From: Gammaproteobacteria bacterium
GTDB taxonomy: Bacteria > Pseudomonadota > Gammaproteobacteria > SZUA-229
Direction: 5' to 3'
DNA length: 64,000 bases
NCBI GenBank assembly: GCA_016744065.1
Contig: JADGFA010000016.1
Span: 1-64,000, forward strand
Shown here: in pieces, positions 1 through 64,000 of the stretch
How positions within the stretch are numbered: position 1 is the stretch's first letter
How the letters are laid out: the number at the start of each line of letters is the position of its first letter
Notes under the pieces: generated by a model
The model's database searches: none
What the model was told of the DNA's origin: nothing
Seen by the model: only the letters and a program-made list of their open reading frames with translations
Program-made: the position numbers and the translations under genes

Positions 1-425
1 GACAGGGCCAGGCATATCTGAGAGGACAGCTCTAAAACAAGCGTTATTAAAATAAAATATATTCCAAGTGTATATTCATCTGACTCAAACACGGCATTTG
101 ATAAATTTCCGGAAAACACAGCTATTATCAACACACCAATAAGTGTAATTATAAATGAACCAATAAAGTTAGTACTAATAGATGCATTGCGATCAGATTG
201 TTCTTTATAATCAAAATAAAATCTAAGCGTGGCATGAGCCATTCCTACTGCCAGAAAACCAGAAACAACAGAACTAATGATATAAAATATTTCTAAAGTA
301 CCATATTCACCTACTGTTAAATAATTGGTATAAACAGGCAGCAATAAAAATGCACCAATTCGATTAATTACATTACCAATTGCATATATTGAAGAATGCT
401 TAAAAAAACGTTTAATATCTGACAT
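1..425 (-). CDS. Wzx-type polysaccharide flippase (partial, 3' end outside window)
   Basis: The reading frame is open from an ATG at 425 to the window edge and gives about 141 N-terminal residues. It begins MSDIKRFFKHSSIYAIGNV and has several hydrophobic segments, with an LLLPVYTNYLTVGEYG stretch typical of the first two helices of MATE/Wzx-type oligosaccharide flippases. Such proteins move undecaprenyl-linked repeat units across the inner membrane. It starts 10 bp after the deacetylase stop, so it is probably the last visible gene of the exopolysaccharide operon. The C-terminal two thirds are not visible, so the family call rests on N-terminal pattern and context. Confidence 0.75.
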   Translation of the reverse strand, partial: MSDIKRFFKHSSIYAIGNVINRIGAFLLLPVYTNYLTVGEYGTLEIFYIISSVVSGFLAVGMAHATLRFYFDYKEQSDRNASISTNFIGSFIITLIGVLIIAVFSGNLSNAVFESDEYTLGIYFILITLVLELSSQICLAL

Positions 426-435
426 CTATTAAATC

Positions 436-1290
436 CTACAAAAGGCCTTTATTCTGTAAGACGTTACTCATAGTCGTAAAATTAAAATCTTTTAACAGAT
501 TTTTTAATCTACTCTCACAATCATTTAGATTATTATAGTGCCTGAATTTAGTAAATTTACTTATATTATCTATTTGTGGTTGTTCCGGATCGACTTCCCA
601 GGGATGAATATAAAAAACAAATGGCTCCCCTCCTTTGTTAATTTTTGAAAGTCCCCACTTCGTCATCAAATAAGGGAAAAGCCGAAAATATCCGCCTCCA
701 GCAATAGGCAAAGTAAAAAACCGACTCTTAACCGTTGATATAGGAAATTCAACAATCGTAGAGCCATTAGGTGTAGTCAAAACATTAGGCGTTGTACAGG
801 CATCTGAAATACCATAACGATCATGCCTCATTGGAAAAATGCTGGAATCATATGTAAAACCAGCCTCTACAAGTATATCAAGCGCCCATAATGACTTATT
901 CGTTATTGAATAAGTCGCAGCTCTATAGCCATTAACTGGTTGTTGTGACAAATCCTGTAATAATAGCTTTGAATCAATTGTTTCTTTTTTGAAAACTTCT
1001 TTATCCTGATTATATATCAACTGATGCGACATGCCGTGAGAAGCAACTTCATGCCCCATTTCAGCTATTCTCTTTACTACATCTGGATAACGAGCAGCAA
1101 TCCAACCAAGTACAAAAAAAGTACCTTTGACACCAGTCTCATCTAGCATATTTAAAATTACATCAGTATTTTTTTCTACTCGAGACGAAAAATCATCCCA
1201 GCCATTCCTGTCAATTACTGAGCTAAATGCTTCGACCTGAAAATAATCCTCAACATCAACAGTAAATGTATTAAGTATTTTATTTTTCAT
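436..1290 (-). CDS. XrtA-associated polysaccharide deacetylase (DUF3473 type)
   Basis: A NodB-fold carbohydrate esterase of 284 aa. The metal/catalytic motif is VDVEDYF at residues 11-17 and the second metal motif is SHGMSH at 84-89. GYRAATYSI (121-129) is the third conserved stretch. The C-terminal part, with GGGYFRLFPY and FYIHPWEVD, is typical of the DUF3473 extension found in deacetylases of exosortase A/PEP-CTERM exopolysaccharide loci. It lacks a signal peptide, as usual for this subgroup. It probably removes N-acetyl groups from the exopolysaccharide or its lipid-linked precursor. It lies between the FemAB-like gene and the flippase in one operon. Confidence 0.9.
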   Translation of the reverse strand: MKNKILNTFTVDVEDYFQVEAFSSVIDRNGWDDFSSRVEKNTDVILNMLDETGVKGTFFVLGWIAARYPDVVKRIAEMGHEVASHGMSHQLIYNQDKEVFKKETIDSKLLLQDLSQQPVNGYRAATYSITNKSLWALDILVEAGFTYDSSIFPMRHDRYGISDACTTPNVLTTPNGSTIVEFPISTVKSRFFTLPIAGGGYFRLFPYLMTKWGLSKINKGGEPFVFYIHPWEVDPEQPQIDNISKFTKFRHYNNLNDCESRLKNLLKDFNFTTMSNVLQNKGLL

Positions 1291-1347
1291 GTATTCCTCA
1301 AATTATTAATATCTATAAACGGCATATTAAGCAGATATTGTTAACGC

Positions 1348-2508
1348 TTAAAATACAAACACCTTCATTTTAATATTCACAAGCAATTGATAGATATACT
1401 TGCTTAACCAACTAAACCAACCAGATATTGAAGGCTTATACACTATTGATGTACACATACTTGAAGTATCACATTTAAATTTACTCTTATATGAATCAAA
1501 ACTATCAAGCATAAAATCGTAAACCAACAAATTTTGTTCTATTGCATACTCTATTGCAAACAAATGACTCACGCCACCAATGGAAAGCTTATTATATTCA
1601 TTACCCAGATACCCTGACTGATAAAAACTAAGAACGCCATTATAAATATAACCATATATAACTGAAACTACCTCATTTTTATCTCTAATAACTAGAAGAA
1701 AAAGGTATTTATCTTTAATTATTTTTTTTGATACTGCTTTATGAAACTGAAAAAAAACATCACTTTCAAATACTCCATGTGCATCCTCTGACTTCCAACG
1801 CTTATTATGCAAAATCTTCATAGCGTCTATGTATTCTGATACAAGATTAACATCAGAAATCACTTCACATTTAATATCTTTAACTTTTATTAATTTTCGA
1901 TATTTTCTTTTCAGGCCACTATAAAATGAACCTTTTTTATCTGCATAGAACTTTTCAATAGTCTCTGGTAGCTTAAGGTAATACCGAAGACCAACATCAT
2001 GTTTAATAATTGAGTATTTTTTTCTATTCAGAAACGGTAAAAGCTTTAGATTTATAAATGAATCAGGAAGGTAATTATCAATAACAAACTGGTCCCACTT
2101 CTTATCACTACCTGAAAGAAACGCCATAAACAAGCTTAAAACCTGATCTTCTTTTCCTTTTTTTATTAAAAAATCAAGATACTCTGAAAAGACTTCATCT
2201 TCTTCTCTTTCACCAGTACATAAAAATCTGATTTCTCGTGTTTTATTTTTTTTTACGTATAGTGGAGAAAAACCTATAACTTCATCTTGCTGATAAAACA
2301 CTACAAACATGATTTCATGGATATATGAGTGATAATACTCTATCCATGTCAATATAAAATCTTCCGATAAAAATATAGTTGAATTCTCAAATGAACTAAA
2401 TTTTAAAGACTGCGAATTTATAAAAACTTTTAAATCTTCAGCATTAGCTATTACACTATAACTATATTCATTGCCTAGCTCTTCAACTACGTATTTATTC
2501 ATTATCAT
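1348..2508 (-). CDS. FemAB/CelD-like GNAT acyltransferase of the EPS locus
   Basis: 386 aa. The central GNAT_6 region contains a KGSFYSGLKRKYRKL helix (about 195-210) and a YQSGYLGNEYNKLSIGG segment followed by YDFMLDSFDSYKSKF near the C-terminus. This is the pattern of FemAB-related proteins in exosortase A-associated loci. The protein probably transfers an acyl or aminoacyl group to the polysaccharide; the substrate is unknown. Two in-frame ATGs lie two codons apart at the start and I kept the longer form. It sits upstream of the deacetylase in the same operon. It is somewhat longer and more divergent than the usual family member, so the exact subfamily is uncertain. Confidence 0.75.
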   Translation of the reverse strand: MIMNKYVVEELGNEYSYSVIANAEDLKVFINSQSLKFSSFENSTIFLSEDFILTWIEYYHSYIHEIMFVVFYQQDEVIGFSPLYVKKNKTREIRFLCTGEREEDEVFSEYLDFLIKKGKEDQVLSLFMAFLSGSDKKWDQFVIDNYLPDSFINLKLLPFLNRKKYSIIKHDVGLRYYLKLPETIEKFYADKKGSFYSGLKRKYRKLIKVKDIKCEVISDVNLVSEYIDAMKILHNKRWKSEDAHGVFESDVFFQFHKAVSKKIIKDKYLFLLVIRDKNEVVSVIYGYIYNGVLSFYQSGYLGNEYNKLSIGGVSHLFAIEYAIEQNLLVYDFMLDSFDSYKSKFKCDTSSMCTSIVYKPSISGWFSWLSKYIYQLLVNIKMKVFVF

Positions 2509-2665
2509 TTTATTTATTAAAACTTCATCTACGATCTAGATATTTACAAATGAAATTTTGATAAAATCATTCCCTATTGAGATCACTAATTTAGTTTTTG
2601 CAACCTCTAATATCACTGTTTATATTTATTATTACTACCTGCGCCCCTTATCTCAAACAGGCTTA

Positions 2666-3676
2666 TTAATCCTTACCATCATTAGTATCATCAAGATGAT
2701 CAGCAATTCGTTTCAACTGCCTTGATATTTCCACCAATGCTCTTGAGGCAATAGGAATATATGCATCATTTACAACATTATTTACTCCTGATTTAGCTGA
2801 CCCATCAGTAGCGATATCACTCAAATCATAAAGACTTTCTTCTTCTGAGCCATCATCACTTGAATCGGATTTTTTCTTCCATTGCAACTCACCTATAGCA
2901 CTCTCAAATTGATGCAAATCGATAACTTTCTGATCATCAGCGAACGCACAAGTTAGCGAAGTATCACAGAGTGTATTTATAAGCCTGGGTATGCCACCCG
3001 TATACTCATATATTTTGTCGATAACATTTTCATCAAAAACCTTACCTTCCATACCAGCAATTTTTAAACGGTGAGCAATATACTCATTAGTTTCATCAGG
3101 TGTTAATGCCCGCACATGATACCGAAGGCTTACTCTTTGGAGCAACTGCTCCATATCTGTTGCTTCTAATTTATAATTAAGTTCAGGCTGACCAACTAAA
3201 ATAACATGTAATATTTTTTCTTTCTGAGTCTCTACACTGGATAGCATAGTAATTTCTTCTAAAACTCTTTTACTTAAATTTTGCGCATCATCAATTATTA
3301 ACAGGATTTGCTTCCCATCAAGATAGCTATTTACAAGAAACTGATTGAGCATACTTAAAAGCTCAACTTTTTTTGCTGTAAATGGATTTAAACCGAATTC
3401 AACCAGTATAGCTTGAAGTAATTCAATTTCATCTAATTGAGTTTGAAATATTTTAGCGACAATGACATTATCATCCAACTCAGTTAAGAGTTTTTTTATT
3501 AATGTCGTTTTACCAGAACCAATTTCACCCGTTATTACTACAAAACCCTCACGATTAAATATCGCATACTCCATATAAGCTTTAGCTCTGGAGTGAGCCG
3601 AACTCATATACAAGTAATCAGTATCTGGTGTTATACGGAATGGATAATCTTTCAATCCAAAATATTCCATATACAT
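2666..3676 (-). CDS. XrtA/PEP-CTERM locus-associated AAA ATPase (ExeA-like)
   Basis: 336 aa. The N-terminus MYMEYFGLKDYPFRITPDTD is diagnostic of the ExeA/GspA-like AAA ATPases of exosortase A loci. Walker A is GEIGSGKT at 50-57 and Walker B LLIIDDAQNL near 125-133. A sensor/arginine region QRVSLRYHVRALTPDET follows, and then a C-terminal acidic/serine-rich tail from about 270. It is cytoplasmic and presumably regulates assembly or export of the polysaccharide machinery. It lies 12 bp downstream of the beta-barrel gene and is co-transcribed with it. Confidence 0.9.
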   Translation of the reverse strand: MYMEYFGLKDYPFRITPDTDYLYMSSAHSRAKAYMEYAIFNREGFVVITGEIGSGKTTLIKKLLTELDDNVIVAKIFQTQLDEIELLQAILVEFGLNPFTAKKVELLSMLNQFLVNSYLDGKQILLIIDDAQNLSKRVLEEITMLSSVETQKEKILHVILVGQPELNYKLEATDMEQLLQRVSLRYHVRALTPDETNEYIAHRLKIAGMEGKVFDENVIDKIYEYTGGIPRLINTLCDTSLTCAFADDQKVIDLHQFESAIGELQWKKKSDSSDDGSEEESLYDLSDIATDGSAKSGVNNVVNDAYIPIASRALVEISRQLKRIADHLDDTNDGKD

Positions 3677-3687
3677 AGCTTTTTATC

Positions 3688-4962
3688 CTATAGTGAATTA
3701 TAAGTTAGTGACATAATTACTCTTAAATCATCATATGATTCACTTTCTACTGTGCTCACACGATTAAGCTTGGCCACTTCAATATTAATATTAACGTTTC
3801 TTTTTATGCTGTGAAAATATGTCACTGTTGCAGTTTTATCTTCATCTTCACGATCAAAGGAAGGATCTAAAAAATCATTCCGTGATATCCCTATATTATA
3901 AAAAATATTATCTGCTCCACTTAAATTCCATACACCAGATAAAAATGCAGCCGTTGTTTTTTCATCTAACACTGGATTAATTCTATACTCAGTTGTTAAT
4001 GAACTGATATCAAATGAAATATTACCTGTTGATAGTGTATTCAAATACTGAAATCGAAAAGACTCTGCAACAAATATATCGTTTGCGACCGTATTATTAA
4101 CTGAATCGTCTGCCGTTAAATTCAGTATCTCATTCCCCGTATCTGATAATAAATTTTCATATGAGAAACGAATACTAGATGATCGAGTCCTGGCATTTGT
4201 AAAAGCCAGCGCATATCTGCCACCATCAAAATCAGCAGAACCATCATTATTTATATATGTAACACCGTACTCGGCATCAAATGTATTAACGCCTCGCTCA
4301 TAATTGACACCGAAAAAAACATCATTTCGATTAAAATCAATATTTATATTATCTTCGAAATTCGTAGATTCAATTAAATCATTCAACGTAACAATCAAGG
4401 CCGAATTCATATTATGAATCCACCTACCTGCTAAACTAACTCTATTATTATCCAGGTTCTCTTCAAAGCTATAATTTTCAGCACGAGCCTCAAATCGAAT
4501 ATCATTTCTCGGGTTTAATCTAATCGTATAATTAGGCCCTGTAGACAAAGCATTAACATTCTGTCTATTATTTACAGTATCACTTGCTGTTGTATCAATT
4601 GCTGTTTGTGCAAAATTATTTGTTAAAATCCATTCATACTGCCCTGGCCGAATTCGCCATATAATATCAGCTAATAAATTGACAACATTCTCATCTGCGG
4701 CTAACTCATTTTGATATTTTATACTCTGCAATGATGCATCAACATCTACAAATAGATTTGCACTATCTTCAGAAATCCCTGCACCAATATTTAAGTTAAG
4801 CGAGCTTTCACTTTCAGCTAGCGGCTCTGCCACTAAATTAAAATTACTAAAATGAGCTGCAGAAACACCTAAAAAATAATCAACATCCGCGGCAACAACA
4901 GAATTAGACATTAACCCTGATAAATAAAATAAATTAATATATTTTTGCTTAATTCCAAGCAT
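3688..4962 (-). CDS. XrtA-associated outer-membrane beta-barrel protein (TIGR03016-like)
   Basis: 424 aa with a short hydrophobic N-terminus (LFYLSGLMSNSVVAADVDYF) consistent with a signal peptide cleaved after VVAA. The rest alternates polar and hydrophobic residues in short strands rich in Asn, Asp, Ser and Thr and ends in SLTYNSL, as in outer-membrane barrels. Position and pattern fit the uncharacterised barrel family always found in exosortase A-type exopolysaccharide operons, where it may form or assist the secretion channel. It is followed closely by the ATPase gene and preceded by the kinase-like gene. Confidence 0.8.
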   Translation of the reverse strand: MLGIKQKYINLFYLSGLMSNSVVAADVDYFLGVSAAHFSNFNLVAEPLAESESSLNLNIGAGISEDSANLFVDVDASLQSIKYQNELAADENVVNLLADIIWRIRPGQYEWILTNNFAQTAIDTTASDTVNNRQNVNALSTGPNYTIRLNPRNDIRFEARAENYSFEENLDNNRVSLAGRWIHNMNSALIVTLNDLIESTNFEDNINIDFNRNDVFFGVNYERGVNTFDAEYGVTYINNDGSADFDGGRYALAFTNARTRSSSIRFSYENLLSDTGNEILNLTADDSVNNTVANDIFVAESFRFQYLNTLSTGNISFDISSLTTEYRINPVLDEKTTAAFLSGVWNLSGADNIFYNIGISRNDFLDPSFDREDEDKTATVTYFHSIKRNVNINIEVAKLNRVSTVESESYDDLRVIMSLTYNSL

Positions 4963-4987
4963 AGTTTATTACCATCCCTGACTATGT

Positions 4988-5872
4988 TTAGACTTTTAAA
5001 ATTTTAGGTACTGATATTTTCGGCAACTTAGGGATGTCATTAAAGACAACACCTAAAAGTTTATCTGTACCGATTGCTTCAGCAGCTTCTTTTATTTTGG
5101 TTCTATTAGATGTGCCATAAGGTACAACTAAAATCACAAAATCACAAAGTTCAACAAGAATTCGAGTATCCGCAGACTCATTTATAGGCGCAGTATCAAG
5201 AAAAATATATCTGTCTGAATAACGCGATAATAAACCACTCATCAATTGCCGCATTCTTAGTGAAGTAAAATACTCTGTTGCTGTTTCTCTTGACGTGCCA
5301 GCAGGAATTACTTTTAAACGTTTGACTCCTGTTTTATGCATAATATTATCTATTTGAATAGATTCATTTTCCAGATAATCTGTCAGTCCTTTATCCGTTT
5401 CCAAATGAAGTAAATCATCAAGTTTCGGATTATTTAAATTACAATCTATTAACAATGATGTTTTGCTCTCATCAAAAGAGAAAGCCGTAGCAATATTAAG
5501 TGAAGTCAAACCACTGTCATTACCTGATGCACAGGATGTAATCATCACTATAAAATTTTTACCTTTATTTTTTTGTATTAATTTAGTTCGCAGGTCACGA
5601 TAAGTATTCGCTATTTTATTATCATCCATGTCTGAATGGATGATTTTAAGCTCTGAAAGCTTATCGTAATCAAACACGTCACCGTTTTCCATCAGGGCTA
5701 TTTCTTTTGTTGATGACGCTCTCAGTATTTGGCTATCATCATGTCCTAATGTTACCAGGCCTCTTTTAAGACCTTCCTGGTTTTGCTGAGAATCTTCAAT
5801 TGCTCTAATACCAGTCTGGCCTGGTACACGGGATTCTTTGGCTTTTTTTAGTGCATCTTCAATTTTACTCAT
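4988..5872 (-). CDS. XrtA-associated tyrosine-kinase-like ATPase with degenerate P-loop
   Basis: 294 aa, starting with MSKIEDALKKAKESR, the hallmark of the exosortase-associated BY-kinase family (TIGR03018). Walker A' is LLIDCNLNNP at 140-149 and the Walker B region is IFLDTAP. The expected P-loop (S-x-GEGKT) is replaced by SCASGNDSGLTS at 113-124, with no lysine, and there is no C-terminal tyrosine cluster (the protein ends PKILKV). ATP binding and autophosphorylation are therefore doubtful; it may act as a structural partner of the chain-length protein. Its start overlaps the stop of the chain-length gene by 1 bp. Confidence 0.85.
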   Translation of the reverse strand: MSKIEDALKKAKESRVPGQTGIRAIEDSQQNQEGLKRGLVTLGHDDSQILRASSTKEIALMENGDVFDYDKLSELKIIHSDMDDNKIANTYRDLRTKLIQKNKGKNFIVMITSCASGNDSGLTSLNIATAFSFDESKTSLLIDCNLNNPKLDDLLHLETDKGLTDYLENESIQIDNIMHKTGVKRLKVIPAGTSRETATEYFTSLRMRQLMSGLLSRYSDRYIFLDTAPINESADTRILVELCDFVILVVPYGTSNRTKIKEAAEAIGTDKLLGVVFNDIPKLPKISVPKILKV

Positions 5873-7410
5873 TACAATTGCCCTGTATACTTAAGCCAGC
5901 CAACATAACCATATATAGTCAATACCATTGCAAATCCTGATGTAAGAACAATTAAATTTATTCTCATTTTGCGATCATCATTTTTGCTGGTAATTTGATG
6001 TATCTCTGCTAACACAGGTATATTTAAATCTTCACTAATAGCCTGAGAGAATCGTACCCTGGGATCAATCTGTAACATTATATATATAAGACCTATTGGT
6101 ACCGCAAGCCCCAGAACGAGACCTGCAATTGCAAAATGCATAAATCTTATACCTGTAGGTATAAGTGGTATTTTTGCTGGCTCCTGGATTTTAAATGTTA
6201 AACCCTGATTCTCTCTATCTAGATTTTTAGAAACTCGAGCCCTTTCCATCCGACGCAATAAGTCCTGATAAATTTCCTGATTAACCTGATAGTCTCGAGT
6301 TAACTTTGCCAGCGCTGCTTCACCACCATGAATACGTCTTGCACGTGCATATTCATTCTCAAGCATTTTATTCATTTCATTCATGCGGGCATGTAATGTT
6401 GCAATGGTTGTTTCAGTTGATGATGCATCACTACGTAGTTGTTGATATAAGGGGTTCAAGCTAATGGATTCATCCATATATGATGATCCAGCTTTATTTT
6501 TTGCATTCTGACGATTTTCAATCTCTCTATTCATAGAGTTTTTTAAGTCTTCAATTTGATGCTTTAAACGCACTATATCGGGATAGGTCTCTTTATAATC
6601 CAGCCTTAATGTCTCAAGTGAAGTCTGTAATTCTGCAATTTTAGCCCGATACTGCCCTTCTTTGGATTGGCTAATAGTTATAGCGGCTTCACCAGAAAGT
6701 TGCTTTTGCAGGGAGTCAGCCCGTATCATTGTTTCTCGCAATTCCAGATGCGTTCTTTCAATATCGGATGTTAAGCGTGTAATTCTTCCTGCTACTTCTG
6801 TATCAAGCCCCGGCCTGGCATCAGGATTATTAGATCTAAACTCTCTTAACTGCTCTTCTACGGCCGTTAATTTAGACAAGTATTCATTTACCTGTTTTTC
6901 AATAAACTCATAAGCGGCCTGGCTCTCATTCATTTTAGATTGCTCGCCTTCTTCTATAAATAATTCAGCCATTCTTTTTGCAGAAATATATGCACGCATC
7001 GGCTTACTATCACGGTATTCAATCTTAATCAGATTATTATTTCCGTTCACCGTTACCTGGCTTTTTAGCTGTTTTTTAATCTGTGCCTGTTCTACTTCAG
7101 ATGGGTTTGTCTTTAACCAGCCAGCTTCTTTTAGTACCTGACTCATTATTTTTTCGCCAAAAATTATTTCCCGTGCATTGCCAACATAATCGGTAGTCCG
7201 TGTGGCTACTGCTGTACCCTGCATCAGGGGCTGTAAAATATTACTATCATCAGCAAGTATCAGGCTAAATGAGGTATAACGTTTGGGCCATACAGAGCCA
7301 ACAGCTAATAACGACAGGCTAATAACAACAAACATGACAAAAATTGAATTACGGCGAGTAAATACCTCACCGATTAAAGCGATTAGAATATTTTCAAATG
7401 GCAAGCGCAT
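5872..7410 (-). CDS. XrtA-associated polysaccharide chain-length determinant (Wzz/PCP family)
   Basis: 512 aa. A first transmembrane helix lies at about 22-42. The long periplasmic region contains coiled-coil stretches (about 180-300 and 330-400). A C-terminal helix pair is at about 425-445 and 482-502. The sequence fits the TIGR03007 family of exosortase A loci, a polysaccharide co-polymerase that sets chain length at the inner membrane and works with the neighbouring kinase-like protein and the Wza-like exporter. Overlap with the kinase-like gene indicates translational coupling. Confidence 0.9.
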   Translation of the reverse strand: MRLPFENILIALIGEVFTRRNSIFVMFVVISLSLLAVGSVWPKRYTSFSLILADDSNILQPLMQGTAVATRTTDYVGNAREIIFGEKIMSQVLKEAGWLKTNPSEVEQAQIKKQLKSQVTVNGNNNLIKIEYRDSKPMRAYISAKRMAELFIEEGEQSKMNESQAAYEFIEKQVNEYLSKLTAVEEQLREFRSNNPDARPGLDTEVAGRITRLTSDIERTHLELRETMIRADSLQKQLSGEAAITISQSKEGQYRAKIAELQTSLETLRLDYKETYPDIVRLKHQIEDLKNSMNREIENRQNAKNKAGSSYMDESISLNPLYQQLRSDASSTETTIATLHARMNEMNKMLENEYARARRIHGGEAALAKLTRDYQVNQEIYQDLLRRMERARVSKNLDRENQGLTFKIQEPAKIPLIPTGIRFMHFAIAGLVLGLAVPIGLIYIMLQIDPRVRFSQAISEDLNIPVLAEIHQITSKNDDRKMRINLIVLTSGFAMVLTIYGYVGWLKYTGQL

Positions 7411-7431
7411 CTTGCTACTACTCCAGCGAGA

Positions 7432-8070
7432 TTAAAATAAACGTTCAGGAACTGTTAATATGTCGCCAGGTCTCAGCTTTATATTTGTTTCTAACTTACC
7501 CTTATACAAAATATCACCCAGGTAAATACTGATCACGCGGGCTTTACCCTTAACCTTACGATAAAGCTTGGTATTATCAGGTGCAGCAAAATCATTGACA
7601 CTTCCTGCTGCCAGAATAGCATCAAGAACGGTCATACCCTGCCTGTAGTTCAGGGAAGTTGGACTAACAACAGCACCTGTAATACGTAATCGAGTCAGAT
7701 ATTCATTACTCTGCAAGCCTGTGACTATCACCGTTACATTAGGATCTCGGACAAAGTTTTTCAGTTTATTCTGTATAGACTTAGCAACGTATTCAGGTGA
7801 GAATCCTGCGGCACGTACATCGCCTATAAGCGGCATAGAGATTTTACCATCTGGACGTACTGGCACAGAAACCGTTAATTCTGCGTTTCTCCATACATTA
7901 ATGCTTATCGTATCATCTACACCTATATGATACTCCTTGATCACCTCTGCAGTATTATCACTATCCAGTAGCAACTTGGAATTTGCTGGAATATAGGCAT
8001 CTGAGGCGCATCCAGCAAATAAAAAAGGTATAAAAAAGGCTAAGATAGCGGCCTGTAAGGCTTTAATCAT
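7432..8070 (-). CDS. Wza-like polysaccharide export lipoprotein
   Basis: Starting at the ATG at 8070 gives 212 aa with the lipoprotein signal MIKALQAAILAFFIPFLFAGC, whose lipobox cysteine is residue 21. A GGAG lies 8 nt upstream. A longer in-frame start exists at 8106 but would put 12 residues before the signal. The Poly_export domain (YHIGVDDTISINVWRN, PVRPDGKISMPLIGDVRAAG) is followed by an SLBB-type domain. It forms the outer-membrane export channel of the exopolysaccharide system (TIGR03027-like) and is the first gene of the minus-strand operon that runs to the window start. Confidence 0.9.
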   Translation of the reverse strand: MIKALQAAILAFFIPFLFAGCASDAYIPANSKLLLDSDNTAEVIKEYHIGVDDTISINVWRNAELTVSVPVRPDGKISMPLIGDVRAAGFSPEYVAKSIQNKLKNFVRDPNVTVIVTGLQSNEYLTRLRITGAVVSPTSLNYRQGMTVLDAILAAGSVNDFAAPDNTKLYRKVKGKARVISIYLGDILYKGKLETNIKLRPGDILTVPERLF

Positions 8071-8401
8071 TTTGTTCTCCAACAAATATCCATTATATGT
8101 GAGCATGTTGTTAGATCATCCAGATTTGTGCAATGACCTACAACTTCCTTGATCCTACGTAACATTTGATCAACCCGACTATTTTACAAATTCTTAGCAC
8201 ACAAATCCATCTATAACTTACGCTAAATCAGTTACTTCGAGTCTTTTTTTGCAAATAACCTGAATATTGGTATATTTTTTCAAATATTAGGCATTTAAGC
8301 ATTAAAAATAAATCTTAAAGATATAAATAAGATATTAAAATGTTAATATTAGACCTATTCGAAATAGGCATGTAACGCCACACCACAATTATAAATAAAA
8401 T
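8071..8401. other. AT-rich divergent intergenic region of the EPS locus
   Basis: 331 bp separating the export-lipoprotein operon (minus) from the J-domain gene (plus). It must hold both promoters, but I see no clear -35/-10 pair, no -24/-12 element and no strong operator palindrome. Confidence 0.5.
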
Positions 8402-9241
8402 ATGAAAAGAACCTATTCCTATAAAGACTGCTATCGAATATTAAATGTAAATCCTGACTGCAGCTGGAGCGAATTACGCAAAACATACAAAAAGACCATT
8501 CAAAAATGGCACCCTGATCGCTTTCAGACTGACTCTAAAGAAAAAATAACTGCTGATGGCAAAATAAAAATTATAAATATTGCTTATAGCAAGATCAACA
8601 AATATTATCGTGAAAATGGTACACTACCCCCTGTTGAACGCCCCCCTGCAGTTAAACAACAGCTACCTGTAAAACCAGCTTACTCTCCGAAAAAAACAGA
8701 AGAAACCACAAAAACAACTACAAACAGATCAACAAGCTATAAAAAAGCAGAATCAAAGCAGCCAGGCCATCCATTAGTTAAGGGGGGGTTAATATTACTC
8801 ATAACAGGCTCTTATTATTTTTTTGCAGATGACTTTTATTCTGAAACACCAACAGACAACAAAAGAACCAGCAAAACCCATGACGGCTCTATGCCAATAG
8901 CTAGCAATATACAGAACAAAGCCCCTGCTTCAAAAAAGCACCTTGAAGACAAGCTAGTTGAAAAAAATGAAAATAGCACATATGAAAATCACCCTGGAGA
9001 TATAGAGCTAACAATAGATAATGCTTATTTTACCAGTGGTTCAAGCATTACAGATGTGATCGACATTATGGGTGCGCCCTCCAGAACGGAGGGTGATATC
9101 TGGTTTTATGGAGAATCAGAAGTTCATTTTAATGAAGGTCGAGTGAGCCACTGGGTCAGAAATGCACAAACACCTCTAAAGGCAAAAATGACCTTTGATA
9201 CACCTGAAGCACTTAATACTAACAAACCAGGAATAAATTAG
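8402..9241 (+). CDS. J-domain membrane protein of the EPS locus
   Basis: 279 aa. The N-terminal J-domain (about 5-70) carries the HPD motif at 37-39 (KWHPDRF). A Lys/Thr/Pro-rich linker follows, then a single transmembrane helix at about 127-142 (GGLILLITGSYYFF). The C-terminal region (about 200-270) contains GSSITDVIDIMGAPSRTEGD followed by a WFYG-x-SEVHF motif, a small repeat-like module also seen in SmpA/OmlA-like and other envelope proteins. This suggests a membrane-tethered DnaK co-chaperone with a periplasmic sensor or binding module. The partner is unknown. It is divergent from the exporter operon and convergent with the sugar transferase. Confidence 0.75.
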   Translation: MKRTYSYKDCYRILNVNPDCSWSELRKTYKKTIQKWHPDRFQTDSKEKITADGKIKIINIAYSKINKYYRENGTLPPVERPPAVKQQLPVKPAYSPKKTEETTKTTTNRSTSYKKAESKQPGHPLVKGGLILLITGSYYFFADDFYSETPTDNKRTSKTHDGSMPIASNIQNKAPASKKHLEDKLVEKNENSTYENHPGDIELTIDNAYFTSGSSITDVIDIMGAPSRTEGDIWFYGESEVHFNEGRVSHWVRNAQTPLKAKMTFDTPEALNTNKPGIN

Positions 9242-9256
9242 TTTTATATAAATATT

Positions 9257-9287
9257 GCCCATAATAAGCACTTACGCTCATTATGGC
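9257..9287. terminator. Hairpin between convergent genes
   Basis: An imperfect inverted repeat (GCCCATAATAAGC paired with GCTCATTATGGC, 6-nt loop) lies between the convergent J-domain and sugar transferase genes. No good T-tract follows on either strand, so termination is possible but weakly supported. Confidence 0.3.
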
Positions 9288-9307
9288 TAAATAGACTCAA
9301 CTCCGCT

Positions 9308-10708
9308 TTATCTAGCTCCCTGCCCAAACAACACAACCTGTACAGTTTGAAACAGTATAGTCATATCTAAAAACAAACTATAATTTTTAATGTAGTACAG
9401 GTCATACTGAAGCTTGTTTTTTGTATCCTCTTCCGTTTCGCCGTAGGGGTAACAAATTTGAGCCCAGCCTGTAATACCTGGTTTTACAGTATGCCGCAGA
9501 GAATAATGGGGGATAGACTGCTCAAACCCTAAAACGAACTGAGGTCGTTCTGGACGGGGTCCAATAAAGCTCATATCGCCTTTAAAGACATTAAACAACT
9601 GAGGCAACTCATCAATCCGCGTTTTACGAATAAACGAACCTATGGCAGTAACGCGTGAATCATTTTTCTGAGCAAACTGAGCGCCATCTTTCTCAGCATC
9701 TGTTTTCATACTACGAAACTTAATAACCCCAAATGGTGCATCACAGAGCCCCAGTCTAATTTGCCTGTAAAAAATCGGGTCACGGCCAAAACTACTTAAC
9801 CAGATAGCAACCATAGTCAATATAATAACGGGGCTGGCAACAATCAAAATAAGCATGCTGGCAAAAATATCAAATAGTCGCTTGGCATAACTGACCGACA
9901 CTGCATTGGTAAATCCATCAGAAAATATAACAGCACTTGGGTGCAGTGCACTCAGCTCAATATGGCCTGTAACACGCTCTAATGAATCTAAAATATCCCT
10001 TATAACGACGCCCTTCATTTTACATTCAAGCAAACCATTTAGTGGAAAACCAACACGTCGATCATCCATTGCCAGCACCATTTCATCAATTTCATGATCC
10101 ATACACAAATCAAGTAAAGTTGATTCTATTTCCAGTATTTTTGCAGAGTCAATCAGGATTGCATTCTGATCAATATCAACAAAACCAACAATCTCATAAC
10201 CACGTTTAGCTGCAAAATTTATCTGATCCTCGACTAGCTGAGCTTTTTTACCTGCTCCCAAAACAAGTAAACGCCGCTTAAATGCTTTATGATTATCCAG
10301 TTTTTGAAAAATAGTTCGGGTAATTAAAACGCCAAAAAAGGCAATAAACAGGGCAAAAGCAAAAACACCACGGCCTAGAAAAATATCTGGATAAATATAA
10401 AAACTGGTAAGAATAGCGCCCAGGCCAATCATAAAACTCAAAAATATACGAATCATAATGCCGGAAAAATCATCCACATTATTACGCGCATGGAGGCCAA
10501 CCGCTGTCATACTTAACCACATAATAACAGCGAAAAAACCCGCTTTTACATCCAGTGGTTCTAACAGCTTAATATCAGCGACAAGATGCTCCGAATCAAA
10601 GAAGCGCGCATATGCTCCAGCATAGACAGATGCAAAAAGCACCACTAGCTCTATAAACATTAATAAAACAATACTGGTGGGAATATAGTGACCGAAAATC
10701 CTTAGCAT
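9308..10708 (-). CDS. Undecaprenyl-phosphate sugar phosphotransferase initiating EPS synthesis (TIGR03013-like)
   Basis: 466 aa from the ATG at 10708 (MLRIFGHYIPTSIVLLMFIE), which matches the usual N-terminus of the exosortase A-associated family; a longer frame begins at 10747. N-terminal helices are followed by a CoA-binding-like Rossmann region (RLLVLGAGKKAQLVEDQI) and the C-terminal bacterial sugar transferase domain (KRLFDIFAS ... FRSMKTDAEKDGAQFAQKND ... RIDELPQLFNVFKGDMSFIG). It transfers a sugar-1-phosphate to undecaprenyl phosphate in the inner membrane, the first step of repeat-unit assembly. It is monocistronic here, convergent with the J-domain gene. Confidence 0.9.
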   Translation of the reverse strand: MLRIFGHYIPTSIVLLMFIELVVLFASVYAGAYARFFDSEHLVADIKLLEPLDVKAGFFAVIMWLSMTAVGLHARNNVDDFSGIMIRIFLSFMIGLGAILTSFYIYPDIFLGRGVFAFALFIAFFGVLITRTIFQKLDNHKAFKRRLLVLGAGKKAQLVEDQINFAAKRGYEIVGFVDIDQNAILIDSAKILEIESTLLDLCMDHEIDEMVLAMDDRRVGFPLNGLLECKMKGVVIRDILDSLERVTGHIELSALHPSAVIFSDGFTNAVSVSYAKRLFDIFASMLILIVASPVIILTMVAIWLSSFGRDPIFYRQIRLGLCDAPFGVIKFRSMKTDAEKDGAQFAQKNDSRVTAIGSFIRKTRIDELPQLFNVFKGDMSFIGPRPERPQFVLGFEQSIPHYSLRHTVKPGITGWAQICYPYGETEEDTKNKLQYDLYYIKNYSLFLDMTILFQTVQVVLFGQGAR

Positions 10709-10913
10709 GAGAAAACTAAAATCCTTAATTATCTGGCAATTTATCATTTATGTTGCAGGCATTATAACCATTTTCATATACTTAGACTAAATTTTCGTCC
10801 AATTTTCTGAAATTAATTTATATTCCGCATCATCTTTTAAATAATTAATGCTCTAGCTGGGCTCATAAGCTATCATTACAAAATACAAAATGACTAACAG
10901 GAGCTTAGGAAAC

Positions 10914-12191
10914 ATGTTTAATTTGGAAAATACAAGGATTGGCATAATTGGACTCGGATATGTAGGTTTACCACTTGCGGTAGAATTTGGGAAAAAATAT
11001 CAGACAATTGGGTTCGATATCAACCAGCCCAGAATAGATGAACTACTATCAGGAAAAGACAGCACTTTAGAAGTATCTGAAGAAGAGCTTAAAATACCTC
11101 AAACCCTGAGCTATACATCGGATCTACAAAAAATTGCTGATTGCAATGTATACATTGTCACTGTTCCAACACCTGTAGATAAAAACAAAAAACCTGATTT
11201 AACCCCTTTGATCCAGTCTAGCCTGGCAATTGGCAAAGTTTTAAAAAAAAATGATACTGTAATTTATGAATCAACGGTATTCCCTGGCGCAACAGAGGAA
11301 GTCTGTGTTCCCGCTTTAGAAAAAAATTCAAACTTACATTTCAATAAAGATTTTTTTATCGGATACAGCCCTGAACGTATTAATCCGGGTGACAAAGAAC
11401 ACCATGTTACTAAAATCCTTAAAATAACTTCTGGCTCTACTCCTGAAACAGCAGATTTTGTTGATTCTTTATATTTATCAGTTATTACTGCAGGCACCTA
11501 TAAAGCAAGCACCCTGAAAGTAGCTGAAGCAGCAAAAGTTATTGAGAATGTTCAACGGGATGTAAATATAGCCCTGATAAATGAGCTTTCATTAATATTT
11601 TCAAGGTTAAATATCGACACACTGGATGTACTTGAAGCTGCGGGCACAAAATGGAACTTCCTGCCCTTTCGCCCTGGGCTAGTGGGTGGTCACTGCATTG
11701 GTGTAGACCCTTACTATCTTGTACATAAAGCACAGGAAACGGGGTTTGAACCCAGCATTATACCCGCCAGTCGACATACCAATGAATATATGGCAGCACA
11801 TGTTGTTTTACAGGTTGCAAAACTCATGGCTAAAAAACGCATTAATATTGTGGATTCAAATATACTTATTCTCGGGTTATCTTTCAAAGAAAACTGTCCT
11901 GATTTACGCAACACCAAAGTCGTTGACATCATAAGTGAACTTGAGCCTTATAATGCCAATATTGATATTTATGACCCCTGGTTAGAGTCTGAAGATGCGC
12001 AGAGTGAATATGGGCTGGAGCTAATCTCTACACCTGAACAAGGGCATTATGATGCCGTTATCATCACTGTTGCTCATAAACAGTTTGCAGAAATGGGTGC
12101 AGCGGGTATTAGAGCATTGTGTAAGGCTGACTCTGTTTTATACGACGTAAAATATCTTTTACAGTCAGATGAAGTAGATGGACGACTCTAA
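10914..12191 (+). CDS. UDP-sugar 6-dehydrogenase (WbpO/TviB family)
   Basis: 425 aa from the ATG at 10914, which has AGGA closely upstream; an in-frame ATG at 10890 has poorer spacing. The N-terminal NAD-binding motif is IGIIGLGYVGLPLAVEFG. The catalytic cysteine lies in GGHCIGVDPYYL, and the C-terminal UDP-binding domain contains GLSFKENCPDLRNTKV. The overall pattern is that of Vi polysaccharide TviB/WbpO enzymes, which oxidise UDP-GlcNAc or UDP-GalNAc to the uronic acid. It supplies an acidic sugar nucleotide for the polysaccharide made by the adjacent locus. The exact substrate is inferred. Confidence 0.9.
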   Translation: MFNLENTRIGIIGLGYVGLPLAVEFGKKYQTIGFDINQPRIDELLSGKDSTLEVSEEELKIPQTLSYTSDLQKIADCNVYIVTVPTPVDKNKKPDLTPLIQSSLAIGKVLKKNDTVIYESTVFPGATEEVCVPALEKNSNLHFNKDFFIGYSPERINPGDKEHHVTKILKITSGSTPETADFVDSLYLSVITAGTYKASTLKVAEAAKVIENVQRDVNIALINELSLIFSRLNIDTLDVLEAAGTKWNFLPFRPGLVGGHCIGVDPYYLVHKAQETGFEPSIIPASRHTNEYMAAHVVLQVAKLMAKKRINIVDSNILILGLSFKENCPDLRNTKVVDIISELEPYNANIDIYDPWLESEDAQSEYGLELISTPEQGHYDAVIITVAHKQFAEMGAAGIRALCKADSVLYDVKYLLQSDEVDGRL

Positions 12192-12296
12192 CTTCTCATA
12201 AGCAACCCTTCCCCTTCCTGAAAGTGCATTTAGCGGTTTCAGTGAAGCGGAACAACACAAATTAAGCTAGATAGAAAATATAAAACTTTGAACATT

Positions 12297-12335
12297 AAAA
12301 AAGCCGTTATCAGTTGTACTGATAACGGCTTTTTT
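12297..12335. terminator. Bidirectional intrinsic terminator
   Basis: A perfect 12-bp stem (GCCGTTATCAGT / ACTGATAACGGC) with a 3-nt loop is flanked by A6 and T6 tracts. It serves the UDP-sugar dehydrogenase (plus) and the tRNA-Arg (minus). Confidence 0.95.
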
Positions 12336-12343
12336 AATGAATA

Positions 12344-12420
12344 TGGTGCGCCTGAAGGGATTCGAACCCCTGACCGCTCGGTTCGTAGCCGAGTACTCTA
12401 TCCAGCTGAGCTACAGGCGC
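12344..12420 (-). tRNA. tRNA-Arg (ACG)
   Basis: 77 nt on the minus strand including the encoded CCA. The acceptor stem GCGCCTG pairs with CAGGCGC. The anticodon arm CTCGG-CTACGAA-CCGAG has anticodon ACG, and the T-arm GGTTCGAATCC is intact. Anticodon A34 is expected to be modified to inosine. The terminator at 12297-12335 lies directly downstream. Confidence 0.97.
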
Positions 12421-12498
12421 TTATCTGCTGAGGGCGTGAATTATGGAGATATAATCATGCCCTGTCAATGATTCATTTAAGAAACATCACTTTCAAAT

Positions 12499-13632
12499 TT
12501 AAGTTTCCTGAAACCCTCTTTTCAACTTGAGTAAAGGGTACTCCAGAATATTCCAGGATATTGCTGATAGTACAAATGTAAAAAATAAAATTAATAAATA
12601 ATTTAAAAAAACCTGTAATAAAACAGCCAAATCAGACATGCCCGCATAATCTGGAATATTATATTGAAACCAGACAATCATGATTGGCAAATGAAATATA
12701 TACATAGAATAACTGTATTTACCGACAAGTTTTAACATCTTAAACTCCAGAACATTCACATACCACTGCCTGTTTTTCCAGGTCACTATAAATACAATTA
12801 AAAAACAGGCTATTGCAGATATTGTCTGGTTTAATAACTCAATTCCACCCTCACCAACAGCATTAAAAGAGCCATTTAAGCCTGCATGCAATAACACCAT
12901 AAATGCTGAAATAAATAAAATATTAATGGCATATTTTTTACACCAGCTCAGGTAGTTGTCTGTCGTCATAATTACAGCTAATAAAGAACCTAAAGCAATT
13001 GCATCCCATCTTGCAAAAGTAAAAGCATATGCAGCTTTTGCACCTATACCTTCTATATCTGTTTGAAAAAAATAAAAAAGTAAAAACCTGAATACCGGTG
13101 CGGATACAATCATAAAAACACATATCCTTAACAACCAGGTTTTATTTAAGTATATAACAATAAAAGGCCAAATTAGATAAAACTGCTCTTCAATAGCAAG
13201 GGACCATAAATGTGAAAAACCCTTATTATAGATATACGGCCTGATCCAGTTATTTAAATATGTCCAGAAATACAACTGATTTTCAGTTTCAGAAGTTAAC
13301 CAGGTAAGCGTATACCCCATGAAGGGCACAACAATAAATAAAACAAATAATGTTACATAATAAACTGGAAAAATACGCAAGCTTCGTCGTATAAAAAAAT
13401 GCCGGAGCTGTTTAGATTTACCCTTACCTTTAAGCAGGATAGCGGTAATCAAAAAACCAGAAATAACAAAAAATAACTGTACTGCAACCCAGCCAGAACT
13501 AGCAATTAATTCAATTACTTTATGATAAACAGTATTAGCATGCCATTTGGACGCCGCAGAAACATGTGCAAACATAACCCATAAAATAGCAACTGCCCTT
13601 AAGCCATCAAGACCCCGTATATAACCCGTCAT
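12499..13632 (-). CDS. Acyltransferase family 3 membrane protein (OafA-like)
   Basis: 377 aa with about ten hydrophobic helices. The N-terminal YIRGLDGLRAVAILWVMFAH carries the RGLDGLRAxA motif and active-site His typical of acyltransferase family 3, and HLWSLAIEEQFYLIWP is the second signature. These enzymes O-acylate surface or extracellular polysaccharides at the inner membrane. Proximity to the exopolysaccharide locus suggests a role in its decoration, but the gene lies beyond a tRNA and terminator and is transcribed alone. No SGNH domain is fused. Confidence 0.88.
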   Translation of the reverse strand: MTGYIRGLDGLRAVAILWVMFAHVSAASKWHANTVYHKVIELIASSGWVAVQLFFVISGFLITAILLKGKGKSKQLRHFFIRRSLRIFPVYYVTLFVLFIVVPFMGYTLTWLTSETENQLYFWTYLNNWIRPYIYNKGFSHLWSLAIEEQFYLIWPFIVIYLNKTWLLRICVFMIVSAPVFRFLLFYFFQTDIEGIGAKAAYAFTFARWDAIALGSLLAVIMTTDNYLSWCKKYAINILFISAFMVLLHAGLNGSFNAVGEGGIELLNQTISAIACFLIVFIVTWKNRQWYVNVLEFKMLKLVGKYSYSMYIFHLPIMIVWFQYNIPDYAGMSDLAVLLQVFLNYLLILFFTFVLSAISWNILEYPLLKLKRGFQET

Positions 13633-14106
13633 ACTATCACTTTACCAACAGCCATTGTCTTGATGAGTTATTAGAAGCACTGCCTTAAAACTATCAGCTT
13701 GCATCACTAAAATTATGCGTAAACCTTCTCTACGAGATAAGACCTTAGAGAAATCCTTAACAGCAGAATAATTTATAATAACTCATTTCCCATTTTTTAT
13801 TTTCAAAGGTATATAAATCACTAGAGATAAAAATAATTCTTTTAACTCGATTAAGTAATCAGAAAAAACAATCTATATAACGATTACAACAACACCAGAT
13901 ATTAATAATAGCAGCTGCCTGCTGCTACATTAGAAATCTTTAATATCACTTCCATACCTGACTATTATAATCTACCTGATTACCCTAATACCAGAAAAAA
14001 TAACCAATGCAATCAGGCATACCGTAACTTACACTTATTTTAACTATAGGTACCCTGCCCTTTATTAGTACATCATTTAATCATGAATACATATGCTGCT
14101 GCGCAT
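13633..14106. other. AT-rich intergenic stretch without a supported gene
   Basis: About 470 bp between the acyltransferase start and the tRNA-Ser terminator. Only short spurious frames are present. I see one weak 7-bp inverted repeat near 13723-13753 and nothing else definable. Confidence 0.5.
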
Positions 14107-14141
14107 AAAAAAAGCCTCCCCTGTTCAGGGGAGGCTTTTTT
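14107..14141 (-). terminator. Intrinsic terminator of tRNA-Ser
   Basis: A perfect stem GCCTCCCCTG / CAGGGGAGGC with a 2-nt loop is flanked by an A tract and a T tract. It lies 6 bp downstream of the tRNA-Ser CCA end and is symmetric, so it could work in both directions. Confidence 0.93.
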
Positions 14142-14146
14142 ATATA

Positions 14147-14236
14147 TGGCGGAGAGCGAGGGATTCGAACCCTCGATACTGTTTCCAATATACACCCTTA
14201 GCAGGGGTGCGCCTTCAGCCACTCGGCCAGCTCTCC
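14147..14236 (-). tRNA. tRNA-Ser (GCT)
   Basis: 90 nt with encoded CCA. The acceptor stem is GGAGAGC / GCTCTCC. The anticodon arm CACCC-CTGCTAA-GGGTG gives anticodon GCT. A long variable arm, as required for class II serine tRNAs, precedes the T-arm GGTTCGAATCC. It is followed by a strong terminator and preceded by a diverged duplicate of its own 5' part. Confidence 0.97.
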
Positions 14237-14368
14237 AATTCTTTGTTAAAAGCACTATACACTGATAACTTATATGTGCGCCTTATTCCGGACTCCTGTC
14301 CTACACCCTTTCAGGGCCATGATGATATAAAGCGATCATCATGTTCAAATTGTTCCAGACAATTTAGT

Positions 14369-14389
14369 CAGCCACTCGGCCAGCTCTCT
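14369..14389 (-). pseudogene. 5' remnant of a duplicated tRNA-Ser gene
   Basis: The sequence repeats the first about 20 nt of the tRNA-Ser at 14147-14236 (acceptor 5' strand and D-arm start) with one substitution. Similarity continues into the upstream DNA: an ATAAGGCGC...ATAAGTTA segment occurs upstream of both copies. The rest of the tRNA is absent, so this is a decayed tandem duplication including the promoter region. Confidence 0.75.
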
Positions 14390-14513
14390 AATTTATTATT
14401 ATCAGTATCGTGTACTGTTAACTTATACGCGCCTTATCCCAAACCCTCTTTTATGAATATAACTAAATACTCAATTAAGATAATTTAGTTAGCCCGTTTA
14501 CTACACATCAAAC

Positions 14514-14540
14514 AAAACCGCCGCAAATAGCGGCGGTTTT
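14514..14540 (-). terminator. Intrinsic terminator downstream of csrA
   Basis: An 11-bp stem AAAACCGCCGC / GCGGCGGTTTT with a 5-nt loop lies about 60 bp after the csrA stop. A T-rich tract follows on the minus strand. Confidence 0.85.
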
Positions 14541-14598
14541 GATGGAGCGTAGAATACCTTCGATTTTGTCTCAGGTAAAGCCCATATTGCTAAATAAT

Positions 14599-14796
14599 TT
14601 AGCTTGCTGAGTTACCAGCATTCTGACCTTCCTGCTCCCTCTGAATACGTTCGTAAATTTCTTCACGATGCACAGAGACTTCTTTAGGCGCATTTATACC
14701 AATACGTACCTGGTTGCCTTTAACACCCAGAACCGTTACCGATACATCATCACCAATCATCAGTGTTTCGCCAACTCGGCGAGTTAGAATTAACAT
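14599..14796 (-). CDS. csrA: Carbon storage regulator CsrA
   Basis: 65 aa from the ATG at 14796, with AGGAG placed 8 nt upstream; the frame extends 7 codons further upstream without support. [20 protein letters not shown] and the [11 protein letters not shown] segment, with the RNA-binding Arg, are canonical. CsrA is a dimeric RNA-binding protein that blocks GGA-containing ribosome-binding sites and controls biofilm, motility and carbon flux. It lies downstream of alaS and lysC next to a tRNA-Ser gene, the usual gammaproteobacterial arrangement. It may govern the exopolysaccharide locus post-transcriptionally (inference). Confidence 0.97.
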
Positions 14797-14906
14797 TTTT
14801 ACTACTCCTAAGTTCAATCACCAATAGCAACTAGAGCCCTTAATCCATATACCCTGTCACCGTACTGTAATATTAACACAGCTATTGTATGATCGCGTTC
14901 ACTTTT

Positions 14907-16136
14907 TTAAGTAGATTTTTGCTCCAGACCAAATTCACTATGCAAGGTTCTTACACCTAACTCTAAATACTTCTCATCTACTACAACAGAAATCTTAATT
15001 TCTGAAGTAGAAATCATCAGAATATTAATCGCCTCTTTAGCCAGGGCAGCAAACATACTGGATGCAATACCTGCATGAGAGCGCATACCTACACCCACTA
15101 TTGATATCTTTACAATAGTATCATTGCCCTTAACTTTTTTTGCACCGAGCTTTTTACCTGTATTTTCCAGTAACTCCAGAGCATTTACATAATCATTACG
15201 GTGCACAGTAAAGGTAAAGTCAGTTGTACCGTCTTCACCTACATTCTGTACAATCATATCAATTTCAATATTGGCCTCAGTAATAGAACCTAATATCTGG
15301 GAAGCAACACCGGGCTGATCCGGCACGCCGGAAATGGTTAGCTGGGCTTCGTCCCGATTAAAAGCGATACCGGAAATTACGGCCTGTTCCATTTCATCAT
15401 CCTCTGTTGTTATTAATGTACCTATTCCTTCACCTTCTTCAAATGAAGACAATACGCGTAAAGGAACATTATATTTACCCGCAAATTCTACAGATCGAAT
15501 CTGTAACACCTTTGAACCCAAACTGGCCATTTCCAGCATTTCTTCAAAGGTAATGCGATCCAGTTTTCTGGCTTTAGGCTCAACCCTTGGGTCTGTTGTG
15601 TAAACACCGTCAACATCTGTATAGATCTGACATTCTTTAGCTTTTAATGCTGCTGCCATAGCCACGGCTGTTGTATCTGAACCACCACGACCAAGTGTCG
15701 TGATATTACCTTTTTCATCTACACCCTGAAACCCTGCAACAATAATAATATTGCCCGCATTAAGATCATCCTGCATATTGGCGCACTCAATATCTTTTAT
15801 GCGCGCCTTACCATGCACGTTGTCCGTTAGCATTTTAATTTGTGCACCGGTATAGGATTTAGCATCCGCACCTTTTTCATGTAACGCCATACTGAGTAAC
15901 GCGATAGTTACCTGCTCACCGGTTGATACCAGAACATCCATTTCACGTGAAGAAAGCTTTTTATCTATTTGATTTGCAAGGCTAATTAGTCTGTTTGTTT
16001 CACCGCTCATTGCAGATACAACAACCACAACCTGATTGCCTTTGTCACGCGTTGCAATAACACGCTCAGCTACCGCTTTTATGCGCTCGATCGTGCCGAC
16101 TGAAGTCCCACCGTATTTTTGTACAATTAAAGCCAT
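14907..16136 (-). CDS. lysC: Aspartate kinase
   Basis: 409 aa, a monofunctional aspartokinase. The N-terminal kinase domain begins with the signature VQKYGGTSVGTIERIKAVA, and the substrate loop is TLGRGGSDTTAVAMAAALKA. Two C-terminal ACT domains (about 265-400) give feedback control by lysine and threonine. It phosphorylates aspartate, the first step to lysine, methionine, threonine and diaminopimelate. An intrinsic terminator separates it from the upstream alaS, so it should have its own promoter in the short gap. Confidence 0.96.
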   Translation of the reverse strand: MALIVQKYGGTSVGTIERIKAVAERVIATRDKGNQVVVVVSAMSGETNRLISLANQIDKKLSSREMDVLVSTGEQVTIALLSMALHEKGADAKSYTGAQIKMLTDNVHGKARIKDIECANMQDDLNAGNIIIVAGFQGVDEKGNITTLGRGGSDTTAVAMAAALKAKECQIYTDVDGVYTTDPRVEPKARKLDRITFEEMLEMASLGSKVLQIRSVEFAGKYNVPLRVLSSFEEGEGIGTLITTEDDEMEQAVISGIAFNRDEAQLTISGVPDQPGVASQILGSITEANIEIDMIVQNVGEDGTTDFTFTVHRNDYVNALELLENTGKKLGAKKVKGNDTIVKISIVGVGMRSHAGIASSMFAALAKEAINILMISTSEIKISVVVDEKYLELGVRTLHSEFGLEQKST

Positions 16137-16151
16137 GTTTTATTATCTGTT

Positions 16152-16176
16152 AAAAAGCCACCTTAAATAAGGTGGC
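16152..16176 (-). terminator. Intrinsic terminator of alaS
   Basis: On the minus strand, stem GCCACCTT / AAGGTGGC with a 4-nt loop is followed by TTTTT. It lies between the alaS stop and the lysC start. Confidence 0.9.
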
Positions 16177-16218
16177 GAATTATGTCATATGCCAATTAAT
16201 ATTGCGAACAACAGCAAG

Positions 16219-18840
16219 CTAAAGCTGTTGTTCCACCCAGGCCTTAACCGAATCCAGCGCTATTTGCAGGTTTTCTGGCTGACTGCCTCCAGCCATTGCC
16301 ATATCAGGCCGACCACCACCTTTTCCACCAACCTGACTGGCAACCATATTAACCAGATCACCCGCTTTTAAACGACCGGTCTGATCCTTAGTGACACCCG
16401 CACATAAACTGACTTTTTTATCATCTGCCGTAGCAAGCACAATAACTGCCGAGCCCAATTTATTTTTAAGCTGGTCCATGGTGTCACGTAAAGACTTACT
16501 ATCGACACCTTCCAGTTTGACTGCCAGTACTTTAATACCATCAATCTCTATTGCATCTGCCGTCAGATCCTTACCTGTTTGCGTTGCCATTCTGGATTTA
16601 AGCTGGGCTATTTCTTTTTCCTGGGTTTTTAATTTACTCAAAACCTGGGTTAACTTATCTTCAACTTCATCACTACTTGCTTTAAGAAGCGAAGATATCT
16701 TATTGATTTTATTAGATTGATTGCTTGAATACTCAACAGCAGCTACACCTGTTAGCGCCTCTATACGACGCACGCCAGATGCGATACCGGTTTCTGCCAC
16801 AATTTTAAATGAGCCAATATCACCACTGCGATCCACATGCACGCCACCACATAACTCAATGGAAAACTCACCCATGGAAACCACACGCACTTCATCACCG
16901 TACTTCTCACCAAATAGTGCCATTGCACCTTTGGCTTTTGCATCAGCAATTGCCATTTCAGCAGATTCAGTAGCCACATTACAGCGTATCCGCTGATTCA
17001 CTATTCGTTCAATTTCAACTAACTGCTCTGGTTTAACCGCTTCATTATGGGAAAAATCAAAGCGTAAACGCTCACTATTAACCAACGAGCCTTTCTGCTG
17101 AACATGCTCACCTAATATATTTCGTAATACTGCATGCATTAAATGGGTGGCGGAGTGGTTGCGAATGGTTGCATCACGTCGATCCGCATCGATTGAGGCG
17201 GAAACCGAATCACCCACAGATAAAGCACCTCTTGATAACACACCAATATGAATAAATGCCTTACCCTGCTTCTGCGTATCCATAACATCAAAAACAACAT
17301 CGGTATTACTCAACAGACCCGTATCACCAACCTGACCACCTGACTCAGCATAAAAAGGCGTCTGCTTAAGAATAACTACAGCTTCATCACCTGTTGATAT
17401 GGAGCCAACAGACTCACCACCTTTAAACAGGGCTTCAATTTGAGATTCATCATCATGCTGCTCATAACCGGTAAAATCAGTGACCGCATCTGTATCTATC
17501 GTATCGTTATAATCAACACCAAATTTGCTTGCGGACCTGGCTCGCTCACGCTGTGCCTGCATGGCTTTTTCATAACCATCCATATCCAGCGTTAAGCCTT
17601 TTTCACGGGCAATATCTGCGGTTAAATCCACTGGAAAGCCATAAGTATCATATAACTTAAATACCATCTCACCGGGTATTTGCCTGTCTTTAATTTCTGC
17701 CAGACCCTCTTCAAGGATTTTCATACCCTGGTCCAATGTCTCAGCAAAACGCTGCTCTTCGAGCTTTAAGGCACTCTCAACTTCACACTGGGCTTTTGCC
17801 AGCTCAGGATAAGCGCCACCCATTTGTTCAACCAGAGGCTGAACCAGCCTGTAGAAGAACACACCATCCTGACCCAGCTTATGACCATGACGTAATGCTC
17901 GACGAATAATTCGACGCAGCACATAACCCCTACCTTCATTTGAGGGCAACACACCATCAACCACTAAAAATGAACAGGAACGGATATGATCTGCAATCAC
18001 CTTAAGAGAGCTATGCGTTAAATCTTTATAACCGGTTTCTTTTGCAGCCGCTGCAATAAGCGCCTGAAACAGATCAATATCGTAATTACTATGACCATTT
18101 TGCAGAATAGCCGCTAACCGCTCAAGCCCCATTCCTGTATCCACAGAAGGCCTGGGTAACGACTCCATCTTTCCGGATTTATCCCGGTTAAACTGCATAA
18201 ATACCAGATTCCAGATTTCTATATAACGGTCACCATCTTCTTCCGGTGTACCTGGGGGGCCACCGGGAATATCTTCACCATGGTCATAAAAAATTTCAGT
18301 GCAGGGCCCACATGGGCCCGTATCACCCATAGACCAGAAGTTATCACTTTCATTCTGCTTACCACCGGGCTTATCACCAATACGAGAAAAACAGCTTTCA
18401 TCTATACCAATTTCTTCCAGCCATATTTTAGCCGCCTCATCATCATCTGCATAAACGGTTACCCAGAGCTTTTCTTTAGGCAAACCACAAACAACTGTTA
18501 AAAACTCCCAGGCATAATTAATCGCTTCACGCTTGAAATAATCACCAAAACTAAAGTTACCCAGCATTTCAAAAAACGTATGATGACGTGCGGTATAACC
18601 TACATTTTCAAGGTCGTTGTGTTTACCACCCGCACGCACGCAGCGTTGACTGCTTGTTGCAGTTACATAGCTGCGCTGATCCTGCCCCAGAAACACATCT
18701 TTAAACTGCACCATACCCGCATTGGTAAATAACAATGTTGGGTCGTTACCCGGCACCAGCGAGCTGGAAGCAATAACTTCGTGCCCTTTACTGCTAAAAA
18801 AATCAAGGAATTGCTGTCGAATTTCGGCTGTTGTCTTCAT
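16219..18840 (-). CDS. alaS: Alanine--tRNA ligase
   Basis: 873 aa, the usual length. The class II catalytic core contains [20 protein letters not shown]. The editing domain has [11 protein letters not shown] and the zinc-binding CGGVH, and the C-terminal C-Ala domain ends in [12 protein letters not shown]. It charges tRNA-Ala and deacylates Ser/Gly-tRNA-Ala. It lies in the conserved recA-recX-alaS-lysC-csrA order, 47 bp after recX. Confidence 0.98.
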
Positions 18841-18887
18841 ATTAAATTACATTAACTTTTTATATTAAATAATTGATTTAAAAGAGA

Positions 18888-19337
18888 TTAATACTCATCT
18901 AAATCCATAGAATTCAGTTTAAATATCCAGTCTAAAGGAAACCCCCTAGACTGTAGATGCTTAGCGCGTTTAACTTTTTCCGCATAATCATCCGCCAGTC
19001 GATTACCGTATTTTTTACAATATTGCTGTCGCATTACATCATGCCAGTCCGGGTTATTTCTATCCAGAAAATCACCGAATTGAAGCTCATCAATGCCCCT
19101 TTCCTGCAACTCCAGAGCAATGCGCCCAGGTCCATAACCACGCCGCTTGCGCATATTAATATAACTTTCAGTAAAACGCTCTTCCGATAGCAAATTATTA
19201 TTAATTAACTTTTCAATACAGACATCAATCTCATCTTCTTCGAAGCTTTTCAGCTTTAGCTTTCTGCGTATTTCCAGAATAGAATGCTCACGACGAGAAA
19301 GAGCAGCAATAGCAACTTCATTTATTGAGCGTGACAT
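18888..19337 (-). CDS. recX: Regulatory protein RecX
   Basis: 149 aa from the ATG at 19337 (MSRSINEVAIAALSRREHS), preceded by GGGAGG; the frame extends 9 codons further upstream without a better start. It has the three-helix repeats typical of RecX, including RREHSILEIRRKL and the RGYGPGRIALELQERGI motif. It inhibits RecA filament extension and recombinase activity. It follows recA by about 80 bp, as in most gammaproteobacteria, and is probably expressed by read-through from recA. Confidence 0.93.
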   Translation of the reverse strand: MSRSINEVAIAALSRREHSILEIRRKLKLKSFEEDEIDVCIEKLINNNLLSEERFTESYINMRKRRGYGPGRIALELQERGIDELQFGDFLDRNNPDWHDVMRQQYCKKYGNRLADDYAEKVKRAKHLQSRGFPLDWIFKLNSMDLDEY

Positions 19338-19419
19338 ATTCCCTCCCCATAAAAATTTTGCCACAAAGAGAACTGGAGAAAGCAGATGCTAAACCTCCTC
19401 CCACCCCTGAGGCAAAAAA

Positions 19420-20478
19420 TTATTTCCCCTCAACCGCCTCAGCCTCCTTTACTTCCTGGTTCATCTCAGCCTTTTCAGCAATCTCTTCCTTACTCGGCAT
19501 TAACTCTGCACGAATCTTCGCCTCAATATCATCTGCTATCGCCGGATTGTCCTTCATAAACTTACGCACTTTATCTTTACCCTGACCAATACGATCTCCA
19601 TTATACGAATACCAGGCCCCTGCTTTATCGATAATATTACAGTTCACACCCATATCAATAATCTCACCCTCATGAGAAATACCCTCACCATAAAGTATCT
19701 CAAAGTTAATGGTTTTGAATGGTGGCGCCACCTTATTCTTAACCACCTTCACCTTGGTCTCATTACCAATAATTTCCTCACCCCGCTTAATCGCGCCAAT
19801 TCGACGAATATCTAAACGAACAGATGAGTAAAACTTCAATGCATTACCACCAGTAGTGGTTTCCGGGTTACCGAACATAACCCCTATTTTCATACGCAGC
19901 TGATTGATAAAGATAACCAGCGTATTCGAACGCTTAATATTCGCGGTTAACTTACGCAACGCCTGACTCAATAAACGCGCCTGTAAACCCATGTGCGAAT
20001 CACCCATATCACCTTCGATTTCAGCCTTAGGTGTTAATGCTGCAACCGAGTCAATGACCAGCACACTTACTGCACCAGAACGAACCAGCATATCCGTAAT
20101 TTCCAATGCCTGCTCACCTGTATCCGGCTGAGAAACCAGCAATTCATCCACATTAACACCCAGTTTTTCGGCATATGATGGATCAAGAGCATGCTCAGCA
20201 TCTACAAAAGCGCAGGTTCCACCCGCTTTCTGAGCTTCCGCAATCACCTGCAACGTCAATGTTGTTTTACCAGATGACTCTGGGCCGTAGATTTCCACAA
20301 CACGCCCTTTTGGCAAGCCCCCTATACCCAGCGCAACATCCAGCGCAATAGAACCCGTTGATATAGCTTCAATTTCCGAGTTAACTGAATCACCCATGCG
20401 CATTACAGACCCTTTACCAAACTGTTTTTCAATCTGACTTAATGCGGCACTTAATGCTTTTTTCTTGTTGTCATCCAT
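19420..20478 (-). CDS. recA: Recombinase RecA
   Basis: 352 aa from the ATG at 20478, with AGGGGA at suitable spacing; the frame can be read from a TTG one codon earlier. Walker A is [10 protein letters not shown]1 includes [20 protein letters not shown], and the L2/ATPase signature is [20 protein letters not shown]. It forms the recombination filament and triggers LexA cleavage. The C-terminus is short and acidic (EAVEGK). A TTGACA promoter lies about 100 bp upstream; I could not find a canonical SOS box there. Confidence 0.98.
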
Positions 20479-20551
20479 CAATATTCCCCTGATCTTTCTA
20501 GTTAGTTCAATTTGTTTACATAACGCGATTACTGCGCTGCGGCATAACTGT

Positions 20552-20580
20552 AGATTAGTGGATACATTTTACTATGTCAA
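20552..20580 (-). promoter_or_regulatory. Candidate sigma-70 promoter of recA
   Basis: On the minus strand a perfect -35 TTGACA (20575-20580) is separated by 17 bp from a weak -10 TAATCT (20552-20557), about 75 bp upstream of the recA start codon. The inverted repeat at 20579-20609 abuts the -35. Confidence 0.5.
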
Positions 20581-20609
20581 TACTTTTTATCATGTTTGTA
20601 AAAAGTATT
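20579..20609. promoter_or_regulatory. Perfect inverted repeat between recA and the WYL regulator
   Basis: Arms AATACTTTTTA and TAAAAAGTATT (11 bp, perfect) are separated by 9 bp. The repeat overlaps the edge of the recA -35 and lies about 140 bp upstream of the divergent WYL gene. Its size and symmetry fit an operator for a dimeric regulator. Autoregulation by the adjacent protein is an inference. Confidence 0.45.
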
Positions 20610-20747
20610 AGGTGTATTGTATTTATCATCACTGATGAACTATTATGTAAACTGTTCGTTTAAATACTCTTACCTCATTAACTAATGAACAGACTCCTGC
20701 TGGAGCAACCACATATAATAAAAATAGCTTTAAATTAAGAGAGACCC

Positions 20748-21638
20748 ATGGCTGACGTCAAAATGCTTCACGAGATTAAATTCGCTACACGCCAGCGATT
20801 ACAGTTTATTGAGATTATGGCTTACTACCTCGGACATATCAGCCGCAGTATGCTGGCAAAGGCTTACGGCATATCCGACCCTGCCGCCACTAAAGACCTG
20901 AAGCTTTACAATGACCTGGCACCAGGCAACCTTGAATACAACCCAAGCCTGTTTAGTTTTGTACCTTCTGAAAAGTTCGATGAAGTTTTTGCAGATTTAA
21001 ACCCTCAAAGCATTTTACCCATGTTCGCCCAAAACTTATTATCAATTGATAACCCATCGGGCAAAGAACCTATTTATGGGATTAGCGTTGAAAGCATGCC
21101 CTTCCCAGTTCGGTTACCAGAAAAAGCAGTATTAGCACAATTAATTCGCGCTATGAAAAACAAACATCAACTAGAAATAAAATACTATTCACTTAGCCAT
21201 AGAGATGATCAACTACAAAGCAGAATTATTGAACCTCATGCTTTAGTCAATAACGGCTTACGCTGGCATGTACGTGCATATGACCATGAACATTACGATT
21301 TTAGAGATTTCGTTTTATCAAGAATTACCCACGCTGAAAAACTTGAGCTAAAGTCCGACTCTAGCCAAAGCTATGATGACGACTGGATGGAACTGGTATC
21401 TTTAAAATTACAGGCCCACCCCGGTTTATATAAAAAACAACGCCTGGCATTAAGTTATGACTATGATATGGAAGACGGGTTGATTGAATTACAGGTAAGA
21501 CGCGCACTGGTAGGTTATTTACTTCAACAAATGAAAGTAGATACCACTGAAGATGCATCCTTAAACCCAAACGCTTATCAATTGATAGTAGAAAACCGTG
21601 ATGAAATCGAACAGTATGCGGGTTGGGCATTTATGTGA
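20748..21638 (+). CDS. WYL-domain transcriptional regulator, BrxR/CapW-like
   Basis: 296 aa. The N-terminal winged helix contains RQRLQFIEIMAYYLGHISRS, then AYGISDPAATKDLKLYNDLA and PGNLEYNP. This pattern is typical of BrxR/CapW regulators found beside phage-defence systems. The central WYL domain has IEPHALVNNGLRWHVRAYD and FRDFVLSRI, and a C-terminal WCX-like region follows. Such proteins are dimeric repressors that may sense nucleic acid or nucleotide ligands. No BREX, CBASS or other defence genes are adjacent; recA lies divergently upstream. A perfect inverted repeat stands in the shared intergenic region. Confidence 0.8.
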   Translation: MADVKMLHEIKFATRQRLQFIEIMAYYLGHISRSMLAKAYGISDPAATKDLKLYNDLAPGNLEYNPSLFSFVPSEKFDEVFADLNPQSILPMFAQNLLSIDNPSGKEPIYGISVESMPFPVRLPEKAVLAQLIRAMKNKHQLEIKYYSLSHRDDQLQSRIIEPHALVNNGLRWHVRAYDHEHYDFRDFVLSRITHAEKLELKSDSSQSYDDDWMELVSLKLQAHPGLYKKQRLALSYDYDMEDGLIELQVRRALVGYLLQQMKVDTTEDASLNPNAYQLIVENRDEIEQYAGWAFM

Positions 21639-21690
21639 TTACAAACGACCGGATTAAAACTTAAACACGCCAGTCATATTATGGAAAGCG

Positions 21691-22222
21691 TTACAAATTA
21701 TAAAACTTAATCGGTTTGTACATTACGCCATCATTAGTTGATATAGATTCAACAAGAGCAAAGCGATTTATATGCCAGTTAATGGGCTGAGGCTTTTCTT
21801 CTACATCGAATTGCTTTATTTTTCGCATTAACGTTACATGGGGAGTAAATAACCGTTTTTCCATTTGATACCCGCAATCAGCTAATTTAAAACCCGGGCC
21901 ATCATATAATAGCCTTAATGCCTGAGGAGTATCCGTAACCCCCATCCAGAAAACTTTTGGCTTTTTAAATACACCAAAAACATCCAGCTTTAAATTAAAA
22001 GGCTCAAACGCAATATTAGAAGCAACGGCTGACATGCAGTCGCAGGTTTCATTCGATACATTAGCTAAAAAATGCAATGTCAAATGCAGATTATCAATAT
22101 TAAAAATATTGCCCTTCATATTGCGACTGAGATGATAATAAAAAAGCCTGAGATATTTCTCGCCGAGTTATATCATCAGGCCATAAAGCAAAAAACAGAC
22201 GTTTTTGCTTAGTCTTTGGCAA
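21691..22222 (-). pseudogene. thpR: RNA 2',3'-cyclic phosphodiesterase ThpR, interrupted by a one-base frameshift
   Basis: The intact frame from 22119 gives 142 aa with both 2H phosphoesterase motifs (HLTL near residue 12 and HVTL near residue 94), but it lacks the family's N-terminal strand. That strand lies upstream in another frame: from a TTG at 22220-22222 one reads PKTKQKRLFFALWPDDITRR, continuing EISQAF. The frames join if one base is removed from the A6 tract at 22140-22145 (T6 on the coding strand), giving QAFYYHLSRN. So this is a frameshifted thpR, either a genuine mutation or an assembly error in a homopolymer. It follows the AMP-ligase gene by about 8 bp. ThpR opens 2',3'-cyclic phosphates on RNA ends. 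Confidence 0.85.
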
Positions 22223-22230
22223 TTGAAAAA

Positions 22231-23766
22231 CTAAGCATCAAAAACCATGCTCAAGGTAGATTTTCTATCATATTTGCCATTAGGTGTACGGGGAAAATCA
22301 TCTGTATATGACAATATTCTAGTGGGCACCATATAAGACGGCAGCTTATCTTTAAGCTGAACCTGCAACTCATCGAGTGTGATCGAATTAGACATATTGA
22401 CTAGTGCACCAATTTCATCAGCTGAACCATCTACAGATTTATTAAACACAACAACGGCTTCATTCACATCAGACAATCCACACAGGCTGGCTTCAATTTC
22501 ACCTAGCTCAATTCGATAACCGAGAAATTTTATCTGATCATCTGCCCTGCCCATAAATATATACTGCTTCTGATCATCAATCTTTACCAGATCACCTGTG
22601 CAGTATAATGGATCATGAAATAAATCGTGCTGAGGATTCTGGATAAAAACCTTATTTGTTTTTTCACTGTCACCCAAATAACCATATGCAACAGATGTTC
22701 CTCTTACCAGTAACTCACCCTGATCACCGGGCGCATTAGATAACTCATTATTTTCCTTACGTACAAACATTTCCATATTACGCCTGGCAATACCGATAGG
22801 AATAGAGGTACTGCTGTCTACTGGCTTTTCTAAAATTTTATAAAAGCTACAGTCAACGGTAATTTCTGTTGGCCCATACATATTTATAAATTCTATATGC
22901 GGGTAGATATCCATCCATGAAGCAACTGCATCCGTAGGTAAAACCTCACCTGCACAAATAACATAACGTAAATCTGGCAAACTATCCGGCTTTAAACGAC
23001 GGGACCTCAATAACATTGTAAGAACAGAAGGTACGCAGAAGAAAGTTGTGATCTTTCGGGTTCGCAACCAGCCAACCAATAATGGAATAACAGCATTTAA
23101 CTGCTCATGCACCAGATGCAAAGTGGCACCGGTTTTAAACGCGGTATATAAATCAAATGTGGAATTATCAAAATACAATGGCGCATGATTAGAAATAACA
23201 TCTTTATCTGTTAGCTGATATTCATCTACACACCAGTCAATATAATCAATAATGGCTTTATGGGGAATCATTACCCCTTTAGGCACACCGGTAGAACCCG
23301 AAGTAAAAAGCACATAGGCAAGATCAATTGAAATATTCTGAGATTTAATCGCTACATCTTCCGTAACTTCAAACTCTTCAACATTAATTAACACTGGACG
23401 CTGATCTTGCGTTAATAAAGACTCAAATAATTTTTTACTTTCAGAATCAACCACCACTACTTTCGCACTGGTACTTGATATAATGGATAACAGACGTTGA
23501 GCCGGTGAATTAACATCAACCGGAACATAAGCACAATCAGCTTTAAGAATACTCAAAATTGACTTAATAGAATTTATGCTTTTCGGCATAAAAAATGGGA
23601 CAAACTCTCCCCTGCTCACACCCGCCTGTTTAAGCTGTAAAGAAAAACTATTTGAAAACTGCTCAAGATCAGCATAACTAATTGACTCTTCATCACAACT
23701 GACGGCAATTTTATCGGGAAACTTTTTAGCTGAGTCTGAAAAATACTGATGAACCAATGTAATCAC
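22231..23766 (-). CDS. Orphan AMP-forming adenylation enzyme (amino-acid adenylation / acyl ligase)
   Basis: 511 aa from a GTG at 23766 with GGAG 8 nt upstream; GTG at 23775 is the longer alternative. The core motifs of the ANL superfamily are intact: YVLFTSGSTGVPKGVM, NMYGPTEITVDCS, YCTGDLV, GRADDQIKFLGYRIELGEIE and the catalytic-lysine motif PNGKYDRK. The pattern resembles stand-alone amino-acid adenylation domains and DltA-like ligases. There is no carrier-protein or condensation domain, and none is encoded nearby. The substrate is unknown. A role in an exosortase-associated or polysaccharide-modification pathway is possible but not shown. It appears co-transcribed with the broken thpR. 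Confidence 0.8.
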   Translation of the reverse strand: MITLVHQYFSDSAKKFPDKIAVSCDEESISYADLEQFSNSFSLQLKQAGVSRGEFVPFFMPKSINSIKSILSILKADCAYVPVDVNSPAQRLLSIISSTSAKVVVVDSESKKLFESLLTQDQRPVLINVEEFEVTEDVAIKSQNISIDLAYVLFTSGSTGVPKGVMIPHKAIIDYIDWCVDEYQLTDKDVISNHAPLYFDNSTFDLYTAFKTGATLHLVHEQLNAVIPLLVGWLRTRKITTFFCVPSVLTMLLRSRRLKPDSLPDLRYVICAGEVLPTDAVASWMDIYPHIEFINMYGPTEITVDCSFYKILEKPVDSSTSIPIGIARRNMEMFVRKENNELSNAPGDQGELLVRGTSVAYGYLGDSEKTNKVFIQNPQHDLFHDPLYCTGDLVKIDDQKQYIFMGRADDQIKFLGYRIELGEIEASLCGLSDVNEAVVVFNKSVDGSADEIGALVNMSNSITLDELQVQLKDKLPSYMVPTRILSYTDDFPRTPNGKYDRKSTLSMVFDA

Positions 23767-23921
23767 GTGTACCACTCCATTTTGTTATTATTAAAACGCC
23801 AACACCCATACTTTATGTCATCCTGACTAAGCAAAACCGCAGGATCTGATGCCACACTTTAACTTGATACCCCTTCAAACCAGGCCCTTCACTTCGTTCA
23901 GGGCAACAGCTCAAAAAGCAG

Positions 23922-24416
23922 TTAATTATTCTCTAAAAGTCGCTCAATTCCTTTAAAGGCTTCGGCGACCGCCAGCATTCTAACCTGCTTTCGATCACCT
24001 TTAAACTGAAAGCGAACCGATTCAATTAACATTCCCGGTATTGCCCAGGCAATCCAGACCATACCAACCGGTTTATCATCACTGCCACCACCTGGACCAG
24101 CAACGCCACTTATTGATACACCGATATTTGCATTACATCGATCAAGCAACCCTAGAGCCATTTCTTTAACAACGGCCTGACTTACAGCGCCGTAACTATC
24201 CAGTGTTTTTTGCTTAACCCCTAATAATTCAACTTTTGCTTTATTACTGTAGGTTATAATAGAACTATCAAACCATTGAGAACTGCCATCAACATCCGTT
24301 ATTGATTTCGCAACCCAGCCACCTGTACAGGACTCTGCTGTCGCGATCACCTTACTACCGGCAATTAGCTTTGGCACAAGATTAGCAATATAATCCGCTA
24401 TTACCTGCTCATTCAT
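23922..24416 (-). CDS. pncC: Nicotinamide-nucleotide amidase (CinA C-terminal type)
   Basis: 164 aa from the ATG at 24416 (MNEQVIADYIANLVPKLIA); the frame extends upstream to a TTG at 24440. The conserved ATAESCTGGWVAKSITDVDG, TYSNKAKVELLGV and SGVAGPGGGSDDKPVGMVW segments identify the CinA C-terminal domain as a free-standing protein. It deamidates NMN to nicotinic acid mononucleotide in pyridine nucleotide salvage. In many gammaproteobacteria this gene sits directly upstream of recA; here several genes intervene. Confidence 0.93.
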   Translation of the reverse strand: MNEQVIADYIANLVPKLIAGSKVIATAESCTGGWVAKSITDVDGSSQWFDSSIITYSNKAKVELLGVKQKTLDSYGAVSQAVVKEMALGLLDRCNANIGVSISGVAGPGGGSDDKPVGMVWIAWAIPGMLIESVRFQFKGDRKQVRMLAVAEAFKGIERLLENN

Positions 24417-24486
24417 TATTATTGCAACCCTGTTTTTCAAAAAAAGACTGTAAAGTTTTAATTCTAGCTAGTATGCCCTGTCACAA

Positions 24487-25197
24487 TTATTTACCCAACA
24501 TCAACTTTTTATTGTATTTAATCATAGCTCGAATTTCTTTTACATAGGCACCACGACGCTGAGAATATTTAATTAACCCACCTGCCTGAGCAATTGCACC
24601 TGGCTTTTTACCCGCCGCTCTATTGTTCTTGCGAATTTTTCTTAAAGAAGCATACACACGACCGGTATTTATATTTTTAATATAACTACGTACTGATTTA
24701 TTCACGCTACTAAACTTTGCAACTTCATGCCTTGTGCCCTTATCACGATGCTCGGGCACAATGCCACAACCCTTTTGATAACACCATTGGCCAAAAAAAT
24801 TATTACCTTTTGCAGCAAAACGCGATTGCCCCCAGGCTGACTCATTCGCACTTTGAGCTAATACCACTTCTAATGCCACTGCATCGACACGCTCCAGCAA
24901 CTGATCCCAGCTCTGTTTATCCGTTTCCCAGTCAACACTGTAATCATCTGCCGTTTTAATCACAAGTGAAGACTCAGGATTGCGCCGTCTTGCTTCAATC
25001 AGGCGATTCCTCAGCATTAGTACTTTGTTATTCTCATCATTCACAATAGGGCGCATAAAATCAAAAAACCGCTTTTTTTTATCTTTTGCATCAATTAAAT
25101 TGCTCATATTAAGGTCTTTCGAGGTAATCTGCTTAACACTAGAAGCCGGTATTAGTGAGGCATACAATAGAAAGCTTACTAAAATGACAGGTTTCAT
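24487..25197 (-). CDS. Bax-like secreted glucosaminidase
   Basis: 236 aa from the ATG at 25197, which begins a clear signal peptide (MKPVILVSFLLYASLIPASS); the longer frame to 25239 would bury it. The mature protein contains the glucosaminidase (GH73-like) core AQSANESAWGQSRFAAKGNN with its catalytic Glu, followed by FFGQWCYQKGCGIVPEHRD and a SYIKNINTGRVYASLRKIR segment. It resembles E. coli Bax and is predicted to cleave peptidoglycan glycan strands in the periplasm. It is divergent from mutS. Confidence 0.88.
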   Translation of the reverse strand: MKPVILVSFLLYASLIPASSVKQITSKDLNMSNLIDAKDKKKRFFDFMRPIVNDENNKVLMLRNRLIEARRRNPESSLVIKTADDYSVDWETDKQSWDQLLERVDAVALEVVLAQSANESAWGQSRFAAKGNNFFGQWCYQKGCGIVPEHRDKGTRHEVAKFSSVNKSVRSYIKNINTGRVYASLRKIRKNNRAAGKKPGAIAQAGGLIKYSQRRGAYVKEIRAMIKYNKKLMLGK

Positions 25198-25322
25198 AGA
25201 TTTTCCAAAAGATAAATTAAGGTAAATGTACCACATCAATAACCATTGAACATGCCATCATTTTTCAAATTAATCGACGTTAAGCTTTGCGCTAAGCACT
25301 TGTAAACAGTAGAATTTGGCCC

Positions 25323-27956
25323 ATGACTGAAGCGACTGCCACACCACTCAAATCCACTGCCACCAAGGCTCCAAAAGCCGCTACAAAAGTCCCTGCTACT
25401 AACCAGCATACGCCCATGATGCAGCAGTTTTTACGCATTAAAGCAGATCACCCGGATATTTTACTGTTTTATCGCATGGGTGATTTTTACGAAATGTTTT
25501 TTGATGATGCCCGTAAAGCCTCTCAGCTACTGGATATCACCCTTACCGCTCGCGGTAAAACCAATGGTGAACCTATTCCTATGTGCGGTATCCCCTATCA
25601 TGCTGCGGATAATTATTTATCTCGCCTGATTAAAGCGGGTGAATCAGTCGCTTTATGTGAGCAGATTGGTGACCCAGCCACTACAAAAGGGCCAGTTGAG
25701 CGTCAGGTCGTACGAATTATTACACCCGGTACAGTTACCGATGAAAACTTACTGGAAGAGCGTCGCGACAACTTCTTAATGGCGATTGCTTCATTTAATG
25801 ATCAAATCGGCATTTCAGTATTAGATGTAGGCTCCGGGCGCTTCTTCGTTCAGGAACTGACTAGCCATGAGCAGCTATTAACCGAACTTGAGCGCATTAA
25901 ACCCTCTGAAATTCTTATATCAGAAGATGATGCTTTATATAATGAGTTTTCATCGATTAAAGGCTTACGCCGCCAGCCGCCCTGGTATTTTGAAATTGAT
26001 ACCTGCACACGTTTATTAACGGAACAGTTTGGCACTAAAGATTTAACCGGGTTCGGCTGTGATGGCATGACCCAGGCAATACTGGCTGCCGGTTGTTTAA
26101 TGCAGTACGTAAATGACACCCAACGCACCGCCCTGCCCCATATCCAGGGCTTACGGGTTGAACGCAGTGAAGACTCTGTTTTACTCGACGCAGCAAGTCG
26201 ACGTAATCTCGAGCTGGAAATAAACCTGAGCGGCGGCCATGAAAACACACTGGCTTCAGTTATTGATAAAACCAGCACCGCAATGGGCAGTCGTAATTTA
26301 CGCCGCTGGATTAACCGCCCTCTACGTGATCAGTCACAATTAAAATTACGTCATAATGCAGTTGCAGCCCTGTCTGAAAATCGCGAATACTCAGAAATAC
26401 AGACCCAACTAAAACATATTGGTGACATAGAACGAATCATCAGCCGAGTTGCTATCAAATCGGCTCGCCCACGAGATTTATTTACTCTGGGAAACTCACT
26501 TTCTCAAATACCCTGTATACAGCAACAATTAGGTAATTTAGCATCAGAACGTTTAATACACTTATCAGGTAGCATAAGTGAACATCCGGATACGGTTGCA
26601 TTATTACAGTCGGCAATAAAAGAAAACCCGCCTGTTGTGCTTCGTGACGGTGGCGTCATAGCGGAAGGTTACGACACTGAACTAGATGAACTTCGAAACC
26701 TGAGTAAAAATGCAGATCAGTTTTTAATCGACCTGGAAATTCGTGAAAAAGAACGCACCGGTATCAACACATTAAAAGTGCGTTACAACCGGGTACATGG
26801 TTTCTATATTGAAATTTCAAGAGCACAATCCGATGAAGTCCCCGAAGATTATATTCGTCGACAAACATTAAAATCAGCTGAACGTTTTATTACACCCGAG
26901 TTAAAATCATTTGAAGATAAAGTACTGAGCGCAAAAGAACGGGCACTGAGTCGTGAAAAATCTCTTTATGATGAACTGCTGGATAAATTACTACGTTGTC
27001 TGAATCCATTACAACTATGTGCAGAAGGACTTTCCGAGCTGGACACACTTTGTTGCTTTGCTGAACGCGCAGATACATTAAATTATTGTCAACCAGAATT
27101 CCAGACTCGCTCTGCTATAAATATCACAGCTGGACGCCATCCCGTGGTCGAAATAGTAACTGATAATAGCTTTATAGCGAATGACAGCAAATTAAATGAC
27201 CAGCAACGTATGCTAATTATTACCGGCCCTAACATGGGCGGTAAATCGACTTACATGCGTCAAACCGCTTTAATTGTTTTAATGGCGCATATAGGTTGTT
27301 ACGTACCCGCAGAAAAAGCGGTCATAGGTTCTATTGATCGTATCTTTACACGTATTGGCGCAACAGATGATCTGGCATCAGGCAGATCAACCTTTATGGT
27401 TGAAATGACCGAAGCGGCAAATATATTAAATAATGCAACGGAAAAAAGTCTGGTGTTGATGGATGAAATTGGCAGGGGCACTAGCACCTTTGATGGTTTA
27501 TCACTTGCCTGGGCCTGTGCAGAAAGCCTTGCCCTCGAAAGCAAACCATTCACTTTATTTGCCACTCACTATTTTGAATTAACCTCAATGGTTGATGAAA
27601 TTAAGAGCGTTAAAAATGTACACCTGAATGCAGTAGAACACGGTGAAAATATAGTATTTATGCACGCAGTAAAAGACGGCCCGGCAAATAAAAGTTACGG
27701 ATTGCAGGTAGCAAAACTTGCTGGTGTACCCGCATCTGTTATCAAAAATGCTAAAAAGAAATTACAGAACCTGGAACGCCAGTCAGCTAACACACATGAG
27801 CTTTTTGTTGAACAGACAACCGGACAACTTGAGTTATTTAACAACAATCCTCATCCGATTGTTGAACGGCTACAGGAGATACAGGTAGATGACCTGAATC
27901 CAAGGCAGGCCCTGGCACTTTTATATGAGCTGGCGGAAAAATCTCATAAGCATTAA
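25323..27956 (+). CDS. mutS: DNA mismatch repair protein MutS
   Basis: 877 aa. The mismatch-binding domain carries the F-x-E motif in [13 protein letters not shown]. The ATPase domain has Walker [10 protein letters not shown], Walker [17 protein letters not shown] and the ATHYFEL signature. The N-terminus has an extra Ala/Lys/Thr-rich stretch of about 28 residues before the usual HTPMMQQ start. The protein recognises mismatches and recruits MutL. It is followed after 62 bp by nadK and recN on the same strand. Confidence 0.98.
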
Positions 27957-28018
27957 TCTGTATAAAACACAGGCTTGAATGATAAAAATAAACTAACTTA
28001 TTACATAAGTAAATTACA

Positions 28019-28891
28019 ATGACAATTAAAATTAAAACAATTGGTATTATTGCAAAGGACACAAGTGAAGCTGTAATTAACACTGTTAAACAACTTGCTG
28101 ACTTTATAAATAAAAAAAAATGCACGCTTATATATGATAAAAGCACTGAAGGCTTGTTTAGCGATGCGAATTACGTTAGTAGAGAGACGCTTGCTAAACA
28201 GTCTGATTTAGCTATTGTGGTCGGGGGCGATGGTACATTTTTAAGTGCTGTACGCTCTCTTGCAGATCATAATACTCCTGTGCTGGGCATTAATTTAGGT
28301 CGACTCGGATTTCTCGTAGATATTTCACCAAATGATATGCTGCAACATCTTGAACAAATAATGCAGGGTGAGTATGTTGATGAGTGCCGCTTCCTGTTAC
28401 AGGCACAGGTTGAACGAGATGGCCATATCATTTCCAGAGCCGACGCATTCAATGATGTTGTTGTACACATTCGTGATGTTGCACGAATGATAGAATTTGA
28501 AACTTATATAAATGGGCAATTTGTAAACTATCAACGCTCCGACGGTCTGGTTATTTCCACACCGACAGGGTCAACTGCATATGCATTATCAAGTGGAGGA
28601 CCTTTACTGCACGCCACACTTGATGCAATGGTTATAGTCCCTATTTGCCCTCATACATTAACTAATCGCCCATTGGTTATAAATGCCAACAGTAAAGTTG
28701 AAGTTGTAATTGGTGAGAGCAAACAATCTACGGCACAAATCACTTTTGATGGTCAAACTACGTTTGATGTAAAACCCGGTGACAAAATTATTATTCAGAA
28801 AAAGAAAAACAACATTCACTTAATACATCCGGCCAGTTATGATTATTATGAAATATTACGTGCAAAATTACACTGGAGTGAACAATTATAA
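28019..28891 (+). CDS. nadK: NAD kinase
   Basis: 290 aa. The catalytic VVGGDGTFLSA motif, NLGRLGFLVDI, and the TPTGSTAYALSSGGPLL conserved block are all present. It phosphorylates NAD to NADP using ATP. Its stop codon overlaps the recN start (TAATG), so the two are translationally coupled, an arrangement common in gammaproteobacteria. Confidence 0.97.
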   Translation: MTIKIKTIGIIAKDTSEAVINTVKQLADFINKKKCTLIYDKSTEGLFSDANYVSRETLAKQSDLAIVVGGDGTFLSAVRSLADHNTPVLGINLGRLGFLVDISPNDMLQHLEQIMQGEYVDECRFLLQAQVERDGHIISRADAFNDVVVHIRDVARMIEFETYINGQFVNYQRSDGLVISTPTGSTAYALSSGGPLLHATLDAMVIVPICPHTLTNRPLVINANSKVEVVIGESKQSTAQITFDGQTTFDVKPGDKIIIQKKKNNIHLIHPASYDYYEILRAKLHWSEQL

Positions 28892-30564
28892 TGCTTAATC
28901 ATATTCGCATCCGTAATTTCGCTATTATTGATCACCTTGATCTGGACTTTAAAAATAAATTAACAACTCTAACCGGTGAAACAGGCGCAGGAAAATCAAT
29001 CTTATTAGGTGCACTTGGGCTTTTACTGGGTGATCGGGCTGATTCTGACAGTGTAAGAAGCGGTTCCAGCAAAGCCGAAATAAGTGCCGAGTTTGATATT
29101 TCAGATTTAGCCGATGTTAATAACTGGCTAGCTAATAAAGAGCTGGATGCAGATGGCGATTGTTTGTTACGTCGCAGGCTAAGTTCTGATGGTCGTTCAA
29201 GAGCTTTTATCAATGGCAGCCCAGTACCATTACAGGACATGCGCCAACTGGGTGAAATGCTGGTTGATATACACGGCCAACATGAACATCAGTCTTTAAT
29301 GAAACCAGATATGCAACGTCAGTTACTAGATGACTATGCTCAACACTCAAAACTACTGGATAATATTAAAAAAGTATTTAGTGACTGGAATAGTAAAAAA
29401 GATAAATTAACTGAACTCCAGGAAGCCTGTAAAGATAAAAATGATCGTGTTGACTTATTACGCTACCAGGTAACTGAACTTGAAGACCTGTCTTTAGCAG
29501 AAGGTGAAACTGAAAAGCTCCAGAATGAACACCAGATTCTGGCCAATGCAGATCAGTTAAGAGAGAACACTTCATCGACTCTAAACAACTTATATGACGC
29601 TGAAGAAGGTAGCATTCATCTGCAACTATCAAAACAGGCTCGTATAATAGAAGACATGTTATCTAAAGATGACAGTCTCAGCCCGGCTTTTGAGATGTTA
29701 TCCGAAGCAATGGTACAAATTGAAGAAACAGCAAGCCTACTACGAGCCTATAAAGACGATTTAAATAACAATCCAGAATATTTCCAGGAAGTTGAAACGC
29801 GACTAGCCACAATTCATGACCTGTCACGTAAACATCATGTTGAACCTGAACAGTTAATTGAACTATCAAACCAGTTAAGGTCCGAGTTAGATGACCTTGA
29901 CAATGCGGATGAAAATTTAAACCATCTAGAAAATGACGTTAGTACATTAAATAAAAAATACAATACACTTGCCAAAAAATTAACCGATTCACGAATTAAA
30001 ACATCTAAAAAACTAAATAAACAAATTAGTGAATCCATGCAAACCCTGGGCATGTCTGGTGGAAAATTTGAAATACAGCTTAGCAAAAAAGACAAAGCAT
30101 CTAACAGTGGGCTTGATCAGATTGAGTACATGGTAAGCACCAACACAGGTCAACCATTTAAAGCACTAGCTAAAACAGCTTCTGGTGGTGAGTTAGCAAG
30201 AATCAGCCTGGCCATTCAAATGATTACAGCCCAACAGGGCCGAATCCCTACATTAATATTTGATGAAGTCGATAGTGGTGTTGGCGGTGGTATCGCAGAA
30301 ATTGTAGGTAAACACTTGCGTATGCTAGGTGAAAGTCGACAGGTTTTCTGCATCACACACCTGCCACAGGTTGCATCACAGGCACATCATCACATGCAGG
30401 TTTATAAGCAAAGCAATGACAAAGAAACTCGCACTGAAATCATTTCATTAGAAATGGAACAACGGGTAGATGAAATTTCCAGAATGCTCGGCGGAATTAA
30501 AATAACCAAACAAACTATAGATCATGCCAGGGATATGCTAAACCGCTCCCAGCTTAATTCTTAA
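28891..30564 (+). CDS. recN: DNA repair protein RecN
   Basis: 557 aa SMC-like ATPase. It has an N-terminal Walker A GETGAGKSILL, a central coiled coil (about 150-400), the signature SGGELARISLAIQMI and Walker B LIFDEVDSGVGG, then a D-loop/H-loop ITHLPQVASQAH. It acts in double-strand break repair. It is coupled to nadK by a 1-bp overlap and convergent with the membrane coiled-coil gene. Confidence 0.97.
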   Translation: MLNHIRIRNFAIIDHLDLDFKNKLTTLTGETGAGKSILLGALGLLLGDRADSDSVRSGSSKAEISAEFDISDLADVNNWLANKELDADGDCLLRRRLSSDGRSRAFINGSPVPLQDMRQLGEMLVDIHGQHEHQSLMKPDMQRQLLDDYAQHSKLLDNIKKVFSDWNSKKDKLTELQEACKDKNDRVDLLRYQVTELEDLSLAEGETEKLQNEHQILANADQLRENTSSTLNNLYDAEEGSIHLQLSKQARIIEDMLSKDDSLSPAFEMLSEAMVQIEETASLLRAYKDDLNNNPEYFQEVETRLATIHDLSRKHHVEPEQLIELSNQLRSELDDLDNADENLNHLENDVSTLNKKYNTLAKKLTDSRIKTSKKLNKQISESMQTLGMSGGKFEIQLSKKDKASNSGLDQIEYMVSTNTGQPFKALAKTASGGELARISLAIQMITAQQGRIPTLIFDEVDSGVGGGIAEIVGKHLRMLGESRQVFCITHLPQVASQAHHHMQVYKQSNDKETRTEIISLEMEQRVDEISRMLGGIKITKQTIDHARDMLNRSQLNS

Positions 30565-30664
30565 AACCTGAAATCAAGACCCGCACAAACTTCTATAAAA
30601 TCATATTATAGAATTTAATTTAGTCTTTATTACGCTCTGGTTTAGCACATTAGTATAATCACAG

Positions 30665-31234
30665 CTACCAGGGTGCAAATGAATTCATAAAGTCCATAGG
30701 CCTGGAAACATTACTGTTCATAACAGATATGTCATAACGCATCTGATTCATAGACATGGAAATATTTCGCATGTTTTTATTCATTTCATTAATATGTACA
30801 ACCTGTGTTTGCATAACCTGTGTCATCTGATTCACATCACCGGAAATCTTTTGCATATTACGGCTTATATTGACCATTTCGGTAGAAACGATAGATATAT
30901 CTTTAGTTACGCTAAATATAAGAAAAAAACCATATATTGCCAACACAACAAAGCTAAACATTGCTGGATAAACAATTAACTGCCAGCGTTTGGCACTTGC
31001 AGTAAATGTATTAGTTAAATCATCTAGACTCTTACTTAAAATTGATTCAACACTATCCTTTATCGTATCATCGTAATAACCAAACATTGATAATTTTTTA
31101 TCACAAATATCTGGTGCATTAGGACATGTGTCAGGATCAGCAGTGCACCCTTGCGTGCCTGGCTCACACTCAATTGCTTCAATTATTACCTCACGAACAT
31201 TTTTTATTTTTCTAGGCTTATGATCTTCGTTCAT
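30665..31234 (-). CDS. Unrecognised membrane protein with C-x6 tetracysteine motif and Met-rich coiled coil
   Basis: 189 aa of no family I can name. The basic N-terminus is followed by four cysteines at 23, 30, 37 and 44, exactly seven residues apart, in a Pro/Asp/Thr-rich stretch. A single transmembrane helix spans about 86-109. The C-terminal half is a Met/Asn-rich predicted coiled coil (about 110-175) ending MDFMNSFAPW. The positive-inside rule puts the cysteines in the cytoplasm and the coiled coil in the periplasm. It is the last gene of the ParA-TPR group (37 bp after the TPR gene) and could link cytosolic ATPase dynamics to the envelope (inference). Confidence 0.7.
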   Translation of the reverse strand: MNEDHKPRKIKNVREVIIEAIECEPGTQGCTADPDTCPNAPDICDKKLSMFGYYDDTIKDSVESILSKSLDDLTNTFTASAKRWQLIVYPAMFSFVVLAIYGFFLIFSVTKDISIVSTEMVNISRNMQKISGDVNQMTQVMQTQVVHINEMNKNMRNISMSMNQMRYDISVMNSNVSRPMDFMNSFAPW

Positions 31235-31270
31235 TACTATTACTATCTCTATTTAATTTAATGGAAAAGA

Positions 31271-32083
31271 TTAACTTGTCTGATTTAATTCAAGCTGCAA
31301 TTTATCTGCAGTTTCTGTATCCAGCCCACGAATAATCCTTAATAGATGTTGTGCCTGATAAGCATCATTTATTTTATTTAATTTTAACGCCGCATTATAA
31401 TAAGCATCACTCGCTTTCTTCCACTTAGATTGCATATAATACAAATTACCTAATTCGCCATAAGCATTAGGGTCTTCGCTTACTACTTCTGTTAGTTGTA
31501 TATAAGCTATTTCAGATTTTTTCAAATCACCATTCCAATAAGCAAGACGAGCTTTAAACAATAATTCCTGCGCATCCAATAACGATGACTTATTAGCTGA
31601 ATCATGCTGCGCCTCTTCTCTGATAAAATCACTCAATGCTTCACTCACAGTGTTTTTCACAGCATTAACGATTTCATCAACGGCTAAAGCACTTTCAACC
31701 TCACCTACAAGCACTTCATCTTCCGTAACAAAATCAGGTTGAGACTCAATATCTTGCTTTTCACTATTAAACTGATCCGGCAACGGCTGCCGAGATGAAT
31801 AATCATTATAATTAGTCACATATTTATTTTTAGAAACATCATCTTTTTCTATTTCTTTACTTGCTACTGAAGATTTAAAATATTGGTTATATAGAGAATC
31901 GTCATTAGTAGCTAACTGATATGATGGCACAACAAAACCAATAGAGTCCGAAAGATCATCAATAACTTTATCTATCGGTTGATTAAAACTTTCCGTAAAT
32001 ATAAAAGCACGATAATAAATCAAAGCCAGTATTGGAAACAAATAAATCATTAGCCATAATATTTTTTTAAGTAAACTAGTCAT
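31271..32083 (-). CDS. Membrane-anchored TPR protein
   Basis: 270 aa. An N-terminal transmembrane helix (about 9-28, ILWLMIYLFPILALIYYRAF) is followed by a long polar, acidic linker. The C-terminal TPR-like helices (about 165-260) include LLFKARLAYWNGDLKKSEIA and AYGELGNLYYMQSKWKKASD. It starts 12 bp after the ParA gene and precedes the tetracysteine gene. Fixed spacing suggests the three function together; a scaffold or adaptor role is inferred. Confidence 0.75.
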   Translation of the reverse strand: MTSLLKKILWLMIYLFPILALIYYRAFIFTESFNQPIDKVIDDLSDSIGFVVPSYQLATNDDSLYNQYFKSSVASKEIEKDDVSKNKYVTNYNDYSSRQPLPDQFNSEKQDIESQPDFVTEDEVLVGEVESALAVDEIVNAVKNTVSEALSDFIREEAQHDSANKSSLLDAQELLFKARLAYWNGDLKKSEIAYIQLTEVVSEDPNAYGELGNLYYMQSKWKKASDAYYNAALKLNKINDAYQAQHLLRIIRGLDTETADKLQLELNQTS

Positions 32084-32095
32084 TTTTAACTCCAG

Positions 32096-32719
32096 TTAAG
32101 CTAGCTCAACATATAACGCTGACGCTAGCATATTAAACTCTTTTGCACTTTTACTATTAGGTGCAATCTCATTAATAGACATGCCTTCACTTAGAGTACG
32201 TCTAAACATCGTCCTCTGACAAAGCCTGTAAGGTAGAACTTTAATGCTTTTTATACCGTTTAAAGCTTCTTCTGTTTCATCAGATTCACGCACAATTTTA
32301 TTAGTATCTGCACGGTTAACAAACGCCAGTAATTCTAATGCTTTATTATCTGGAACACATTCTTTAACAATTTTTAAAAATCGCTGTGTAGCCCATAAAT
32401 CTGGCTGACTAGGTGAAACAGGAATTAGCACACGATCTGCCTTACTTATTGCTTTTTTCATATCCTGCATATTTGAAGCCCCCACATCAATGAGTATATT
32501 TTTATCAAAACAATGATACAGTTCATTAATATCTGTTAATACATCAAGCTCTTCAAATTGTTCATCTTTTCTTACCTCAGCAACATCTGACAAAGTCCCC
32601 TGAGGATCAAGATCAAACGTTGTAACATGCTCACCCTGCTCTTTAAGCCAAAGCGCAAGATTAAATAAAACCGTACTTTTACCTGATCCACCTTTTAGAT
32701 TTGCAATAACTGTAATCAA
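32096..32719 (-). CDS. ParA/MinD-family ATPase
   Basis: 207 aa from a TTG at 32719 that places the protein start directly before ITVIANLKGGSGKST, as in all ParA proteins; AGGT lies about 10 nt upstream. The longer frame starts at 32785 inside the preceding gene. The deviant Walker A KGGSGKST has both lysines, and DLDPQGTLSD and ILIDVGA are the Walker A' and B regions. It has no N-terminal HTH, so it is a type Ib-like or orphan ParA rather than a plasmid repressor. No parB or parS-like site is nearby. Such ATPases position cargo on the nucleoid; its neighbours suggest a protein or granule cargo. Confidence 0.88.
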   Translation of the reverse strand: MITVIANLKGGSGKSTVLFNLALWLKEQGEHVTTFDLDPQGTLSDVAEVRKDEQFEELDVLTDINELYHCFDKNILIDVGASNMQDMKKAISKADRVLIPVSPSQPDLWATQRFLKIVKECVPDNKALELLAFVNRADTNKIVRESDETEEALNGIKSIKVLPYRLCQRTMFRRTLSEGMSINEIAPNSKSAKEFNMLASALYVELA

Positions 32720-32726
32720 TGTATAT

Positions 32727-33527
32727 CTACCTGTATTGTTGCGTCGGGTTTGTCGGCATTTGATGAGATGACCTCTGCTGTACACCGTATAAAGGCAATT
32801 GATCTGGACGTATCATTTTATAATTATCAGGAACATCAAAAATAGTTTTCTTCTGTATTCCCACTTTTATATTCTTTAACTCTCTGACATAACCACCTGG
32901 TAACTCTTCTTTTATAGAAATCTCCAATTGAGGGTCATACCATTGATACGAACAAACCGTTGAGCCATCAGGGCGACTGATCGTTCTTATCCATCTTTCT
33001 GTTTTGCGACCATTTATTTTTTCTTTTTTTTCCAGCTTCATTTCAGCCATAGAACCATCATTAAAAAACTCACGTATTGCCAGCTGCCTTTTTACATCCA
33101 CCCAATGTAATGTCCTAATATGCTTTCCCTGCTTAATAGCAACAATTTGCCATTTCTGTGTATCTCTTCCATTTATAAACTCATTACCCAACAAAGCACA
33201 GGTTACATTTTTAATTCGATTACAGGGGCTATTATCCTGATCAACCCTTTGCTTCTCTACTGACATTTCAATATATTGCTGATGCCTGGTATTTATCTTT
33301 ATCATTTTTCCTTTAAAAGGAAAAATGATATCAATAATAACCCCATCACGTGTCTGCACCTCTGTACGCACCGCATTTTTCCCAACAAATAATTTACTTA
33401 TGGTGGAATCCTGGCCTGGTATAGATACAACAGCATCCGCTGAAAACTCTTTATCAACAATTGAAGCATAACTAATATCAGTTAAGCTTGCTAACATCAC
33501 TGACAATATCAAAGATTTAAAAATCAT
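32727..33527 (-). CDS. Periplasmic DUF4412/LolA-like protein
   Basis: 266 aa with a signal peptide (about 1-21, ending DISYAS). The mature part is rich in antiparallel strands and contains KEFSADAVVSIPGQDSTISK and a repeated WxxxxxRPDGSTxxxxQWYDP-like section, resembling outer-membrane lipoprotein-sorting/DUF4412 folds that hold hydrophobic ligands. The C-terminal tail is Gln/Pro/Ser-rich. It ends 7 bp before the ParA start. The cargo is unknown; a lipid or hydrophobic carrier role is inferred from the fold resemblance. Confidence 0.6.
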   Translation of the reverse strand: MIFKSLILSVMLASLTDISYASIVDKEFSADAVVSIPGQDSTISKLFVGKNAVRTEVQTRDGVIIDIIFPFKGKMIKINTRHQQYIEMSVEKQRVDQDNSPCNRIKNVTCALLGNEFINGRDTQKWQIVAIKQGKHIRTLHWVDVKRQLAIREFFNDGSMAEMKLEKKEKINGRKTERWIRTISRPDGSTVCSYQWYDPQLEISIKEELPGGYVRELKNIKVGIQKKTIFDVPDNYKMIRPDQLPLYGVQQRSSHQMPTNPTQQYR

Positions 33528-33739
33528 GGACTTTGCCTACTAGATATCACATTAAAATCAATTAAAAACATCTTTTAATATACACCTGAACTTTAATTTA
33601 AACTTTTAATCAGAAGTTATAATATAGCTCTGAACAAAACTACACATATATCTATATTTACAAATCACAAAACATTTTAGATACATGCTTAAATTTAATA
33701 AACGTACATCCCTGTACATTTTAATAACATATTAATTAC

Positions 33740-34195
33740 TTACTGAGCGGGTGCAGGCACGGGTGCTGGCACTGGTGCTGGGCCATAACCTGGATAACCA
33801 CCATAAGGTGCTCCATAACCATAAGGCGCACCATAGCCATTTCCATAAGGCGCGCCATAACCATAAGGTGCACCATTTCCATAACCATTAAAACGGTTAT
33901 ACCCATTATAATTATAATTATTATTACCATATCCATTACCATAACCGTTGCCATAACCATTACCACGGCCATTTCCATTCATATTAAAATCCATTCCACC
34001 ATTTCCAAGAAAGTCCCCCATTCCCCAGCCGTTACCATTACCATTACCATTATTATTCCAGCCATTATTATTACCCCAGCCGTTATTACCTCCGCCATTA
34101 TTATTGAAGGGCCCCCACCATGCATCTGCCACCATTGGGGTAGCAAGTGCTCCTAATAGAGCTACTGCTGATATAATTTTAGATATTTTTTTCAT
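33740..34195 (-). CDS. Sulfur globule protein-like Gly/Asn/Tyr-rich secreted protein
   Basis: 151 aa. The signal peptide (about 1-25) ends MVADA and the mature protein starts [11 protein letters not shown], the typical start of sulfur globule envelope proteins of purple and colourless sulfur bacteria. The body consists of Gly-Asn and GYGNGYGN repeats followed by [15 protein letters not shown] repeats, and it ends in an Ala-Pro-Val tail ([13 protein letters not shown]). Sulfur globule proteins coat periplasmic sulfur stores. The assignment rests on composition and the WWGPF start, since repeats give little homology. It is preceded by two near-palindromic copies of the sigma-54 activator operator core. 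Confidence 0.75.
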
Positions 34196-34252
34196 CGTAA
34201 AGTCCTCGATTGTAAGTAGATAAAATTTTTCCTGAAGATCTTTATCTTCTAA

Positions 34253-34285
34253 TCAAACATGTTGCGGAAAATTCAACATGCGGCA
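34253..34285. promoter_or_regulatory. Two imperfect TGCAACATGTTGCA-like sites upstream of the sulfur-globule-like gene
   Basis: TCAAACATGTTGCG (34253-34266) and TTCAACATGCGGCA (34272-34285) each match 11 of 14 positions of the core of the perfect palindrome at 41861-41880. Their centres are 19 bp apart, about two helical turns. They lie 58-90 bp upstream of the start codon. I see no -24/-12 element between them and the gene. Confidence 0.5.
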
Positions 34286-34316
34286 ACTAAATCTAATTTC
34301 GATTTAAGTTAAATAA

Positions 34317-34928
34317 TCACCACCTATATGGGCTTAAATACCTCATATCAGGTCTGAAATATGGAATTCCATATCCATACCCAGGATTTGCATACATTGG
34401 AGAAAAACCTGCCGAATTAGTATAAGTGGGAAAACGCCCAACTATTGGTAATAAAGATGGATTCCTATTTGGATTCAATAACAAATTATCATTGCTAAAA
34501 ACTTGATACTTAGGCTTTTTATTAGCATGTACATTATTATTCACTATTGATTCTTTATTATTTTTAATAATTTTTTTAGAAAATTTATCAGGTACAACTC
34601 CCCATGGACGCACACCATTAATACCAGGAAAATCATTATCTGCTGGTTTTTTTATTGCCCAGGGATTAACCGATTTTCTCTGCGGTTCAGTTAATGAAAA
34701 TCTTCTTGTGTCATAATTTTCTGTAGCAACAGAAGCATATTTCATATTATTTTGTAACATAAAATTTGAACCACTTTTCCATTTTTTCAGATCATAAGTT
34801 TTACCCATATCATTATGATTAGCATGTGTTCTATACACCCTGTCATAGTCACTAAAGCCTGTAACAGGAAACAACACGAACATTGAAAAACCAGAAATTA
34901 ACATGATTTGTATTTTAAATTTATTCAT
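34317..34928 (-). CDS. Unrecognised secreted protein, Asn/Pro/Tyr-rich
   Basis: 203 aa with a signal peptide (about 1-25). The mature protein has no domain I recognise. It contains NPWAIKKP and RPWGVVPDKF short Trp-Pro motifs around 90-115, a basic Asn-rich middle, and a Tyr/Pro/Gly-rich C-terminus (MYANPGYGYGIPYFRPDMRY) ending in YRW. The Gly/Tyr-rich end is compositionally like the neighbouring sulfur-globule-like protein, so a structural partner of the same extracytoplasmic assembly is possible. It lies 24 bp downstream of the next secreted-protein gene. Confidence 0.65.
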   Translation of the reverse strand: MNKFKIQIMLISGFSMFVLFPVTGFSDYDRVYRTHANHNDMGKTYDLKKWKSGSNFMLQNNMKYASVATENYDTRRFSLTEPQRKSVNPWAIKKPADNDFPGINGVRPWGVVPDKFSKKIIKNNKESIVNNNVHANKKPKYQVFSNDNLLLNPNRNPSLLPIVGRFPTYTNSAGFSPMYANPGYGYGIPYFRPDMRYLSPYRW

Positions 34929-34952
34929 AAACCCCTCTTAAAACTGAATTTA

Positions 34953-35882
34953 TTATCGTGAATATTGATTATATGGGTTAGTATTTGGCTGCCTCATAAA
35001 CATCGGAACTGATACAGGTGGATATTGTCGGGCTAAAGGCATATTAAAACCAGGTGCTCGATATAGTTGATTACCCTGAAAACCTCTCTGATACATACCC
35101 TGGGGCATAGGACGATAAAATTGATTAGAAACATTGTTTCTTTGAATAGCCTGCTGCTTATACATCATAGGGTGCTTCTGCATGATGTTTGGCTGTAGCG
35201 CTCTACCCTCTGATTTTTTCGGCGCCTCATTAAAAAACACAGGCTGTTTTATAGTGTAATTATATGGTGAGGCTGCTTTACCCTGAACTCCATAACCGGC
35301 AACAACTGAATTTTTTTTCATTATTTCCAATTGTTTTTGTTGCTGACTTATCATTCTATTTTTAATCCAGTCAGGTAACTCTTTAATTTTTTCAATTTCA
35401 TTTTTCTGATTTTCAGAAAACCGGCTTAATTCGTCCTGCCAGTATTTTTTCATTTTTTTGTTATTTTCAGTAATCCATTTTTTACTTTCTTCATTCCGCT
35501 GCATTGCTAATGCATCTATTTTTTTTAAATATTCTGAAAAATCATTTTCATTTTCTTTATTACGACTCTCATTATCTTTAAACATTTTTTCTATTTTATC
35601 TCTATTTTCCTGCTGCTTACCCTGCCATTCTGATTCATTTAAGACTCCACTATTAACAGGAAAATTACTAAAGTTTTGAAGCATCATACTTTTATTATAA
35701 TTATAAGGATTAACCTTTCCCTGACGTGAACCAAATGGAACAAATATGGGAGGTGAATTACTCATAATAGACTTGTATGGACCAGGTGGCGGCATAATCT
35801 GATTACTTTCAACCACCGTTGCCTTTAGCTGCATGCTTACTAGTATTAACCCTGCTATAGATATTACCTTTACCATTTTCAT
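34953..35882 (-). CDS. Unrecognised secreted protein with charged helical core and Pro/Met/Tyr-rich ends
   Basis: 309 aa with a signal peptide (about 1-21). The N-terminal part is Pro/Asn-rich (PPPGPYKSIMSNSPPIFVPF). The centre (about 85-195) is a highly charged Lys/Glu/Asn helix or coiled coil. The last 110 residues are rich in Met, Pro, Gln, Tyr and Arg (PMPQGMYQRGFQGNQLYRAP). No known family is recognised. It follows the RND pump gene by 53 bp and precedes the other secreted protein by 24 bp, so it belongs to the same transcription unit. A disordered matrix or envelope role is inferred from composition only. Confidence 0.65.
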   Translation of the reverse strand: MKMVKVISIAGLILVSMQLKATVVESNQIMPPPGPYKSIMSNSPPIFVPFGSRQGKVNPYNYNKSMMLQNFSNFPVNSGVLNESEWQGKQQENRDKIEKMFKDNESRNKENENDFSEYLKKIDALAMQRNEESKKWITENNKKMKKYWQDELSRFSENQKNEIEKIKELPDWIKNRMISQQQKQLEIMKKNSVVAGYGVQGKAASPYNYTIKQPVFFNEAPKKSEGRALQPNIMQKHPMMYKQQAIQRNNVSNQFYRPMPQGMYQRGFQGNQLYRAPGFNMPLARQYPPVSVPMFMRQPNTNPYNQYSR

Positions 35883-35935
35883 AACCTTATCCTACTAAAT
35901 TCGTTTATTACCCGATTAAAACCATAAGCTTAAAC

Positions 35936-38900
35936 CTATGATTTATCCCCTGAGTCATTTTCATCAATATCGTTTTTTAACTGAATGCCTCTACGTTTCT
36001 TTACTACGGATTTTTTCTTAGGTAGCGATTTTTTCTTTGTTGCGGCCTTCTTTTTAGGCGCTTTCTTTTTAGGCTCTTTTTTAGAAACTGGTTTTTCTGT
36101 TGTTTTTTTCTGCCTGGCTTCTGGCTCCGAAGGCTCTGGCGGCATGTCAACAACTGCCTCTGAAGCATATTCAGGTGCTACACCAAATACACTGTCATAA
36201 GACATTTTCACCATCATTACTAACATACGACCTATATAAAACAACCATGTTGCTCCATTTATTACAGCAGAATAAAGACTCATCCATAATGGTAATTTAT
36301 ATTCTTCTGGTTCATCTCGATAAACAATAATGTCACCATTAACATCACAGCAATAATAAAAATGTTTCTTAATACTGATACAACCTAGTGGAATAACTAT
36401 CAGTGTTAATATCGTTGCAACACCAGCACCAAACAACAAACTAACTGCCATACCCTTAAAAATAAGGTCATCAAGAATCATGTATGAGCCGGCCATTAAC
36501 GTTAATGCTGTAATTAAAATAGGACGCATACGCGCCTTACCCGCATTAATAACAGCTTCATTTATTTCACGACCTTCAGAGACTTCGTGTTTTACAAACT
36601 CAACCAGTAAAATCGAATTTCTAACAACAATACCTGCGAGTGCAATAAAACCAATCATAGAGGTTGCTGTAAATTCAGCACCTGTAATCATGTGTCCAGG
36701 AATAATACCAATTAAGGTAAGTGGAATAGGTGCCATGATCAGACCACCCAATGTAAAATCCTTAAATTCCCAGACAATTAAACCGTAGATAAGCAACATG
36801 GCCGCCATAAATGCCCCGCCCATATCACGAAAAGTTTCATAGGTTACTGTCCACTCCCCTCCCCACTCAAACGCAGACTTAAAATCATCTTCTGGTGGCC
36901 CAAGTAACCCCATGGGCATACCTGTTATAACTTCTCCATCAGGTGTTACATAGTTTTCCAGTAAATCTTCAACAGCAAACATACCGTAAATAGGCGCACC
37001 CAAACGCCCTGTCATTTCACCTGTTACATATTCAACATCACGTAAATCTTTGTGGTAAACAATTGGGTCCTCTGTTGCACGCACAAAACGACCTAATTCA
37101 GTTAAAGGAATTGACTCCTCATTTACGCCGATAATTGGCATATTACCCAGACGGTTGATTTCAGAACGAACCCCCATAGGAGCCTGAATTACGATATACG
37201 TAGGCTCAAGAAGCCTTCCTTTTTTAACATCACCTAATTGATAACCCCCCATAACCATTGCAAGGGTCTGATTTATTTTATTTACAGATACACCCAGACG
37301 CGCTGCTTTTTTAGTATCAACTTCAAAGCGCCAGTAGTCATACTCATCTGTCATGTAATTATCAACATCAACAATACCTTCTGCCTGTTCGAAAATATTA
37401 GTCATGTCTTCTGCTACCTGACGACGCGTTCTTTCATCAGGACCATAGATTTCTGCAACAACCGTCTGTAAAACAGGTGGTCCTGGAGGCATTTCAACAA
37501 TCTGAATTTTAGCCCCCAGCTCATCAGCAATTGGCTTTAGTAATTCACGGGCATTAACTGCAATATCATGACTCAAACGCTCACGGTCATTTTTATTCTG
37601 TAACATTATCTGAATATCAGCCTGCCATGGTTGCTTACGCAAATAATAATGCCGTACCATGCCATTAAAATTAAATGGTGATGCTGTACCAACATAAGTT
37701 TGAATGGACGTTATTTCAGGAATCTCCTGTAACTTTGTAGCCAAACGTGAAGTTAAATTTGCAGTTACTGGCAATGCCGTTCCCTCAGGCATATTAACAA
37801 CAACATTAAATTCAGGTTTATTATCAAACGGCAACATTTTTACAGTCACTGCCTGTATAGAAAAAAGCCAACAAGATATAACGGTTAATACAATAAGTGA
37901 GACTAAAAAGGCATTGCCTATAAATTTATTATTTATAAGCGGTTTAATAACAGGTTCATAAAAACGCCCAATCAGTGCAATTTGTTTTTCTTCTTTTTTC
38001 TCAGCTTTTTTCAATGCTTCCAGGTCAGGTCGTAAACGCATTGCAAACCAGGGAACAAAAATAAAGGCTGCAAGTAAAGACAAAAACATGGCGACAGAAC
38101 CTAGTACAGGTATTGGACGCATATAAGGCCCCATAAGGCCACTGACAAACCCCATGGCGAGTAACGCAGCTATAATCGCGAATGTAGCCATGATAGTCGG
38201 ATTACCTACTTCACGAACCGCATCAATTGCAATATTAGTTGAGGTTACACCTGCTTTTAACCACCGACGAAAAATATTTTCTACCACAACAGTTGCGTCA
38301 TCTACCAGAATACCAATGGTAAATACCAGTGCAAATAAACTCACTCGGTCAATCGTGTAGTCAATTATCCAGGCGCCCCAGATAGTCATTAAAATAACAA
38401 CAGGTATAACAAAAATAACAACAGATGCTGCACGTATGCCTAAACCAATAAGACATAAAATAGCAACTGCTACAGTAGCCTCAAATAATGCCAGTAATAA
38501 TTCATTAACTTTATCATTAGCCGTTTTTCCATAATCTCGAGTAATACTTACTTCAACATTATCTGGAATCAGGTGTCCTTTTAATGAATCCAGTTTGGCA
38601 ATAAGTGCTCTTGCAATTGAAACACCATTGGTACCCAGTTTTTTGGCTACTGCAATCGTTACCGCCTGTGAACCTGTCGTTCTGGGGCCATCACCCTCAA
38701 AGGCTGGCCCCGTTGCATATGTAACCATTTGAGACGTTTCTTCTGGTGCCTGATAAACATGGGCTATATCACGTACATAAACCGGAGAACCATTACGAAC
38801 AGCAACAACAAGATTTGCTACGTCCTGCGCATTATTTAAAAATGCACCGGTATAAACATTAAACGTTCTGTTTGCGCCTTCAATATTCCCTGCAGATATT

Positions 38901-39607
38901 TCACTATTAGCTGTTTTAATTGTATTCGCAACTTCCTGAATACTAATACCAAAACCATTCAAACGTTCTGGAGAAACCTCTATACGTATTTGATCTGCAC
39001 GACCACCAACAATAAAACCTTTACCTGAATTTGGAACCTGCTCCAGTTTTTGTAAAATATCCAGTGATAATGTTCTCAATATGGCATCATCAATAAAAGG
39101 ATCTTCTGACCAGACTGTTGCAGTAATAACGGGCACATCATCAGGGCCAACTGGTTTTACCAGTGGCATTGATACACCTGGGGGAATAACATCTAAATTC
39201 GATTGAATTTTATCGTGAATTTTTACAATAGATTCACCGAGATCTTCACCTACAAAAAACTGTGCAGTTACAATACCTGAGCCACGTGAACTCGAAGAAT
39301 ATACATGGCGAACACCTGGAATTTCACTGATCATTCTTTCCAGTGGATTTATTGCAAGATTAGCAATTTGTTCTGCCGATGCCCCAGAGTACTGCACAAA
39401 AATATCAACCATCGGTACAGATATTTTTGGATCTTCCTGGCGCGGAGTAAACATTAAACCGATCAAACCGATTATCAGAAAAGCAGCCATTAATAAAGGC
39501 GTTACTGGAGAATTAATAAACTGGCGGGTAATTCTACCTGCTAACCCCAGGTTATTTTCATCCAGTTCGATATCGCCTGTTTTATTATTATTTATTTCAT
39601 TTGCCAT
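35936..39607 (-). CDS. RND efflux pump, inner-membrane subunit, with Lys-rich C-terminal tail
   Basis: 1223 aa, longer than the usual 1030-1050. It has typical RND architecture with twelve helices and two large periplasmic loops. The proton-relay aspartates are present in GILVDDATVVVENIF, and GIVVRNSILLVEFVKHE is the second conserved block. After the last canonical helix there is a short Cys-containing loop, an additional hydrophobic segment (about 1100-1130), and a Lys/Pro/Ala-rich tail of about 60 residues resembling histone H1 tails. It should form a tripartite exporter with the adaptor encoded just upstream; no outer-membrane factor gene is present here. The substrate is unknown. Confidence 0.88.
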   Translation of the reverse strand: MANEINNNKTGDIELDENNLGLAGRITRQFINSPVTPLLMAAFLIIGLIGLMFTPRQEDPKISVPMVDIFVQYSGASAEQIANLAINPLERMISEIPGVRHVYSSSSRGSGIVTAQFFVGEDLGESIVKIHDKIQSNLDVIPPGVSMPLVKPVGPDDVPVITATVWSEDPFIDDAILRTLSLDILQKLEQVPNSGKGFIVGGRADQIRIEVSPERLNGFGISIQEVANTIKTANSEISAGNIEGANRTFNVYTGAFLNNAQDVANLVVAVRNGSPVYVRDIAHVYQAPEETSQMVTYATGPAFEGDGPRTTGSQAVTIAVAKKLGTNGVSIARALIAKLDSLKGHLIPDNVEVSITRDYGKTANDKVNELLLALFEATVAVAILCLIGLGIRAASVVIFVIPVVILMTIWGAWIIDYTIDRVSLFALVFTIGILVDDATVVVENIFRRWLKAGVTSTNIAIDAVREVGNPTIMATFAIIAALLAMGFVSGLMGPYMRPIPVLGSVAMFLSLLAAFIFVPWFAMRLRPDLEALKKAEKKEEKQIALIGRFYEPVIKPLINNKFIGNAFLVSLIVLTVISCWLFSIQAVTVKMLPFDNKPEFNVVVNMPEGTALPVTANLTSRLATKLQEIPEITSIQTYVGTASPFNFNGMVRHYYLRKQPWQADIQIMLQNKNDRERLSHDIAVNARELLKPIADELGAKIQIVEMPPGPPVLQTVVAEIYGPDERTRRQVAEDMTNIFEQAEGIVDVDNYMTDEYDYWRFEVDTKKAARLGVSVNKINQTLAMVMGGYQLGDVKKGRLLEPTYIVIQAPMGVRSEINRLGNMPIIGVNEESIPLTELGRFVRATEDPIVYHKDLRDVEYVTGEMTGRLGAPIYGMFAVEDLLENYVTPDGEVITGMPMGLLGPPEDDFKSAFEWGGEWTVTYETFRDMGGAFMAAMLLIYGLIVWEFKDFTLGGLIMAPIPLTLIGIIPGHMITGAEFTATSMIGFIALAGIVVRNSILLVEFVKHEVSEGREINEAVINAGKARMRPILITALTLMAGSYMILDDLIFKGMAVSLLFGAGVATILTLIVIPLGCISIKKHFYYCCDVNGDIIVYRDEPEEYKLPLWMSLYSAVINGATWLFYIGRMLVMMVKMSYDSVFGVAPEYASEAVVDMPPEPSEPEARQKKTTEKPVSKKEPKKKAPKKKAATKKKSLPKKKSVVKKRRGIQLKNDIDENDSGDKS

Positions 39608-39743
39608 CTTGATAACTCAGTTAATTATTTTTCAGCTTAAAATATCAGTCCAACAGCTATTTTTAAAAACTTTACATTTTATAAAAACAGTTAACCCCAA
39701 TACTTCACTGATATGTAATATTCTCTATCACTACTACACAGTT

Positions 39744-41159
39744 TTATTTTTTCAAAACCCACCCGGATCTCATACCCGGGTGTGGATTAATAAAAATATT
39801 TTCACCCGGCTGAACGCCAGCAAGAACCGCTATATGCTTATTGTCTACCTGATCACCTAACCTGACGAGTCTCAACTCTGCTTTGTTTTCAGCGTTAAGC
39901 ACAAATATCGCAGGCAAGCTTCCACGATGAATAATGGAGGATAAAGGAATAACGGGCATATTATTAACTGGAGTATTTATATCCGGTATCATTACTTCAG
40001 CATACATACCCGGTGCACCGGGTGCGCCTTCAGGTAATTCAAATTTTACGGTCACTGTATGGCGTTGTTTGTCTGCTGTTGGAAAAATCTGTATAACGCG
40101 TACATCGATATATGTATTACCAACATCGAGTTTTGCTGGCACAATCGTGCCAAGATTTATTGCTGATACAAGTCGTGCCGGTACTTCCACTTCCAATTGA
40201 AGAAAACGTGTATCTGAGTACTTAATCAGAGCTTGACCACGCTGTACCGTGTCACCTGTTTCAGTCAGTTTTTCAACAATCACACCTTCAAAAGGACTAA
40301 TAGAACGGGCATCACGTAAATGCGTATTAATTTCATTTACTTTAGAACGCATAACCATAATATTGCTTTTAGCCATACTGATATTATTTTCACTTGTATA
40401 TCGGTCAAGATCCCTATGAATCCATGGATTTAACTGGGTATTAGGATATTCAAGATTATAAACCTGCTGCCTGGCGGCAGATGGCATCACGACTGATGTC
40501 TGTGCAGGGGAAGGCATGTTACCGCCCCCCATGCCCATGAACCGATCGAACATCATTGGAAAGTAACCCATGCCAGAACCCTGCGCTGGTGCAGGAGCTG
40601 ATGCTACTGCAGGTGCTGGCATAGAACCATAGAGTTTATTTTTCTGATCATTATAATCACGGTAGGCCTGGGGTGCCCAATACTCTTTGGTATAGTTTAC
40701 TTTTGCATTACCAAGTGATGCCTCAGTTTTATATAAATTAGCAACTGCCTGTTCTCGTTGAGCTAAAATATTGTCATGATTAAGTGCAACGAGAATTTGT
40801 CCTTCATCAAACCAGTCACCTTCTTCACCCGCAATATAATCAACTCGACCTGACATCTGCGCGGTTAAAACAACTTCTTTATCTGCAACAACTGTTCCTC
40901 CCAACACAACATGTGCTCCCATTTTAATATTGGAAACAGCAACAATTTGTGGCTCCATCAAATCTTGCTTATATCGCTGACTATAACCAGCAACAGGCGC
41001 CTGATAAACCTGTAGAGGCTGTCGAGAATTAACTACTGGTTGATTGAGTGAGTTTTTTGAAAAATTTTGATAATAACCTGTATCTGCAGCATTTAATGCT
41101 GATGAGATACATAATGGTGATGAAATTAATACTATCTTAAAAATTTGTTTCATTTTCAT
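39744..41159 (-). CDS. RND periplasmic adaptor (membrane fusion protein) with low-complexity insertion
   Basis: 471 aa with a signal peptide (about 1-24). The lipoyl halves are VVLTAQMSGRVDYIAGEEGD and ARSISPFEGVIVEKLTETGD, and a beta-barrel and membrane-proximal domain follow (RGSLPAIFVLNAENKAELRL). The coiled-coil hairpin between the lipoyl halves is interrupted at about 160-250 by an Ala/Pro- then Met/Gly-rich segment (GYFPMMFDRFMGMGGGNMPS). It is 136 bp upstream of the pump gene. The unusual insertion could alter docking to the outer-membrane channel. Confidence 0.88.
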   Translation of the reverse strand: MKMKQIFKIVLISSPLCISSALNAADTGYYQNFSKNSLNQPVVNSRQPLQVYQAPVAGYSQRYKQDLMEPQIVAVSNIKMGAHVVLGGTVVADKEVVLTAQMSGRVDYIAGEEGDWFDEGQILVALNHDNILAQREQAVANLYKTEASLGNAKVNYTKEYWAPQAYRDYNDQKNKLYGSMPAPAVASAPAPAQGSGMGYFPMMFDRFMGMGGGNMPSPAQTSVVMPSAARQQVYNLEYPNTQLNPWIHRDLDRYTSENNISMAKSNIMVMRSKVNEINTHLRDARSISPFEGVIVEKLTETGDTVQRGQALIKYSDTRFLQLEVEVPARLVSAINLGTIVPAKLDVGNTYIDVRVIQIFPTADKQRHTVTVKFELPEGAPGAPGMYAEVMIPDINTPVNNMPVIPLSSIIHRGSLPAIFVLNAENKAELRLVRLGDQVDNKHIAVLAGVQPGENIFINPHPGMRSGWVLKK

Positions 41160-41286
41160 ATAATCACATTCTGAAGCTATTTTAACTTTTTATATAAATT
41201 ATGCTTCCCGGCGTCTAAAAACTAATCAGTACTTTTAATAATTAATTTTCATACGCTACTCCATCAGCATACAATTCAGACTGGTT

Positions 41287-41679
41287 TTAAATTTTTCCAA
41301 ATAAAGAAAAACTTTTAATAAAAGGACCCGCCATACGTGGGTCTTTAATCATGGCTGAGTAATCACCCACATTAAATTTTAACTTTTTAGTTGTATAAGC
41401 CATACCAAGCCCCATCATGCCTAATGGTTTTTTTGTCCATTTTTCCCAATTAGCTTCAGTCGCACGCAAGTCCCAATTCAACTCCTGCCCATCGTAAGCA
41501 CCCGATGAAACAACCTCTCCCTCCTTTACATCTATATATCCCATAGGTACATCTGCGCCATCAATACCATAACCAATAACTGAGTTAAAACTAATTTGCT
41601 TCAGCGCATCTGCCAAACCAGGCTCCTGGTTCCAGGCTTCACCGTATTTATTCATCCAGTCTTCAGTAAACATGCTCAT
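41287..41679 (-). CDS. SCP2-like sterol/lipid carrier-type protein under a sigma-54 promoter
   Basis: 130 aa, cytosolic, with the small alpha/beta SCP2-type fold suggested by GYGIDGADVPMGYIDVKEGE, an ENWEKW-like ANWEKW motif, and LKFNVGDYSAMIKDPRMAGP. Such proteins bind lipids, acyl-CoAs or other hydrophobic molecules. A consensus -24/-12 promoter lies about 40 bp upstream and the sigma-54 activator is divergent, so this is the first gene of the regulated unit. The adaptor gene follows after 127 bp. A role in delivering hydrophobic cargo to the RND pump is inferred. Confidence 0.7.
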   Translation of the reverse strand: MSMFTEDWMNKYGEAWNQEPGLADALKQISFNSVIGYGIDGADVPMGYIDVKEGEVVSSGAYDGQELNWDLRATEANWEKWTKKPLGMMGLGMAYTTKKLKFNVGDYSAMIKDPRMAGPFIKSFSLFGKI

Positions 41680-41719
41680 TATTTTTACCTTTATTCATTT
41701 CAAACAATGATCTACATCA

Positions 41720-41735
41720 AGCAACATGCATGCCA
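41720..41735 (-). promoter_or_regulatory. Sigma-54 (-24/-12) promoter
   Basis: The minus strand reads TGGCATGCATGTTGCT, matching the RpoN consensus TGGCAC-N5-TTGC at all invariant positions with correct GG-N10-GC spacing. It is about 40 bp upstream of the SCP2-like start codon and faces away from the adjacent sigma-54 activator gene. Confidence 0.85.
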
Positions 41736-41795
41736 GTAAATAAGTCGTTGTTTATTCAAGGTTTTTTTTATAATCTAGTCTTTAATTTAAATTAA

Positions 41796-41805
41796 GCATG
41801 CAACA
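41796..41805. promoter_or_regulatory. Operator half-site GCATGCAACA
   Basis: Contains TGCAACA, one half of the 41861-41880 palindrome, about 60 bp from the sigma-54 promoter. It may be an accessory activator site. Confidence 0.35.
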
Positions 41806-41860
41806 TAATTTTAACCTCTACAGCTAAGAGCCTTATTTCATAGCCATTTGAAAAATTGAA

Positions 41861-41887
41861 CAATGCAACATGTTGCATTGTGTTGCA
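41861..41887. promoter_or_regulatory. Perfect 20-bp palindrome plus extra half-site: candidate enhancer for the sigma-54 activator
   Basis: CAATGCAACATGTTGCATTG is a perfect 20-bp palindrome (41861-41880), followed immediately by a further TGTTGCA half-site (41881-41887). It lies about 150 bp upstream of the -24/-12 promoter, the classic distance for enhancer binding, and about 70 bp before the activator gene, so it could also mediate autoregulation. Confidence 0.75.
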
Positions 41888-41926
41888 TATAAATCTATCT
41901 TATATATTAAGAAATGAGGTAAGCAT

Positions 41927-41959
41927 ATGAGAGAAACCAAGAAGCATACAAATGACTAA
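41927..41959 (+). CDS. Possible 10-codon leader ORF overlapping the sigma-54 activator start
   Basis: An ATG at 41927 with GAGGT 7 nt upstream opens a 10-codon frame (MRETKKHTND) whose stop (41957-41959) overlaps the activator ATG at 41952 in another frame. The activator itself has only a weak AAGAAG ribosome-binding site, so re-initiation or coupling is plausible. There is no evidence that the peptide has a function. Confidence 0.35.
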   Translation: MRETKKHTND

Positions 41960-43301
41960 AAAAAATAAATTCGACTTTGCACCTATGGCTAAAACAGTTA
42001 TTCAGTATATAGATGAAGGGATTATCGTCGCTGATCAACTAGGTAAAATTCTCTATTACAATGAAGCTGTTAAAAAATTACTGGATATAAAAAGCAGCGT
42101 AACTTTGGAAAAATTAAATGATATAGGTAAATTTAATTTACAAAAATCATTACTTCGAGCCGCTATAGACTCTGGAGAAGTAGATGCTGCTGGCAAACCC
42201 AGCGGTAATTTTGTTACTTTTGAAGAGCGTATAAAACATCAGGATACATATAAAATTATAGAAATTACCAGCGGTTTAATTTCAGATAATGATTCTAAAG
42301 ATCGAAAACGCTTACTATTATTTAGTGATAAAACAGACTCTCATCATATACAGGCTGTATTAAATCCATCGGGTGCTAACCTTTCAAGTAAAGACCCACA
42401 GATGCTTGAAATAATTAACCGTATACAACAAATAGCACCGACTAATGCATTCACTTTATTACAGGGTGAATCGGGTACAGGTAAAACCCAGTTAGCCCGT
42501 TTAACACACAACCAGAGCCAACGCAGCAAAGAAGCTTTTATAGAAGTTAACTGCGCCGCTATACCCGATGCATTATTAGAGTCCGAATTATTTGGACATA
42601 TTAAAGGGGCTTTTACCGGCGCCAGTTCTGATCGCTTAGGGCGCTTTCAAAGTGCAAACAAGGGCACTTTATTTCTTGATGAAGTCGGAGAAATACCGCT
42701 ACACCTTCAGGCTAAATTACTACGTGCTATTCAGGAACAGGAATTTGAAATGGTAGGATCGGACAAAACAGTAAAAGTTGATGTTCGTATTATTGCCGCT
42801 TCAAATAAAAACTTACGCGACATGGTCGACAATGGAAAATTTCGAGCTGATTTATATTATCGTCTTGCTGTAATAGCTATAACAGTGCCTGCATTACGTG
42901 ATCGGCCTGGTGATATACCTGTTTTAATTCAACATTTTTGCACTCAACTACATGACCGTGGCTACCCTGAAAACATGAAATGCAACCAGGATGCTATGAG
43001 AATGATGATGGATTATCCCTGGCCAGGAAATGTTCGAGAGCTTGAAAATGCAGTTGAGCACGGAATTATCTGCGCTAAAAATGGTATTGTTTTTCCAGAA
43101 AGCTTACCTCAGGACATAAGAGAATACTCATCTGATATTAATGTCTTTGTAAAAATTTCTGATGATGAAGAAAAAACAATTAGCGAAATACAAAAAGCCA
43201 TGACAAGCTGCAAAGGAAATAAAGCTGAAGCTGCTAAAATACTCGGCGTGAATAGAACAACATTATGGCGCTGGATTCAAAAATATAATATTTCAGTATA
43301 A
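41952..43301 (+). CDS. Sigma-54-dependent transcriptional activator (PAS-AAA-Fis)
   Basis: 449 aa. An N-terminal PAS-like sensor (about 12-125, IDEGIIVADQLGKILYYNEA) replaces a receiver domain, so it is not a phosphorylation-type response regulator. The AAA+ domain has Walker A GESGTGKT (172-179), the sigma-54 contact loop GAFTGA (219-224), Walker B LFLDEVGEI (240-248) and the WPGNVRELENAVEHG box. A Fis-type HTH is at the C-terminus (KAEAAKILGVNRTTLWRWIQ). All activity motifs are intact. It probably activates the divergent SCP2-RND-globule cluster through the palindrome in the intergenic region. The ligand of the PAS domain is unknown. Confidence 0.93.
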   Translation: MTKKNKFDFAPMAKTVIQYIDEGIIVADQLGKILYYNEAVKKLLDIKSSVTLEKLNDIGKFNLQKSLLRAAIDSGEVDAAGKPSGNFVTFEERIKHQDTYKIIEITSGLISDNDSKDRKRLLLFSDKTDSHHIQAVLNPSGANLSSKDPQMLEIINRIQQIAPTNAFTLLQGESGTGKTQLARLTHNQSQRSKEAFIEVNCAAIPDALLESELFGHIKGAFTGASSDRLGRFQSANKGTLFLDEVGEIPLHLQAKLLRAIQEQEFEMVGSDKTVKVDVRIIAASNKNLRDMVDNGKFRADLYYRLAVIAITVPALRDRPGDIPVLIQHFCTQLHDRGYPENMKCNQDAMRMMMDYPWPGNVRELENAVEHGIICAKNGIVFPESLPQDIREYSSDINVFVKISDDEEKTISEIQKAMTSCKGNKAEAAKILGVNRTTLWRWIQKYNISV

Positions 43302-43402
43302 TAAAAATATTGCCGCAGAGACACGACACCCAGAGCGGTGACTTATCCACGAACTAATAGCGCTGATCAATCACCACCAGTCACACTATTAGCCATAACA
43401 GA

Positions 43403-45124
43403 TCACAAACTAACCTTAACCGTATTACAACCATTTTCTTTTGCAACGAATAAGCCCATATCTGCTTTACGCATTAATGAAGATAAACTTTCATCTGGAT
43501 CAGAAACAATAGTTAAGCCAATGCTCACTGTTGTAGAAAGCACATTACTTTGAAGCTTTAACTTAATCTGTGAAACTTTACTTCTGATTCTTTCAGCCAC
43601 TGCTTTTGCATGCATTAAATCAGTTTCATCTAACAGGATAACAAATCCCTCATTCCCATACCGACCCAGGATATCGCCATCATTCAAATTTGACATGATT
43701 GCCTTTGATGCCGTTTTATATAATAAGGCACCCGCATCTCTACCCTGAGCATCAACAACTGAATCAAAATTATCAATTTCAATTATAAATAAGGAACATT
43801 CTCTTGGCCTGGATAGTTTCTCAAACACAGGTTTAACCTGAGTCACAAACTGCTCACGACTATAAAGCGTCAGCTTTGCTCCTGAAGAACTATTTTTAAG
43901 ACGTTTTATTTCATCCTGCAACCTGGCCTGTCTAAGTGCGATCATGCTATGAAAAACAATACTTGAAGCAAGCTTCACATCATGCGTATCAAATAGCGTT
44001 TCATCTCTAAACAAAGTAACCAGCCCAACAACTTTTTTATTTGAAACCACAGGCACATCCAGTCTGTGTACTGGCTCAGTAACATTATCAGTAGCCGCAC
44101 TTAAATGAGACTGAGTACTTAATTTAGCTTCGCGAGATGAAAAAATTTCTTTTACTCTCTGGTTTGTCCAGTTTAGTGCTTTTGTATGCAGGTATTCATC
44201 TCCGCCAGAAGAAGCTATTTTTCTTATACTCTTATCCTGCAACATACCAACTGCTGCTGCATCAAACTCCAGTGCACCCTGCAAAAAAACCAGCATACTT
44301 TTAAATAACTGATCCACATCCGCGGTATTTTTTAACTCACTATTAAGTTCCCTTAAAATTAACTCCCAGTCATGAGTTGCAGATAACTCATTTAAAGGCA
44401 GGGTATTTATATCAAACTCAGGCTTCAATTCCTGCTCATCCAGTTCAGATGGAAGCAAATAATCATCTTCATGATTTTTTTGAATAGATTCATTAAAAGT
44501 CTGTGATGCTATTTTTTGTGTTTTTGTTTGAATACCGGATAAACCGATAGCAGAGAACACTGCACTTGAAGACAACAATAATGCAAAGGCTAATAAATAA
44601 ACAGTTTCAATATTTGTAAATAACAATAAAATAGTTATAAGCGTTAAAATAGATGCTAGTGACAAATACAAACTATACTTAAAGTAACGCCCTAACCAGA
44701 ATATTATAAAACATAAACCAACCAGGTACATGACATAGGACATACCCAGGTATTGTGCATTTATAATACTTTTGTTAACAATTCCTTCTAGCTCACTTAA
44801 GTTAATATTAAGGGTTACATTTGAATTCAAATAAATAACATATGACCAGCTACAAAAAATAAACACATAAGCAAGAATGGGCGCAATATTATTGAGATAC
44901 ACATGTTGAATTCGAGTAACCAGAAATAACAGAACGATAGAAAAGAGTATGGGAAGTATTTGAGCTGCTATTTTAATATCAAAATAAACAGGTAAGGAAA
45001 ATAACCAGCTTGTACCTACAATTGATACAGTAATTAAAACCAGTAGTGCTAACCCCCGATTTATATCCTGATTAAGCTGTCGCTTTATATTTTGAGCACT
45101 ACTATTCTGTTGAAACTTAAACAA
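43403..45124 (-). CDS. Membrane GAF-GGDEF protein with degenerate active site
   Basis: 573 aa. About six hydrophobic helices (residues 25-205) precede a GAF-like domain (about 255-400, with AAVGMLQDKSIRKIASSGGD) and a C-terminal GGDEF domain (about 410-573). The signature is GRYGNEGFVILL: GNEGF replaces GGDEF, losing the catalytic acidic residue at position four. Diguanylate cyclase activity is therefore unlikely, and it may act as a c-di-GMP or GTP-binding sensor instead. No EAL domain is present. It is convergent with the sigma-54 activator. Confidence 0.85.
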   Translation of the reverse strand: MFKFQQNSSAQNIKRQLNQDINRGLALLVLITVSIVGTSWLFSLPVYFDIKIAAQILPILFSIVLLFLVTRIQHVYLNNIAPILAYVFIFCSWSYVIYLNSNVTLNINLSELEGIVNKSIINAQYLGMSYVMYLVGLCFIIFWLGRYFKYSLYLSLASILTLITILLLFTNIETVYLLAFALLLSSSAVFSAIGLSGIQTKTQKIASQTFNESIQKNHEDDYLLPSELDEQELKPEFDINTLPLNELSATHDWELILRELNSELKNTADVDQLFKSMLVFLQGALEFDAAAVGMLQDKSIRKIASSGGDEYLHTKALNWTNQRVKEIFSSREAKLSTQSHLSAATDNVTEPVHRLDVPVVSNKKVVGLVTLFRDETLFDTHDVKLASSIVFHSMIALRQARLQDEIKRLKNSSSGAKLTLYSREQFVTQVKPVFEKLSRPRECSLFIIEIDNFDSVVDAQGRDAGALLYKTASKAIMSNLNDGDILGRYGNEGFVILLDETDLMHAKAVAERIRSKVSQIKLKLQSNVLSTTVSIGLTIVSDPDESLSSLMRKADMGLFVAKENGCNTVKVSL

Positions 45125-45261
45125 TGCCTACTCCCTTAAATTACACTGCATTCAAATTTTAAGGACACTATATACATATGCATAAAACATACTACATATA
45201 TAAAACCCAATGCAGTTAAAGAATCTATGTTCCTTTTACTGCATCAGCCCCTTAAAACGAC

Positions 45262-45609
45262 TTAACTCTTCTTAGAAATAAACTGCGATTCAATTCGCGC
45301 AATAATTTCCGATGGCTGTTTAATGTTTTTAAATATTACATCAAAATTATTTTGCATCTGATTTGCAAAAGCATCTTTATCATTTTTGCCTAACAACTGG
45401 GCCAGTGCATCAAGGTTTTCACCACCACCCTTCGCCGCATCATGGCGAATGGCAACATATCTTTTATTTACAAATTCATTTAAGGTCACATCAGGGGTAA
45501 CAGCATCTGAGGTTGAGCTAGTACTGGAAGATACTTCTGTAAATACAGCGCAAGCTGATAAGTTAATTACGATTGAAGTAACAATTAACACTCTAGTAAT
45601 TTTTTTCAT
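45262..45609 (-). CDS. Small putative lipoprotein
   Basis: 115 aa with a lipoprotein signal MKKITRVLIVTSIVINLSAC (lipobox LSAC, Cys20), then a Ser/Thr-rich linker. The C-terminal domain (about 45-115) is helical and contains VNKRYVAIRHDAAKGGGENL. This resembles the DUF3015-like or other short envelope proteins only loosely, and I do not recognise a family. It lies downstream of the VOC gene. Confidence 0.6.
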   Translation of the reverse strand: MKKITRVLIVTSIVINLSACAVFTEVSSSTSSTSDAVTPDVTLNEFVNKRYVAIRHDAAKGGGENLDALAQLLGKNDKDAFANQMQNNFDVIFKNIKQPSEIIARIESQFISKKS

Positions 45610-45642
45610 AAATACTCTCTATATACCCAATTAATTCAAACT

Positions 45643-46023
45643 TTATGATTGCTTGTTTTTAATGTTTTGTCCTATTGCAATCCTGTTTCCTTCAGGATCT
45701 TCAATATAAAACTGTTTCATATGATACGCTGTGTCTTCTAATTGACCAACGTTAATTCCTCTAGCGGCCATAAACTGGTGCTGAGCTGTCACATCCGAAG
45801 TATAGTAATGTAATATGATTTTATCAATGCGTACTGAATCGACTGATACTGTACTTTTCTGTAGCATTAAATATGTTTTATCTGATTTAATATATGCCCA
45901 TTGCAGACCCGTATCTGTTTCTGTTTTATTAATGATGATATAACGCAGGGCCTGCTGATAAAAATCCAGTGTTTTCTCAATATACTGACATTGAATAACA
46001 GGGATAAGCCCCTCAAAATTCAC
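45643..46023 (-). CDS. VOC-fold (glyoxalase/bleomycin-resistance-like) protein
   Basis: 126 aa from a GTG at 46023 that overlaps the fabH stop (TAGTG); the frame can begin two codons earlier. One VOC module pair is visible: LIPVIQCQYIEKTLDFYQQA at the start and FYIEDPEGNRIAIGQ at the end. Members include glyoxalases, dioxygenases and antibiotic-binding proteins; the substrate is not predictable. Translational coupling to fabH is unusual, since fabD normally follows fabH. Confidence 0.75.
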   Translation of the reverse strand: MNFEGLIPVIQCQYIEKTLDFYQQALRYIIINKTETDTGLQWAYIKSDKTYLMLQKSTVSVDSVRIDKIILHYYTSDVTAQHQFMAARGINVGQLEDTAYHMKQFYIEDPEGNRIAIGQNIKNKQS

Positions 46024-46991
46024 TACCACTGCACCAGTGCAGCGCCCCAGGTAAAACCACCTCCGAACGCTTCTAACATAACTATTTCGCCTTCTTTGAT
46101 GCGTCCATCTCTTACCGCTGTATCCAGCGCCAGAGGTACTGAAGCGGCTGAAGTATTACCGTGCTTATCAACTGTAATGACGACATGATCTGGGTTTAAG
46201 CCTAATTTTTTACCCGTCGCATTAATGATACGAATATTGGCCTGATGAGGCACCAGCCAGTTAATATCTGATTTTTGCATATTATTTGCCTCAAGCGTTT
46301 CATCAACAATACGCCCTAAGGTATTTACTGCCATTTTAAAAACTTCATTTCCTTTCATCGTAATATGTGCACCTTCGTCTCTGAAGCGCTGCTGGTTCTT
46401 TGAAATACCATTGGGAACATTTAATAAATGCTCATAACTACCATCTGCATGTAAGTGTGAAGATAAAATTCCCGGTTTATCGCTGGCTTCAACAATAACC
46501 GCGCCGGCTCCATCACCAAACAGCACACAGGTTCCTCGGTCGGTCCAGTCAAGTATTCTTGAGAGTGTTTCTGCACCAATAACCAGAGCACATTTAGATG
46601 TACCCGCTTTTATAAAATTATCCGCAATACCCAGTGCATAAACAAAACCCGTACAGACTGCCTGCACATCAAATGCACAACAACCGTGTATATCAAGTTT
46701 TTTCTGTAACAAACAGGCAACACTTGGAAACACCTGATCAGGTGTTGTCGTTGCAACAATAATTAAATCAATATCATCTTTTGTTACACCTGCCGCTTCC
46801 ATTGCTTTAATAGCGGCCTGCTCCGCCAGATCACAGGTAGTCTGATCATCTGCAACAATATGCCTTTGCTTGATACCGGTGCGATCCTGAATCCATTGAT
46901 CCGTCGTATCAACAATTTTTTCAATATCCGCATTTGTCATAATGCGTTCAGGTAAAAAGCTTCCTGTTCCAGTTATACGCGCGTTTTTCAA
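46023..46991 (-). CDS. fabH: Beta-ketoacyl-ACP synthase III
   Basis: 322 aa from a TTG at 46991 ([19 protein letters not shown]), the start that matches the usual family N-terminus; a TTG at 47021 is an alternative, and no ATG is available. The catalytic triad is intact: Cys in [13 protein letters not shown], His in VPHQANIRI, Asn in [10 protein letters not shown]. It condenses acetyl-CoA with malonyl-ACP to start fatty-acid synthesis. It follows plsX. Confidence 0.95.
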
Positions 46992-47043
46992 TATATTTGC
47001 TCTTTTATTAAGTACAGGCAATCAAGCTTGCTGAGGAAGACGC

Positions 47044-48069
47044 TCATCGTCTATTTTTTTCTAATAAGACACCAAGGTGACTCTCTATACATTGAGGAAC
47101 CCGTTTTTCGACCTCTAATATGGCAACATCAATCGCTTTACTAAAGGCATACTCATCTGCACCACCATGGCTTTTGATAACTATCTGCTTTAAACCCAGT
47201 AAGCTAGCTCCGTTATATCGCCTGTGATCAACTCGTTTTTTAAACGATTTCAATACAGGTAACGCAATAAGACCTATCAGCTTTGTAAATAAATTGCGCT
47301 TAAACTCTACTTTCATAAAGTGGCCTATCATTTTAGCAACACCTTCAGCGCTTTTAAGTGATACATTACCCACAAACCCATCACAGACTACCACATCTAC
47401 TGAGCCATTATAGATATCATCACCCTCAACAAACCCTATGTAATTAAGGTTACTGTTTTGCAATAACGGTTCGGCCGCTTTTACCTGTGCATTACCTTTC
47501 ATTGACTCAGCGCCTACATTCAATAATCCCACACGCGGATTGTCCACATTATCCACCGCAGACGCAGTTACTGAGCCCATTACAGCAAATTGAAATAAAC
47601 TTTCTGCACTGGAGTCAACATTGGCCCCCAGATCAAGCATATGGGTATGCCCCTTCATATTAGGCAAAGTCGTCATAATTGCCGGACGGTCAATACCCGG
47701 TAGTGTTTTGTAGACAAATTTTGCTGTTGCCATTAAGGCACCGGTATTACCTGCACTCACTGCGGCACTGGCTTTTCCTTCATGCACCAGATTAATAGCT
47801 ACTCGCATTGAAGAGTCTTTCTTTTTTCTAAGTGCTGACGCAGGTGCTTCATCCATATCAACAACTTCTGAAGCATGTTGAATGGACAGGCGATCTGAAA
47901 TTTCCAGATTCAGTTTTACTATCTCGGCCTTAATTCTATCTTCGAAACCAACAAGGATAAGTTTAACGTCATTACGCTGTTTAATTATACGGCTAGCGGC
48001 GGCGACAGTGACTTCAGGGCCAATATCACCGCCCATGGCATCAATAGCAATTATTGGGGATTCAGGCAT
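47044..48069 (-). CDS. plsX: Phosphate acyltransferase PlsX
   Basis: 341 aa. It begins [20 protein letters not shown], typical of PlsX, and contains [19 protein letters not shown] and [20 protein letters not shown]. It makes acyl-phosphate from acyl-ACP for phospholipid synthesis and is a peripheral membrane protein. It sits in the conserved yceD-rpmF-plsX-fabH order. Confidence 0.97.
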
Positions 48070-48196
48070 AACGTCTCTAAATGTATATGAAGTAGGTTCG
48101 TTTACAATGTACCAGCTAAACGATGCATAGTTATTATGCGAAAATCGACTCGAATGCTCGATTCTACATGCGTGTATAAATCACACGACTTAAGTT

Positions 48197-48226
48197 AATA
48201 GCCCGATAAATAGTTATCGGGCTATT
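48197..48226 (-). other. Strong hairpin between rpmF and plsX
   Basis: A perfect 13-bp stem AATAGCCCGATAA / TTATCGGGCTATT with a 4-nt loop. It lacks a T-tract on the minus strand, so it may act as an attenuator or an mRNA-stabilising end for the abundant rpmF message rather than a full terminator. Confidence 0.5.
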
Positions 48227-48246
48227 AAAAAACAACACCCCCTGGC

Positions 48247-48423
48247 TTAGCTAGCAGCAGGCGCTATCTTACGGCCTTTAAAGTAACCATCAGGGCTTAC
48301 ATGATGACGCAGGTGTGTTTCACCTGTAGTCTGCTCTACAGACAGTGCTGCAGTTGTAAGTGCATCATGTGAACGACGCATGCCGCGACGTGAAGGCGTT
48401 TTACGGCTTTTTTGTACTGCCAT
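48247..48423 (-). CDS. rpmF: 50S ribosomal protein L32
   Basis: 58 aa from the ATG at 48423 ([20 protein letters not shown]), with GGAG upstream; a four-codon longer frame is not supported. [16 protein letters not shown] matches the C-terminal family signature. It lacks zinc-binding cysteines, as in the E. coli type. It is located between yceD and plsX as usual. Confidence 0.98.
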
Positions 48424-48484
48424 TTCAATCTCCAAAAAATTAAGTAGCTATTAATGCTACATAAAACAATAACTTAAAAAAATC

Positions 48485-48997
48485 TTAAAGTAGATCCTTG
48501 AGTACGGAAAATGGATTTTCCTTCTCTTCAGGTTCTTTTACTTCACCCTGTTGCTCTGACTCCTGCTTCTGCAAATAATCAGAACAATCGAATTCGTGCA
48601 TTGCTACCAGTGGTAGCGCTAATAATAACTCTTCTTCCAGCATATCCGGTAAGTGGTTATTATCATCTTCGAGCAAATAAGGCTCAAATTCATCAGGCAA
48701 TTTTTCCATTTGCACCTGATTTTGTACCAGCCCCAGCTTAAACCGGATATCAAGCGGATGTACCATTGCCTGCATACAACGTTGACACTTTAAGTGCAGC
48801 TCTGCTTTTATATGACCAACAATAAAGGGTATAGGCCCTGCGCGGTCAAACTTAAGCTCCACTTCTAAATCGCCCTTATCCAGTAATAACGACTCATTTA
48901 AACGTTTTAACTGCTTAATAGGCCATTTTCCCTGAATTTCGAAACCAATTTTGGCTTTTTGTGCGAAGTTCAGATGGACGGGTAATGTCTGGTTCAT
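48485..48997 (-). CDS. yceD: YceD/DUF177 family 23S rRNA accumulation protein
   Basis: 170 aa. The central ELHLKCQRCMQAMVHPLDIR has the CxxC motif typical of YceD, and the C-terminus is acidic (EVKEPEEKENPFSVLKDLL). YceD homologues are needed for normal 23S rRNA accumulation and are nearly always upstream of rpmF, as here. It is divergent from maf across a long intergenic region. Confidence 0.92.
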   Translation of the reverse strand: MNQTLPVHLNFAQKAKIGFEIQGKWPIKQLKRLNESLLLDKGDLEVELKFDRAGPIPFIVGHIKAELHLKCQRCMQAMVHPLDIRFKLGLVQNQVQMEKLPDEFEPYLLEDDNNHLPDMLEEELLLALPLVAMHEFDCSDYLQKQESEQQGEVKEPEEKENPFSVLKDLL

Positions 48998-49000
48998 AAT

Positions 49001-49470
49001 AATCGCGCGATTCTATCTACAAATCGTCCTGCTGTCAAAGAAATTCCCTTTATTTTCAAGCATTTCCATATAAATCGCAAATTAACTTACATACGCGGTA
49101 TAAACATCGATGCAATTAAATAAAACAATATTTAAAAGGTTAGTTACAGGGGTAGAAAGGAGCATTTTTTATGCTCCTCACTTTTACCGCAATAGCTACA
49201 CCATTTCCGGGAAAGGCAACTTGAAAACACTTACTTATTGCTCTTTAAGCTACAGATATTTTACAAAATTATTCAGCATGCTATCAATCCAGTTCGATTT
49301 ACCACAAAAACCACCCTTTACCCTGAACAAGCATATTAAAAAATGACATAAAATAACCATTAAATAAAGACATAATCAAATCTACTTATATCGTTTAGCT
49401 GCATTCAAATTGAAATTCCACACAAAGACAGGTTAATATACCTTTCTGTTAATAACTCACTTTATACTTC
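49001..49470. other. Divergent intergenic region yceD/maf
   Basis: About 470 bp of AT-rich DNA. A 78-codon frame at 49110-49346 has no recognisable domain and atypical composition, and I do not call it a gene. Promoters of both flanking genes must lie here, but none is distinctive. Confidence 0.5.
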
Positions 49471-50046
49471 ATGAAACTCGTTTTAGCTTCAGGCTCCCCT
49501 TTTCGAAAAGCACTGCTAGATAAATTACATTTAAAATTTGAAACAGACTCACCAGATATTGATGAAACACCTCTTACAGATGAATCAATTGAATCCATGG
49601 TTAAGCGCCTGTCAGAAAGCAAGGCAAAGGCACTTTCATCAAAATATCCCAATGCGCTTATTATTGGATCTGATCAAAGCGCCGAACTAAAGGGTAAAAT
49701 ACTACACAAATCAGGCTCATACAGCGTTGCTTTTGAACAGCTTAAAAATGCATCAGGACAAACGATCACTTTCCACACTGGCCTGTGTTTATTCAACAGT
49801 AAGTCAGGTAAAGCTGAAACCATCTGTGACCCATTCATTGTTAAATTTCGTGACTTAACTGACAGTGAAATTGATAACTATTTAAAGCGTGAAGAACCTT
49901 ATAATTGCGCAGGGAGCTTTAAATCTGAAGCGCTGGGTATCAGTCTGTTTGAAAGCATGCAGGGTAATGACCCCAACACACTAATAGGCTTACCTCTGAT
50001 ACAACTTTGTCGAATGCTAAAAGAAAATGGATTATCTGTTATATAA
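49471..50046 (+). CDS. Maf-family nucleotide pyrophosphatase (YceF type)
   Basis: 191 aa. It starts KLVLASGSPFRKALLDKLHL, the Maf signature, followed by DIDETP, a LIIGSDQSAELKGKI catalytic-Asp region and the AGSFKSEALGISLFES block. The sequence matches the YceF subgroup, which hydrolyses 7-methyl-GTP and removes modified nucleotides. It is divergent from yceD-rpmF, the arrangement found in many gammaproteobacteria. Confidence 0.93.
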   Translation: MKLVLASGSPFRKALLDKLHLKFETDSPDIDETPLTDESIESMVKRLSESKAKALSSKYPNALIIGSDQSAELKGKILHKSGSYSVAFEQLKNASGQTITFHTGLCLFNSKSGKAETICDPFIVKFRDLTDSEIDNYLKREEPYNCAGSFKSEALGISLFESMQGNDPNTLIGLPLIQLCRMLKENGLSVI

Positions 50047-50124
50047 TGGCATAAAATATTTAAATGAAGACCTGCTACACTTACAGATAATTTCAACAAC
50101 ATTATAAACTAAATAAATTATTAA

Positions 50125-50616
50125 ATGAGCTCACAAAACCCACTTTGGCAAAATCTGTTTCAACATAAAAAAGATCGAACATCTGAAGTAACAGACATGT
50201 GGATGTCGACGCCTCTGTTTAATAAAATAACTAAACGAGAGTGTCGTGACCTGGTTAAAACCATGCATCCACGTCATTACAAAAAAGGCGAACTGGTATT
50301 TAATAGTGGTGATATTGGTGCAAGCATTGTATTAATCCGTAGTGGAAGTATAGAAATTAAAGCCATCGATAAATTACTGGCTGAACTGGTTGCAGGTGAT
50401 TTTTTTGGTGAAATAGCACTGATTATTGATGAACCCCGTACCGCAGATGCCATAGCATGTGAAGACTCTGAGCTGATTTTCTTTTTACGTTCTGATCTTG
50501 AAGAGTGGGTTAAACGATCACCTAAAAGTGGTGCCCAGTTCATGTTAAATATTGCTACCGTATTAGCGGCAAGATTACGCCATACCAATATTTTGCTTTC
50601 ATTACAAAATAACTAG
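50125..50616 (+). CDS. Cyclic nucleotide-binding domain protein
   Basis: 163 aa consisting of a single cNMP-binding domain (about 35-145). The phosphate-binding cassette is FFGEIALIIDEPRTADA, which has the Glu and Arg that contact cyclic nucleotides. It has no HTH or effector domain, so it is probably a regulatory subunit acting with another protein. It ends 3 bp before the permease gene, so the two are likely co-transcribed. Confidence 0.85.
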   Translation: MSSQNPLWQNLFQHKKDRTSEVTDMWMSTPLFNKITKRECRDLVKTMHPRHYKKGELVFNSGDIGASIVLIRSGSIEIKAIDKLLAELVAGDFFGEIALIIDEPRTADAIACEDSELIFFLRSDLEEWVKRSPKSGAQFMLNIATVLAARLRHTNILLSLQNN

Positions 50617-50619
50617 TTT

Positions 50620-51699
50620 ATGATTCAGACACTGATACAGCACCCACTAAGTAAAACACTGTTTATTTTTAGTTTAATCTGTACTGCCATTGCTTTACTT
50701 GCGGTTTTATTAGCCCCTCTGCTTTTACCTATTATTATCTCATTTACACTGTATGCATTATTAGAACCCATCTCTGAAATATTTGAACGTCACGGCCTGT
50801 CTCGCAACACCTCCTCCCTTAGCGTTTTATTAATACTGGTCGCCATTGGCGGTATCGGCTTCTCATTAATATTACCCAATTTAACGGCACAGTTATCATC
50901 ACTACAAGCCCAGCTACCTGTTGTCTGGCAAACAATCACCACAATGGGTAACAATTTTAGCCAGCATGTTGTTGCGTCACTGGGCCTGGAAATGCAATCA
51001 AATGGTTTAACACAGCATTTTTTCAACCAGGCAAATGACTGGGGTAAAACAGCACTGGTTGAGGGCTCAAATATACTCATTAGCCTCTCTATTTTACTAA
51101 TACTGGTTCCAATTTTTACATTTTTTCTTATTCGTGATTTCAGAAATTTTAGAAACAGCTTGCTGGATAAGCTGCCTAACTCCAGCTTTGAAATGGGCTG
51201 GCTGATATATTATCGTGTAGCTCACCAGCTTCAGGGGTATATCCGCGGAATTATGATTCAATCAGGTATTATGAGCATAATAACAACGATTGGGTTTTAC
51301 TCTATTGGGATTGAGTCACCTTTCTTATTGGGCCTGGTTGCCGGTGTGCTCAACCTCATTCCATATGTTGGCCCATTATTAGCAACCGTTCTACCCATAC
51401 TGCTTGCTTTAGGTCATGTGCCTATTGATTTATGGCTTGTCGGTGCTGCTATATCGGTTATTCTAATTGCTCAGATTATTGATAATATTATTGTTATACC
51501 CGCCGTTATTGCAAATGCCGTTAACTTACATCCACTGGTTGTTATTATTGGTATTATTATATTTGGTAACCTGTTTGGGTTTATTGGTATGGTAGTCGCT
51601 ATTCCTGTCATATCAACGATGAATATTATTTATTACGGTTTGCACCAGGGAATTAAAACGCGCTATGACCTAAAAATAAAATCAAAAGCCAGTGCATGA
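50620..51699 (+). CDS. AI-2E family permease
   Basis: 359 aa with about eight transmembrane helices. The C-terminal half has the family signatures GVLNLIPYVGPLLATVLPIL and NAVNLHPLVVIIGIIIFGNL. The AI-2E family contains TqsA-like exporters and Na+/H+ antiporters, and the substrate cannot be inferred. The cNMP-binding gene directly upstream suggests regulation by cyclic nucleotide, which is unusual and untested. Confidence 0.9.
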   Translation: MIQTLIQHPLSKTLFIFSLICTAIALLAVLLAPLLLPIIISFTLYALLEPISEIFERHGLSRNTSSLSVLLILVAIGGIGFSLILPNLTAQLSSLQAQLPVVWQTITTMGNNFSQHVVASLGLEMQSNGLTQHFFNQANDWGKTALVEGSNILISLSILLILVPIFTFFLIRDFRNFRNSLLDKLPNSSFEMGWLIYYRVAHQLQGYIRGIMIQSGIMSIITTIGFYSIGIESPFLLGLVAGVLNLIPYVGPLLATVLPILLALGHVPIDLWLVGAAISVILIAQIIDNIIVIPAVIANAVNLHPLVVIIGIIIFGNLFGFIGMVVAIPVISTMNIIYYGLHQGIKTRYDLKIKSKASA

Positions 51700-51729
51700 A
51701 TTTTTATACAAAACTGAAAGACCTTTTAT

Positions 51730-52374
51730 TCATTTTTTATCTGTAACTGTCATAATACGGCCTTCTTTTTCAACTTTCATTCTATTTAAAAAAGTCATCC
51801 CCAATAATACCTGTTTCGGATAATCACCTTCAATAACCATTCCTGGTACATTCTGCTCATGTAGCTTTCCCAGACGAACAGATTTAAGTTGAATCGACCA
51901 GGCCTTAACTGTTCCAGAAGCGGTGCTTGCTCTGGTCTCAACACCATCAACCCGATATAAAATACCGAGTTTTCTAGCTTGCCTGGCACTCATGGCAACA
52001 CTCGAAGCACCTGTATCAATAAGAAATTTTACCGACTGCCCATTAATACTGCCATAACTCCTGAACATACCATAATCATCGAGCATTACCCTTTCTGTAA
52101 CCACGGCTCTTTGCTGAAAAGATGTATTAACTGTTGTACCCATTCGATAACTTTTTTGCTCCCCATTTATTTCAAGCACAGCCGTTTTAGTGGTAGACGA
52201 AATAAGTTTCACACCCTGAGATTCATTACCCGTTTTTAATGTAGTCCGACTACCATCAATTAATAACACAACCATTCCAGGCATCAGCGCCTGCACTTCG
52301 ATTTGCTCAATTGAAAAAGCAGAAAAAGTAATTAAAGAAAAAATAGAAGCTATTAAAAATTTTAAAATTTTCAT
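51730..52374 (-). CDS. Secreted retropepsin-like aspartic protease (TIGR02281-like)
   Basis: 214 aa with a signal peptide (about 1-22, ending AFSIEQ). The C-terminal clan AA domain (about 95-205) has the active site KFLIDTGASSVAMS and the flap/hydrophobic motif PKQVLLGMTFLNRMKV. The N-terminal part forms a small beta-rich domain (MPGMVVLLIDGSRTTLK). It is a predicted periplasmic single-domain aspartyl protease that would dimerise. It is convergent with the permease gene and 10 bp from pgpA. Confidence 0.88.
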   Translation of the reverse strand: MKILKFLIASIFSLITFSAFSIEQIEVQALMPGMVVLLIDGSRTTLKTGNESQGVKLISSTTKTAVLEINGEQKSYRMGTTVNTSFQQRAVVTERVMLDDYGMFRSYGSINGQSVKFLIDTGASSVAMSARQARKLGILYRVDGVETRASTASGTVKAWSIQLKSVRLGKLHEQNVPGMVIEGDYPKQVLLGMTFLNRMKVEKEGRIMTVTDKK

Positions 52375-52384
52375 ATTGATTAGA

Positions 52385-52867
52385 TCATATTATATAAATA
52401 ATAAAATGCAGGCATATCAATGAAAAAACACCTGCCAGAACATCATCAAGCATAATACCTAAGCCACCATGTACATTTTTATCTAACCATGAAATAGGCC
52501 AGGGTTTTAAAATATCAAAAAAGCGAAAAAGTAGAAAACCAGCAACCACCCACACCCAGTCAAATGGAACCGCTATCATCGTTATAAAATAACCGGCAAT
52601 TTCATCAATAACAATGCCAGAATGATCATGAACCTTCAGCGCTTTGCTTGTATAGTCACAGACAAACACACCTAAAATGGTAATAGCGAGCGTAATTAAT
52701 ATATAAAACCAGAAATCAAAATTATTTATTAATAAATATAATGGAATAGCAACAAGCGTTCCAAATGTTCCTGGTGCCTTTGGCATTAATCCTGAGCCAA
52801 AACCAGTCGCAATAAGGTGCAATGGATTTTTCAAGTATGAAAAAGGAATTTTTTTTGTGCTTTTCAT
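52385..52867 (-). CDS. pgpA: Phosphatidylglycerophosphatase A
   Basis: 160 aa with about four helices. It carries the family motifs ATGFGSGLMPKAPGTFGTLV, HDHSGIVIDEIAGYF and MLDDVLAGV. It dephosphorylates phosphatidylglycerophosphate in the inner membrane. Its start follows the thiL stop by 0-1 bp, the usual thiL-pgpA pair. Confidence 0.95.
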   Translation of the reverse strand: MKSTKKIPFSYLKNPLHLIATGFGSGLMPKAPGTFGTLVAIPLYLLINNFDFWFYILITLAITILGVFVCDYTSKALKVHDHSGIVIDEIAGYFITMIAVPFDWVWVVAGFLLFRFFDILKPWPISWLDKNVHGGLGIMLDDVLAGVFSLICLHFIIYII

Positions 52868-53830
52868 TTAAAAATGATTATATCCGGTTTGTTCCAAATG
52901 TAATGGCTGATTATTAAGCAAACATGTAATACCAGATGTATCCTTAATTTCACCTATGCAAAATACATCAATATTATTTAATTTCATTACCTTTTGAACG
53001 TCATTAAACTGCTCATCAGGACAGGTAAAACATAATTCATAATCATCCCCTGAGGTAAGGATGCTCTGCCAGTCAGGTTCATTACTATAATAACGTAACA
53101 ATGCCTCAGAAACAGGTAAATCATCAATATATAAAATGGCACCCACAGCGCTGGCTTTACAGATATGCTTTAAATCGGCCAGTAAACCATCTGAAATATC
53201 TATGGCTGCTAGAGAAAAAGGCGCTAATAATTTTCCAGCTTCAATTCGTGGCTGAGGACGATTTAAACGTTTTTTACAATAAGTTAACTGCTGATCAGAT
53301 AAGTGATGATCAATATTATTTAAAATTACGTTTAGCCCAATAGAAGCATCACCAATACAACCAGTTACACAAATTCGATCACCCACTTTGGCACTCGTTC
53401 TCTTTAGAACATGATCGGAATGAAGAAAGCCAGTAATATTTATGGTAATACTTAAAGGTCCCTGAGTTGTATCTCCGCCAATTAATGCAATATTATATTT
53501 TTCAGCAAGCTCATTAAATCCCTGCATAAAACCCTGCAACCAGATTTTATCAGCTTCAGGTAAACTCATTGCAAGACTAACCCAGGCGGGTTCTGCTCCC
53601 ATTGCTGCAAGATCACTAAGATTAACAGCAAGAGATTTATAGCCGACATCTTCAGCACGGGTTGATTCAGGAAAGTGTACCCCGGATATTAACGTATCCG
53701 TAGATACCGCTAATTTTTTTCCTGCTGGAGGTGAAAGTATTGCACAATCATCACCAATTCCCAGTAGAACATCATCACGTTTTACAGACGTATGTTTAAA
53801 ATATTGATTGATGAGATCAAATTCTGACAC
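52868..53830 (-). CDS. thiL: Thiamine-monophosphate kinase
   Basis: 320 aa. It has the N-terminal FDLINQYF motif, GIGDDCAILSPPAGKKLAVS, DTLISGVHFP, and the GGDTTQGPLSITI and DISDGLLADLKH motifs. It phosphorylates thiamine monophosphate to the cofactor diphosphate. nusB, often upstream, is replaced here by lysS, 12 bp away. Confidence 0.96.
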   Translation of the reverse strand: MSEFDLINQYFKHTSVKRDDVLLGIGDDCAILSPPAGKKLAVSTDTLISGVHFPESTRAEDVGYKSLAVNLSDLAAMGAEPAWVSLAMSLPEADKIWLQGFMQGFNELAEKYNIALIGGDTTQGPLSITINITGFLHSDHVLKRTSAKVGDRICVTGCIGDASIGLNVILNNIDHHLSDQQLTYCKKRLNRPQPRIEAGKLLAPFSLAAIDISDGLLADLKHICKASAVGAILYIDDLPVSEALLRYYSNEPDWQSILTSGDDYELCFTCPDEQFNDVQKVMKLNNIDVFCIGEIKDTSGITCLLNNQPLHLEQTGYNHF

Positions 53831-53842
53831 GTCTGACTCTTT

Positions 53843-55357
53843 TTATACTTCTACTCGCATATGCGGAAACAGGATAACATCACGAATTGATGGTGAATCC
53901 GTTAATAACATAACCAGCCTATCTATGCCTATTCCCTCACCCGCAGTAGGTGGTAAACCATGCTCAAGAGCACGTATATAATCCGCATCATAATGCATGG
54001 CTTCATTATCACCCGCATCTTTTTCAGCTACCTGTTGTTTAAAGCGCTCAGCCTGATCTTCAGCATCATTTAACTCGGAGAAACCATTGGCAATTTCACG
54101 CCCGCCAACAAAAAACTCAAAGCGATCCGTAATAAAATCATTTTTATCATTACGTCGCGCAAGAGGTGAAACTTCAGTCGGATACTCAGTGATAAAAGTA
54201 GGATTCATTAAACGGTGTTCTACTGTTTTTTCAAATATTTCAATTTGCACCTTCCCCAGGCCATAAATATCTTTTAATGGAATATCCAGTTTTTCACATA
54301 CTTTGCGCGCTGATTCCATATTATCTATATCGGCAGCCGTTAGTTCTGGATTAAATTGCAGGATAGAATCAAAAACAGAAATGCGCGTAAATTTACTACC
54401 AAAGTCATATACATCGCCCTGATAATCAATCTTTGACTGACCAATGACGTCTTTAGCTAAACCATGTAACAGGGCTTCGGTTATATCCATTAAATCATTG
54501 TAGTCTGCATAAGACTGATAAAATTCCAGCATGGTAAATTCTGGATTGTGACGCGTTGAAACACCTTCATTTCTAAAATTTCGGTTTATCTCAAACACCT
54601 TTTCAAAACCACCCACAACCAGGCGCTTTAAATAAAGCTCTGGTGCGATACGCATAAACATCGGCATATCAAGTGCATTATGATGAGTCTCAAACGGACG
54701 TGCAGTAGCACCACCGGGTATACCCTGTAACATAGGTGTTTCAACATCCATAAAACCACGATCTTCAAAGAAGCGACGAATATAAGTAACAATTTTTGAA
54801 CGTAATAAAAATGTTTCGCGCACTTCCTGATTCATAATCAGGTCAACATAACGTTGACGGTAACGTGTTTCCTGATCAGACAGTCCGTGAAATTTATCAG
54901 GTAATGGGCGCAGTGACTTGGTAAGTAATCTGATATTCGTTAACTTAACCGAAAGCTCATCTGTTTTAGTTTTAAACAGCACACCTTCTGCACCGACAAT
55001 GTCACCGATATCCCATTTTTTAAAACCGTCGTTATACAAACCTTCAGGAAGTGAATCACGCTGCAAAAACAACTGTATTCTACCGGACATATCCTGTAAT
55101 TGTGCAAAGCTGGCCTTACCCATTATGCGCTTGGCCATCATACGCCCTGCAACCTTTACACTGACACAAAGCGCTTCAAGTTCTTCCTTGGTTTTATCGT
55201 CGTATTCCGCATGTAATTCAGCCGCCAGATTATCACGACGAAAATCATTAGGAAAAGCATTCCCCTGCTCACGCATTGAAATCAATTTTTCACGGCGTTG
55301 TGCTATGAGTTTATTTTCGTCCTGCTCAGTTACTTCTTTGTTATTTTCTTCGCTCAT
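53843..55357 (-). CDS. lysS: Lysine--tRNA ligase (class II)
   Basis: 504 aa. The N-terminal OB-fold anticodon-binding domain contains [20 protein letters not shown]. The class II catalytic domain has [40 protein letters not shown] and [20 protein letters not shown]. It charges tRNA-Lys. It follows prfB by about 80 bp, the common prfB-lysS order. Confidence 0.98.
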
Positions 55358-55436
55358 GGGTTTTAATTTCTTAATTTAAGTTATTTACTTTTACGTCTTT
55401 AGATTTATCGTTATCTGAAAATCATTGCTACAGATT

Positions 55437-56535
55437 TCAAAAACCAGCTTTTAAACTCGCCTCGATAAACATATCAATACCACCATCTAATACGGCCTGA
55501 GTATTGCCTGTTTCTACATTAGTACGTAAATCTTTTATCCTGGAAGAGTCGAGCACATAAGAGCGTATCTGACTTCCCCAGCCAATATCTGATTTATTGT
55601 CTTCTATTACCTGTTGATCACCACTGCGTTTTTGCAGCTCTAGTTCATACAGTTTCGCTTTAAGCTGTTTCATCGCACTGGCTTTATTTTTATGTTGTGA
55701 GCGATCATTCTGACACTGTACAACAACATTAGTTGGCATATGTGTAATACGAACTGCCGATTCGGTTTTATTAATATGTTGTCCACCAGCGCCCGAGGCA
55801 CGATAAACATCGATACGTAAATCCGCCGGATTAATATCGATTTCTATATTGTCATCAACTTCAGGTGAGACAAATACCGCAGCAAAAGAGGTATGTCGGC
55901 GACTACCCGAATCAAATGGCGATTTTCTAACCAGACGATGCACGCCAGTTTCAGTACGTAACCAGCCGTAAGCATACTCACCCTGAAAACTGATAGTGGC
56001 ACCTTTTATTCCAGCAACATCACCTGCAGTCACTTCAATTAATTCGGTTTTAAATCCATGGGCTTCACCCCAACGCAGGTACATACGTAAGATCATTTCG
56101 GCCCAGTCCTGAGCCTCAGTACCACCAGAGCCAGACTGTATATCTAAAAACGCATTATTCGCATCCATTTCACCAGAAAACATTCGACGAAATTCGAGCT
56201 CTTCAATCTGTTTTTCCATTAAAGCCAGATCATCGACTATAGATGCAACACCTGCCTCATCATTTTCTTCAACAGACATTTCGAGCAGTTCCGCCGCATC
56301 GAGCAGGCCATTATCCAGATTAACAATGGTCAACACTATCGCTTCAAGCCTGGACCTTTCTTTACCAAGTTGCTGAGCTCGTTCCTGATCATTCCATACA
56401 TCAGGCTGCTCTAACTCACGATTAACTTCATCTAGTTCTTCTTTGCGAGTATCAAAGTCAAAGATACCCCCTAAGCTCATCTCTACGAGTTGAAAGGTCA
56501 GTGATCAGGTTTTGAATCGGGTTAATTTCTAACAT
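55437..56535 (-). CDS. prfB: Peptide chain release factor 2, with programmed +1 frameshift
   Basis: The first 25 codons begin at ATG 56533-56535 ([20 protein letters not shown], then LRGYL) and end at an in-frame TGA at 56458-56460. Reading continues in the +1 frame as [20 protein letters not shown] to the stop at 55437, giving about 365 aa. The shift site is the canonical AGGGGG-TAT-CTT-TGA-C, with the internal Shine-Dalgarno 3 nt before CTT. RF2 itself senses UGA readthrough here. The GGQ peptidyl-hydrolysis motif lies in [20 protein letters not shown] and the SPF anticodon motif in [15 protein letters not shown]. It ends UGA and UAA codons. Confidence 0.97.
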
Positions 56536-56623
56536 AAATCGAATTTATTTTTTGCACATATAAAGCACGTTATATTACCTTATATTCGCTTTTTCATCTA
56601 TAGAGGGATGGTCTGCTATGACC

Positions 56624-57316
56624 TTATTGACTGGCTTTTTTCTTAGCAACATCATTTCGCAAATAAATGGGCAAAGCCTGTGAGGCCTCTACAGCCTTGC
56701 CCTGTTGAAAATCATCCACAGCAAGTTTCACGATACTTGAAGCATGGGGAAGGTAATCTGGGTAGATCGCTTTAACCTGTATACCCAGAACGGCATTTAA
56801 CTGTTCGGAATAACTCTCCCAGGCACTACCCGCTCCACTCCAACTCGTCGACAAATCAACGGCTAATTTTACCTTTTGCGCAGAAGATACTTTTTCTTCA
56901 CCGGCTAATTTCATTAAGCCATTATCACCCAGGTGATAACAGGCCCAGTACATCTCTTCCATACGTGCATCTATTGCTGAAAGCACATATTGATGTTGAT
57001 GATCATCATAAGCCTGCTGCGCTATCGCTGCCAATGTTGAAACAGGTAAAACGGGTAGATCACTGGCAAAGGCTAATCCCTGTATTACACCTGTTGCAAT
57101 ACGAACGCCTGTAAATGAGCCGGGGCCACAGCCAAAAGCCAGCGCATCCAGGGCTAATAACTCGATATCTGACTGATCGAGTAATGCCTCAATCATTTTA
57201 AGAATAAGCTTAGTGTGTTCCCTCGGTGCTAACTGATATTGTTCAGTAATAACACCATCAATATAAAGCGCTGCTGAACAGGCTTCTGTTGCAGTATCAA
57301 TTGCCAGAATTTTCAT
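56624..57316 (-). CDS. tsaB: tRNA threonylcarbamoyladenosine biosynthesis protein TsaB
   Basis: 230 aa. It begins MKILAIDTATEACSAALYID and carries the FGCGPGSFTGVRIATGVIQG motif, both typical of TsaB. It is the scaffold for TsaD and TsaE in making t6A on tRNAs that read ANN codons. It follows the DinG-like helicase by 28 bp and is probably in its operon. Confidence 0.95.
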   Translation of the reverse strand: MKILAIDTATEACSAALYIDGVITEQYQLAPREHTKLILKMIEALLDQSDIELLALDALAFGCGPGSFTGVRIATGVIQGLAFASDLPVLPVSTLAAIAQQAYDDHQHQYVLSAIDARMEEMYWACYHLGDNGLMKLAGEEKVSSAQKVKLAVDLSTSWSGAGSAWESYSEQLNAVLGIQVKAIYPDYLPHASSIVKLAVDDFQQGKAVEASQALPIYLRNDVAKKKASQ

Positions 57317-57344
57317 AATTTAATATCTTTCATCACTACGCTAT

Positions 57345-59264
57345 TTATTCCCATGACTGATAAAATGCCTGAACATCTTCTAAACGTTTACTCTGTGGCA
57401 TATCAGGCAAGCTCTCTATAAACACTTTTCCATAAGGTTTGGTTTTAAGGCGGTTATCACCGATCATAAGAACACCATAGTCTTTCATATCTCTAATTAA
57501 TCGACCTGCGCCCTGCTTCAGGGAAATGACTGCCTGTGGTAACTGATAGTCCATAAATGGATTACCGCCCTGTTTACGAATACCCTCTAGTCGTGCCTGC
57601 ATTACCGGGTCACCAGGGGATGCAAAAGGCAGCTTGTCAATTATAACGCAGGATAGTGCTTCCCCTCTCACATCAACACCCTCCCAAAAACTACTCGTCC
57701 CCAGTAAAATAGCATTCCCCAGTTCACGAAATTTTTCCAGTAATTGATGTTTAGGTAAACTGCCCTGAATTAAAATCGGGTATTCAACTTTTCGTTGTAA
57801 TAATTTTGCCGCATCATTAAGTGCTCGGTAACTGGTAAACAATAAAAAAGCTCTGCCCTTACTCGCCTGCAACACAGGAATTGCCTGCTGAATTAATTTT
57901 TCGGTATAATCAAAACTTGCAGGTTCAGGTAAGGTATCAGGTAAAAACAATAAAGATTGCTGCTGGTAATCAAATGGACTATTCCAGTTACCCTTTTCAT
58001 AAGAATCAAGGCCTAAGCGCTGGGCAAAGTGATCAAAATCGTGGCCAACCTCCAGTGTTGCAGAGGTAAAGACCCAACTGCCTGGCAGGGCATTTCTTTG
58101 CTGTTTAAACAATGCGGCAATATCAATAGGAGTTGAATGTAAAACAAAACCCTTACTATAGGTTTCATACCAGAAGATTGAAGTAACTTCATTGTCTGGC
58201 TCTTCACCATAAGAACTAAACCCCTGGAATATTTCCAGACAGCGAACAGCACACTGCTCTAGTCCTTTTCCCCTATCCGCCACATCCTGTAAAATATCAG
58301 TTAAATTTTGAAAATCATTTAATAACTTTTCTTTTGCTTTTTGTAATGCTGGCTTGTATCTTATTTTTGCCCAGCTATCTCGCTGATTATCCGTCCCCAG
58401 GGCCAGGCGAAACTGCGCCATATCTGTTTTTAACTCATCACATGCATCACGTATTTCTGCAACTTCTGGTGCATCTTTTAATTGTTCCGCAATACAGTCA
58501 CTAATCAAGTTATTGACCTGTCGGCTGCTCGAGCCTTTACCAAAAAAACGTGCAGCCACTTCTGGCAACTGATGTGCTTCATCAATAATAAACGTTTCAG
58601 CAGCCGGTAATAGTTCTCCAAAACCTTCTTCTTTTATCGCCATATCGGCAAGTAAAAGGTGGTGATTAACCACAACCACATCGGCTTCCTGCGCATCCTT
58701 TCGCGCCTTAACCACAAAACAGTCGGACCAGTCAGTACACTCACTTCCTAAACAGTTATCAGAGGTTGAGGTGACAATTGGCCACACTCTGGCATCTTCT
58801 GAAATTTCTGACATTTCTGCTAAATCACCACAATGTGTTGATTTAGACCATTGCCTGATTCTAGTTAAATGATCCTGAGTTTCTCGGCTTAAAAATGCCT
58901 GTTGATGTGCAATATCAAGACGATATTTACATAAATAATTAGCCCGCCCCTTTAATAATGAACAGGGTAAATCAATGTTCAGGGCTTTTTTTACCAGAGG
59001 AATATCGGTATGAAATAACTGATCCTGCAAATGGCGGGTACCAGTAGAAATAATAACTTTACGACTGGATATAATAGCAGGTACAAGATAAGCAAATGTC
59101 TTTCCAATACCCGTTCCCGCTTCCGCTATAAGCACTTTCCTGTTTTCAATCACCTTTTCAATTGCAGAACTTAATGCCTGTTGCCCGGAACGCGCCGTAA
59201 AGCCATCAAGTAATTCAGAAAATGCACCATGATCACTCAACAGCTCAGCTGATTTACTCACCAA
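57345..59264 (-). CDS. XPD-type ATP-dependent helicase (YoaA/DinG family)
   Basis: 639 aa. It has Walker A IAEAGTGIGKTFAYLVPA and the DEAH box IIDEAHQLPEVA. An iron-sulfur cluster region has cysteines in CSLLKGRANYLCKYR and CLGSECTDWSDCF. C-terminal helicase motifs include FLLFTSYRALNDAAK and QGAGRLIRDMKDYGV. The length matches YoaA rather than DinG. It acts in DNA repair or removal of DNA structures, and in E. coli YoaA works with HolC. It overlaps the TPR lipoprotein gene by 11 bp. Confidence 0.93.
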   Translation of the reverse strand: MVSKSAELLSDHGAFSELLDGFTARSGQQALSSAIEKVIENRKVLIAEAGTGIGKTFAYLVPAIISSRKVIISTGTRHLQDQLFHTDIPLVKKALNIDLPCSLLKGRANYLCKYRLDIAHQQAFLSRETQDHLTRIRQWSKSTHCGDLAEMSEISEDARVWPIVTSTSDNCLGSECTDWSDCFVVKARKDAQEADVVVVNHHLLLADMAIKEEGFGELLPAAETFIIDEAHQLPEVAARFFGKGSSSRQVNNLISDCIAEQLKDAPEVAEIRDACDELKTDMAQFRLALGTDNQRDSWAKIRYKPALQKAKEKLLNDFQNLTDILQDVADRGKGLEQCAVRCLEIFQGFSSYGEEPDNEVTSIFWYETYSKGFVLHSTPIDIAALFKQQRNALPGSWVFTSATLEVGHDFDHFAQRLGLDSYEKGNWNSPFDYQQQSLLFLPDTLPEPASFDYTEKLIQQAIPVLQASKGRAFLLFTSYRALNDAAKLLQRKVEYPILIQGSLPKHQLLEKFRELGNAILLGTSSFWEGVDVRGEALSCVIIDKLPFASPGDPVMQARLEGIRKQGGNPFMDYQLPQAVISLKQGAGRLIRDMKDYGVLMIGDNRLKTKPYGKVFIESLPDMPQSKRLEDVQAFYQSWE

Positions 59265-59721
59265 TCAGCTCCTGTGAATGCGGGGAAATAGATAAATCAG
59301 AATTAATTATTTTGTCATTAAACGTTTTTAACTGGAGATTATCCCTGACCATACTGTTAGATCTTTTGGCATGTTGTTTTGCCTGCTCAAGATGCCCCTG
59401 CTTTAAATAGACCTGCGCCATACTTGACCAGACCTCCGCATACCGAGGGTTAATACGTATTGCTCTTTCAAGTGTAACAATTGCACCCGATAAATTATTT
59501 TTTAAATACTGTGCATTAGATTGAGCCAGTAACAGTTTAATCACATCCGGTAAATTAGCGCTATCAGATACTGGCAGAATGCCATTAACTGGTTTCTCAA
59601 CTATTGACACTGGCGCACAGCCAGATAAACATAATAATGATATCTGTAATAACGAAAACAGTAATAGTGTATTTAATTGAAGAAACTTTTGATTTGTTCG
59701 ATGAATCCTGCTGATTTGCAT
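59254..59721 (-). CDS. TPR lipoprotein
   Basis: 155 aa. The N-terminus is long before the lipobox (LLCLSGC, Cys about 35), and it begins inside the end of the PBP1b gene (49-bp overlap). The mature part has two TPR repeats (about 70-135, including LKNNLSGAIVTLERAIRINP and AEVWSSMAQVYLKQGHLEQA). It is co-transcribed with PBP1b and the helicase. It might act as a PBP activator-like factor in the envelope, inferred only from position and architecture. Confidence 0.8.
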   Translation of the reverse strand: MQISRIHRTNQKFLQLNTLLLFSLLQISLLCLSGCAPVSIVEKPVNGILPVSDSANLPDVIKLLLAQSNAQYLKNNLSGAIVTLERAIRINPRYAEVWSSMAQVYLKQGHLEQAKQHAKRSNSMVRDNLQLKTFNDKIINSDLSISPHSQELIGE

Positions 59722-62018
59722 GCGGCTTTCTCTGTGGGCTCAGACCCCTGAATAAAAGGTAATTCTACCGCACCCAGACAATTTTTATTAGATAAACCAC
59801 CACTTACTTCATCAATCCACTGGTTATTTATTCCCTCTGGCTGAATCATAGATAAACCACGACGATCTAAGTGTTTGAATAAGTCAGTCCACAATCTTAA
59901 GGCACCTGATGAACCCGTTAAACCCGTGCTGCCATTATCATCCCGACCAATCCATACAACAGCTAACTGATCATCTGAAAACCCTGCGAACCAGCTATCA
60001 CGCAAGTCATCTGTTGTACCCGTTTTTCCCGCTACAGCCTGCGGAAATGCATTTACCAGTGATTTTGCCGTACCGGTCTGAGTCACCTTATGCAAAACAT
60101 GATTAACAAGATAAATCGCCTTCTCATCTATCGCTTTATCTGATTTTAACGGATAACGCTTAAGAGGAAGCCCGTCTTTATTCAAAACTTCACGAATAAC
60201 TTTCAAAGGAACATTAAAGCCGCCGGCAGCAAATGTCTGATACATATTAGCAACATCAAAAGGAGACAGGCTGAATGCCCCCAGTGTCATAGAGGGATAA
60301 GCAGGAACGTCTCTTTTAACACCTAAATGATGCAATGTATCCGATATATCAGACAAGCCTATATCAAGCCCTAAACGTACCGTAGGTACATTACGCGACT
60401 TTTTTAATGCATCAGCAAGCAAGATATTACCTGTAAACTTTTTATCATAATTCTGCGGTGACCAGATCTGCTCTTTTGATGTTTTAATATGCAATGGACT
60501 ATCATCTAACAGACTCGCCAGAGTATATTTCTCAGGTTGCTGCAATGCAGTTAAATAAATTGCCGGTTTAATCAATGAACCAATCTGACGTACTGCATCA
60601 AGTGAACGATTAAAGCCAGAAAATTCAGGTTTCCTGTCTGAGACCATTGCCTGAATTTCACCCTGTTGACTTGATGCCACAATCAACGAAGCCTGCAAGT
60701 TTTCAACGGATACATTTGTCTTTTCTAACTGAGCAATAACACGCTTAACACTCGCCTCTGCCTGGACCTGTATTAACGGATCAATACTGGTAAATATATT
60801 CAGACCTGAAGACTTTAAATCACTATCGTCATAATCTTGCTTTAACTGACGTTTTACAAGATCAATTAAAGCTGGAAATCGATTAGCTGAAAAGCGTGGC
60901 TTATTAGCCAGATCTAAATTTAAAGCTTTATATTTATTTAACTGAACCTGATTTAAAGCACCCTGCTCATACATTAATTTCAAAACCTGGTTACGCCTGT
61001 TCTTTGCTCTTGCCTCATGTCGCCTGGGTTCATACCAGGATGGCCCTTTAACCAGCCCAACCAACATTGCAATTTGATCACGTCTCAGTTTTCTAAGTGA
61101 AGTAGCAAAATAATACTGACTCGCCAGTTCAAAACCATGAATCTGTTGCCCACCATTCTGCCCCAGATAAACTTCATTTATATAGGTTTCAAGAATAACT
61201 GATTTGTCATAATTAATTTCTAATAATAAAGCCATTAATGCTTCGTTAATTTTCCGTGTCAATGTTCGTTCAGGTGAAAGAAATAAATTCTTAACTAACT
61301 GTTGAGTTAAAGTACTGCCACCCTGTACTGTTTCCCCTGCCATAATATTAGCAATCATTGCACGCAATATTGAGCGTGGATCTACACCCCAGTGCTGATA
61401 GAATCGTCTGTCTTCTACAGCAAGCAATGCAAGCACCAGATTATCTGGCACTTCATCCAGTCTAATCAGCTCTCGCTCCTGTTTTGTCGATGGATATATA
61501 CCCGCAATTTTAACCGGTTCCATCCGAAAAAGAGCCAATGTTTCATCTGAATATAATTTATGTAGAACACCAATCTGGTTATTATAAATACTTAATCTAA
61601 TTCCCTGGGATTTTTGTACACCATCCCAATAGGTAAAATCACGACTAATTAATTCAAAATGACTATTATTTAAAACACGATACTGACCCGGCTTAGTTGG
61701 TCGATTAATAACCTGGGTATATCCTGTTTGCCTCAACTCTGACTTGAGCTGTTCAATGGTTAAAACTTTACCCTGATATAACTCTAATGGCCTTGCAAAC
61801 ACATGTGATGGTAGCGACCAGATACGGCCCGACATTTTATCTGTTATCTTGAAATTCAAATAAGCCAGATAGGCGACGAATAATAATATAACAACAATAA
61901 GCCCGATAAAAAAATAGCGACTGAACAAAACTTTTTTAATACTAATTTTTTTTATTGTTTTTTTTGATTTTTTCTTTCTACTCGTTTTTTTATTAGTTTT
62001 TGGCTTTTGTTTTGACAT
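59673..62018 (-). CDS. mrcB: Penicillin-binding protein 1B (bifunctional transglycosylase/transpeptidase)
   Basis: 781 aa. A basic cytoplasmic tail (KKTSRKKKSKKTIKK) precedes a transmembrane helix at about 33-52 and a UB2H-like region. The GT51 domain has EDRRFYQHWGVDPRSILRAM with catalytic Glu and QGGSTLTQQLVKNLFLSPER. The transpeptidase has SxxK in GSLIKPAIYL, SRN in KSRNVP and KTGTTDD. It polymerises and crosslinks peptidoglycan at the inner membrane. Confidence 0.96.
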   Translation of the reverse strand: MSKQKPKTNKKTSRKKKSKKTIKKISIKKVLFSRYFFIGLIVVILLFVAYLAYLNFKITDKMSGRIWSLPSHVFARPLELYQGKVLTIEQLKSELRQTGYTQVINRPTKPGQYRVLNNSHFELISRDFTYWDGVQKSQGIRLSIYNNQIGVLHKLYSDETLALFRMEPVKIAGIYPSTKQERELIRLDEVPDNLVLALLAVEDRRFYQHWGVDPRSILRAMIANIMAGETVQGGSTLTQQLVKNLFLSPERTLTRKINEALMALLLEINYDKSVILETYINEVYLGQNGGQQIHGFELASQYYFATSLRKLRRDQIAMLVGLVKGPSWYEPRRHEARAKNRRNQVLKLMYEQGALNQVQLNKYKALNLDLANKPRFSANRFPALIDLVKRQLKQDYDDSDLKSSGLNIFTSIDPLIQVQAEASVKRVIAQLEKTNVSVENLQASLIVASSQQGEIQAMVSDRKPEFSGFNRSLDAVRQIGSLIKPAIYLTALQQPEKYTLASLLDDSPLHIKTSKEQIWSPQNYDKKFTGNILLADALKKSRNVPTVRLGLDIGLSDISDTLHHLGVKRDVPAYPSMTLGAFSLSPFDVANMYQTFAAGGFNVPLKVIREVLNKDGLPLKRYPLKSDKAIDEKAIYLVNHVLHKVTQTGTAKSLVNAFPQAVAGKTGTTDDLRDSWFAGFSDDQLAVVWIGRDDNGSTGLTGSSGALRLWTDLFKHLDRRGLSMIQPEGINNQWIDEVSGGLSNKNCLGAVELPFIQGSEPTEKAACKSAGFIEQIKSFFN

Positions 62019-62160
62019 ATATTATATTACAGGTTATCACTTTGAATAAAAACAGGAAACGACTCGAAACTTAAACCGAACACTCCATCATAGTGTGCCA
62101 CCGCTACATATTTTTACAACAGGTAATTCATTGTTTTGAGAAGTCCTAAACAATCCGGAT

Positions 62161-62198
62161 AAATAAAAAAGGGCATCAAAAGATACCCTTTTTTATTT
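62161..62198. terminator. Intrinsic terminator near the Sel1 gene
   Basis: Stem AAATAAAAAAGGGCATC / GATACCCTTTTTTATTT with a 4-nt loop and one mismatch. A/T tracts flank it on both sides. It lies 16 bp downstream of the Sel1-repeat gene stop. Confidence 0.9.
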
Positions 62199-62213
62199 CA
62201 ATTGTAACAATGC

Positions 62214-63140
62214 TTATCTACAGGTTGAGAGAAATCGTGCAGACCGCCCCTTACATGGGTCTGACTCAAATGATGCTTTTTCTTTTACTGCTTTATCATT
62301 TTTAGCCTTATGAGCTATTTCTGCCGCCTTTGCTTCTTTAGCCTTACGCTCTCTTTCAGCTTCAGCAGCCTGCTGCCGCTCTTTTCTTAACTTAACTCTT
62401 TCATCTGCAACAACTTTACGATCTTTTTCAATACGCCTACGTTGCTCTAAAGCCTTTTTTGTTTCAGCATTTTTATCTGACTTATATCTAGCAGCTGCAA
62501 TTTTACGCTTCTTCTCAGCCTCTTTGCGTTTAACCGCTTTAAGGCGCTTTTCTTCTGCTTTACGCTGCCTGGAAACTTCAAGTGCAGTAGCAGCTTGTTT
62601 TTTAGCTTTTTTCTCTCTAATACGAGCTAATTCTTCTTCTACAGCAATAGCATCATGCTCTGCTTCAGATACGCCGTTAAATGTTGCTTTATTTAACCAG
62701 GTCAATGCATTATTCAGGCTTTTGGGAACACCGACACCAGCAGCATACATTTTCCCAAGAAAATACTGTGCATTAGGGTTTCCAGATGCCGATTCCTGTC
62801 GAAGCACACCCAGCTGAGATTTAGTAAAATCATTTAAACCATTGGATTGAATCTCAAGATAAAGCAATTTATAACCGGCCTTTTTATGCCCCTGTTTAGC
62901 CGCTTTCTCAAACCAGACCTGAGCTACCTGTAAATCTTTATTAACACCCGTGCCTGTTTCATACATTTCACCCACTTTATACTGTGCTTCAGGATTACCC
63001 TGTTCAGCCAGTTTTATCTGAAATCGAAAAACACCAGCAGATAAATCGAATAAATAAACGGGAACCGCTGATGAATTCACCGGCACTAACAAACCTAGCA
63101 TTAGGCTAATTTTAAAAATAAAGACTAATATATTTCGCAT
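62214..63140 (-). CDS. Sel1-repeat protein with Lys/Arg/Glu-rich coiled coil
   Basis: 308 aa with a signal peptide (about 1-25). Two Sel1-like repeats follow: GNPEAQYKVGEMYETGTGVN (about 48-85) and GNPNAQYFLGKMYAAGVGVP (about 120-155). Residues about 165-285 form a highly charged Lys/Arg/Glu/Ala coiled coil. The C-terminus SFESDPCKGRSARFLSTCR has a cysteine pair that could form a disulfide in the periplasm. No family is recognised for the whole; the combination may bind envelope components. Confidence 0.75.
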   Translation of the reverse strand: MRNILVFIFKISLMLGLLVPVNSSAVPVYLFDLSAGVFRFQIKLAEQGNPEAQYKVGEMYETGTGVNKDLQVAQVWFEKAAKQGHKKAGYKLLYLEIQSNGLNDFTKSQLGVLRQESASGNPNAQYFLGKMYAAGVGVPKSLNNALTWLNKATFNGVSEAEHDAIAVEEELARIREKKAKKQAATALEVSRQRKAEEKRLKAVKRKEAEKKRKIAAARYKSDKNAETKKALEQRRRIEKDRKVVADERVKLRKERQQAAEAERERKAKEAKAAEIAHKAKNDKAVKEKASFESDPCKGRSARFLSTCR

Positions 63141-63255
63141 ATATCACATTATCCACAAACTGTTTAGAATCCTTTTTATAAAAACTTCCTATAAAGATTT
63201 ATAGGAAGCGTCACTTAACTGTATTTCATATTTTTATTATTATGAATGATATCTT

Positions 63256-64000
63256 TTAAAAAATAACATCAATAGCAGCACTGATTAATGTCGCACTATC
63301 ACCATTACTAAAATCAGCAGGTAAGCCAGTACCAACAGAGCCCTGGGCAGAGTCAACAAACAAACCGTTACTATTTGCAGATAAGTCTGGCTCTATTGTC
63401 TGAACCTCAAATTTAAATGCCGCACTATCATTAATTTCGTACCTGAGACCTAAAGTAATTGAATCCTGTGTTGTACCCGAACTTCCACCTGTAACCGGTT
63501 CAGCTTCAGAATTAGCAATGGTTAAATGCGGCATAAACTTACCCATACGATAACCAACCGTTACATACCAGGCATCCTGATCTGCAAAAAGCTGATCCAT
63601 AGCAGGTGTTGTCGCACCTGGTACGGCAACATCGGACTCAATATCCCGGGTAACAAACTCTGCATAACCAACAAAATTATTTATATCTGTTGATAAACCA
63701 AAGCTCATCAGTTCAGCTGTTCCCTCAGAAGTAATCCCACCACTAACGGATACATCTGTTGTTAATAAACTAACCTGCACGGTAAAACTTCTTGACGCTA
63801 ACTGAACTGCAGCACCATAAAAGTTTGATGCATCAAAAGTCAATCCAGGGTTATTTGGCACGGCCTCATTATTCGAGCCCAGATAAGGCTGAACGGTTAA
63901 CCCCATACCACCGATATCCATCTGAATTAATGCTTCAAAACCATTTATCGTATTAATTGGGTTATTACGATAAACCTCCTGAGGTGGTCGAATCCAGGGG
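63256..64000 (-). CDS. Outer-membrane porin-like protein (partial, 5' end outside window)
   Basis: The frame is open to the window end and continues upstream of the ATG at 63921: the preceding codons read WIRPPQEVYRNNPINTINGF, the pattern of periplasmic-facing barrel starts in porins of sulfur-oxidising gammaproteobacteria. The visible 248 or so residues alternate hydrophobic and polar strands and end in an Ile-Phe C-terminus (SAAIDVIF), typical for BAM-recognised barrels. The signal peptide lies outside. The transport substrate is unknown. Confidence 0.8.
   Translation of the reverse strand, partial: PWIRPPQEVYRNNPINTINGFEALIQMDIGGMGLTVQPYLGSNNEAVPNNPGLTFDASNFYGAAVQLASRSFTVQVSLLTTDVSVSGGITSEGTAELMSFGLSTDINNFVGYAEFVTRDIESDVAVPGATTPAMDQLFADQDAWYVTVGYRMGKFMPHLTIANSEAEPVTGGSSGTTQDSITLGLRYEINDSAAFKFEVQTIEPDLSANSNGLFVDSAQGSVGTGLPADFSNGDSATLISAAIDVIF

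Follow-up and report, generated by a model that had tools for sequence, protein, structure and literature searches.

Could a gene cluster that encodes a sulfur-globule-like protein beside an RND pump and a ParA ATPase be a machine for forming and distributing sulfur globules, as proposed in the initial annotation of this locus? Many sulfur bacteria, and symbionts of animals, keep a large energy store in their sulfur globules. No published work on sulfur-globule positioning was found in the literature and, beyond the coat proteins, nothing was found on globule nucleation, placement or inheritance. Searches for sulfur globules together with RND, ParA or dynamin likewise returned no account of such a system, the one dynamin paper found stating only that dynamin is missing from SUP05 genomes, and sulfur goes unmentioned in a review from 2025 on how bacteria position their organelles (PMC13052382).

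Gene content, conservation and regulation of the cluster

The window, i.e. the whole 64,000-nucleotide stretch of gammaproteobacterial DNA analysed, contains a real cluster of ten contiguous minus-strand genes, all of which were recovered as open reading frames between 30665 and 41679, as first annotated. The upper bound was drawn too tightly, since a divergent sigma-54 activator gene and a promoter-like site beyond it also belong to the cluster. The features are as follows:

30665..31234, minus strand: membrane coiled-coil protein with C-terminal SRPMxFMNSFxPW, conserved in relatives
31271..32083, minus strand: single-TM protein with a C-terminal TPR-like region (TPR_16 0.002) that is conserved in relatives
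32096..32734, minus strand: ParA ATPase retaining an intact deviant Walker A motif, KGGSGKST, as well as DLDPQ (Pfam/NCBIfam)
32727..33527, minus strand: DUF4412 periplasmic protein with LolA-superfamily fold and a conserved Cys pair (PF14371 1e-6, above cut-off)
33740..34195, minus strand: sulfur-globule-family protein, secreted, Gly/Asn/Tyr-rich, core DFNMxGxGRGxGYG (PF17228 5e-7)
34317..34928, minus strand: secreted protein with NPW and RPWG motifs (positional counterparts in relatives)
34953..35882, minus strand: secreted protein of 309 aa with a PPPGPY motif and a charged helical region (positional PPPGPY counterparts in relatives)
35936..39607, minus strand: RND pump, AcrB/HAE-like (ACR_tran 9e-138)
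35939..36358, minus strand: C-terminal extension of the RND pump, a hydrophobic/amphipathic segment followed by a Lys/Ala/Pro-rich, disordered-looking tail
35975..35995, minus strand: tail motif RRGIQLK (relatives have RRGI(R/K)LK), put forward as a peptide that docks to or activates ParA
39744..41159, minus strand: RND periplasmic adaptor, MFP (TIGR01730 1e-36)
41287..41679, minus strand: small SCP2-like protein, no signal peptide, putative carrier fold for hydrophobic ligands (Foldseek, weak model)
41720..41735, minus strand: sigma-54 promoter-like site TGGCAT-N5-TTGCT (10/11 consensus)
41860..41881, no strand: perfect palindrome of 22 bp, ACAATGCAACATGTTGCATTGT, to which the activator may bind
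41952..43301, plus strand: divergent regulator with a PAS-like N-terminus, sigma-54 activator AAA+ domain and Fis-type HTH (Pfam)

Several of the original protein calls were borne out by Pfam and NCBIfam matches. The RND pair includes both an AcrB-type ACR_tran domain and an RND_mfp adaptor, while the sulfur-globule protein scores 30.9 bits against the curated PF17228 cut-off of 26.7, in a family whose matches are partly composition-driven. The DUF4412/LolA-like call is supported, besides the Pfam match, by a predicted structure (pLDDT 81) with LolA3 (9tp6, E 2e-7), NE2245 and RseB as top Foldseek matches (prob 1.00), consistent with a LolA-type fold at low TM-scores (about 0.35). The ParA ATPase matches CbiA (2e-14) and NF041546 ParA_partition (4e-39, below that model's cut-off), the KGG-x-GKST and DLDPQ motifs characteristic of ParA/MinD proteins are conserved in 11 orthologs, and its closest relatives of solved structure are a ParA and ParF of plasmid TP228 (E 2e-16). 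Its start lies downstream of the longest-ORF start, with the conserved region beginning near 32719, so that the overlap with the DUF4412 gene would be a few codons at most.

Three further calls are less firm or need correction. The SCP2-like assignment comes from the predicted fold, for which SCP2 proteins head the Foldseek matches (2cx7, E 9e-4, prob 1.00) but the model is weak (pLDDT 63); Pfam gave no match, and the protein is 60-78% identical in relatives. The membrane TPR protein has a single TM segment and a weak TPR match. The coiled-coil protein is membrane-bound as described, with a conserved TM segment (SAKRWExIVYP...) accompanying its C-terminal motif; the tetracysteines initially attributed to it are kept in the closest relatives only and were rejected as a defining feature. 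No outer-membrane channel gene occurs in the cluster, and no McdB-like or carboxysome gene was detected among its ten genes with Pfam/NCBIfam.

Absence of synteny in relatives had been named as grounds for rejecting a common system. The idea survived this check: comparison shows that the cluster is conserved, being syntenic across many families at about 30 gammaproteobacterial loci and at 20 loci of a second proteobacterial class that includes the Magnetococcales. The recurring order is sigma-54 regulator, SCP2-like protein, MFP, RND, two secreted proteins, sulfur-globule protein, DUF4412, ParA, TPR and coiled coil, and most clusters have a sulfur-globule counterpart in the interval from RND to ParA. 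Genes for DUF302 and a dynamin-like GTPase are often added, the latter in most relatives' clusters.

The regulator (Sigma54_activat 4e-69, HTH_8 4e-11, weak PAS_8 0.0025) has orthologs in many relatives that likewise face away from the cluster. The sigma-54 promoter-like site is located 40 bp ahead of the first (SCP2-like) gene, and a site matching at least 9/11 positions is found upstream of the first gene, or at its over-long ORF start, in all 14 of the regulator-bearing loci examined; a predicted sigma-54 control site is thus shown by comparison. GTTGCA/TGCAAC sites recur 5' of relatives' clusters. Scans for sigma-70 promoters and terminators either gave no more than chance expectation or were not informative.

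Restriction to sulfur oxidisers and tie to globule proteins

The distribution of the cluster was followed in 303 gammaproteobacterial genomes through the RND ortholog, defined by at least 50% identity and separated by a clean gap from other RNDs (at most 44%). The coiled-coil protein, present in 72/303 genomes, was dropped as a marker because some copies are paralogs in other contexts. The RND ortholog is present in 62/303 genomes, every one of which encodes dsrA or soxB (dsrA 54, soxB 56), and in 0/164 genomes without either gene (Fisher P about 8e-26, genomes counted regardless of phylogeny), indicating that the family is specific to sulfur oxidisers. It also occurs in 44/48 genomes with Pfam sulfur-globule proteins, and in 40/44 if globule genes sharing a contig with the cluster are left out of the count. 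Within the 139 sulfur oxidisers, globule genes on other contigs still predict the RND (40/44, P about 2e-14); the genome studied here itself encodes two further PF17228 proteins. The tie is imperfect, since no PF17228 protein was detected in 18/62 RND genomes. By these genome comparisons, the restriction to sulfur oxidisers and the tie to globule proteins are shown, and a sulfur-globule link of the cluster is well supported. Absence of SoxCD was considered as an explanation of the RND distribution and proved weak (soxC in 6/56 RND-bearing soxB genomes vs 18/68, P 0.04).

The RND tail motif and its pairing with ParA

The RND tail is basic, with a KKA-rich, histone-H1-like composition, and has at its end a conserved motif resembling RRGI(R/K)LK. 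At the genome level, motif and ParA were both present in 59 cases and both absent in eight, with one case each of motif only and ParA only. In G088 the motif is present and no ParA was found (the genome is 88% complete), while G154 has ParA and its scored RNDs are without the motif. Locally, both were found at 47 loci and neither at 17; six had the motif without a same-strand downstream ParA, and none showed the reverse. Among these six, L183 carries ParA on the opposite strand at the locus and the other five genomes have a ParA elsewhere (three at E < 1e-87, two at 1e-61 to 1e-63). Where ParA is gone, the RND tail is truncated or altered. The RND tree contains five supported independent contrasts and no discordant ones (sign test p 0.06-0.13, too few events). 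In G116, which encodes the coiled-coil protein along with a ParA that has diverged, no RND ortholog was found. Overall, the co-occurrence data support the ParA-RND pairing well, and the RND, with its basic, disordered-looking peptide found together with the ATPase, resembles the cognate partners of ParA/MinD systems. Some lineages (G205, G080, G178, G102 and G219) keep the cluster without ParA and without the motif, which means that the core function can do without ParA.

In Magnetococcales-type RNDs the tail directly follows TM12 and should therefore be cytoplasmic. Many gammaproteobacterial tails include a hydrophobic segment which would place the tail outside if it formed a complete TM helix.

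Proposed mechanism, alternatives and known systems

The synteny, the tracking of sulfur oxidation and globule proteins, and the ParA-motif pairing lend partial support to the original sulfur-globule/ParA idea. In the account favoured here, to which we would give an even chance, a sigma-54-controlled operon makes and places periplasmic sulfur globules, with the pump tail as the ParA cargo adaptor. The inner-membrane RND pump and its adaptor would be the site where the globule coat proteins assemble, served by carriers of hydrophobic ligands in the cytoplasm (SCP2-like) and periplasm (LolA-like), which suggest a hydrophobic cargo for the pump. In all members the tail would extend into the cytoplasm, where its basic stretch ending in RRGI(R/K)LK may bind the small, ParF-like, nucleoid-bound ParA and stimulate ATP hydrolysis, as do the ParG and McdB partner peptides. 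Positioning would be the outcome, the pump complex and growing globule being distributed across the nucleoid and passed on to both daughter cells, while the TPR and coiled-coil proteins, with the dynamin-like GTPase in most relatives, may give the membrane surrounding the globule its shape or an anchor. That such an organelle machine, with the RND tail as ParA adaptor and the dynamin-like, TPR and coiled-coil proteins shaping the compartment, is common to gammaproteobacterial sulfur oxidisers and Magnetococcales is put forward tentatively, at somewhat under an even chance.

A less likely explanation, which overlaps with ParA positioning and does not exclude it, is that the RND/MFP pair and the SCP2- and LolA-like carriers export a hydrophobic cargo (a lipid, an organic polysulfane or a precursor of the coat) to the surface of the globule, with ParA spreading the pumps but moving no globules. 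Having carrier folds in both cytoplasm and periplasm fits such export, as do clusters (L048, L055, L058, L126 and L127) that retain MFP, RND, DUF4412, TPR and coiled coil without ParA, three of them also with SCP2; as most of the set is kept there, the core would work without ParA. However, export provides no reason for the globule gene to adjoin ParA in the two genomes (G177 and G032) in which ParA is relocated away from the RND, and the lack of an outer-membrane channel gene also argues against it. Improbable, in our view, is that tail and ParA only distribute pumps evenly for membrane partitioning, or control pump activity, in a sulfur stress response unrelated to globules, such as polysulfide or metal efflux. 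ParA/MinD proteins do position many different cargos (PMC10241942) and RND pumps are usually efflux pumps, but the globule gene lies inside the operon and the genome-wide tie to globule proteins persists outside it, within sulfur oxidisers. It is very improbable that tail and ParA do not interact and were co-lost fortuitously or when adjacent DNA was deleted, the KKA-rich tail alone binding nucleoid DNA as in PhaF/AlgP, for although the independent contrasts number only five, the conserved feature of the tail is the motif and not its basic composition (L048 and L133 are Lys-rich without it), and ParA and RND occupy separate loci in several motif-bearing genomes.

Among known systems, the proposed ParA-based positioning of globules recalls McdA/McdB (PMC13052382, PMC12204374), in which a ParA-family ATPase is likewise encoded beside genes for a protein-coated inclusion and the partner, McdB, uses a basic, disordered terminal peptide (PMC12204374). 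The cluster differs in that no McdB-like partner or carboxysome cargo was detected among its ten genes; its cargo would be a periplasmic inclusion and its proposed adaptor the tail of a 12-TM RND pump rather than soluble McdB. ParF/ParG of plasmid TP228 includes the nearest solved ParA relatives by sequence, and the flexible ParG tail acts via an arginine-finger-like motif (PMC7308502), whereas the cluster has no centromere-binding protein or DNA cargo. The granule-nucleoid tethers PhaF, PhaM and AlgP (PMC13052382) similarly link storage-granule genes to a Lys/Ala-rich, histone-like C-terminal tail, which in the cluster is instead borne by a membrane pump, has a conserved motif at its end and goes together with an ATPase. 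SgpA-D of Allochromatium vinosum resemble the cluster protein in their Pfam SGP match, secretion and Gly/Tyr-rich composition, and sgpD adjoins a gene for a hydrophobic/amphiphilic exporter (PMC10386293), although ParA, TPR or coiled-coil partners are not reported there. The pump shares the full AcrB domain and RND_mfp adaptor of HAE/AcrB-type RNDs, but forms its own ortholog clade, carries the C-terminal tail, occurs in sulfur oxidisers only and has no outer-membrane channel in its cluster. With an ATPase, a candidate docking peptide and a regulator in one conserved gene set, globule nucleation, placement and inheritance become directly testable. These likenesses suggest a variation on ParA-type organelle positioning which, if true, would extend it to cargo across a membrane, pairing a periplasmic inclusion with a nucleoid-bound ATPase.

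Gene content, order and control of the cluster

The ten contiguous minus-strand genes that the initial annotation placed at 30665-41679 are found at those coordinates, and domain searches confirmed the RND pump (35936-39607, minus strand), its periplasmic adaptor (MFP), the ParA ATPase and the DUF4412 protein. The sulfur-globule protein (SGP) matches PF17228 above the family cut-off, while the TPR protein gave a weak match only. The SCP2-like and LolA-like calls exceeded the sequence matches and were therefore tested with predicted models in Foldseek. The SCP2-like protein, which has no Pfam match, resembles sterol carrier protein 2 (2cx7; model pLDDT 63, E 9e-4, probability 1.00). The DUF4412 protein (pLDDT 81) resembles the LolA superfamily members LolA3, NE2245 and RseB (best E 2e-7), with low TM-scores of about 0.35.

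Conservation of this neighbourhood, proposed earlier as a check, is borne out in relatives, including a member of the Magnetococcales. A ParA scan of species genomes returned nine loci, one of them the Magnetococcales locus, and all nine pair ParA with other cluster genes. DUF4412 is accompanied by the coiled-coil protein or, on one truncated contig, by a membrane protein that takes the place of the TPR protein; the RND/adaptor genes occur wherever the contig extends far enough. A search with the coiled-coil protein added 40 regions, about 27 of which are true clusters, the rest being loci with only a coiled-coil paralog. The full order is divergent sigma-54 regulator, SCP2, MFP, RND, small secreted proteins, SGP, DUF4412, ParA, TPR, DUF302 (PF03625), coiled coil and dynamin-family GTPase (PF00350). 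Among the genomes of a phylum sample, 27 from outside the Gammaproteobacteria match the ParA with E below 1e-83; the 20 regions read mostly show, where the contig is long enough, SCP2-MFP-RND-DUF4412-SGP-ParA-coiled coil. We infer that these loci belong to Magnetococcia, since the RND tree places their pumps together with that of L010, the Magnetococcales locus.

Coiled-coil membrane protein paralogs stand alone in other contexts in sulfur oxidisers (L054, L060-L067, L076-L079, L085), some adjoining a putative 3-hydroxyisobutyrate-dehydrogenase-like gene, named by sequence look. In one genus (L052, L050, L051) the cluster runs on, in fixed order, into genes putatively named, likewise by sequence look, P-II-like, CBS-domain, xerC and dsbC-like. 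A MlaC-family lipid carrier gene (PF05494, 9e-13; L058:4082-4684) directly follows the dynamin-like gene of a ParA-free cluster, and the 99% complete genome G116 (L043, L148) encodes the coiled-coil protein and a diverged ParA, with no RND ortholog found.

Two elements lie upstream of the window operon:
41720-41735, sigma-54 promoter-like site TGGCAT-N5-TTGCT, 40 bp before the first gene
41860-41881, perfect 22-bp palindrome between the sigma-54 site and the divergent activator

Each of the 14 regulator-bearing loci that were read has a sigma-54 site matching 9-11 of 11 positions, upstream of the first gene or at its over-long ORF start, and GTTGCA/TGCAAC repeats recur among them. The operon therefore very probably forms a single sigma-54 regulon unit that has an activator of its own.

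Association with sulfur oxidation and globule proteins

The genome that holds the window, 3.88 Mb in 94 contigs, contains dsrA and soxB, with no match to soxC, and encodes three PF17228 proteins on three contigs, two of them outside the cluster:
G000:C6:21465-21776, further sulfur-globule-family protein
G000:C76:1747-1962, further sulfur-globule-family protein

Across 303 gammaproteobacterial genomes a clean gap separates RND orthologs (50% identity or more, above 1000 bits) from other RNDs (44% or less, below 925 bits). Orthologs occur in 62 genomes (G183 counted from a fragment at 59%), dsrA in 100 and soxB in about 124 (123 over cut-off). All 62 carry dsrA, soxB or both, and the ortholog is absent from all 164 genomes that have neither gene. 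PF17228 proteins, some matches to which may be compositional in this low-complexity family, were found in 48 genomes, of which 44 have the RND ortholog; of the other four, three have the coiled-coil protein and one is congeneric with two RND-positive genomes. When globule genes sharing a contig with the RND are excluded, which was impossible for complete chromosomes, where all were kept, 40 of 44 are RND-positive (odds ratio 33 among sulfur oxidisers, shared ancestry ignored). The SGP copies in the clusters have a common core, a W-G-rich stretch followed by xFNMSGRGxGxGYG.

Co-occurrence of ParA and the pump tail motif

Most RND orthologs extend 100-350 residues beyond TM12 in a Lys/Ala/Pro-rich, barely alignable tail that still ends in RRGI(R/K)LK or close to it (RRGIQLK at 35975-35995 in the window). 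Of the clusters behind the first 26 sequences, all that have ParA also have the motif or a near variant of it, and it is missing from four of the five without ParA. The pattern was written after these sequences and slightly widened; the loci taken later, about 50 more with the RND and 20 of the second, presumably Magnetococcia, class, are new data. Locally, 47 loci have ParA and motif, 17 neither, none ParA without the motif, and six the motif without a same-strand downstream ParA. L099 (G056:C6) was scored motif-bearing after a frameshift, an assembly error or real, that lies shortly before the tail and leaves the motif intact in another frame.

One of the six, L183, has a divergently oriented ParA at the same locus, and all five other genomes have a ParA ortholog elsewhere (1e-88 to 1e-98 in G284, G177 and G015; more diverged, 1e-61 to 1e-63, in G232 and G084), as does G032 (1e-92), whose contig does not reach far enough for local scoring. 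ParA was prospectively found in three motif-bearing genomes where it had not yet been seen (G215, G048, G238). Among genomes with only motif-less RNDs, ParA was not found in G178, G205, G080, G141, G102, G219 or G109, and G226 gave a best match of just 1e-27. With tail-less second RND copies set aside, 59 genomes have both, eight neither, one the motif only (G088, 88% complete) and one ParA only. In the latter, G154 (L133, L141), the scored RNDs (two per genome) lack the motif, and a DUF4412-ParA-TPR-coiled coil block stands apart from the RND. The RND tree has five supported independent contrasts, with no contrast running against the pairing (p about 0.06 by sign test); this is suggestive of the pairing, not proof. 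Where ParA is absent, the tail is shortened to under 30 residues (L055, L058) or keeps its basic character and loses the motif (L048), the last indicating that the motif is separable from mere basicity. Motif-less RND paralogs with no adjoining ParA (L122, L137) end in an ISGIGPKIE helix-hairpin-helix-like domain, which we take to be akin to the C-terminal extension of NuoE.

C-termini of RND pumps are normally cytoplasmic. Of 40 tails with the motif, 11, chiefly from the second class, have no hydrophobic segment between TM12 and the motif, which should thus be cytoplasmic in these; about half have a hydrophobic or amphipathic segment, borderline in the window RND. A positive-inside argument makes a cytoplasmic location of the Lys-rich tail the likelier one.

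A proposed form of ParA-type positioning

No description of such a system was found in the open-access literature, and a 2025 review on organelle positioning does not mention sulfur (PMC13052382). The cluster may represent a form of ParA-type positioning with new features, positioning itself being a proposal. The solved structure closest to the ParA is ParF of TP228. ParF is activated by ParG, whose flexible tail bears an arginine-finger-like motif (PMC7308502), while a short basic peptide of McdB contacts McdA (PMC12204374). The tail of the RND would, by analogy, be the ParA partner, and the pump cargo and adaptor at once. Sulfur globules lie outside the cytoplasm (PMC10386293), so the ATPase would have to act across the membrane to reach them. 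The predicted hydrophobic-ligand carriers on both membrane sides suggest that the pump may handle some hydrophobic compound destined for the surface of the globule. In A. vinosum, sgpD, the gene of the most abundant globule protein, adjoins a gene for a hydrophobic/amphiphilic exporter (PMC10386293), an arrangement that would fit this reading.
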